Shown one piece after another: positions 1-39,707 of a stretch of DNA of 39,707 nucleotides. This DNA is from Piscirickettsiaceae bacterium. Lineage in GTDB: Bacteria; Pseudomonadota; Gammaproteobacteria; Nitrosococcales; Methylophagaceae. The stretch lies in the NCBI GenBank assembly GCA_024685995.1, contig JAIBDY010000019.1:1-39707 (forward strand), given 5' to 3'. Numbering within the stretch: the stretch's first letter is position 1; each line of letters begins with the position of its first letter. The notes below the pieces were generated by a model, which was not told the DNA's origin, did not search any database, and was given only the letters and a program-made list of their open reading frames with translations. The translations under genes and the position numbers were made by a program.

Positions 1-50
1 GTATCTCGGGTAAGACGACTGACAAAACGCGTGCTATTATTATCTTGCAT
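1..50 (-). CDS. glgC: Glucose-1-phosphate adenylyltransferase, N-terminal fragment (cut by window edge)
   Basis: Only the first 16 complete codons are in the window, reading leftward off the edge. The start ATG occupies 48-50 and is preceded by a good ribosome binding site, GGAG seven bases upstream. The peptide begins MQDNNSTRFVSRLTRD, which resembles the N-terminus of bacterial ADP-glucose pyrophosphorylases just before their nucleotide-binding loop. The enzyme makes ADP-glucose for glycogen synthesis. It lies divergent to glgB across a 95-base intergenic stretch (51-145), which must hold both promoters. The call rests on a short peptide plus context, so it is moderately confident. Confidence 0.6.
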   Translation of the reverse strand, partial: MQDNNSTRFVSRLTRD

Positions 51-145
51 CAAGCTTCTCCATGCGGTGAATTATAGAAACTGCCTATTAGACTGCCACA
101 GCACTTCGGTTTCATCAAAAAAATATTATTTGGGATTTCAACACT

Positions 146-2323
146 ATGATTTTAGAAAAAAAATTATCTGACGACTTAGTTAAAATCATAGAAGCGCGTC
201 ACCATGACCCGTTTTCAATTCTTGGCCATCATGCCAAAAATGATCAATCAACCGTCACGGTCTTTTTACCAGACACAAAATCAGCGTCGCTTAATGAGTG
301 TTTGCCGTTAAGTCGACTCGCAGGCACCGATCTATTTCAATGGACAGGGCCTACCACTGCATTGACTACGCCTTATGTCATCCATCGCACTAATAGTGAC
401 GATGTGTCATGGTCACATTATGATGCTTATGCGTTTTTACCTCAGATACCCGATTTTGATTTACACCTCTTTTCTGAGGGTAAGCATTGGCATGCTTATC
501 GGGTATTTGGTGCGCATGAACATCAAGTCGATGGTATCGAAGGTGTTTTATTTTCTACTTGGGCGCCTAGCGCGGAACGGATTAGTGTCATTGGCGACTT
601 CAATCATTGGGACGGCCGTTGCCATCCTATGCGCGTCCGCGGAGACAATGGCATCTGGGAATTATTTATTCCTGGACTCAACGCGGGCGAACTTTATAAA
701 TTTGAAATTCGTAACCGCGATGATGGTTCATTGCACACTAAAATGGATCCTTACGGCCAACAAACAGAATTACGGCCCAGCACCGCCTCCGTTGTCTCCG
801 CTAAATCAAAACATGAATGGCAAGACGAACCTTGGATGTCGACACGAGAAGAGAGCGACTGGTTACACCGTCCGCATTCTGTTTATGAAGTGCATTTAGG
901 CTCATGGAAACGTAATGCTGAAGGCCTGTTTCTCAACTATACCGAAATGGCCGGCCAACTCGTCCCTTATGTGAAAGAAATGGGCTTCACTCATATCGAA
1001 TTATTACCGATTACTGAGCACCCCTTAGATGCCTCATGGGGGTATCAAACTACCGGCTACTTTGCGCCAACGAGTCGTTTTGGCTCTCCAGATCAACTAC
1101 GTTACCTGATCGATCAATGTCATCAACACGATATTGGCGTGATTTTAGATTGGGTACCCGGCCACTTTCCCAAAGATAGCCACGGTCTTGCGCGATTTGA
1201 CGGCAGTGCACTCTATGAACATGCCGATCCAAGGCAAGGGGAGCATCAAGACTGGGGCACTTTGATTTTTAATTATGGTCGCAAAGAAGTGACCAACTTT
1301 TTGTTGTCTAGCGCGATGTATTGGTTGGAAGAGTTCCATATCGATGGCCTACGTGTCGATGCCGTCGCCTCTATGCTCTATCTGGATTATTCTAGAGACG
1401 AAGGAGAATGGGTGCCAAACCAACATGGTGGTCGCGAAAATTTAGAAGTCATTGCCTTCCTACAACATCTCAATACGGTTCTACATCAGGCTCATCCAGG
1501 TTGTCTGATTACTGCCGAAGAATCGACCTCCTATCCAATGGTGTCTCGCCCTGCTCATCTCGGTGGTCTCGGTTTTTCAATGAAATGGAATATGGGCTGG
1601 ATGCACGATATTTTGCAATATATGCAACAAGATGCCATCCATCGTCGTTATCATCATGACTCATTGACTTTCGGCTTGTTGTACGCTTTTACGGAGAATT
1701 TTGTTTTGCCTTTTTCTCATGATGAGGTTGTTCATGGCAAAGGCTCTATGTTAAACAAAATGCCTGGAGATGAATGGCAACGGTTTGCTAACTTAAGACT
1801 GCTCTATACTTTTATGTTCACCTATCCGGGCAAGAAACTATTGTTCATGGGTTCGGAATTTGGCCAAGGTACTGAGTGGAACCATGAGCGTTCGCTGGAT
1901 TGGTATATCTTGCAATATCCATTACATCAAGGCGTGAAAACACTGGTTTCTGATCTGAATGCGCTCTACACTCAAACCCCAGCATTATATCGTCATGAAT
2001 TCGACCCACATGGCTTCGAATGGTTGGATTGTAGCGATAGAGAACAATCGGTCCTCAGCTATATCCGTAAAGATGGTGACGACTATATCATTGCGATTTT
2101 TAACTTCACACCCATTCCGAGAGAAAACTATCGCATTGGTATGCCTGAACTTGCAAAATACCAAGTGCTACTCAGTTCAGATTCACAATTTTACGGTGGT
2201 AGTAATGTTGATAATAACGCCACCATAGAAGCCGAATCGATTCCGTGGTCGGACAGACCTTATTCCTTATCGGTCAACTTACCACCCTTATCTGGATTGG
2301 TTCTACAAAAAGCAGCGCTTTAA
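146..2323 (+). CDS. glgB: 1,4-alpha-glucan branching enzyme
   Basis: This cytoplasmic enzyme introduces alpha-1,6 branches into glycogen. The 725 residues match the usual length of about 730. The N-terminal half holds the CBM48 beta-sandwich ([10 protein letters not shown] near residue 150). The GH13 domain follows with all conserved regions: DWVPGHF (region I), GLRVDAVAS with nucleophile Asp405, TAEES with acid/base Glu458, and FSHDEV with Asp526. These three residue numbers coincide with the Escherichia coli enzyme. The ribosome binding site is weak (GGGA about 12 bases upstream). It is divergent from glgC and convergent with pgi, which fits storage of glucose phosphate. Nothing looks damaged. 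Confidence 0.97.
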
Positions 2324-2339
2324 CGTCGCAGTTATGATA

Positions 2340-2376
2340 CCTTGACGCTAGCCTTCCATCAAGGCTAGCGTCAAGG
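2340..2376. terminator. Perfect 16-bp hairpin between convergent glgB and pgi
   Basis: An exact inverted repeat has arms at 2340-2355 and 2361-2376 with a five-base loop. It sits between the convergent stops of glgB and pgi. Neither side has a long T-run, so it may act as a bidirectional transcription end or an RNA-stabilising hairpin rather than a classic intrinsic terminator. Confidence 0.65.
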
Positions 2377-2382
2377 CTTATC

Positions 2383-4023
2383 CTAGTGTTTTGTCAATTG
2401 TCTAATCAACTTTATCAAACTGGTTGTCGAACTATCATGCGCTGAGATAGCAGCGTCTTTTTGTAATTCAGGTACGATCGCTTTAGCCAATTGCTTGCCT
2501 AACTCAACACCCCATTGATCGAATGAATTGATATTCCAAATCACACCTTGAACAAAGATTTTATGTTCATACAATGCCACCAATTGGCCCAACATTTCCG
2601 GCGTCAGTTTTGGGAATAGCAAGGTATTACTAGGGCGGTTACCCGGGAAGATCTTATGGGGTAATAAGGCATCTAAAACCTCACCTTTATAGCCTTCGTT
2701 AATCAATTCAACGCGTACTTCCTCTGCTGTCTTACCTTTCATCAAAGCTTCTGACTGTGCTAAGCCATTGGCCAATAAAATAGACTGATGATCTACCTTG
2801 GGATAATGGCTATTAACGGGCAAGACAAAATCAACGGGAATTAACTGTGTTCCTTGATGAATTAATTGGAAGTAGGCATGTTGACCATTAGTCCCAGGTG
2901 TCCCCCAAATAACCGGTCCTGTTTTATAACCGATGCGGTGTCCTTGTCTATTGGTCACTTTACCATTACTTTCCATATCTAATTGTTGCATATGACTTGG
3001 AAAGCGCGCTAAAGAATGGTCGTAGGGCACAATCGCGTGGGTCTGTGCTCCGTAAAAATTGATATACCAAATGCCTAATAATCCCATAATCACAGGCATA
3101 TTATCTTCGAATGGTTGTTGTCTGAAATGATTATCCATTTCATGACCACCATCCAAGAGGCGTTCAAAATTATCCATGCCAACATATAAGGCAATCGGTA
3201 AGCCAATCGCACTCCAAAGCGAATAACGACCACCGACCCAATCCCAAATCTCAAACATATTTTTGGTGTCGATACCAAACGCCGCCACGGCTTCGGCATT
3301 GGTCGAAACGGCAACAAAATGCTTGGCAACTTGTTCTTGAGTCGCTGACTGTAAAAACCAAGCTCTGGCAGACTGTGCATTAGTCAATGTTTCTTGGGTT
3401 GTAAACGTTTTTGAAGCAACAACAAATAATGTTGTCTCTGGGTTTAATTGTTCTAGAGTCGTGCTCAGATCCGTACCATCGACATTCGACACAAAATGAA
3501 CACTCATCCCGTCGATACCATAAGGCTCTAATGCATCGCAAATCATCGCGGGGCCTAAATCTGAGCCTCCGATACCGATATTCACAATATCGGTAATCCG
3601 CTTACCCGTGTAACCTAACCATTCACCACTATGCACTCGAACACAAAAATGCTTCATTTGCGCCAATACCGCATTAATCCCTGGCATAATATCTTCGCCA
3701 TCGACCATAATCGGCGTATTGCTACGATTACGTAATGCAATATGGGAGACAGCCCGCCCTTCGGTAGTGTTGATCGCCTCCCCTGAGAACATTCGTTCTA
3801 TCCAACTTGATAAATCTAATGATGTTGCTAAGGCAATTAATTTTTCTACCGTTTCCTTTGTAATCCGGTTCTTAGAGTAATCCAAAAGCAAATCACCGCT
3901 GCTTAATGAAAAACGTTCAAAACGGCCTGAGTCTAAAGCGAATTCATCACGCATTGAAACAAATTTAATATCCGAATAATGACGGTCTAAAGATTGCCAT
4001 TCAGGTGTATTCAAAGGGGTCAT
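2383..4023 (-). CDS. pgi: Glucose-6-phosphate isomerase
   Basis: This cytoplasmic enzyme interconverts glucose 6-phosphate and fructose 6-phosphate. The 546-residue protein is full length. The signature [16 protein letters not shown] lies near residue 202 and the second family signature near 480-500. The predicted catalytic Glu351, His382 and Lys510 each sit four residues before their E. coli counterparts (355, 386, 514). It is the last gene of the ndk-to-pgi leftward run, 16 bases after hisS, and ends at the hairpin shared with glgB. Its place beside glycogen genes is metabolically sensible. Confidence 0.97.
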
Positions 4024-4039
4024 ATTTTTCTTCTATATT

Positions 4040-5296
4040 TTAAGATTGTAAATAAGTAGCTAGGGCATCCCAAGAAATGGTTTCTTGTTCACCTGTGGCC
4101 ATAGTTTTCACGCCGATGACTTGTTGACTGATTTCATCTTCACCCAAAATCAGGCTCCAGCGGGCGCCACTTCGGTTAGCATGTTTAAATTGGCTTTTAA
4201 AGCTACCACCCCCACAGTGACTAATCAACTTCAAGTCGGGGATTTGATCGCGTAATCGTTCAGCCAGTAATAATGCTTGTTTAGCAGCATTGTCACCAAC
4301 GGCGACAATATAGGCATCGATTTTCTCAATTGTCGGCAAAGCGTCCATCGCTTCTAATAAAGCGATTAAGCGTTCAAGCCCAATGGCAAAACCAATCGCT
4401 GTCGCTCCCTTACCACCCAATTGGCTTACTAAGCCATCGTAGCGCCCGCCTGCACAAACAGTGCCTTGAGATCCAAGGTGATCGGTTACCCATTCAAAAA
4501 CCGTCTTGCCATAGTAGTCCAAACCGCGAACTAAGCGCGGGTTGATTTCATATTCTAGGCCCACCGCATCTAATGCGGTACACAGCGCGGTAAACTCTTG
4601 TTTTGACGCTTCATCCAAGTGGTCCAGTAACTTCGGTGCACCGTGGTTCAACGCTTGCATGTCTGGATTTTTACTATCCAGAATTCGCAAGGGATTGCTG
4701 TGTAATCGGCGCTGACTATCTTCGTCTAATTGCGTTTGGTTTGCCTCAAAATAGGCAATCAATTTCTCCCTATATGCTAAGCGAGCTTCCGTTGAACCCA
4801 ATGAGTTGATTTGTAAGGTCAGTCCAGTTAGGCCCAATTGTTTCCATAATCGCGCGGTCATTAAAATCATTTCGGCGTCAATATCTGGCCCATCGAACCC
4901 ATAAGCTTCAACCCCGATTTGATGGAATTGGCGATAACGACCTTTTTGTGGTCGTTCATGACGAAACATGGGCCCCATATACCATAGCCGTTGCGTTTGA
5001 TTCAGCAGACCATTTTGCATCGCCGCGCGGACACAACCTGCCGTCCCTTCGGGGCGCAGCGTTAGGCTATCGCCATTACGATCATCAAAACTGTACATTT
5101 CTTTTTCAACGATGTCGGTGACTTCACCAATCGACCGACAGAATAAAGCCGTTTTCTCAACAATGGGAAAGCGAATTTCTTGGTAGCCATAACTGGTGAG
5201 TATTTTTTCTAGCGTTGCCTCAACAGCTTGCCAATAGGGAGTTGTGTCCGGGAGAATATCGTTCATCCCCCGAACAGAACGGATAGTATCTGCCAC
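4040..5296 (-). CDS. hisS: Histidyl-tRNA synthetase
   Basis: This class II aminoacyl-tRNA synthetase charges tRNA-His. The 418 residues are typical. Visible motifs are motif 2 ([16 protein letters not shown], near residue 112), the histidine-binding [15 protein letters not shown] (near 257), GGRYDGL and motif 3 ([11 protein letters not shown]). The C-terminal anticodon-binding domain follows. The start codon is GTG, two bases after the ispG stop (TAA TC GTG), so translation is probably coupled. Its substrate tRNA-His gene is elsewhere in the window, at about 19990. Confidence 0.97.
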
Positions 5297-5298
5297 GA

Positions 5299-6426
5299 TT
5301 AACTGATGTCCTTTATAGGTATAACTTTATCTGAGTGAGTATTCTGCTGTTGGCGAGCGATACGCCGTCTTATTTCTTTCTCTAATTCATCAACTAAATG
5401 GCTATTCTCGACTTTATGGTTCGGTTTACCATCTACATAGAGTAAATTCGGTGTACCGCCAGTGAGCCCTATCGCAGCTTCCTTCGCTTCGCCAGGCCCA
5501 TTAACGACACAACCAATAACCGCCACATCCATCGGTTCTGTAATGTCTTCTAAGCGTGCTTCTAAAGCATTGACTGTCGAGATCACATCAAATTGTTGGC
5601 GCGAGCAAGAGGGGCAGGCAATCAAGTTAATGCCTTTATTACGAATACGTAGACTTTTTAGAATATCGAAGCCAACACGAATTTCTTCAACAGGATCTGC
5701 CGCCAAAGACACGCGAATCGTATCACCAATCCCTTCTGCCAATAACATCCCCAGTCCGATCGCAGATTTGACTGCTCCAGAGCGTAGTCCACCAGCTTCG
5801 GTAATACCCAAATGCAAAGGCTGTTCTATTTGGTCGGCTAACTTTCGGTACGCGTGCACGGTCATAAAGACATCAGATGCCTTCAGACTGACTTTAAAAT
5901 CAGGGAAATTTAAACGATCTAAAATATCAATATGGCGCATCGCAGATTCCACTAACGCAGCGGGCGTTGGCTCACCATATTTCTTTTGTAAATCTTTTTC
6001 TAGTGAACCCGCATTAACGCCAATTCGAATAGGAATACCGTGATCTCTTGCGCTCTCTATCACAGCCCTGACCCGATCTTCTCGGCCAATATTCCCCGGA
6101 TTAATGCGTAAACAATCAACACCAAGCTCGGCAACGCGCAACGCAATTTTATAATCAAAATGGATATCAGCTATCAAGGGTAAATTAGCTTGCAGCTTGA
6201 TTTTTCCAAACGCTTCAGCCGCTTCCATTGTCGGGACAGAGACCCTAACCAAGTCGGCACCCGCTTTTTCTAAAGCTGATATCTGTGCGACGGTCGCAGC
6301 CACGTCACACGTTTCCGTATTGGTCATACTTTGAACAGCAATTGGCGCATCACCGCCAATGGCGACATTACCTACCATGATTTGGCGTGATTGCCTTCGT
6401 ACAATATTATGTTCTGGTGTTGCCAC
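5299..6426 (-). CDS. ispG: 4-hydroxy-3-methylbut-2-enyl diphosphate synthase (flavodoxin)
   Basis: IspG is the iron-sulfur enzyme of the MEP isoprenoid pathway that converts methylerythritol cyclodiphosphate to HMBPP. The 375 residues match the family. The N-terminal barrel contains [11 protein letters not shown], and the 4Fe-4S ligands lie in CPSC and [10 protein letters not shown] in the C-terminal part. The start is GTG: no ATG is available before an upstream in-frame stop, and AAGTGGA eight bases upstream can serve as the ribosome binding site. Many gammaproteobacteria have rodZ between pilF and ispG; here only 62 noncoding bases separate them. Confidence 0.96.
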
Positions 6427-6488
6427 TAACCATGTCCACTTACGTTTATATTCATCATTTTATTACTAACCCCTCGTTTAAGCCAAAA

Positions 6489-7247
6489 TTAGTAAAAACC
6501 ATCTCGTACTTGTTTTGCCTGTTCAGAATCTGGAAACTGGCCACGCAGCAACACACTGTAGCTGGCAACGGCATCTTGATCTTCTAATTTGTTTTCCGTT
6601 TTAATGGCAACCAATAAGGCTTCTGGTGTCCATGCTGTGGCATCACGATACCGTTCGATGAACGCTCTTGAACCAAAATAATCGCTTTGCTCATAACGAA
6701 TTTCTGCCATCGCTAGCAGCGCCTTCTCAAGCTTCGAATCGAGTTGTAATGCTCGGCTCAGATATTGCTCGGCCAACGCAACATTCGGAATTCTACTGGC
6801 ACATAAGCCTGCGTTTTCATAAGCTTGTGCAGGATTTCGGTATAGCGGATTATCTAACGCAGCTAAAAACCGTTTTTCTGCTTCTTGATAACGACCTTGC
6901 TGACATAAGAAGGCCCCATAATTATTTTGGGCTTCTGAGTATTTGGGCGCACGGTTGACAGCTTGTTTATAATGTTTTTCCGCTTTATCCAACTCGCCTA
7001 AATGCTGGTAGAGTATTGCAATCGTATTATGCGCACTGGTTAAACTGGGATCCTGTTGCAAAGCCTTATCGAGTTTTTCTAATGCTACGTTATAATCGCC
7101 GCGTTGCAAATAATTCAAGCCCAAGCGCATATTTAACTCAGCGGCCTTTTGATTCGGCTTAACATAACTCGACTTTGTACCAGCACTATTTTGGCAACCA
7201 CTAAGCCAGAAACAAGCTATTAATATCAGTACATAAAACTTATTCAT
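6489..7247 (-). CDS. pilF: Type IV pilus biogenesis/stability lipoprotein, TPR family
   Basis: PilF (also called PilW) is an outer-membrane lipoprotein that helps the PilQ secretin assemble. The 252-residue protein has a lipoprotein signal with lipobox LSGC and acylation site Cys18. Several tetratricopeptide repeats follow: [21 protein letters not shown] near 40, then units near 73, 107 and 145. The start overlaps the rlmN stop by eight bases, so the two are translationally linked. Gene order rlmN-pilF-ispG supports the name. It fits with pilS and pilR elsewhere in the window. Confidence 0.93.
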
Positions 7248-8337
7248 GTGACAGAACCTCTAGTTCTTTAAGACGCTGAGTTCGACGTGTTTTATCTTGT
7301 ACTTCTCCGGCAAGTTGTCCACAGGCCGCCACAATATCATCCCCTCGCGTTTTACGAACCGTGGCGACATAACCACCATCTAGTAATTGCTGTTTAAAGC
7401 GAGAAATCACTTTCTTTGATGAACAAGTATAACTGGTGCCCGGGAAAGGATTAAAGGGTATTAAATTAATCTTAGTCGGTAAGTCTTTTAATATCCGCAT
7501 CAAATCTTTTGCATCTTGCTCTGAATCATTAATTCCAGCCAATAAGACATATTCGATCGTTATATGGCGTCGTTGATGACCCTCGACATAACGTTTACAC
7601 GCAGCTAACAATTCAGCAATCGGGTATTTCTTATTCAGCGGTATAATTTCATCTCGCAATTTATCATTGGCAGCATGTAACGACACCGCTAGGCTGACGT
7701 GGCAATCTTGGCGTAACTTATCGATCATTGGCACCATACCCGAGGTGCTCAATGTCACTCTGCGCCATGAAATACCGTAGGCGAGGTCATCTCGCATCAG
7801 ATTCATTGCCACCACGACATTATTGTAGTTGGCTAAAGGCTCGCCCATGCCCATCATGACCACATTTGTCACCACACGGTGCCCTTTCGGATCTTTACCT
7901 AAATATTCATTGGCCAACCAAAGTTGACCGATAATTTCGCTCGCCTCTAAATTACGGTTAAAGCCTTGTGCGCCCGTTGAACAAAAGGTGCAGGCTAATG
8001 CGCAACCCACTTGTGAAGAGATACACAGCGTGCCTCGACCACCTTCAGGGATATAAACGGCTTCGATCGCATTGCCACAAGACAAACGCATAATCCATTT
8101 GCGCGTACCATCAACAGAAATATATTCATGTAGTACTTCTGGTAAATTCAAAGTCGCTTTTTCGGACAATGTTTGGCGCAAAGATTTGCTAAGGTTGGTC
8201 ATCTCATCAAAGTTCACGACTCTGTATTGATGAATCCATTGTAACAACTGACGCGCACGGAAAGGCTTTTCACCAATATCGGTAAAAAAACCTTCCAGAC
8301 CCGCGAGGTCTAACCCTAATAGGTTTGTACGTGTCAT
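7240..8337 (-). CDS. rlmN: Dual-specificity 23S rRNA/tRNA adenine-C2 methyltransferase, radical SAM
   Basis: RlmN methylates C2 of A2503 in 23S rRNA and A37 in certain tRNAs. The 365 residues hold the radical SAM cluster motif CX3CX2C at Cys112, Cys116 and Cys119 ([12 protein letters not shown]). Cys339 in [10 protein letters not shown] is the likely methyl-carrying cysteine. GEPL (in [10 protein letters not shown]) and the SAM-binding segments are intact. It is second in the operon, 12 bases after ndk. It is the only radical SAM methylase in the window and is a housekeeping enzyme, not a peptide maturase. Confidence 0.97.
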
Positions 8338-8349
8338 TTATTTAGTACC

Positions 8350-8781
8350 TTAGCGTGTACGTGCGCAAAGTTGTTCTTCGGTAAAGAAGTATGCAATTTC
8401 GCGGGCTGCGCTTTCAGTTGAATCAGAGCCATGTACAGCATTTTCATCGATGCTTTGCGCAAAATCAGCACGAATCGTACCCGCGTCAGCATCGGCAGGG
8501 TTTGTTGCGCCCATTAAATCACGGTTTTTAAGCACCGCGCCTTCGCCTTCTAACACTTGTACCATGACGGGACCCGACGTCATGAAGCTCACCAATGCGC
8601 CAAAAAATGGGCGTTCTTTATGTTCTGCGTAAAAGCCTTCTGCTTGTTCTTGGCTTAGGTGAAGCATTCTTGCGGCTACAATTTTCAAACCCGCTTTTTC
8701 AAAACGCGTATAAATATCACCAATTACGTTTTTTGCTACTGCGTCGGGTTTAATAATAGAAATTGTACGTTCAATCGCCAT
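8350..8781 (-). CDS. ndk: Nucleoside diphosphate kinase
   Basis: This enzyme transfers the gamma-phosphate of ATP to nucleoside diphosphates through a phosphohistidine. The 143-residue protein is complete. The active-site segment NAVHGSDS carries His117, the same number as in E. coli. The start ATG at 8779-8781 has an AAGGA site about seven bases upstream. It opens the leftward operon ndk-rlmN-pilF-ispG-hisS-pgi, so the operon promoter should lie in the 133-base divergent region 8782-8914 shared with nadK. Confidence 0.98.
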
Positions 8782-8914
8782 GGTTGTTCCTTATCGATAA
8801 AGTTATTAAAAATTTTATTATTTTAGCATTTTATGGCTGTCATGATAGAACTATTGGGATAGAATTATGTTGAACACTCATTCCAGTTCCATTCATATAG
8901 GTCATTGACTCACT

Positions 8915-9784
8915 ATGCATCACCCTTTTACACGTATTGGTCTCTTTATTCGTAAAGATGACCCTATTCTTGAAAATGCTGTTGTGCAAGTTTGTCAGTT
9001 TTTAAAAACGCAGTCTTTGTCTGTGGTCATCAACGAGCCGCTAAACTTTTTACCCGACCTTGATGTGGTGTCGATGTCTGACTTTCCACAACAATGCGAC
9101 TTAACTATTGCCATCGGCGGCGACGGCACACTACTCTCAGCATCACGCGCCCTAGCGGGTAGCGATCTACCTTTAGTTGGCATTAATGTCGGCCGCCTTG
9201 GCTTTTTGGCTGATGTCACCTTGGATAATTTAGAAAATCAATTATCACGCATCTTGGCCGGTGAGTATCGTGAAGATATCCGGTTTTTAATGCAAGCGAG
9301 TATTAATCAATCTGACACGCCCATCGGCTTGGCCATGAATGACGTGGTTATCCATGCTTATCAAAGCTTGCATATGATCGAATTCGAGACCTATATAGAT
9401 GGACGCTTCCTTAATAGTCAACGGGCTGACGGTATTTTAGTCGCGACACCAACAGGGTCAACCGCGTATGCCATGTCTGCTGGGGGCCCTATCCTCGATG
9501 TCGACTTGGATGCCCTCGTGTTGGCATCTGTCTGCCCGCATACTTTGAGTAACCGCCCGCTGGTCATTGCGGCCGATAGTGTGATTGATATCACCTTGAG
9601 CGACAATACCGAAACGAACTGTATGGCCACTTGTGATGGTCGCCAAGGGCACATTATTCAACCCGGAGACACGATTCGTATCCAGCGTGCACCGAATACT
9701 GTAAAACTGCTACATTTGGAAGATCATGACCATTATTCAATCCTACGCGCTAAACTCGAATGGGGCCGTAAACTGACATGCTAA
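8915..9784 (+). CDS. nadK: NAD kinase
   Basis: NadK phosphorylates NAD to NADP with ATP or polyphosphate in the cytoplasm. The 289 residues are typical. The GGDGT motif lies at residues 68-72, and the second conserved motif reads NDVVIH, where NE is the more common form. The PTGSTAYAMSAGGP segment is present near 180. A promoter-like TAGAAT at 8860-8865, with CTGTCA 17 bases upstream, lies in the divergent region. Its stop overlaps the recN start by seven bases, a common gammaproteobacterial pairing. Confidence 0.97.
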   Translation: MHHPFTRIGLFIRKDDPILENAVVQVCQFLKTQSLSVVINEPLNFLPDLDVVSMSDFPQQCDLTIAIGGDGTLLSASRALAGSDLPLVGINVGRLGFLADVTLDNLENQLSRILAGEYREDIRFLMQASINQSDTPIGLAMNDVVIHAYQSLHMIEFETYIDGRFLNSQRADGILVATPTGSTAYAMSAGGPILDVDLDALVLASVCPHTLSNRPLVIAADSVIDITLSDNTETNCMATCDGRQGHIIQPGDTIRIQRAPNTVKLLHLEDHDHYSILRAKLEWGRKLTC

Positions 9785-11451
9785 CGCATTTAAGTGTTCG
9801 CCATCTTGCTGTTGTCGATGACCTTGCTCTTACGTTTAGCCAAGGTATGACTTCGCTAACGGGAGAAACAGGCGCGGGCAAATCTATCTTAGTCGATGCT
9901 TTAGGGTTGGTTTTAGGCGATCGCGCTGATTCGAAAATGATACGCCATGGTTGTGATCGGGCTGAAATTGAGGCCAGTTTTGATATTCATCGTAACCCTA
10001 AATTGCAAAAATGGTTAATCGAACAAGAATTAGATGATCAAGGACAGTGTCATTTGCGGAGAACGATCTCACGAGAAGGCCCTTCTCGTGGATATATTAA
10101 TGGTCGAACTGTCCCTTTGAGCCAATTACGGTTTATCAGTGAAAATAGCATTGATATTCACGGTCAACACGCCCATCAATCCTTGATACGCAGTGAAACC
10201 CAACGCCTACTTGTCGATACTGTGGCTAAAACCAAGCCTCTGCTTGATGAACTCTCTAACGCTTACCAAAGTTGGCAAACGACTAAACAAGCTATCGCAG
10301 AACAAGAGCGTCAATCCCAGCAACATATTGCTCATCTTGCGCTATTGCAATATCAAGTCAATGAGTTAGCACCGCTCGATTTGACCGAAAGCAGCGTGAA
10401 TGAACTTATTAGCACACAAAAAAAATTGGCGCATGCGTCACAGCTGATGACAACAGCACAATCCAGCTTACATTTGCTGTATGAGCAAGAGCAAGGCGCT
10501 GCCTATAGCCTCGTGACGCAAGCCTTAGCAGATATAGATGCCCTTTCAACGATAGAACCTAAATTTGCTAACCTTGTCGAAGCGCTCAATTCAAGTGCAT
10601 TACAGCTTGATGAGGCCGCCAATGAATTGCGACATTACCTTGATAGTAGTGAGCTAGATCCTAGCCTACTCGAGGAGGTAGAAAGCCAATTGTCGACGTT
10701 ACATAGCATTGCACGCAAACATCATGTAGAAGTTGAGGCCTTGCCCGCGCATTATTTCTCGCTATGTACACAACTCGACGAGCTCAACGCGCTTGAGCAT
10801 CAACATAGCCAACTGCAACAGCAGTTAAGTGAACGAGAAAAACATTGTCGAGAACTATGCCTTAAAATTAGTCTACAGCGCCAACGCGCCGCAGGGCCAC
10901 TGGCAAAGAAGATTACAACTACCATCCAGCAGCTCGCCATTCCTGGCGGTCGGATTGAGATTATCGTCAAACCAATGGCCAATAACCATTTCAATGATAC
11001 TGGGGCCGATCAGATCCAATTACTGGTAAGCACAAACCCTGGTCAAGCTGTCGGCGAATTGGGTAAGGTCGCTTCTGGTGGTGAGTTAGCTCGTATTAGT
11101 CTCGCTATCCAAGTTGTCACCGCAGGGACACGTAGTGTTCCTACTTTGGTCTTCGATGAGGTTGATGTCGGCATTGGCGGTGGTATCGCCGAAATCGTAG
11201 GCCGCCACCTTCGTCAATTAGCCAGTACGCAACAAGTTATTTGTATTACACACCTTCCCCAAGTCGCGGCACAAGCACACCGTCAGCTTCAAGTTCGCAA
11301 GAAACAACTCAAAAACACCACACATATTGAATTGATAGAATTAGATCAAGCCGAACGGATTGAAGAAATTGCGCGAATGCTGGGCGGTATTACCATTACA
11401 GACAAAACCCGCTCGCATGCCCAGGAAATGTTAGAACAAACGCCTAGTTAG
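9778..11451 (+). CDS. recN: DNA repair protein RecN (SMC-like ATPase)
   Basis: RecN is an SMC-family ATPase used in double-strand-break repair. The 557 residues show Walker A GETGAGKS at 29-36, a long glutamine-rich coiled-coil middle (about 160-370), the signature ASGGELARISLA near 435 and Walker B LVFDEVDVGIGGG. The ATG is embedded in the end of nadK (ATGCTAA). It ends four bases before the convergent fur stop. Length and motifs show an intact gene. No LexA box is obvious upstream, because the start lies inside nadK. Confidence 0.96.
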   Translation: MLTHLSVRHLAVVDDLALTFSQGMTSLTGETGAGKSILVDALGLVLGDRADSKMIRHGCDRAEIEASFDIHRNPKLQKWLIEQELDDQGQCHLRRTISREGPSRGYINGRTVPLSQLRFISENSIDIHGQHAHQSLIRSETQRLLVDTVAKTKPLLDELSNAYQSWQTTKQAIAEQERQSQQHIAHLALLQYQVNELAPLDLTESSVNELISTQKKLAHASQLMTTAQSSLHLLYEQEQGAAYSLVTQALADIDALSTIEPKFANLVEALNSSALQLDEAANELRHYLDSSELDPSLLEEVESQLSTLHSIARKHHVEVEALPAHYFSLCTQLDELNALEHQHSQLQQQLSEREKHCRELCLKISLQRQRAAGPLAKKITTTIQQLAIPGGRIEIIVKPMANNHFNDTGADQIQLLVSTNPGQAVGELGKVASGGELARISLAIQVVTAGTRSVPTLVFDEVDVGIGGGIAEIVGRHLRQLASTQQVICITHLPQVAAQAHRQLQVRKKQLKNTTHIELIELDQAERIEEIARMLGGITITDKTRSHAQEMLEQTPS

Positions 11452-11455
11452 TTAC

Positions 11456-11878
11456 TCATTTTTCAGCTTGGCAGCGTTTACATATTCCGTAAATGTACAA
11501 ACTGTGCTCCGTCATCTCAAAGCCTTTTTCTGCCGCGATGGCCCGCTGGCGTTGCTCTATAACTTCATCAACAAACTCTTCAATTTGATTGCAACTGACG
11601 CATAACAGGTGATCGTGATGCGAGCCATCCTCAAGTTCAAATACCGCATGGCCGCCGTCAATACTTAAGCGCGAGACGAGTCCTGCACCTTCAAATTGCG
11701 TCAGTACTCGATAAACGGTCGCCAAACCAATTTCTTCGCCAGTCTCCAACAGAGCCTTATAAACATCTTCTGCACTCATATGGCGTTGCTCTGAGACTTC
11801 CAGTATTTCTAGGACTTTTAATCTTGGTAACGTAACCTTTAGTCCTGCTTTTCTCAAATCTTGCCTTTCCATACTCAT
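11456..11878 (-). CDS. fur: Ferric uptake regulator
   Basis: Fur is an iron-responsive transcriptional repressor. The start chosen at 11878 gives 140 residues (MSMERQDLRK), the normal family length, and has GAGG seven bases upstream. The frame is open further upstream, but that would overlap bamE. An N-terminal winged helix (SAEDVYKALLETGEEIGLATVYRVL) is followed by metal sites: HHDH at 87-90, CX2C at 93-96, and a second CX2C at 133-136. It is divergent from bamE and convergent with recN, the classic recN-fur-bamE neighbourhood. Confidence 0.97.
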   Translation of the reverse strand: MSMERQDLRKAGLKVTLPRLKVLEILEVSEQRHMSAEDVYKALLETGEEIGLATVYRVLTQFEGAGLVSRLSIDGGHAVFELEDGSHHDHLLCVSCNQIEEFVDEVIEQRQRAIAAEKGFEMTEHSLYIYGICKRCQAEK

Positions 11879-11953
11879 AAAGATGCCTCGTCGAAACTGA
11901 GCGATTAGCGTATCATCACAGTTTGATAAATTAATTGAAGATGTTAAATATAA

Positions 11954-12718
11954 ATGAAAACCGCCAACATTTACACTTTTTCGTTTCTCCTCCTCCTCCT
12001 GACTGCTTGCAGTAAAGACAAAATTCCGGGCGTTTATCGTATTGATATCCAGCAAGGCAACGAGATTACGCAGGAGATGATTGGTCAGTTAAAGCCGGGA
12101 ATGACGAAAAGTCAGGTTGCGTACGTGATGGGGACGCCACTTATCATCGATACCTTTCATCCTGATCGTTGGGATTATTTGTATAGCTATCACCCTGGTA
12201 ATGGTCAACGTGAACAGCGCCATATTACCCTGTATTTCAAACAGGACCAGTTAGACTATTTAGACGGTAACACGCGTATTGTAGCGCGAGAAGATATTCC
12301 AAGCATTGTCCGCGTCGATAGTAATGTTGTCGTGCCATTATCGGATAAAAAAATTGGCCTCATCAATGAGCTGAAAGACCGTATTGGTATGGAAGATGAA
12401 GACAGAGTAGAAGGCGCCGAAGACAAGCCAGACTTATTCAAAAACCGTCCTATTCCCGTACCCAAAAAATCGACGGGACTTATCGACCGCATCTCTGGCG
12501 CCGTAAGTTCAGAAGAGCGTCAAGAGCCTGAAGTTGAGAAAGCGTCCAAGCGCCCAAGCCTACTTAAACGTTTTATCGGCATAAATAACGATGAAGAAGC
12601 TAAGGATACAGCCCCCTTAAGCAATGAACAAACTGATCCGAAAGAAGATTCCGCCATTGTTGAGACAATAGCGGAACCCAGCTTTATTGACCGTATCAGA
12701 CATGCGTTAGGCTTATAA
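11954..12718 (+). CDS. bamE: Outer-membrane assembly lipoprotein BamE with long C-terminal extension
   Basis: BamE is the small lipoprotein of the BAM complex that inserts beta-barrels in the outer membrane. The signal ends in lipobox LTAC with Cys19. Residues 25-112 form the BamE/SmpA fold, including [17 protein letters not shown] and the DRWDYLYSY strand. The family is usually about 110-180 residues, but this protein has 254. The extra 130-140 residues are acidic, low-complexity linkers carrying four short amphipathic segments: [38 protein letters not shown] and [14 protein letters not shown]. The domain assignment is firm; the extension's role is unknown. Confidence 0.93.
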
Positions 12719-12735
12719 GAGTAGTCTCCGACCGA

Positions 12736-13365
12736 TTAACGTACGGTAACGAATTGATCCTGCTCAGGCTGGTAACTGAGTAACTCGCCGACGCGCACGT
12801 CAAAATACCAGCCATGCAAGCTAAGCGTCCCTTGCTCGACACGCTCTTTGATACAAGAAAAACTTAATAAGTTTTCCAATGAAACCAAAATTGCTGCTTG
12901 TTCGCATGCTGCTAATTGTTGTTCAGCTGTATCATTACTATATTGGGTTTTCACCTTATCTTTAGCACGTTGAGCAATGGAAACCCAAGGCTGGATAAAT
13001 TGTGATGTCGCACTCCCATCATCTTGCCAAAGTGCTTGTATACCCCCACAGTTTGCATGTCCCATCACAATGATATTTTCAACCTTCAGGCTATTCACGG
13101 CAAATTCTAGCGCCGCGCTCGTACCATGATAATGCCCTCCTGTTTCACAAGGAGGCACTAAGTTCGCGACATTGCGAACGATGAATAAATCACCTGGATC
13201 ACAGTCAGTTAAGATAGCGGGATCCACGCGAGAGTCACAACAGGCTACCATTAAAGTCTTGGCTGGTTGCCCCTCTTTCATACTGTCATACAGCTGGCTG
13301 TCATCCCCAAAATATTCCCGCTGAAAGCGTTTGAATCCTGTTAATAATTTTTCTGTACTGGCCAT
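12736..13365 (-). CDS. can: Beta-class carbonic anhydrase
   Basis: This zinc enzyme interconverts CO2 and bicarbonate in the cytoplasm. The 209 residues carry the zinc ligands: Cys42 and Asp44 in the CXDXR motif (CCDSR), and His103 and Cys106 in GHANCGG. IVRNVANLVPP and GTSAALEFAV are family segments. The beta class is assigned from this motif set. It is convergent with bamE, with 17 bases between stops. Upstream (13366-13561) lies the terminator of the neighbouring repeat gene, so it should have its own promoter within roughly 100 bases. Confidence 0.95.
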   Translation of the reverse strand: MASTEKLLTGFKRFQREYFGDDSQLYDSMKEGQPAKTLMVACCDSRVDPAILTDCDPGDLFIVRNVANLVPPCETGGHYHGTSAALEFAVNSLKVENIIVMGHANCGGIQALWQDDGSATSQFIQPWVSIAQRAKDKVKTQYSNDTAEQQLAACEQAAILVSLENLLSFSCIKERVEQGTLSLHGWYFDVRVGELLSYQPEQDQFVTVR

Positions 13366-13464
13366 AAAATTGTCTCTTCCATTCGTTTCTGACGTATCTG
13401 TTACTTACAGTGTCGATACAGCGCTTTATCTTGCTCTGAAATAGCATGAGTCTTCGTACAATAA

Positions 13465-13499
13465 AAAGCTACCGTTACAATTAATGCAACGGTAGCTTT
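13465..13499 (-). terminator. Rho-independent terminator after the WYEAN-repeat gene
   Basis: Perfect 12-bp arms at 13465-13476 and 13488-13499 enclose an 11-base loop. On the minus strand the stem is followed by TTTTTAT. It lies about 60 bases beyond the stop of the WYEAN-repeat gene and is oriented to end its transcript. It also separates that gene from can. Confidence 0.85.
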
Positions 13500-13561
13500 C
13501 GGTGTCATTTTAACTCGCAGTGTTAAATCGTATGAGCGACATTAACGCTACACCTAAATAC

Positions 13562-14668
13562 TTATTTTTGACGATCTCGGATTGTCTTCGTATTGGCTTC
13601 ATACCACTTTTTCTTGACTGATTTAGTCCGCACTAAAGCAATATTGGCTTCATACCATTTCTTTTTCATATCGGCATGAGGATCAACGATAGTATTGGCT
13701 TCATACCAAGGCTTACTTAGACGTGACGTTCTTGCTGCCACCAAGTTAGCTTCATACCATTTCTGCTTCAATTCAGCATGCGGATCCGCATGTAAATTGG
13801 CTTCATACCAAGGGGTTACAGCTTCTGATTCTGCCTGATTGGCCTCATACCATTTTGCTTTGTTCGCCCTAACAGCCGTCAATGCGACTTCTAGATTGGC
13901 TTCATACCATTTTTTCTTGGTATCCGCATGTTGTTGCATATTGGCTTCATACCAAGGCGTTTCAACTGGGCTGGTCTCACGTGATGCAGCCTCATACCAT
14001 TTATGTTGACTACTACGAACCACCGCAGTATTAGCTTCATACCACTTACTTTTAACACGCTTAGCTTTAGCAAGCGCTAAATTGGCCTCATACCATTTAG
14101 TCTTAATATCACGATGCGGATCGAGGGGGATATTCGCTTCATACCAAGGCGTACGAGATCTACTTTGACGCGCAGTTTCTAAGTTGGCTTGGTACCACTT
14201 CTGTTTTGATTCTGAATATCGTTCATCACTAAATTCATACCAATGCTTTTCTGTCACTGCTTGGTCAAGGTTCGCTTCATACCATTTAGCTTGATTTACA
14301 CGTGCGGCTTCAAGGTTCGCTTCATACCATTTCTTTTTGATTTCGGCATGAGGTCCAGTATCAAGGTTCGCTTCATACCATGGTGTTGACGTAGGCGTTT
14401 GTCGTTGATTGGCTTCATACCATTTTGCACGGGTTACTTTGACAGATGACACCGCCGCTTTTAAATTCGCTTCGTACCATTTCTTTTTGGTATCTAAATG
14501 TTTTGTCATATTGGCTTCATACCAAGGCACTCCTGTTGCTTGCACAGGCTCATTATTGGCTTCATACCAAGGCGTACCTTGTTGCCGAGAAACAGGCGCT
14601 TTATTCTTTTTAGCCTTTGCTTTCAGGCTTTTAGGCCATTTTGTATCGATATGTATAGTTGTACTCAT
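13562..14668 (-). CDS. WYEAN-repeat protein, function unknown
   Basis: I do not recognise this family. The 368-residue protein starts from ATG with an AGGAG site eight bases upstream. It has no signal peptide, no transmembrane segment and no cysteine, and is lysine-rich. After a basic N-terminus (1-32) it consists of 21 WY motifs from Trp34 to Trp355. Eighteen read exactly WYEAN; the others are WYEFS, WYQAN and WYEAA. Motifs are 14-19 residues apart. Units are preceded either by a Pro (often TP) or by Lys, often KKK. Linkers include DPHADMKK-like and LEAAR-like helical stretches. Tryptophan, Tyr, Glu and Ala codons are kept while their synonymous third bases vary, so selection acts on the protein. 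A terminator follows. A multi-core peptide precursor, a scaffold of short binding motifs, or a nucleic-acid-binding cationic protein are all possible; none is shown. Confidence 0.88.
   Translation of the reverse strand: MSTTIHIDTKWPKSLKAKAKKNKAPVSRQQGTPWYEANNEPVQATGVPWYEANMTKHLDTKKKWYEANLKAAVSSVKVTRAKWYEANQRQTPTSTPWYEANLDTGPHAEIKKKWYEANLEAARVNQAKWYEANLDQAVTEKHWYEFSDERYSESKQKWYQANLETARQSRSRTPWYEANIPLDPHRDIKTKWYEANLALAKAKRVKSKWYEANTAVVRSSQHKWYEAASRETSPVETPWYEANMQQHADTKKKWYEANLEVALTAVRANKAKWYEANQAESEAVTPWYEANLHADPHAELKQKWYEANLVAARTSRLSKPWYEANTIVDPHADMKKKWYEANIALVRTKSVKKKWYEANTKTIRDRQK
13565..14569 (-). repeat. In-gene tandem array of 21 WYEAN-coding units
   Basis: The coding array runs from Trp34 to the end of the protein. 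Distances between successive Trp residues are 15, 15, 19, 14, 17, 15, 14, 15, 17, 17, 17, 15, 15, 15, 19, 14, 17, 17, 17 and 17. The series 15-15-19-14-17 occurs twice, starting at units 1 and 13, exactly 190 residues apart. Linkers match too: MTKHLDTKK against MQQHADTKK, and QRQTPTSTP against QAESEAVTP. An ancestral block of at least five units was therefore duplicated and then diverged. Confidence 0.9.
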
Positions 14669-14779
14669 AATTTAGCTCCTCGGATACGCTTGATTACCCG
14701 TTAGTCTGATGTTAACTCATAGTTATCACAAACTACAACTTTAACTCAGAGTATTTTATCGCTTACTTTCGGCTAGCCA

Positions 14780-15196
14780 TTATTCAAAACAATGCTTTTC
14801 AGCTTTCAGTTGCTGTAACAAGCTAATACGTTGTTGGACCAGTAAAATACGCCGCTGTTCCTTTTCTTCTACTGTTGCGGAGTAGCCCATATAGGCAAGT
14901 CCCGCTAGGCCTTGAACAATAGGGATAAACTCCATTGTCACCATCGCAGCAGCCACTTTATTTGCATCATCGACATAAAAAGGCGCTTTATAACTATATT
15001 GATAAGGTTGCATCTTCCGTATTGTATTATCTAACCCCACACAGCTGAGCTGTTCTACTTCTATGTTTCGCTCAATCACAGGCGGTTCAAAGTATATGGG
15101 CTCCAAAGGTACTGCTGGCAAGGTCACTGCCATTATAGGTTTGGATACGATGACGCTCATCGTCGCTATTGCCATGACACTTAACATTAATCTCAT
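14780..15196 (-). CDS. Small secreted or envelope protein, hypothetical
   Basis: I do not recognise a named family. The 138-residue protein has a cleavable-looking signal peptide (residues 1-23, ending IMA). Next comes a proline-rich stretch (LPAVPLEPIYFEPP), a hydrophobic segment at about 81-103, and a charged helical C-terminus ending KAEKHCFE. The only cysteines, 52 and 136, could form a disulfide in the periplasm. AAGGGA-like purines (GAAGGGAAAG) about eight bases upstream of the ATG make a good ribosome binding site. It lies 111 bases upstream of the WYEAN-repeat gene on the same strand with no clear terminator between, so co-transcription is possible. Confidence 0.7.
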   Translation of the reverse strand: MRLMLSVMAIATMSVIVSKPIMAVTLPAVPLEPIYFEPPVIERNIEVEQLSCVGLDNTIRKMQPYQYSYKAPFYVDDANKVAAAMVTMEFIPIVQGLAGLAYMGYSATVEEKEQRRILLVQQRISLLQQLKAEKHCFE

Positions 15197-15387
15197 ATAA
15201 GCTTTCCCTTCTCAATCGCATAACTATGTCATCGGCATATTGAATGAAATCTACACTTTTTAATGCCATCATAATCCTTTACTTTAATTTATTAAATATC
15301 GATTTAATGGCTAGTTTCATAGTCTTTTATAGCTTACGATACACATTAGATACTAAATACACACCATGTAATTTATGGAGCATCACA

Positions 15388-15701
15388 ATGACGGCGCAAG
15401 GTTATGAGGAAAAACGTGATTTCGCTAGGATGCGTATCGATACCGTAGTTACTTATAACATTAAAGGTAGCAGCAATCAGGCTTATCAAGGCACCAGTCA
15501 AAACTTGAGTGCCACTGGCCTGTATATGACAACGGATAACATTATTGATATCGGCACAGAAATCGAGTTATCCATCAACGCCAGCAATCAGCTGCTCCCG
15601 CCATTGAAGCTGATGGTCGCGTTGTTCGGTGTATTGCAGATGACGTGAACGCCAGTTTATTCCATGTTTCTATTGCCTTGCTTAATATCAAGCAAAATTA
15701 A
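15388..15701 (+). pseudogene. PilZ-domain protein interrupted by a frameshift
   Basis: PilZ domains bind c-di-GMP. The ATG at 15388 follows GGAG with seven bases spacing. The first frame gives RDFAR (the RxxxR motif) and NLSATGLYM (the [D/N]xSxxG motif), then loses similarity and stops at 15648. From about 15591 the overlapping frame continues as AAPAIEADGRVVRC, then VSIALLNIKQN, ending at a stop at 15699-15701. That is the expected final part of a PilZ domain. One base is missing around 15580-15600 relative to an intact gene of about 104 codons. No convincing slippery heptamer is visible. A sequencing error is the main alternative to a true pseudogene. Confidence 0.8.
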
Positions 15702-16336
15702 ACTCGATAACTACTCGTCGTCATCACTTTCGACACTAATGACATAGCCAGTTTAACTGGCGTAGGCAAATCGACACCACCAGCTTCCATCGCAACAATA
15801 CCATGATGGGCCTCGTCTATTTTCATTTGCGCTAAGATGGCGTGGCTTTTTGTATCTTTCTGTCCAATTTTCTCGATATGCTCATCTAAGTGTTTAACAA
15901 CTTGAGCCTCGGTTTCTGCCACAAATCCCAAGCTCCATTTATCGCCAACTTTCCCAGCAGCAGCCCCCAACACATACGACCCAATGTACCAAAATGGGTT
16001 CAATAAACTGGTCTGTCCACCTAATTCATTGACTCTCTGTTCACACCAAGCTAAATGATCATTTTCTTCAATTGCGGCTTGCGCCATTGCCTGTCTAACT
16101 TCGGGTAACTTTGCCGTCAACGCTTGTCCTTGGTAAAGCGCCTGAGCCGATACCTCTCCAGCATGGTTAACACGCATCAGCTTGGCGGCTAATTTCCGCT
16201 CTGAAGCGGACAAAAGAGGTTGCTCAACTTCATGCCCTGGTGTCGGTCTGCTAGTCTGCTTAGGTCTAGCCAATATAGTATTGATCGCTTTGTCACACTC
16301 GACGATAACCCTATCGATAAAATTATAGTTTCGCAT
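15698..16336 (-). CDS. coq7: 2-polyprenyl-3-methyl-6-methoxy-1,4-benzoquinol hydroxylase (demethoxyubiquinone hydroxylase)
   Basis: Coq7 is a diiron monooxygenase for the penultimate step of ubiquinone synthesis, acting at the inner membrane. The 212 residues contain predicted iron ligands Glu61 (VNHAGEVSAQ), Glu91 and His94 (EENDHLAW), Glu143 (AETEAQ), and Glu175 and His178 (DEAHHG). A hydrophobic patch near 115-130 (WYIGSYVLGAAAG) suits membrane association. It implies ubiquinone respiration, and this Coq7 route is the alternative to UbiF in gammaproteobacteria. Its stop codon overlaps the end of the broken PilZ frame on the other strand. Confidence 0.95.
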   Translation of the reverse strand: MRNYNFIDRVIVECDKAINTILARPKQTSRPTPGHEVEQPLLSASERKLAAKLMRVNHAGEVSAQALYQGQALTAKLPEVRQAMAQAAIEENDHLAWCEQRVNELGGQTSLLNPFWYIGSYVLGAAAGKVGDKWSLGFVAETEAQVVKHLDEHIEKIGQKDTKSHAILAQMKIDEAHHGIVAMEAGGVDLPTPVKLAMSLVSKVMTTSSYRV

Positions 16337-16368
16337 AAATACTCTGTACTGCGTGTTGTATTAAGTCT

Positions 16369-17325
16369 CTAATGAACATCTTTTTCAAAGAAAGTTTTCA
16401 ATGTTTTGGCGAGTTCTTGTGGTTGAAATTTGGCTAAATAAGCATCAGCACCGACATTTTTCCCCATTTCTTGATTCGCTTCTGCACTCAAGGAGGAATG
16501 CATAATAACCGGTAATTTTTGTAAGCGCTGATCCGCTTTGATTTTCTGTGTTAGTACATATCCATCCATTTCTGGCATTTCAACATCGGTTAAGACTAGT
16601 TGGATCTGTTCTAAAATATCCTGACCCGACGATTCACATTGACTTGCCATTTCATTCAATTGGCGCCACGCCCTTGCCCCATTAGGGTGGCTCAAATATT
16701 TAATGCCAAGATAATCTAATGTGTCAGTGATTTGTTTACGCGCAATTGCAGAATCATCAGCAAATAAAACCGTATAATTTTTATCGGTTGTCAATTTGGG
16801 CATATTGTCTAGTTTCATTTCTTCATAAAAACCACCCGCATCGGCCAAAATCTTTTCTACATCCATAATCATGACGAGTCGTTTATCTGATAGTTCAGAT
16901 ACCGCAGTCACTAAACCGCTTAAACGCTTAGATAATAATAATGGTGGTTCTTTAACTTGTTCCCAATTTAACCGTTGAATCGTATCAACCGCTGTCACTA
17001 AAAAGCCTTGAATATGACTATTGTATTCTGTAATCATTAGAATTTTAGGTTCGTCAGTAGACTTTAGATTACAAAATTTTTGCAAATTTATGATCGGCAC
17101 CATCTCACCGCGTAGACTGACAAAGCCCTCAATGCCATTAGGCATATCTGGTGCCGCGGTAATTTCAGGTACGTTTAACACTTCCCGCACCTTAAAAACA
17201 TTGATCCCAAAGATCTCATTACGACCCGTTTCGTCACTCGTACCCAAGTTAAACAACAATACTTCTAAATGATTCGTCCCAGCTAGTTTCGTTCTTTCAT
17301 CAACAGTCTCTATCAAATTAGCCAT
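16369..17325 (-). CDS. cheV: Chemotaxis coupling protein CheV (CheW domain plus receiver)
   Basis: CheV couples chemoreceptors to CheA and has a phosphorylatable receiver that tunes adaptation. The 318 residues split into a CheW-like domain (about 20-165; FKVREVLNVPEITAAPDMP, GFVSLRGEMVPIINL) and a receiver (about 184-315). The receiver has acidic pocket Asp190 and Asp191, phospho-acceptor Asp247 in VLTDVEMPEMDG, a conserved Ser near 277 and Lys299. The ATG has AAGGA nine bases upstream. No other che genes are nearby, so its chemotaxis partners must be elsewhere on the chromosome. Confidence 0.95.
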   Translation of the reverse strand: MANLIETVDERTKLAGTNHLEVLLFNLGTSDETGRNEIFGINVFKVREVLNVPEITAAPDMPNGIEGFVSLRGEMVPIINLQKFCNLKSTDEPKILMITEYNSHIQGFLVTAVDTIQRLNWEQVKEPPLLLSKRLSGLVTAVSELSDKRLVMIMDVEKILADAGGFYEEMKLDNMPKLTTDKNYTVLFADDSAIARKQITDTLDYLGIKYLSHPNGARAWRQLNEMASQCESSGQDILEQIQLVLTDVEMPEMDGYVLTQKIKADQRLQKLPVIMHSSLSAEANQEMGKNVGADAYLAKFQPQELAKTLKTFFEKDVH

Positions 17326-17728
17326 AACGACTTTCCTTAACAGTATTCAATATCACAATGGTTTAGTTATAGTGTTTTCTCTATCGCTGGTCAACCGTGT
17401 CATTTTTGTTTTTTGCTATTACTGCTAAAATATAAAAATCGGGCGATAAGCTGCTTACGCATTGCTTGCTACCCTTCTTAACCTTCTATCTCCCTTTAAT
17501 CTGGCTAGCCGGAGAAGACAATGATAAGAAAAATCATCAGTTAGACTAAATTAAGGTTAGAATGCTAAAATATAAGCGCTGGTTATTCTGATAGACCAAC
17601 GGTGTTTGTGGCGCACAATTTCATATATAGCCATCGACGAGCCCCAAGGCATCTGATTTCCCATAACCCCGCGCATTCTAAATCTCTTGCCAACAATTGG
17701 CAGCAATAACTGGAAACACCTCCCCCCA
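17326..17728. other. Divergent noncoding region between cheV and rnr
   Basis: About 400 bases without a supported gene. It holds two copies of the 13-mer TGCTAAAATATAA, at 17423-17435 and 17563-17575; the core TAAAAT resembles a -10 element. The second copy would leave rnr a leader of about 150 bases. An 8-bp palindrome, GGCTAGCC, lies near 17504. No RNA gene or known riboswitch is recognisable. Confidence 0.5.
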
Positions 17729-19897
17729 ATGTCTGAAAAAAAAATAAACGATCCTCACTCAAGTCGTGAAGCACAAAAGTATGATAATCCTATCCCTAGC
17801 CGTGAGTTTATCCTAGAACTTCTCAAGCAAAATAATCGCCCATTGACCCGACGCAGTATCAGCAAATTACTCGGCCTGTCGGGTGAGGAAGAGATTGAAG
17901 CTTTACGCCGTAGATTGCGTGCCATGGAACGTGATGGTCAACTGCTTCGCAACCGTAAAAGTGCTTACGGTGTTGTCTCCAAGATGAACCTAGTCACAGG
18001 TCGAATCACAGGGCATCCAGAAGGCTATGGATTTTTAATCCCCGATGAAAAAGGGGATGACTTATTTCTCAGCCAGCGCGAGATGCAAGTTGCATTGCAT
18101 GGTGACCGTGCTATTGCTCGCGTAACTGGTGTTGATCGCCGTGGTCGTAAAGAAGGCGCAATTGTTGAGATCATCAAACACGCAAATGAACGTATCGTGG
18201 GTCGAGTATTCTCAGATTCGGGCATTTATTATTTAATCCCGAATAACCGCCGAATTAGCCAAGAAATCTTAATTCCACCAGAAAACTTGATGGGGGCTAA
18301 AGAAGGCCAAATTGTTGAAATTGAAATCATTGCCCACCCGAATCGACACCGCTCCCCATTAGGAAAAATCGTGACTGTGCTCGGTGACCATATGGCGCCT
18401 GGTATGGAGATTGACATTGCTCTGCGAGATTTTGAGCTACCCCATACCTGGTCTCCATCGACTTTAACCCAAGCAGAATCTTACGGCGACCACATACCCG
18501 AGCAAGCCATTGCAGGTCGACTAGATCTCCGCGATTTACCCTTAGTCACCATTGATGGGGAAGATGCTCGCGACTTTGATGATGCGGTTCATGCAGAACA
18601 ATTAGACGACGGTGCTTGGCGCTTATGGGTCGCGATAGCCGATGTTTCATATTATGTAGAGCCTGATAGTCCTTTAGACAAAGAAGCGCAAGAACGCGCT
18701 ACATCGGTGTATTTCCCAAGTCAGGTGATTCCGATGTTACCTGAAGCCTTGTCGAATGGCCTATGCTCGCTTAACCCAAATGTAGATCGGCTTTGCATGG
18801 TGTGTGAAATGGTTATTGGGGCCGATGGCTTAGTAACATCGCATCAATTTCATCAAGCCGTGATGAACTCTAAAGCCCGCTTAACTTATACCCAGGTCGC
18901 GTCCATGTTAGTCGATGGCGATAACGAGCTTCGTCAACAGTATGCAGCTGTCTTGCCTGGATTAGAGTCGATGTATGGCTTGTATCAAACGATGCTTGCG
19001 GCACGACAACAGCGCGGCGCTATCGACTTCGAATTAACAGAAACACAATTTATCTTTGATGACCAACGAAAAATACAAGCTATCGAACCACGCGAGCGTA
19101 ACGATGCCCATCGCTTAATTGAAGAGTTCATGGTGGCTGCTAATGTCTCGGCGGCACAATACATACTCAGTCATGAAGTCCCTGCTTTATTCAGAATCCA
19201 TGAAACACCCTCCGAAGAAAAACTGTCTGGCTTACGCGAGTTTTTAGCCGAGTTAGGTCTCAAACTTGGCGGTGGTGACGATCCCAAGCCTAGGGACTAT
19301 GCCACCTTATTACAAGCCGCATCGCGTCGCGATGATGGTCATTTGTTACAAACGGTGATGTTACGCAGTATGAAACAAGCCATGTATAGTCCTGACAATG
19401 TCGGCCACTTTGGTTTGGCATTAGACGCTTATGCGCATTTCACCTCACCAATACGGCGTTACCCTGATTTAGTGGTACACCGCGCTATCGTTCATATTCT
19501 TAATCAAAAGAAAACGACAAAATGGCATTATTCTCACGAAACGATGGTGCAATTAGGTGAATATTGCTCTATGGCCAGCCGACGTGCTGACGAAGCGACG
19601 CGCGATGTCAGTGATTGGCTAAAATGTGAGTTTATGCAAGAACGTGTTGGCGAAGTTTATGATGGCGTCATCAGTGGCGTAACGGGCTTTGGTTTATTTG
19701 TTGAACTCAGTGATATCTATATTGAAGGCTTGGTTCATATTACCGCCCTAAAAAATGATTATTATCAATTTGATGCGACGGGGCATCGCTTGACGGGCGA
19801 GCGGACTAAAAAGACCTATCGCTTGGCTGATAAAGTCCGAGTCAAAGTAGTTCGTGTTGATTTAGATGACAAGAAAATTGATCTCGAACTGGCTTAA
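17729..19897 (+). CDS. rnr: Ribonuclease R
   Basis: RNase R is a processive 3'-5' exoribonuclease that degrades structured RNA. I chose ATG 17729 (MSEKKIND, 722 residues); a TTG at 17687 would add 14 residues without better support, and neither has a strong ribosome binding site. An N-terminal winged helix (about 25-75) precedes cold-shock domains, and the RNB catalytic domain follows with the GEDARDFDDAV acidic cluster. A C-terminal S1 domain (GVISGVTGFGLFVEL) comes last. The protein ends right after S1 at DLELA, so the lysine-rich tail of the 813-residue E. coli enzyme is missing. Confidence 0.95.
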   Translation: MSEKKINDPHSSREAQKYDNPIPSREFILELLKQNNRPLTRRSISKLLGLSGEEEIEALRRRLRAMERDGQLLRNRKSAYGVVSKMNLVTGRITGHPEGYGFLIPDEKGDDLFLSQREMQVALHGDRAIARVTGVDRRGRKEGAIVEIIKHANERIVGRVFSDSGIYYLIPNNRRISQEILIPPENLMGAKEGQIVEIEIIAHPNRHRSPLGKIVTVLGDHMAPGMEIDIALRDFELPHTWSPSTLTQAESYGDHIPEQAIAGRLDLRDLPLVTIDGEDARDFDDAVHAEQLDDGAWRLWVAIADVSYYVEPDSPLDKEAQERATSVYFPSQVIPMLPEALSNGLCSLNPNVDRLCMVCEMVIGADGLVTSHQFHQAVMNSKARLTYTQVASMLVDGDNELRQQYAAVLPGLESMYGLYQTMLAARQQRGAIDFELTETQFIFDDQRKIQAIEPRERNDAHRLIEEFMVAANVSAAQYILSHEVPALFRIHETPSEEKLSGLREFLAELGLKLGGGDDPKPRDYATLLQAASRRDDGHLLQTVMLRSMKQAMYSPDNVGHFGLALDAYAHFTSPIRRYPDLVVHRAIVHILNQKKTTKWHYSHETMVQLGEYCSMASRRADEATRDVSDWLKCEFMQERVGEVYDGVISGVTGFGLFVELSDIYIEGLVHITALKNDYYQFDATGHRLTGERTKKTYRLADKVRVKVVRVDLDDKKIDLELA

Positions 19898-19911
19898 ATC
19901 TAATATTTTGC

Positions 19912-19939
19912 TTGACCTGAAAAATAAAGACAGTAGAAT
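19912..19939 (+). promoter_or_regulatory. Sigma-70-like promoter for tRNA-His
   Basis: TTGACC (19912-19917) and TAGAAT (19934-19939) are separated by 16 bases and lie about 50 bases before the tRNA. It begins just after the rnr stop, so the tRNA does not depend on rnr transcription. Confidence 0.75.
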
Positions 19940-19988
19940 GACCCGCTTGCCAAACGATAGCTGTCTGTAGTTTCAGTTTATCTATTGT

Positions 19989-20065
19989 GGTGAGTGTAGC
20001 TCAGTTGGTAGAGTCCCGGATTGTGATTCCGGTTGTCGTGGGTTCGAGCCCCATCACTCACCCCA
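19989..20065 (+). tRNA. tRNA-His (anticodon GTG)
   Basis: A complete cloverleaf can be drawn. The acceptor stem is GTGAGTG (19990-19996) with CACTCAC (20055-20061). The extra G at 19989 is the -1 base characteristic of tRNA-His and faces discriminator C at 20062. The anticodon arm is CCGGA-TTGTGAT-TCCGG with anticodon GTG at 20023-20025. The T arm has GGTTCGAGCC, and CCA is encoded at 20063-20065. It closely resembles E. coli tRNA-His. Confidence 0.98.
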
Positions 20066-20093
20066 TTTTTATAATGGCACCCCACCCGCCTGC

Positions 20094-21461
20094 TCAATCT
20101 AATTCTAACTTTTTCAACTTATAACGCAGCGCGCGGAATGATATGCCTAACTTTTTTGCCGCCGCAGTCTTATTCCACCTGACCGACTCTAGCGCCTCGG
20201 TAATGAGTTGGCGTTCTTGATCTTCAAGATGGGCACTTAAATCACTGGGTACGGTTAAGCTCGCTTGAGTAAGCGATACAGCTTCCTGCGCTGGATTCGC
20301 TCGATGTGTGGTCGTGGCTTGCGGTAACATTAAGTCACTGGCTGTAATCTTCTGTTCTTCCATCCATGTCAGCGCGCGTTCTAAGACATTTTCCAATTCG
20401 CGTACATTTCCGGGGAAATCGTATCGCTCAAGCGCTTCTAACGCATCTTGACCTATACTCGGTAGCGCTATGCCATTTTTTGACGCTAATTGTGCCAGAA
20501 TATATTGCACCAATAAACTAATATCCTCTTTACGCTCCCTTAGTGCGGGTACCGATAACTCGATCACATTCAGTCTATAAAATAGATCCTCTCGAAAGCT
20601 GCCTTCCTGAACTTTTTCTGCTAAGTTTTTATGAGTGGCACATAAAATACGGACATCGACAGGAATTTCTTGCTGACTACCCACAGGCCTGACTGTTTTT
20701 TCTTGTAAGGCACGCAATAACTTCACTTGCATCATTAGCGGCAAGTCTGCGACTTCGTCTAAAAACAAAGTGCCGCCATCAGCCGCTTGAAACAAGCCTA
20801 TTTTATCGGCGATGGCACCCGTGAAAGCCCCTTTATGGTGCCCAAACAATTCGCTTTCCACTAATTCACTGGGAATAGCGCCACAGTTAATCGGCACAAA
20901 GGCTTTATCTGAGCGCACACCTAACTCATGGATTAAACGCGCGACCAGCTCTTTGCCTGTCCCCGATTCGCCACTGATATAAACTGGCGCTTGGCTTCGT
21001 GCTAATTTCGCAATTTTGCCACGCAATTGCTGCATCGATACCGTATCGCCTAATAAACGGTGGCGAGAACGCCGCTCTATGCCATCCGGCCTTGCAGGTG
21101 ACAGCTTTAAGGCTGTATCGACTAAATCTCTCAAGACACGTAACTTAACTGGCTTAGAAATAAAATCAAAAGCCCCCAGTTTTAATGCTTGAACGGCTAA
21201 ATCCATACTGCCGTGAGCGCTGATGACAGCCACAGGTAAGTCGGGCTTCTCAGTTTGCAAACTTTTGACAAAATCGAGCCCATTGCCATCAGGCAAGCGC
21301 ATATCCGTTAAGCAAAAATCAAACGCTTGTTGTGATAACGCTTGTTTGGCTTGAGTTAAGTTTTCGGCCGTCACGCAATCGACTGACATACTTTCTAAGG
21401 TCATCGTCAGCAGTTCAAGGATATCAGGCTCATCATCGATCACGAGTGCTTTTGGGTTCAT
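20094..21461 (-). CDS. pilR: Type IV pilus sigma-54-dependent response regulator
   Basis: PilR activates sigma-54 transcription of pilin genes. The 455 residues contain a receiver (acidic Asp9/Asp10; phospho-acceptor Asp53 in LTDMRLPDG). The AAA+ domain has GESGTGKE, the sigma-54 contact loop GAFTGA and FLDEVADLPL. The C-terminus has a Fis-type helix-turn-helix (NKTAAAKKLGISFRALRYKLKKL). It overlaps pilS by four bases (ATGA), so the pair is co-translated. The receiver and HTH type match PilR rather than NtrC, and neighbour PilS has the matching multi-span sensor. It should control pilus genes elsewhere on the chromosome. Confidence 0.93.
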   Translation of the reverse strand: MNPKALVIDDEPDILELLTMTLESMSVDCVTAENLTQAKQALSQQAFDFCLTDMRLPDGNGLDFVKSLQTEKPDLPVAVISAHGSMDLAVQALKLGAFDFISKPVKLRVLRDLVDTALKLSPARPDGIERRSRHRLLGDTVSMQQLRGKIAKLARSQAPVYISGESGTGKELVARLIHELGVRSDKAFVPINCGAIPSELVESELFGHHKGAFTGAIADKIGLFQAADGGTLFLDEVADLPLMMQVKLLRALQEKTVRPVGSQQEIPVDVRILCATHKNLAEKVQEGSFREDLFYRLNVIELSVPALRERKEDISLLVQYILAQLASKNGIALPSIGQDALEALERYDFPGNVRELENVLERALTWMEEQKITASDLMLPQATTTHRANPAQEAVSLTQASLTVPSDLSAHLEDQERQLITEALESVRWNKTAAAKKLGISFRALRYKLKKLELD

Positions 21462-23059
21462 TTCAAATTCTCTTGTTTTCTCGTAGGCAGATGCATTCTA
21501 AAACAACTTCGCTCCACCTTATCAAACACATAATGTAAGCGCACACCATTGGCTTGGCATAACTCCCTTGCCAAATATAAGCCTAAGCCAGTCCCACCCT
21601 GTCGCTCTGATTGAAAAGGTTCAAATAACGTCATTAACATCGTCTCTGACACCCCCGGACCGTTATCAATGATATCCAATATGGCTTCGCCATCGTTCAA
21701 GTCCAATTTCACTTCTATGCGCGTCTCGCTGTCCTTGGCTATTGAATAATGCCATGCATTATCCAGAATGTTCCACACTATCTGCCTCAGTTGGTCTGGG
21801 TCTATATAGACTTTGGCCAAAGGTGCATGAATTGTCAAAACGATATCGCTCGTCGACAGTTCTCGATAGTCTGAAAATTCATCGACCAAGTTCTCCAACC
21901 ATGCCGCTAATACAATGACACTCGGTTCAACCGTTTTCCGACGGCTCATTTCCAATACCGTTTCAATAATCGTATTCACCCGCTCACTATGGCGTTGAAT
22001 AATGTCCGTCAGTTTCTTGGTATCTGCACTGTCATTGTTCACTTCTGCCAATAACTCTCCGGCATGGCTAATCGCCCCAAGAGGATTACGCACTTCATGT
22101 GCAATACTGGCTGTTAACTGGCCCAATGAAGCCAATTTAAGCTGTTGTGCTTGTTGGGCGATTGCAGCCGTATTCTCAATATAAAGTACCGTCTCGCCAC
22201 TTTCTAAAGGGATGGCGTTAACCGAGACCTCAGGTAAATCTGAACTCGCTTGAACCGCAGGGAATGGCAGACTCATGTTTTGCTTCCAGCGCCAAAGCTG
22301 ATTGCCCAATACCGGTACAGTCAGTTTGAGTAGCAAGCCTGTCCCAGCACTCTCCATGCCTAACAAGCGTTGGGCTGCTCGGTTACTGAGTTGAATTTTT
22401 CCTTCGGCGTTCACCACTAACACCCCAGTTTCCATCCGACTGATAATATGCTCATTCAGCATGGCGAGATTGACAATATCAGCGGCGCGCTCGTCAGCTA
22501 AGCGCTGACTACTTGCCATTTTTTTTGATAGTATTTGGGTGAGTATCGCTGTTGCGAAAAAGGTCGCGCCAAGTACACCTGCATCACTGTATTCAGTTGT
22601 GCCATTGCTTTTCAGTTGCGAATACACGGCTTCGAGTAGAATAGCCAGGGTGGCTATCGCCGCAATAAACGCCGCTAGTCGACCAGGAATCAATACACCG
22701 CCAGCAACCACCACGACGACTAATAATGAGCCTAAGCTTGTTTTAAGGCCTCCACTGGCATGGATCAGTAGCGTTATCACGATAATATCGATGACCAGTT
22801 GTATTTTGGTCTGCGATTCGAATGTAGCCCACTGTTTTAGTGTCAAGGCCAATAAGCCTATCGCAATCAGTAAATAACTTTGACTGACAATGCCATATAG
22901 GTGGGGATCCAACTCTCCTAAAAAACCAGGCGGAAATTGCAGTTGAAAAACCAGCACTAATACCGCTGCTAAAAATATGCGATAGCTGGCAAAAACGGTG
23001 AGCGAACGCCAAATATTTGCGTCGTTAAGCTGTTCTATTTTGACGTTTAAACGCGCCAT
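21458..23059 (-). CDS. pilS: Type IV pilus sensor histidine kinase
   Basis: PilS is the inner-membrane kinase partner of PilR. I chose ATG 23059 (MARLNVKIEQ, 533 residues) because it forms a TAATG overlap with the upstream small gene. A TTG at 23101 would add 14 residues and overlap that gene by 43 bases. The N-terminus has about six hydrophobic spans (roughly 22-175). A PAS-like segment follows (about 200-300), then HisKA with His321 (SIAHEVRNPLGAI) and an ATPase domain with the N, DNGPG and GTGLGLYLAR boxes. Order and architecture fit PilS well. Confidence 0.93.
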   Translation of the reverse strand: MARLNVKIEQLNDANIWRSLTVFASYRIFLAAVLVLVFQLQFPPGFLGELDPHLYGIVSQSYLLIAIGLLALTLKQWATFESQTKIQLVIDIIVITLLIHASGGLKTSLGSLLVVVVVAGGVLIPGRLAAFIAAIATLAILLEAVYSQLKSNGTTEYSDAGVLGATFFATAILTQILSKKMASSQRLADERAADIVNLAMLNEHIISRMETGVLVVNAEGKIQLSNRAAQRLLGMESAGTGLLLKLTVPVLGNQLWRWKQNMSLPFPAVQASSDLPEVSVNAIPLESGETVLYIENTAAIAQQAQQLKLASLGQLTASIAHEVRNPLGAISHAGELLAEVNNDSADTKKLTDIIQRHSERVNTIIETVLEMSRRKTVEPSVIVLAAWLENLVDEFSDYRELSTSDIVLTIHAPLAKVYIDPDQLRQIVWNILDNAWHYSIAKDSETRIEVKLDLNDGEAILDIIDNGPGVSETMLMTLFEPFQSERQGGTGLGLYLARELCQANGVRLHYVFDKVERSCFRMHLPTRKQENLK

Positions 23060-23283
23060 TATTTGGCTTGTTGTTCTGCCTCGAGGTGACTCTGTGAGCA
23101 ATAATGTTGCTTACCAGACAAAATGGCTTCTTTCTCAGACAGGTGAAGTCCACAATGGTGACAACGCACCATTCTTTCAGCACCTGGATCAGATGATGAC
23201 AGCCGCTTTTTCTTTCGCAACATATTACCGACGATGATATAGAGCAATAAACCAATCGCAATTAAAACCAAAATCCGCATCAT
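23059..23283 (-). CDS. Small membrane-anchored zinc-ribbon-like protein (PP0621-type)
   Basis: The 74-residue protein has one N-terminal transmembrane helix (ILVLIAIGLLLYIIVG), a basic stop (RKKKR), and a C-terminal metal-binding pattern: CHHC near 42-45, then HYCSQSH near 60-66. This layout matches small proteins often found beside pilS in gammaproteobacteria. The molecular role is unknown. Tandem ATGs occur at 23281 and 23278; AAGG spacing favours the second slightly. Its TAA overlaps the pilS ATG, so the two are translationally coupled. A link to pilus signalling is inference from position only. Confidence 0.8.
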   Translation of the reverse strand: MMRILVLIAIGLLLYIIVGNMLRKKKRLSSSDPGAERMVRCHHCGLHLSEKEAILSGKQHYCSQSHLEAEQQAK

Positions 23284-23302
23284 AAAACCTTATACACATA
23301 AA

Positions 23303-23331
23303 AAAAGGGTATCGCATAAGGATACCCTTTT
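23303..23331 (-). terminator. Rho-independent terminator after typA
   Basis: Perfect 11-bp arms at 23303-23313 and 23321-23331 enclose a seven-base loop. Read on the minus strand the stem leads into seven Ts, so it ends typA transcription ahead of the pilS-pilR cluster. Confidence 0.88.
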
Positions 23332-23352
23332 CTGTTGAGAGTTGCCTAAATA

Positions 23353-25185
23353 CTAGCCCCGTGAAGCACGCTTACGTTCGTGCTCTAACAGTAGTTTCTT
23401 ACGAACACGTAAAGATTTAGGTGTCACTTCTAATAATTCATCCTCGCCAATGAATTCCAACGCTTGTTCTAAACTCATCCTAATCGGTGGTGTCAGCGTG
23501 ATCGCATCATCAGTACCTGATGCACGTACATTGGTTAATTGTTTACCTTTCAAAGGATTGACAACCAAATCGTTATCACGAGAATGAATACCAATCACCA
23601 TACCTTCGTAAACATCATCATTATGGCCAATAAACATACGGCCACGCTCTTGTAAATTGAAGATAGAGAATGCCACCGCTTTACCCATGCCATTCGCGAT
23701 CAATACACCATTATTTCGCTTACCAAAATCACCCACTTTAACGGGTGCATAGTGGTCAAAGACACTGAATATTAAACCGGTACCTTGGGTGGCGGTCAAA
23801 AACTCTGTGCGGAAACCAATCAAGCCACGAGATGGGATAATGAAGTCTAGACGTACACGACCTTTGCCATCCGGTACCATATTGCTTAGTTGCGCGCCAC
23901 GCTCACCGAGCTTCTCCATAATGCTACCTTGATGGATCTCTTCAACATCGGCTGTAACCGATTCATACGGTTCTTCTTTAACGCCATCAACTTCGCGGAT
24001 AATCACTTCAGGTCGTGAAACACCCATTTCGAAACCTTCACGACGCATATTCTCGATAAGTACCGATAAATGTAATTCACCACGGCCTGAGACTTTAAAC
24101 TTATCTGGGTCTTCGGGTAATTGATCTACTTTTAATGCTACGTTATGAATTAATTCTCTATCTAAACGCTCTTTAATTTGACGCGTCGTGACGAACTTAC
24201 CTTCTTTACCGGCCATCGGTGAGTTATTGACTTGGAACGTCATCGTCACCGTTGGCTCATCGACACTCAGAGGCGGTAAAGCTTCAACTGCAGTTGGGTC
24301 ACACAAGGTATCCGAAATATTAAGTGGATCAAGCCCTGTAAAAGCAATAATGTCACCTGCTTGCGCTGATTCCACTTCTTCACGTTGAAGTCCCATAAAG
24401 CCCATGACTTTAAGTACGCGACCATTACGTGTTTTGCCTTCTGTATCAATGACAGTCACGGGTGTATTGGTTCGAACAATACCGCGTTCAATCCGACCTA
24501 CGCCGATGACACCAACATAGCTGTTGTAGTCTAGTGATGTGACCTGCATACGGAATGGGCCGTCAGCGTTGACTTTAGGCGGTTCGACTTTATCAACGAC
24601 TAATTGGAACAATGGCGTCATATCACCATCGCGCACCGAATCTTCCATACCCGCAAAGCCATTTAAGCCAGAGGCATAAATGACATCAAAATCAAGTTGC
24701 TCATCTGTCGCATCTAAATTAGCAAATAGGTCAAAGGTTTGATCTAGTACCCAACCCGGTCTTGCGCTTGGTTTATCAATTTTATTGATAACGACGATGG
24801 GTTTTAACCCTAACGCCAACGCTTTCTGGGTGACGAATCGCGTCTGTGGCATTGGGCCTTCTGATGAGTCAACTAGCAACAATACCGAATCAACCATTGA
24901 TAAAACGCGCTCTACTTCACCGCCAAAATCGGCATGGCCCGGTGTATCTACAATGTTGATATGGTAATCATTCCAACGAATCGCCGTATTCTTCGATAAG
25001 ATTGTGATACCACGTTCACGCTCTAAATCATTTGAATCCATCACGCGTTCTTGTAATTCTTCATGATCGCTGAAGGTACCAGACTGGCGTAATAGCTGAT
25101 CCACTAATGTGGTTTTACCGTGATCGACATGCGCAATGATGGCAATATTACGTAGCTTACTAATTTCTCTTGTCTTAGATGTCAT
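23353..25185 (-). CDS. typA: Ribosome-associated translational GTPase TypA/BipA
   Basis: TypA (BipA) binds 70S ribosomes and assists 50S assembly and stress or low-temperature growth. The 610 residues match the family. GTPase motifs are G1 [10 protein letters not shown]2 RERGITI, G3 [12 protein letters not shown] and G4 NKIDKP. EF-G-like domains III and V and the BipA-specific C-terminal domain ([15 protein letters not shown] and beyond) follow. It is a single gene with its own terminator. Upstream is a 62-base gap to suhB, on the same strand, so partial co-transcription is possible. Confidence 0.97.
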
Positions 25186-25247
25186 TATTATCGTTTCTTT
25201 TTAAATGCTGTTTCAGTAGTCAGTGATGTGTTATCAATTTAGTTAAA

Positions 25248-26045
25248 TTATTTTTTTAACGCATCTGTTAGATGGGGGGTAATTTGCTTAAGTAATTGTT
25301 GATGCACATTGATATTGCCAGCAACCACATTACCATTCTGACGATAATTATCGCCGCCAGTAAAGTCGCTCACGACACCACCCGCTTCTTCAATCAATAA
25401 CACGCCGGCCGCCAAATCCCATTTTTGCAAGCCCAATTCCCAGTAGCCATCTACGCGGCCTGCAGCGACATAAGCTAAATCTAATGCCGCAGAGCCGCCG
25501 CGTCTTAAATCCGCAACTTCTGGAAAGACAGCGTTAAAAGTAGCGGAATAGGCCGGAAAATGTTCAAGGTATTTAAAGGGAAAGCCCGTCGCAATCAAGC
25601 TGCCTGCGAGCGTTTTTTGTTTCGTAACGCGAAGTCTACGATCATTTAGCTGGGCACCGCCGCCACGGGTTGCAGTGAACAACTCATCTCGCAAAGGATC
25701 ATAAATCACGCCGTGTTCTATCTTGCCTCGTACAATGATGCCGATTGAAACGCAATAGTGCGGAAAACCATGTAAAAAATTAGCTGTACCGTCTAAAGGG
25801 TCGATCACCCAGACTGTGTCGCTATCGCCTTGCTGACCTGACTCTTCGGCCAAAATGGCATGGTCAGGGTAAGCCTTATGTATCACGTTGATGATTTCTT
25901 GTTCCGCTAGGCGGTCAACATCGGAAACGAAGTCATTACGACCCTTTGTTGTAACCTCAAGATGTTCTACGTGTTGTAGTGAACGAATAATAATATTACC
26001 CGCACTACGCGCTGCGCGAATAGCGATATTCAACATTGGGTGCAT
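25248..26045 (-). CDS. suhB: Inositol monophosphatase family protein SuhB
   Basis: SuhB is a magnesium-dependent phosphatase that in E. coli also joins the rRNA antitermination complex. The 265 residues contain metal ligands Glu67/Glu68 (AEESG), the WVIDPLDGTANF motif with Asp82 and Asp85, and Asp210 in the second motif (KWDLAAGVLLIEEAGG). Length and motifs are complete. The start ATG is at 26043-26045. It precedes typA on the same strand and is divergent from the Lpp-like gene. Which substrate it uses here cannot be read from sequence. Confidence 0.93.
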   Translation of the reverse strand: MHPMLNIAIRAARSAGNIIIRSLQHVEHLEVTTKGRNDFVSDVDRLAEQEIINVIHKAYPDHAILAEESGQQGDSDTVWVIDPLDGTANFLHGFPHYCVSIGIIVRGKIEHGVIYDPLRDELFTATRGGGAQLNDRRLRVTKQKTLAGSLIATGFPFKYLEHFPAYSATFNAVFPEVADLRRGGSAALDLAYVAAGRVDGYWELGLQKWDLAAGVLLIEEAGGVVSDFTGGDNYRQNGNVVAGNINVHQQLLKQITPHLTDALKK

Positions 26046-26206
26046 AAACTAATTTTTCCAGAGCAAATAAAACGAATCGTTAGAATGAGACAATTGAAGC
26101 CTCGGAGGCACTAACTTAGCCAGACATTATAACAATAAATCGATTATCTAACAGATTAAGTTTTATCTATATGGACAGCCTAATTAATTCCTGATAGCCT
26201 CCCTAA

Positions 26207-26227
26207 TTATTGCTCTAAAAGCAATAA
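26207..26227. promoter_or_regulatory. 8-bp inverted repeat upstream of the Lpp-like gene
   Basis: TTATTGCT at 26207-26214 and AGCAATAA at 26220-26227 form a perfect inverted repeat with a five-base gap, about 45 bases before the lipoprotein ATG. It could be an operator or a 5' leader hairpin that stabilises an abundant mRNA. No known regulator site is recognised. Confidence 0.35.
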
Positions 26228-26270
26228 GAATAAACGATGAGAACCACTATTACACTATGGAGAATATAGA

Positions 26271-26555
26271 ATGAAATCGTTAACAAAATTAGGTGCATTA
26301 GTTTTACCTTTGGCGCTAATCACTGGTTGTGCAAGTTCAACACACACACACAACTTAGCTGACATCAGTGACATCCAAGCTGTCAAAGATCACTTTGGCC
26401 GTGTAGAAGCCCATGTTGGTAAAATTGAACAACACCTTTTACAAGTTGAAAACACAGCGAACACAGCTTTAACTACTGCACGTTCAGCTCAAGCATCTGC
26501 TGATGAAGCAAATGCAAAAGTTGACCGTATGTTCCATAAAGCAATGAGTAAATAA
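26271..26555 (+). CDS. Lpp/OprI-like outer-membrane lipoprotein
   Basis: The 94-residue protein has a lipoprotein signal with lipobox ITGC and Cys20. The mature part of about 75 residues is a continuous alanine-rich helix with coiled-coil heptads (VEAHVGKIEQHLLQVENTA, then ALTTARSAQASADEANAKV). It ends in a lysine, as Braun's lipoprotein does. Such trimers tether the outer membrane to peptidoglycan through that lysine. A GGAG site precedes the ATG and a strong terminator follows. The convergent neighbour is an L,D-transpeptidase, the enzyme class that makes the attachment. Covalent attachment is inferred. Confidence 0.88.
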   Translation: MKSLTKLGALVLPLALITGCASSTHTHNLADISDIQAVKDHFGRVEAHVGKIEQHLLQVENTANTALTTARSAQASADEANAKVDRMFHKAMSK

Positions 26556-26575
26556 AACTTTTACTTAACTTTATA

Positions 26576-26606
26576 AAAAAAGCCGAGAAAATTTCTCGGC
26601 TTTTTT
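26576..26606. terminator. Bidirectional terminator between the Lpp-like gene and the L,D-transpeptidase
   Basis: A palindrome with arms 26576-26588 and 26594-26606 has a GC core, AGCCGAGA, flanked by A-run and T-run. Both strands end in six Ts, so it can terminate both convergent genes. Confidence 0.92.
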
Positions 26607-26632
26607 GTGTCTGGCGTTCTGAAAACTCCTAG

Positions 26633-27784
26633 CTACAACACGTCAGCAGGGACCAAAGTTGTCCATACTGGTTTTCCCGTCAGCCCCATTATTTGTTCAC
26701 CAACGTCATTTGCTTGTTGCTGACTATCAAACGGGCCGATCAATACTTCTCCAGCAGCCCCGTTTAGTGGCCAAAAAGAGTTTTCCAAGTTCATCGTTGC
26801 TAACGCATCATTAAGTTTTATCTTCGTTTTATTGCCCATGCCAGCATGGATAAACCACACATCTTCAATGACATCGTTGGCAAGCTGATCGACAGGTTGT
26901 GCTACCCCTAAATGTTGTTCAACCATTGACTGCGCAAACAGCCAGTCATCATCGCTCAAGCTATCTTGAGTCTTTAGAATCGCCTCGACCATCGGGGTCA
27001 TATTATTTTTCTCAATATGCATGTCCTCATAGATTTCATGCGATTCGACATACAGTTTGTTTTGATGCATTGCCGCTTTATAGGGTTGATAGACAATTTC
27101 AACACTGGCATTCAATGGCACGATGCCAAATAAATGTTCAATATCCTCTGGAAACAAACGAATACAACCGTGGCTGACACGCAAACCAACACCATAAGGT
27201 TTGTTTGTGCCGTGTAATAAATAACCAGGCATACCTAGGCGCATGGCAAAAGCACCTAGTGGGTTATTTGGTCCTGCGGGGACGACCTTCGGTAAGGGGT
27301 CGCCATTTGCTAGATGCTCGGCATGTATTGAGGCGGGTGGCGTCCATGTCGGGTCTTTTCGTTTTTGAATAATTTTGGTTTTACCCAAAGGCGTCTGCCA
27401 ACCTTCGCGGCCAATACCGATAGGATGGGTAATAACTTGTCGTGACTGCCCTGCTTCTGGCTTTGGGTAATAATACAGCCGCATCTCTGCTAGATTGATC
27501 ACCACCCCTACTTTCTCGGTATCGGGCAAAATAAATCGATTGGGCACCAGTACACGTTGCCCTGCACCCGGTAACCAAACATCCACGCCTGGATTCGCAC
27601 CCACTATCTCGTTATAACCAACATCAAAACGACGCGCAATGTCCAATAGTGTATCTTCTGCACGACTGAAAACGACTAAATTATGGCCAACAACACGAGT
27701 CGTTTCATCAACTAAATCAAACGTCGTCGCCTTTGCTGTCGGTATCAGTAAACAAATACACAGCCATTTCATGAAATAACGCAT
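26633..27784 (-). CDS. L,D-transpeptidase (YkuD domain) with LysM-like and SPOR-like regions
   Basis: This periplasmic enzyme family cross-links peptidoglycan or anchors Lpp-type lipoproteins. I chose ATG 27784 (MRYFMKWL, 383 residues) with GGAAA upstream; a TTG at 27805 would add seven residues. A signal peptide (about 1-19, ending AKA) is followed by a LysM-like segment (DTLLDIARRFDVGYNEIVGAN, about 44-64). The YkuD domain runs about 92-220 and has HGT at His191 and the SHGCIRL catalytic motif with Cys207. The C-terminal 90 residues (ending GPFDSQQQANDVGEQ and PVWTTLV) resemble a SPOR domain, which is less certain. Its neighbour is an Lpp-like substrate candidate. Confidence 0.9.
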   Translation of the reverse strand: MRYFMKWLCICLLIPTAKATTFDLVDETTRVVGHNLVVFSRAEDTLLDIARRFDVGYNEIVGANPGVDVWLPGAGQRVLVPNRFILPDTEKVGVVINLAEMRLYYYPKPEAGQSRQVITHPIGIGREGWQTPLGKTKIIQKRKDPTWTPPASIHAEHLANGDPLPKVVPAGPNNPLGAFAMRLGMPGYLLHGTNKPYGVGLRVSHGCIRLFPEDIEHLFGIVPLNASVEIVYQPYKAAMHQNKLYVESHEIYEDMHIEKNNMTPMVEAILKTQDSLSDDDWLFAQSMVEQHLGVAQPVDQLANDVIEDVWFIHAGMGNKTKIKLNDALATMNLENSFWPLNGAAGEVLIGPFDSQQQANDVGEQIMGLTGKPVWTTLVPADVL

Positions 27785-27928
27785 TCTTTTTCCAATCCGA
27801 CACAAGTTATAAAACCGCTATTGTACATGGAATTATTTTGAACCCTGAATCAAATTATTTACCACGACAAGCAACAAAATAGTAGAATCTGCTTTGCCTT
27901 CATTCTACGGCTAGCGTACCCTACTGAC

Positions 27929-28711
27929 ATGAAAAAATATTTAATACCACTTATTATAAGCCTAACAGCGCTTTCGGGCTGTTCATCACTCAACAAAGAC
28001 CCTATTCCTGAACTAGAAGACAGTTGGGGCGTAGAACAAGTTTATTCTGAAGCCAAAAAAGCATTAGACAGTGAAGATTACCCAACGGCGATCAAATACT
28101 ATAATCTGCTAGAAGCACGTTTTCCTTTTGGTGATTATGCGCAACAATCCTTGATAGATTCTGCATTCGCCTATTATAAAGACGATGATCCTGAAAATGC
28201 CTTGGCCACCATCGATCGCTTTATCCGAGTTTATCCGCTAAACCCCAATTTAGATTACGCTATTTACCTTCGTGGATTAATCAATTTCACACGTGACGTT
28301 GGTCTCGTCGAGAAATATATTCCTCGTGATGAAACACAGCGCGATCCTGGCGCTGCGCAGTTCGCTCTGCAAGACTTTACCAATCTAATCAATCGCTTCC
28401 CAACAAGTCAATATAGTGAAGATGCCAGTCAACGCATTGTCTATTTGCGTAACCGCTTGGCACAGCATGAAATCAATGTCGCCCATTTTTATCTTCGTCG
28501 CGGTGCGTATATTGCCGCGTTAAATAGAGGGAAGTATGTGATCGAAAATTACCAACGTACACCGGCAATGCCTGAAGCGTTATCCATCATTGTTCGAGCT
28601 TATAAAGTATTAGCGTTGAATGACTTATCGGAAGATGCTTTGCGTGTATTGGAGATGAACTACCCGGATTATTCAGGTATTGATGAGTTACGCGCTTTGG
28701 TCATCGAGTAA
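27929..28711 (+). CDS. bamD: Outer-membrane assembly lipoprotein BamD
   Basis: BamD is the essential TPR lipoprotein of the BAM complex. The 260 residues begin with a lipoprotein signal, lipobox LSGC and Cys18. TPR units follow: VYSEAKKALDSEDYPTAIKYY near 40, then ALATIDRFIRVYP, the FALQDFTNLINRFP region, VAHFYLRRGAYIAALNR and a last unit near 230. The family segment RDETQRDPGAAQFAL is present. The ATG lacks a strong ribosome binding site. With bamE at 11954 two BAM components occur in this window. It ends at a hairpin shared with glnB. Confidence 0.96.
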   Translation: MKKYLIPLIISLTALSGCSSLNKDPIPELEDSWGVEQVYSEAKKALDSEDYPTAIKYYNLLEARFPFGDYAQQSLIDSAFAYYKDDDPENALATIDRFIRVYPLNPNLDYAIYLRGLINFTRDVGLVEKYIPRDETQRDPGAAQFALQDFTNLINRFPTSQYSEDASQRIVYLRNRLAQHEINVAHFYLRRGAYIAALNRGKYVIENYQRTPAMPEALSIIVRAYKVLALNDLSEDALRVLEMNYPDYSGIDELRALVIE

Positions 28712-28721
28712 GGTTTTGATT

Positions 28722-28756
28722 ATATGACACTGATTCGATAATAGTCAGTGTCATAT
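28722..28756. terminator. 12-bp hairpin between convergent bamD and glnB
   Basis: Arms at 28722-28733 and 28745-28756 pair perfectly with an 11-base loop. It lies between the stops of bamD and glnB. T-rich flanks are short, so it is a probable rather than certain bidirectional terminator. Confidence 0.65.
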
Positions 28757-28772
28757 TAACCTTCAACACAAA

Positions 28773-30761
<1,989 letters not shown>

Positions 30762-30762
<1 letters not shown>

Positions 30763-31637
30763 TAAAGCTGAGCCATCGCTGCGAATATCGCATCACCCAT
30801 TTCTGCTGGTGAGTTCGCTATAGTGACACCCGCTGATTTTAATGCCGCTAACTTCGCTTCTGCAGTCCCTTTACCGCCACTAATGATAGCCCCCGCGTGG
30901 CCCATTCTTTTGCCTTCAGGTGCGGTTAATCCTGCAATATAAGCCACAACGGGTTTAGTGACGTGATCTCGAATATAGGCAGCGGCATCTTCCTCGGCTT
31001 CGCCACCAATTTCACCCACCATCACAATCCCTTCCGTCTGCGGATCGGCTTCAAACAACGCCAAACAATCAATGAAATTCATCCCGTGAATCGGATCGCC
31101 ACCGATACCAACACAGGTGCTTTGTCCCAAGCCATTCTGCGTCGTTTGATGCACCGCTTCATAGGTCAAGGTACCCGAGCGAGAAACAATGCCAATTTTA
31201 CCTGCCAAGTGAATATCACCCGGCATGATACCAATCTTACACTCTCCGGGCGTGATGAGCCCCGGACAGTTAGGGCCAATCAAGATAGTCCCATATTGTT
31301 TTAAGGCATGTTTCACCCGCAACATATCTTGTACAGGGATACCCTCCGTAATGCAGGCAATAATTTTGATGCCCGCATCGGCTGCTTCTAATATTGCATC
31401 GGCCGCAAATGCAGCAGGCACATAAATCATCGTCGCATCCGCACCCGTTTGAGATACCGCATCATAAACCGTATTAAAGACTGGACGATCTAAATGGGTT
31501 TGACCGCCTTTACCTGGGGTGACACCACCGACTAAATGGGTGCCGTAAGCTATCGCCTGCTCAGAATGAAAAGTACCTTGCTTGCCGGTAAAGCCCTGAC
31601 AAATCACTTTCGTTTGACGGTTAATTAAAATACTCAT
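30762..31637 (-). CDS. sucD: Succinyl-CoA ligase, alpha subunit
   Basis: The alpha subunit of this TCA-cycle enzyme carries the CoA site and the phosphohistidine. The 291 residues include [19 protein letters not shown], the [10 protein letters not shown] segment, [18 protein letters not shown], and the active site [10 protein letters not shown] with His247. The ATG overlaps the sucC stop by four bases, and the stop overlaps nadE. The related malate-CoA ligase cannot be fully excluded from sequence alone, but residues and lengths fit succinyl-CoA ligase. No sucAB or mdh lies alongside here. Confidence 0.95.
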
Positions 31638-32806
31638 GATTGTGTCTCCTGTGCTGCAAGCACAGACTGTCTAGCAGCATCGGTTAAATCTTGAGCAACA
31701 CGAATACTCATACCGCTCTGACTCAGTAACTGTCTACCTAATTCTGCATTAGTGCCTTCTAACCGCACGATAACAGGTAAAGATAATCCCACTTCTTTTG
31801 CCGCTTGTATAATACCCTCGGCGATTAAGTCGCAGCGTACGATACCCCCAAAGATATTGACCAAAATGGATTTCACTTTGTCATCGGACAAAATCAATTT
31901 GAATGCTTGCGCAACACGTTCGGACGTGGTGCCACCACCGACATCGAGAAAGTTAGCTGGTTGGCCACCCTCTTTTTGAATCAAATCCATCGTAGCCATC
32001 GCTAAACCCGCACCGTTAACCATACAAGCCACTTCGCCATCCAATGAAATATAATTGAGGCCATGTTGCTGCGCGACAACTTCCGCTTCATCCTCTTGCG
32101 CCGGATCAAACATCGCGGCTAACTCAGCATGCCTAAACACGGCATTGTCATCTAAATTGAGCTTTGCATCGACGGCTAATAAGGCGTTTTGTCCAGTGAC
32201 AACCAATGGGTTAATCTCCACTAAGCTGACATCATTTTCTGTAAACAAGTGATATAGACCTTGCATCACAGTCTGCAACTGTTTGAATGCATCGCCGGTC
32301 AAGCCTAAGAAAAATGCCGCTCGACGACATTGATAGGCTTGCAAGCCAACGATAGGATTGATAAACAGATTTAATATCGCTTCGGGCTGCGATTCAGCCA
32401 CTTCTTCAATCTCCATACCGCCTTGTGCAGAGACCATGAATACGATTTTTTGGCTGATACGATCAACCAACACCGCCAGATACAATTCTCGCTGAATATC
32501 AGAGGGTTGCTCAACCAATACTTGGTTAATCGGCAGACCTTGTCGTAAGGTTTGATGCGTCACTAAACGTCGGCCTAATAAATCATATGCCGTGTCCGCG
32601 ACCCCATCTAAGGTGTCTATAATTCTGACACCACCGGCTTTTCCACGGCCGCCACTGTGCACTTGTGCTTTGACGACCCATGATTCACCACCAAGTTGCT
32701 CTGCCGCTTGTCTGGCTTGCGCACCACTGGTGACAACTTGCCCGTGAGGTGTAGGAATCCCATAACGGGAAAATAATTGTTTGGCCTGAAACTCATGCAG
32801 GTTCAT
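31634..32806 (-). CDS. sucC: Succinyl-CoA ligase, beta subunit
   Basis: This is the ATP-grasp beta subunit that binds nucleotide and succinate. The 390 residues are typical. Visible parts are the nucleotide loop [14 protein letters not shown] near residue 53, the metal site segment VEINPLVV near 197 and [11 protein letters not shown]. The [13 protein letters not shown] segment and the [15 protein letters not shown] power-helix region follow. It leads the apparent operon sucC-sucD-nadE-glnB, divergent from pip across about 150 bases. The ribosome binding site is weak (AAGG about 12 bases upstream). Confidence 0.96.
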
Positions 32807-32954
32807 ATGACTGATTTGCCTTCTATATATGGCTTAAAGCATTGTGAAAATAATAATCTCAAAGAGTCGACTATTTTCCCGCAAACGCAGCAGAATTACC
32901 ATCTCTAGACATGATATAGTTCGTCTAATAACCATAATCCGAGTTAAAACCCGT

Positions 32955-33965
32955 GTGACAAACGCTGACAGCCCCTCATTACGACCGCTTTATCCTGAAC
33001 TTAGCCCGTATAACACGGCGCTGATTGAACGGGAAACATTGAGCCAAGGTCATGCGCACCAAATCTACATTGAGCAGTGCGGCAACCCGAATGGTATCCC
33101 GGTAATTTTCTTACACGGTGGCCCCGGTTCAGCTTGTCGACCTCAACATCGACGCTATTTTGACCCAGCTTTATATCGTATTATTTTATTTGATCAACGT
33201 GGTTGTGGGCGCTCATTGCCGCTCGGCGAATTAGAAAATAACACCACGCAATACCTCGTTGCGGATATGGAAACGATTCGTCAACGGTTAGCAATTCAAC
33301 AATGGGTTGTCTTTGGCGGCTCATGGGGATCGACGTTAAGTTTATATTATGCTCAACGACATCCCGAACGCGTATTAGCAATGATATTACGCGGTGTTTT
33401 CCTAGGCAGGCAACAAGATATCGATTGGGTGTATGCCCCTCATGGTGCAGCCCAATTCTTTCCTGACAATTGGCAGCAACTGATGCAATCGATCTCTCCT
33501 AATGGACATCATGCACCATTAGAAGCGTTTATGGATAGTCTGTTAGCGCCAGCGCGCCAACAACAAACCTGCATGGCACAAGCGCTTTATAACTGGCAAA
33601 GTATGATCGGTCGTTTGGCACCGTTAGACACCCTATCGACTTTGGATATCGACCAACTTATTGCCCATTTCCAAATTCAATTGCATTTTGCTAGGCAACG
33701 TTGTTTTATTTCTGACCACGTCATCTTAGATAAGATTGACACCATCCGCCATATTCCCGCTTGGTTAATTCAAGGGCGCTATGATCTTGTTTGTCCTGCC
33801 AAACAAACTTGGGAATTACATCAAGCTTGGCCAGAAAGTCAATTGAATTTTATTCATCTCGCAGGCCATGCTGGTGATGAAGCAGCTGTAATTGATGCTT
33901 TAGTCTCGGCGACTGATGCCGCGTCACAACGCCTGTCTGGCTTAGTCTCAAGTCAGACCGCATGA
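32955..33965 (+). CDS. pip: Proline iminopeptidase
   Basis: This alpha/beta-hydrolase of peptidase family S33 removes N-terminal proline from peptides. I chose GTG 32955 (MTNADSPSLRPLYPELSPYN, 336 residues), which gives the family-typical beginning. The open frame goes back to 32844 but the added 37 residues look like noncoding translation. Motifs are the oxyanion region HGGPGSACRPQHRRYFDP, FDQRGCGRS, and the nucleophile elbow GGSWGST. The catalytic Asp lies in GRYDLVCP and the His in the LAGHAGDE segment near the end. Its stop overlaps dtd by four bases. Confidence 0.93.
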   Translation: MTNADSPSLRPLYPELSPYNTALIERETLSQGHAHQIYIEQCGNPNGIPVIFLHGGPGSACRPQHRRYFDPALYRIILFDQRGCGRSLPLGELENNTTQYLVADMETIRQRLAIQQWVVFGGSWGSTLSLYYAQRHPERVLAMILRGVFLGRQQDIDWVYAPHGAAQFFPDNWQQLMQSISPNGHHAPLEAFMDSLLAPARQQQTCMAQALYNWQSMIGRLAPLDTLSTLDIDQLIAHFQIQLHFARQRCFISDHVILDKIDTIRHIPAWLIQGRYDLVCPAKQTWELHQAWPESQLNFIHLAGHAGDEAAVIDALVSATDAASQRLSGLVSSQTA

Positions 33966-34417
33966 TCGCTTTATTACAACGTGTCAGGCGAGCCAATGTC
34001 GAAGTAGAGCAGCGGCAAATTGCCGCCATTAATCAAGGATTATTGGTGTTTATTGGTGTAGAACAAGGCGATACCTCCGCACAAGCTGAGCGCTTATTAA
34101 GCAAATTATTGGCTTATCGTATCTTCGAAGATCCTGCTGGAAAAATGAACCTATCACTACATGATATTCAAGGCGGCTTATTATTGGTGCCGCAATTTAC
34201 GCTGGCTGCCAATACCCAAAAAGGCTTACGGCCAAGTTTTACCAGTGCAGCGACGCCCCAGTTAGCCGAACAGCTATTTCACGATATCTGTACGTTAGCA
34301 AGTCAACAACACCCTGTCGTAGAAACAGGCGTGTTTGCTGCCAATATGCAAGTGTCTTTGACCAATGATGGTCCTGCCACTTTTTGGTTGCAAGCCTCCC
34401 CTGCTTTAGACACTTGA
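33962..34417 (+). CDS. dtd: D-aminoacyl-tRNA deacylase
   Basis: Dtd hydrolyses D-aminoacyl-tRNAs and mischarged glycyl-tRNA-Ala as a proofreading step in the cytoplasm. The 151 residues begin MIALLQRVRRANVEVE and carry the family motifs PQFTLAANT (usually SQFTLAADT) and the GP-containing NDGPATFWL. It overlaps pip by four bases (ATGA), so it is translationally coupled. Its 3' end overlaps the convergent GGDEF/EAL gene by 12 bases. The Ser-to-Pro change in the first motif is a small variation outside the core and does not suggest loss of function. Confidence 0.95.
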   Translation: MIALLQRVRRANVEVEQRQIAAINQGLLVFIGVEQGDTSAQAERLLSKLLAYRIFEDPAGKMNLSLHDIQGGLLLVPQFTLAANTQKGLRPSFTSAATPQLAEQLFHDICTLASQQHPVVETGVFAANMQVSLTNDGPATFWLQASPALDT

Positions 34418-37400
34418 CGCGACAATGGCACCACCAACAACCAGACTCTCGAATGCTTGAAAGTCCAATGGTTTACTAAAATAGTAACCTTGACCTCGAT
34501 GGCAGTGCCGAGCTTGTAAAAAGTTTAACTGCCCAAGGGTTTCAATACCTTCTGCCACAACATCTAACTTCAAATGACCCGACATTGCTAAAATAGCTTC
34601 CACAATCGCTGCATCGTCGTTGTCTTGAGAGACTTCATCGATAAAGCTTTTATCAATTTTAAGCACATTTAATGGGAACTGTTTCAAATAGGATAATGAA
34701 GAATACCCTGTGCCGAAGTCATCCACCGCCAAGGTAATCCCTAATGCGCTTAATTCGGATAAGGTTCTGATAGCCAGCTCGGTATCTTCCATCAAAATAC
34801 TTTCCGTTATTTCAAGTTCTAGATTCGTTGCAGACATCCCAGTTTCTTTAAGCACACGTCTAATGAACGTTGCAAGTGGTGCTCCTTTAAATTGGCGACC
34901 GGATAGATTCACCGCGATTTTAAAGTTTGGGTCCAGTTTATCTTGCAATGACATATAAGCTTTACAGGCTTCTTTTAATACCATTTCTCCAACGCTACCA
35001 ATCAAACCGGTATCTTCTAGAATGGGAATAAAGTCAACAGGAGACACTTCACCCCATTGTTCTGAATGCCACCGCAACAAGGCTTCTGCGCCCATGATTT
35101 TGTTCGTTTCTAAATCCACTTGCGGTTGGAAATGTAAATAAAAGTCCTGTTGTTCTACCGCTTTCCTTAGGCTTGTTTCCATCTCTAGCCGTTGCGCCGC
35201 CTGTGCATTCATTTCAGCAGAATAAAACTGGAAGTTATTACGACCATTATTTTTGGCATGATACATTGCCGCATCGGCATTTTTGAGTAATACGTCAACA
35301 TCACGGCCATCCGAAGGGTACAAACTAACACCAATACTGGGGCTAATATTCACTTCCGTCGTCCCCAACATATAGGATCGCACGACTGAAGCTAATACTT
35401 TTTCGGCGACTTTAGCCACATACTGAACCGACTGAACATCTTCTAAGATGACCGTAAATTCATCCCCGCCTAAGCGGGCAACAGTATCGACTTCACGTAC
35501 ACAAGATCTCAACCGTTTGGCCACTTCGCAAAGTAATAGGTCACCGGCTTTATGACCTAATGAGTCATTGATATGCTTAAAATGGTCTAGATCAAGGAAA
35601 AATATCGCTAGCCGTTTTGCCCCACGATGCGCCTGATGTATCGCATGACTCAATCGATCATTAAACACACTGCGGTTGGGTAGGCCAGTCAAGCTATCTA
35701 GGCTTGCTAATTTTCGTAACGCCTCCTCATTTTCACGTTGCGCTGTGACATCTTCAAACAACCAGATGGTTCCCTGCTCTGGATCGTCAGCTGATATCGC
35801 TTTACACGATAAACCGCACCAAAACACATCGCCATTATCCTTCGCAAACAACATTTCACCTTCAAATGTCTCGCCCGCATCTAGTTTGTTATACGTCTCT
35901 GACTCCAGCTGTTCATAGACCGCATCGGTCGCGCACAAATAACGTGTATCTTTATCAACAATTTCATCTTTGCTATAACCAAAAATATCTTCAAATTTCT
36001 GATTCACTCGCAGGAATCGTCTATCTTTAATAAAAGCGATGCCCACCATCGCATTTTCCAAGATCGTATCCAATTCTGAGCTAGTTGTTGTCAGTTTTCG
36101 TTCGGCTTGTTTACGCGCTGTAATATCAGAAACCACGCACACCCAACGCAAGTCATCCTGACTGGTGATTGGGTTTAACGATAACCACATTGAAAATGGC
36201 TGACCGTGGTAATCTAAGCCACTAAACTCTTTGCCTTCTTTTTGATTTTGAACAATATCATCCAAGCTAGATATCTGATGGTCTTCGGCAAAGAAACGAA
36301 CAAAGTTTTGACCCAACAAATCACTTTCTGACGCCCTCAGTACGTGTTCTGCAGAGGGGTTCGTTGACTCGATGATACCTTCATTAGATAAGCTGATAAC
36401 CGCTTCTGGTACCCCATTTAAAATCGTTGTTAAATGTTGTTTTTGTTCTTGTAATGATTCTGTCGCTTTATCTAACTTTTCGATTAGATGTTGGTTGTCT
36501 TCAGCAAATCGGTTAAAGTCACCTGCTAGCGATGAAAACTCATTATTGGCGGTGGTTTGATTTAACCGGGTATCAAACGCTCTAGAAGACAAAGCATGCA
36601 TAGCACTTCTTAACTCCTCTAACGGTCCATTAATACGGCCTGAGATGGAAAAAACAAATTTAGCCATGCTTAAAGCAATGAGTATGGCTAAGCCAATCAT
36701 CAACCAACGCGTATTTTGTGCTATGTCGAGGGCATGTGCTGCCGCCTTCCAGTTTTGATCTCGAATCAACACCGATAGATCGTCAAATTTTGACACTAAG
36801 TCGTTTAACGAGGTCATGGATAATTGTTGCTGCACTATCAGTTCTGATTCGACAGTTATGAGGTGTTGTTGTAGATGATATAACGATCGATAGCCGCTCA
36901 CTGCCGCGTGTCGTATTCCATTGATATTATCTTCTATTTTTCCGATTTTTGTTGCTGCCCCTGGCCTATTCTTGAGTTCATTACCTAACGATACTAACTG
37001 CTTGCTCAAAAGCGTACTGTAGGTTTGAATTCTGCTTTTACTGTCATTCGCAGTATTTCCAAGTACTTCTCGCTTTTGAACGCGAAAAATATGGTTATTC
37101 ATTCTAGACACGTTTAATTCGATCGTCTGATATAACAATTCAACGTTATCTTCGATTATCACATTATCTTTCAGCACGGAGCTTAACAATACTTGGGTAT
37201 CTTGCTGCTTACTTTCGATACTATCCATGCGTTGCGTTAACATATAACGTAGTGTGTTATGCCTCGCAATCATGGCCAATAGACCGCTATCGATCTCTAA
37301 ATAATGTTGATAAGTATGCCAAAACGCATCTGTCGTCGATTTTGCTGTTGGGTCATTACCCACAGCCTTGATAAGGTTTGTCCAATGTATCTTAAAGTCG

Positions 37401-37672
37401 GCTTCTACTTGCTGGGTTGACACATCTGCCACTGTCGTTTGTTGTAGAAGTGATATCAATAATTTTTGCTCTCTTGATGCCAATAGCGTCGCGAGTTTAC
37501 TCACACTACCACTTAGTCCTTGCATAGCGGCCGTTTTGGACATCGTTTCAAACTGGTTATTCGAGAATAATGCGTTAATATAAATGCTGACAACGGCCAT
37601 GATGACGATCGAGAAAATCGTGCCTAATGACCATAGTTGTAGTAAGTTTTTTATACTAAAAGATTTAAACAC
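34406..37672 (-). CDS. Membrane-bound sensor diguanylate cyclase/phosphodiesterase (HAMP-PAS-PAS-GGDEF-EAL)
   Basis: The protein makes or breaks c-di-GMP at the inner membrane. I chose GTG 37672 because AAGGA lies five bases upstream; a GTG at 37711 would add 13 residues and give 1101. Residues here use the longer form. TM1 is 25-49, followed by a helical periplasmic domain (50-335) and TM2 (336-356). HAMP (about 357-410), PAS (about 425-535) and PAS/PAC (about 545-660) follow, then GGDEF (about 670-832) and EAL (about 842-1095). GGDEF at 748-752 and its inhibitory RxxD (REVD) are intact. EAL at 876-878, DDFGTGYSSL and EGIET are also intact, so both activities are possible. Its signal is unknown. 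Confidence 0.93.
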   Translation of the reverse strand: MFKSFSIKNLLQLWSLGTIFSIVIMAVVSIYINALFSNNQFETMSKTAAMQGLSGSVSKLATLLASREQKLLISLLQQTTVADVSTQQVEADFKIHWTNLIKAVGNDPTAKSTTDAFWHTYQHYLEIDSGLLAMIARHNTLRYMLTQRMDSIESKQQDTQVLLSSVLKDNVIIEDNVELLYQTIELNVSRMNNHIFRVQKREVLGNTANDSKSRIQTYSTLLSKQLVSLGNELKNRPGAATKIGKIEDNINGIRHAAVSGYRSLYHLQQHLITVESELIVQQQLSMTSLNDLVSKFDDLSVLIRDQNWKAAAHALDIAQNTRWLMIGLAILIALSMAKFVFSISGRINGPLEELRSAMHALSSRAFDTRLNQTTANNEFSSLAGDFNRFAEDNQHLIEKLDKATESLQEQKQHLTTILNGVPEAVISLSNEGIIESTNPSAEHVLRASESDLLGQNFVRFFAEDHQISSLDDIVQNQKEGKEFSGLDYHGQPFSMWLSLNPITSQDDLRWVCVVSDITARKQAERKLTTTSSELDTILENAMVGIAFIKDRRFLRVNQKFEDIFGYSKDEIVDKDTRYLCATDAVYEQLESETYNKLDAGETFEGEMLFAKDNGDVFWCGLSCKAISADDPEQGTIWLFEDVTAQRENEEALRKLASLDSLTGLPNRSVFNDRLSHAIHQAHRGAKRLAIFFLDLDHFKHINDSLGHKAGDLLLCEVAKRLRSCVREVDTVARLGGDEFTVILEDVQSVQYVAKVAEKVLASVVRSYMLGTTEVNISPSIGVSLYPSDGRDVDVLLKNADAAMYHAKNNGRNNFQFYSAEMNAQAAQRLEMETSLRKAVEQQDFYLHFQPQVDLETNKIMGAEALLRWHSEQWGEVSPVDFIPILEDTGLIGSVGEMVLKEACKAYMSLQDKLDPNFKIAVNLSGRQFKGAPLATFIRRVLKETGMSATNLELEITESILMEDTELAIRTLSELSALGITLAVDDFGTGYSSLSYLKQFPLNVLKIDKSFIDEVSQDNDDAAIVEAILAMSGHLKLDVVAEGIETLGQLNFLQARHCHRGQGYYFSKPLDFQAFESLVVGGAIVASSV

Positions 37673-37711
37673 ATCAGTCCTTACCTTGCTCGAGCGGCTT
37701 ATTAAACTCAC

Positions 37712-38141
37712 CGTGGCCTTTTAGATATCCGTTCAACTTAGCACACAATTATGTTGTTCAAAGGATAAGCAAGATTTAATCCTATATTTTATATAATTCA
37801 TCATGCCAGAAACGCGCCATTGTTCAATCCCTAATCTCGCACTTATTCTCGCCTGTTCACACTTTTATGAAAATTATTGATGTCGTACTGGCTATCTCAG
37901 ACATGCTATCGCTCTGTCAGCTGGCTAACAACGTCTTATTCCACGGCTTGGCAAGTAAGATAATTATTGGATGAGCACTATGCACTTTATCGTAGTAACA
38001 CACTAAAACTTATCTAGAACACAAGATGGCATCGCCATCATGATGTCGGATTATAAAGTGATGAGATTATTGATTAAATTAAGTGATGAAATTGTATCGG
38101 TCGTGCGTTAGCACAAAGGGTGTGGAGCAAACTGAGGCTGA
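37712..38141. other. 430-base stretch without a supported gene
   Basis: This lies upstream of the GGDEF/EAL gene and downstream of the ihfB cluster. An AT-rich patch (TTTTATATAATTC near 37788) could be part of the GGDEF/EAL promoter. A 23-codon open frame at 38040-38111 (MMSDYKVMRLLIKLSDEIV...) has no good ribosome binding site. I see no RNA gene, known riboswitch or recognisable gene remnant. Confidence 0.5.
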
Positions 38142-38528
38142 TTAATCAAAGTTCACAGCTAACGCAACCTGACGGCCTTCAGCAATCAATAGATTGAATG
38201 TCCGACATGCTGAGCCTATTGGCATTTGCTCGACACCAATAGCTTGTTTAGAGAATTCAACCAATATGGCAGGACTGAGCCGTATTAATGTTTCTTGTGC
38301 TAAGAGTAAGACTTCTGTATCCAATGACTTAAAATAAGCCACGTCGTCGGCATTAAAGTCAGTCGTTGCGTTAATTGGCCACGGCAACACTATTTGCTCC
38401 GCAGTGAGAATAAAGTCTGTTGTCACCGTTGTTCGTTCAGGTTGATTGCCTGACTGAATCACTATCGACTTAAGGTCATATGACTGTATGCGATGGGCGT
38501 CAGTCGGATCTTCTTGACTGAATTTCAT
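38142..38528 (-). CDS. Mth938/NDUFAF3-like domain protein
   Basis: The 128-residue protein matches the small Mth938-like family (formerly DUF498) in layout. It has an N-terminal FSQEDPTDAHRIQSYD and a middle TTDFILTAEQIVLPWPI. Then come a VLLLAQETLIRLSP core strand-helix and the characteristic end, IGVEQMPIGSACRTFNLLIAEGRQVA. In mitochondria the related NDUFAF3 helps assemble respiratory complex I, but the bacterial function is not established. It starts 12 bases after the ihfB stop and is probably co-transcribed with it. No signal peptide is seen. Confidence 0.85.
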   Translation of the reverse strand: MKFSQEDPTDAHRIQSYDLKSIVIQSGNQPERTTVTTDFILTAEQIVLPWPINATTDFNADDVAYFKSLDTEVLLLAQETLIRLSPAILVEFSKQAIGVEQMPIGSACRTFNLLIAEGRQVALAVNFD

Positions 38529-38540
38529 GATGCGTGTGTT

Positions 38541-38831
38541 TTAAAACCCTGCAGCGTTATTAACGCGATCTCGTAGCTCTTTGCCTGGTTTAAAGTGTGG
38601 CACATATTTTTCATCTAAAGTCACTGATTCGCCACTTTTGGGATTACGACCGACACGTGCAGGTCTGTGGTGTAGTGTAAAACTACCAAAACCACGAATT
38701 TCAATGCGATCACCATTTGATAGGTTCTCACTCATTTGCTCAAGAATTAACTTTACTGCTAACTCGACATCACGGTAATTTAACAGCGATTGTCGCTCTG
38801 ATAGTATTTCAATTAAATCAGATTTCGTCAT
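38541..38831 (-). CDS. ihfB: Integration host factor, beta subunit
   Basis: IHF-beta pairs with IHF-alpha to bend DNA sharply at specific sites. The 96 residues contain the family helices ([14 protein letters not shown]), the beta-arm [17 protein letters not shown] and the intercalating-proline segment GRNPKSGE. This segment and its place after rpsA identify the beta subunit rather than HU or IhfA. It is separated from rpsA by a terminator, so it has its own promoter or reads through. IHF commonly assists sigma-54 promoters such as those controlled by PilR. Confidence 0.97.
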
Positions 38832-38917
38832 ATTTTTTTATATCCCTTAGAATCAGAAACTTGCCTTGATTCCAATTTTCTAACTATTTGTAGTCTCTAC
38901 AATACCTAAACACAAAA

Positions 38918-38946
38918 TAAGCACCTAGACCGTGTCTAGGTGCTTA
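38918..38946 (-). terminator. Rho-independent terminator after rpsA
   Basis: Perfect 13-bp arms at 38918-38930 and 38934-38946 with a three-base loop lie between rpsA and ihfB. On the minus strand the stem is followed by TTTTG. It can end rpsA transcripts and limit read-through to ihfB. Confidence 0.8.
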
Positions 38947-38960
38947 CCGTTTCGCTATGC

Positions 38961-39707
38961 TTAGCTGTCTTTTTGATCCATTTGTTCTTTTAGCAAATCA
39001 CCCAAGGTAGTGTTATTGCTAGCTGACACATTTGAATACTCTTTCAACGCTTCCGTTTCATCTTGTGAATCTTTCGCTTTGATAGACAGTGTTAATGTAC
39101 GATCTTTACGAGACATACCCGTAAATTTCGCTTCAACTTCATCACCAACTGATAATACTTTGCTTACATCTTCAGTGCGTTCGCGAGAAATATCGGCCGC
39201 TCTGATGTAACCTTCAACACCATCCGCTAATTCAACTGTTGCGCCACGTGCATCGACTTCTGTTACTTTACCTTTAACCACAGAACCACGTGGGTTTTCA
39301 GACATGTATTCAGAGAATGGATCGTCTTGTAACTGTTTGACACCTAATGAAATGCGTTCACGTTCAGGGTCAATCGCCAAAACGACAGCTTCTAAATCAT
39401 CACCTTTTTTGAAGTCACGAACGACTTCTTCATTCTCTTCTTCCCAAGAGATATCCGAAAGATGAATCAAGCCATCGATACCACCGTCTAAACCGATGAA
39501 GATACCAAAGTCAGTAATAGATTTGATTGAACCAGAAACTTTATCACCCTTGTTATGCGTCATCGCAAACTCTTCCCAAGGATTTGATTGGCATTGTTTC
39601 ATACCTAATGAGATACGACGACGTTCTGGATCGATATCTAAAACAACAACTTCAACACTGTCACCTAATTGAACAACTTTGCTTGGGTGAATGTTTTTGT
39701 TAGTCCA
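38961..39707 (-). CDS. rpsA: 30S ribosomal protein S1, C-terminal part (cut by window edge)
   Basis: S1 binds mRNA leaders on the 30S subunit. The frame is open to the window edge, beyond the internal Met at 39602. The edge codon reads W in [16 protein letters not shown], so this is about 248 residues of a gene that starts outside. Visible are the end of one S1 repeat ([12 protein letters not shown]), then two complete S1 domains (starting [17 protein letters not shown] and [17 protein letters not shown]) and an acidic tail (EALKEYSNV to the stop). These correspond to the last repeats of a six-domain S1. ihfB follows downstream, as usual in gammaproteobacteria. Confidence 0.97.

Follow-up and report, generated by a model that had tools for sequence, protein, structure and literature searches.

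The WYEAN gene and its surroundings

The window, that is, the whole stretch of 39,707 nucleotides that was analysed, carries on its reverse strand a gene for a basic, highly repetitive protein, named here the WYEAN protein after its recurring motif (Table 1). The protein contains 21 Trp-Tyr (WY) pairs, 18 of them within the exact sequence WYEAN, 45 Lys, only three Gly and no Cys, has a computed pI of 9.5, and is, judged by inspection, devoid of a signal peptide and of a membrane span. Successive WY pairs are 14-19 residues apart, with 15 and 17 as the commonest spacings, and the linkers that follow the five-letter motif are 9-14 residues long. The numbers of Cys, WY pairs, exact motifs and linker residues had already been given in a first-pass annotation of the locus, and the counts confirm them. 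In 20,000 shuffles of the protein sequence, WYEAN was found at most once (mean 0.0013). The residue that precedes the WY pair is Lys in 13 of the 21 units, Pro in seven and His in one; a pair of Lys precedes only five motifs, and Pro or His precedes eight.

Table 1. Features of the WYEAN locus (positions in the window)
Feature	Position	Strand	Remarks
Probable intrinsic terminator 3' of the WYEAN gene (hairpin + T-run)	13464..13500	-	predicted fold, 60 nt, -25.0 kcal/mol
WYEAN repeat protein gene	13562..14668	-	368 aa, ATG start, 21 WY / 18 WYEAN motifs; orthologues in 33/36 family genomes
Super-repeat B	13565..13957	-	residues about 238-368; 8 WY; without the central block of A; coordinates computed from residues
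Super-repeat A	13976..14527	-	residues about 48-231; 12 WY including the HWYEFSDE block; coordinates computed from residues
Ribosome-binding site GAGGAG	14676..14681	-	from sequence; aligns with AGAGGT/GGAGG in relatives
Predicted sigma-70-like promoter	14709..14738	-	TTGTAG (14738-14733), 18-nt spacer, TAACAT (14714-14709); from alignment
Upstream neighbour, 138-aa protein	14780..15196	-	two invariant Cys, probably secreted (by inspection)

A feature absent from the first-pass annotation is that most motifs form two super-repeats, which together hold 20 of the 21 motifs and are identical at 85 of 131 aligned residues. At informative identical residues, the codons of the two copies agree in 41 of 76 cases, and codon usage alone predicts 41.1, which indicates an old duplication in which conservation has acted on the protein sequence and not on the DNA. 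The lack of any entry within the gene in the output of a tandem-repeat finder fits an old duplication. Elsewhere in the window, the C-terminal part of a bamE-like gene contains a short near-duplication (12505-12554; 26 bp, 1.9 copies, 84% matches).

The gene has its own conserved predicted promoter, located between the gene for the 138-aa protein and the WYEAN start codon. The comparison was based on 50 rows, namely 49 loci from a scan of a genome-contig collection plus the window: the pattern TTG...TAnTAT occupies the corresponding position in 44 of 46 rows, with a spacer of 18 nucleotides in 39, compared with a mean of 1.4 rows after shuffling; as the rows are related, they do not count as 46 separate observations. 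The two rows without the exact pattern include the window, whose -10 element reads TAACAT, and the window site is absent from the list of a generic promoter scan. The hairpin downstream of the gene was likewise not listed by the generic scan. In a crude test, a hairpin followed by a T-run was found after just 12 of 45 other loci (among them L043, L044, L045, L046 and L048), so that elsewhere the WYEAN gene may be transcribed together with downstream genes. No Rfam family was found over positions 12000-16500. A rough comparison of the WYEAN codon usage with that of HU, rpsA and ndk revealed no bias of the highly expressed type; rplB, sought to gauge expression from ribosomal genes, was not found in the incomplete genome of the window.

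Distribution and conservation of the family

Among 59 genomes drawn around the window, orthologues were found in 33 of the 36 that belong to its own bacterial family (Methylophaga and kin) and in none of the 23 beyond. By genus, the gene is present in 28 of 29 genomes of the window's genus and in 2/3, 3/3 and 0/1 genomes of three further genera. The exact motif, searched as a DNA pattern, matched in 53 of 57 family genomes, the reversed control pattern yielding seven matches over all 57; among the matches listed, those outside the WYEAN gene were only single stray ones. The scan of the contig collection returned 50 WYEAN loci, on contigs labelled Methylophaga or Piscirickettsiaceae or from bins of Gammaproteobacteria or Pseudomonadota, with M. 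aminisulfidivorans, M. thiooxydans, M. lonarensis, M. sulfidovorans and M. muralis among the Methylophaga species. The protein of the window is 65-71% identical to its orthologues, and the assignment of the window to this family is based on them. Across 369 genomes of the class, a single match lies outside the family, in the repetitive tail of a DEAD-box helicase (G378), and was read as unrelated. The phage, plasmid and viral records searched contained no WYEAN relative, and 109 pattern stretches in viral contigs included no relative of the protein. The WYEAN proteins are a conserved family, neither a product of chance nor a young repeat, and within the searches made the family is restricted to one bacterial family.

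Three family genomes are devoid of the gene. In the first (G031, 97% complete), nadK, recN, fur and bamE follow one another in order, and next to them there is neither a carbonic anhydrase gene nor a WYEAN or 138-aa gene. In the second (G022) the contig ends at bamE, and the absence of both the WYEAN and the 138-aa gene there is therefore uninformative. The third (G029) measures 1.1 Mb and is rated 100% complete, yet contains no match to recN, WYEAN or, above the cut-off, hexulose-phosphate synthase; we read it as a strongly reduced or wrongly placed genome.

The suggestion that the protein was possibly undescribed has held up within the databases and literature searched. For the window protein, Pfam gave three matches at E 0.07-0.1, all below the cut-off, PHROGs gave two at E 0.04 that were counted as no family match, and searches of NCBIfam (at E 1) and PADLOC (at E 0.1) gave none. 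A sequence search of the PDB returned only 5dra (E 0.5 and 0.55), aligned via an AN-rich pentapeptide-like repeat. Over 33 members, Pfam yielded weak matches scattered over 22 families, the best at E 0.00016 (IU_nuc_hydro) and 0.00018 (Vesi_VP2), none of them common to more than 8 of the 33. The 12 papers that contain the letters WYEAN include, judging by titles, none on such a protein, and literature listings on repeat proteins, proteomes or lineage-specific proteins of Methylophaga contained nothing recognisable as the WYEAN protein.

Purifying selection is strong across the whole protein and about four times tighter on the motif. In 16 orthologue pairs, hand-chosen among the 50 rows, dN/dS was 0.01-0.16 in 14, and dS was saturated in the other two; the pooled pN was 0.027 for motif codons versus 0.112 for linker codons, and the respective pS values were 0.66 and 0.55. 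For the analysis of single units all 50 rows were used, five of which are cut at contig ends (L066, L072, L090, L091, L092), and in two others (L067, L084) a single frame covers no more than part of the protein. In L084 (8001-9367) the protein is split over two open frames, which may reflect either a sequencing error or a breakage of the gene. The search for unit motifs required W, and the constancy of this residue was therefore taken from an alignment of 33 rows, which leaves out 17 of the 50 as near-duplicates or pieces and contains ten invariant Trp columns. The motif copy number is 11-27 among uncut WYEAN proteins. The residue following the motif varies among units, and the linkers are conserved by position: units of 17 residues often carry DPHAD and KKK, and units of 19 residues often carry LKAAV-x-SVRATR. 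In whole units, conservation was not significantly confined to one helix face (P 0.10-0.80); in linkers, significance was reached at spacings 14 and 19 only (P 0.019 and 0.013; eight tests, uncorrected).

An AlphaFold2 model (33 sequences, one chain) consists of helices of up to 43 residues and linkers, with a mean pLDDT of 64 and a pTM of 0.21. Seven helices of 19-43 residues each are predicted, and 253 of the 368 residues are helical in the model; pLDDT is 70-90 for 165 residues and below 50 for 91. A helical conformation of the WYEAN units is thus predicted, with no confident overall fold, and the WYEAN helices may form only on binding.

Neighbouring genes and candidate partners

Neighbours were counted as clusters within 8 kb that recur in at least 8 of the 50 rows, and eight of them were scanned with profiles; the names of genes in the window are readings of their sequences unless backed by a profile match. 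The recurrent neighbours include the 138-aa gene (46 rows), bamE (45), a carbonic anhydrase gene (41, downstream), a Lon-type protease (29), an MBL-fold hydrolase (28) and a sortase-type histidine kinase (11), the names Lon-type and MBL-fold resting on matches below the cut-off. The last three come and go among loci. The kinase, of the proteobacterial dedicated sortase system, lies upstream of the 138-aa gene in L049, L056, L062, L077-L080, L082 and L085-L087, in some cases with a regulator alongside; with NCBIfam, the regulator scored above the cut-off and the kinase just below. The locus therefore takes up different genes in different genomes, as we read the varying presence of the sortase-system kinase and the Lon-type protease.

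The 138-aa protein has a KAEKHCFE-like end, a signal peptide by inspection and no Pfam match at E 1, its AlphaFold model has a pTM of 0.49, and we regard it as a member of an uncharacterised gammaproteobacterial family. Its gene is present in 32 of 33 WYEAN genomes and in none of the three WYEAN-less family genomes; L055 has a piece of it at a contig end, in L065 and L088 none was found, and one genome (G018) has a short WYEAN protein without it. A two-gene module of the WYEAN and 138-aa proteins was considered and rejected: the 138-aa family is found in 7 of 274 genomes of the class, all outside the bacterial family, without a WYEAN match. The relatives in these seven genomes are weaker, and no WYEAN-like open reading frame was listed around the gene (which is near the contig end in L142 and L143). 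Thus, the 138-aa gene is linked to the WYEAN gene by position and is not a dedicated partner.

The Lon-type protease was also rejected as a partner, as its gene occurs in just 11 of 23 genus genomes, and it is absent from the window genome at E 1e-50. Methylotrophy as a common cause was discarded as well: hexulose-phosphate synthase is found above the cut-off in the WYEAN-less G031 and not in the window genome (82% complete). None of Rubisco, Lon-type protease, carbonic anhydrase and hexulose-phosphate synthase tracks with WYEAN. The first-pass annotation had spoken of a possible system and proposed to tabulate conserved neighbours; in this tabulation over the 50 rows no obligate, dedicated partner emerged among the recurrent neighbours, and the notion of a system is not supported, given that the gene is served by a promoter of its own and lacks a constant, dedicated partner. 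The WYEAN gene lies in a stable stretch, where it probably arose or was acquired early in the history of the family. As the position of the locus is inherited, it says little about the function of WYEAN.

A possible multivalent scaffold and its alternatives

The WYEAN protein may be a cytoplasmic multivalent scaffold that displays an array of helical docking or sticker motifs, an interpretation that we put forward tentatively and rate as somewhat short of an even chance. Each KWYEAN(L) unit would be a short helical sticker or docking motif, and 11-27 such units would be strung on short linkers, some helical and some broken by Pro. A single chain could then engage numerous partner molecules, or many chains could bind one another, resulting in a cluster or condensate; all motifs would make an equivalent weak contact, and what matters would be how many contacts are made. 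Under this reading, the motif would have a binding target, the protein would self-associate, and it would remain in the cytoplasm, all of which we infer. Features of scaffolds are present, namely many copies of one conserved short motif, a variable copy number, and a motif that is kept while the linkers drift. A nearly fixed motif combined with a free copy number is expected of valence and not of a catalytic fold. Nevertheless, several observations count against a scaffold: there is no constant dedicated neighbour, only stray motif copies occur outside the gene among the matches listed, the helical fraction of the model exceeds that of a typical disordered linker, codon usage is ordinary, and the one-face conservation test failed for whole units.

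The closest parallel is PYCO1, the pyrenoid linker of a diatom. Its KWSP sticker is helical when bound, and the sticker Trp is needed for self-association as well as for Rubisco binding (PMC10288592). The likeness lies in a short helical sticker with Lys-Trp that is repeated along the chain and in aromatic contacts to itself and to the partner, whereas PYCO1 has six unevenly placed small-subunit stickers, compared with 21 motifs 14-19 residues apart in the WYEAN protein, and has diatom Rubisco as its partner (PMC10288592), an enzyme that is not obligate for WYEAN bearers. We read the likeness as one in the way of working, not in descent. EPYC1 and CsLinker, Rubisco linkers of green algae, share repeated helical elements on a linker chain and a sequence unconserved beyond close relatives, but are largely disordered (PMC11570498), and the WYEAN protein is predicted to be mostly helical and is independent of Rubisco. 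The FLIPPer criterion is that repeated structured elements are spaced 20-120 residues apart (PMC11570498); the long helices predicted here start 33-59 residues apart, and the WY motifs follow each other at 14-19.

A narrower version, in which a membraneless body of the Methylophagaceae is built on the WYEAN sticker array, gathers a core enzyme or RNA of these methylotrophs and arose in evolution separately from every carboxysome and pyrenoid linker, is doubtful. If true, it would be a previously unseen bacterial condensate scaffold. Strong selection in nearly every sampled member of this family of marine methylotrophs, together with the failure to find a relative elsewhere, points to a cell function that, judging from a limited literature search, has apparently not been looked for. 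As a single gene is involved and several host species are in culture, the scaffold idea is testable.

An unlikely alternative is a self-assembling structural protein, in which helices with W-Y faces would pack on their own copies and form a filament or lattice without any client. The regular unit, the seven predicted helices, the position-specific conservation of the linkers and the strong selection would be in accordance with such packing. However, the seven helices have hydrophobic moments no higher than those of shuffles (P 0.19-0.67), spacings of 15 and 17 residues do not put the Trp residues on one face of a continuous helix, and the single-chain model contains no confident packing. The same moments and spacings argue against a simple coiled coil and a membrane coat.

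It is less likely still that the protein binds nucleic acids or another polyanion, its Lys-rich flanks holding phosphates and its Trp and Tyr stacking on bases. Peptides of the type Lys-Trp-Lys do stack, the pI is 9.3-9.8 in all 30 WYEAN proteins measured, of which two are truncated by contig ends, and Lys precedes 235 of 354 WYEAN copies. Nevertheless, residues 81-200 and 241-320 of the window protein carry almost no net charge, this reading would leave the conserved Glu, Ala and Asn of the motif unexplained, and the window protein matches no nucleic-acid-binding family above the cut-off in Pfam or NCBIfam.

Amphipathic helices that coat a membrane or the surface of an inclusion, similar to apolipoproteins or phasins, appear improbable. 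Trp, Tyr and Lys are typical interface residues and long helices are predicted, but the helices are no more amphipathic than shuffles, and a Pfam search of 33 members at E 1 gave no phasin family.

It is very improbable that the protein links Rubisco or carbonic anhydrase into a carboxysome- or pyrenoid-like body, although the carbonic anhydrase gene is a frequent downstream neighbour and a protein of the RuBisCO_large family is encoded in the window genome and in 14 of 23 genus genomes. The search for this family covered 23 genomes of the window's own genus, and its control also matches in Bacillus subtilis, so that a family match is no proof of a carboxylase. The match is absent from 8 of 22 WYEAN-bearing genus genomes, six of which are 93-99% complete (G003, G010, G011, G012, G017, G018), and at L045 the locus lacks a carbonic anhydrase gene. 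The RuBisCO_large-family protein of the window genome is encoded at G000:C17:18475-19368.

Ustiloxin-type multi-core precursors contain many copies of a short core, as does the WYEAN protein, and the first-pass annotation had offered two uses for the motif, a core that is excised or modified and a docking motif. A precursor from which WYEAN peptides are cut out and modified is hardly credible, in spite of the repeated short core and the Lys before 13 of its copies, because the linkers show position-specific conservation and are subject to purifying selection; the core borders have no constant cleavage signal, seven copies following Pro and only five a Lys pair; none of the recurrent neighbours was recognised as an enzyme of peptide modification; and the Lon-type protease has the patchy distribution given above. 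Of the two uses, the docking motif survives as a candidate.
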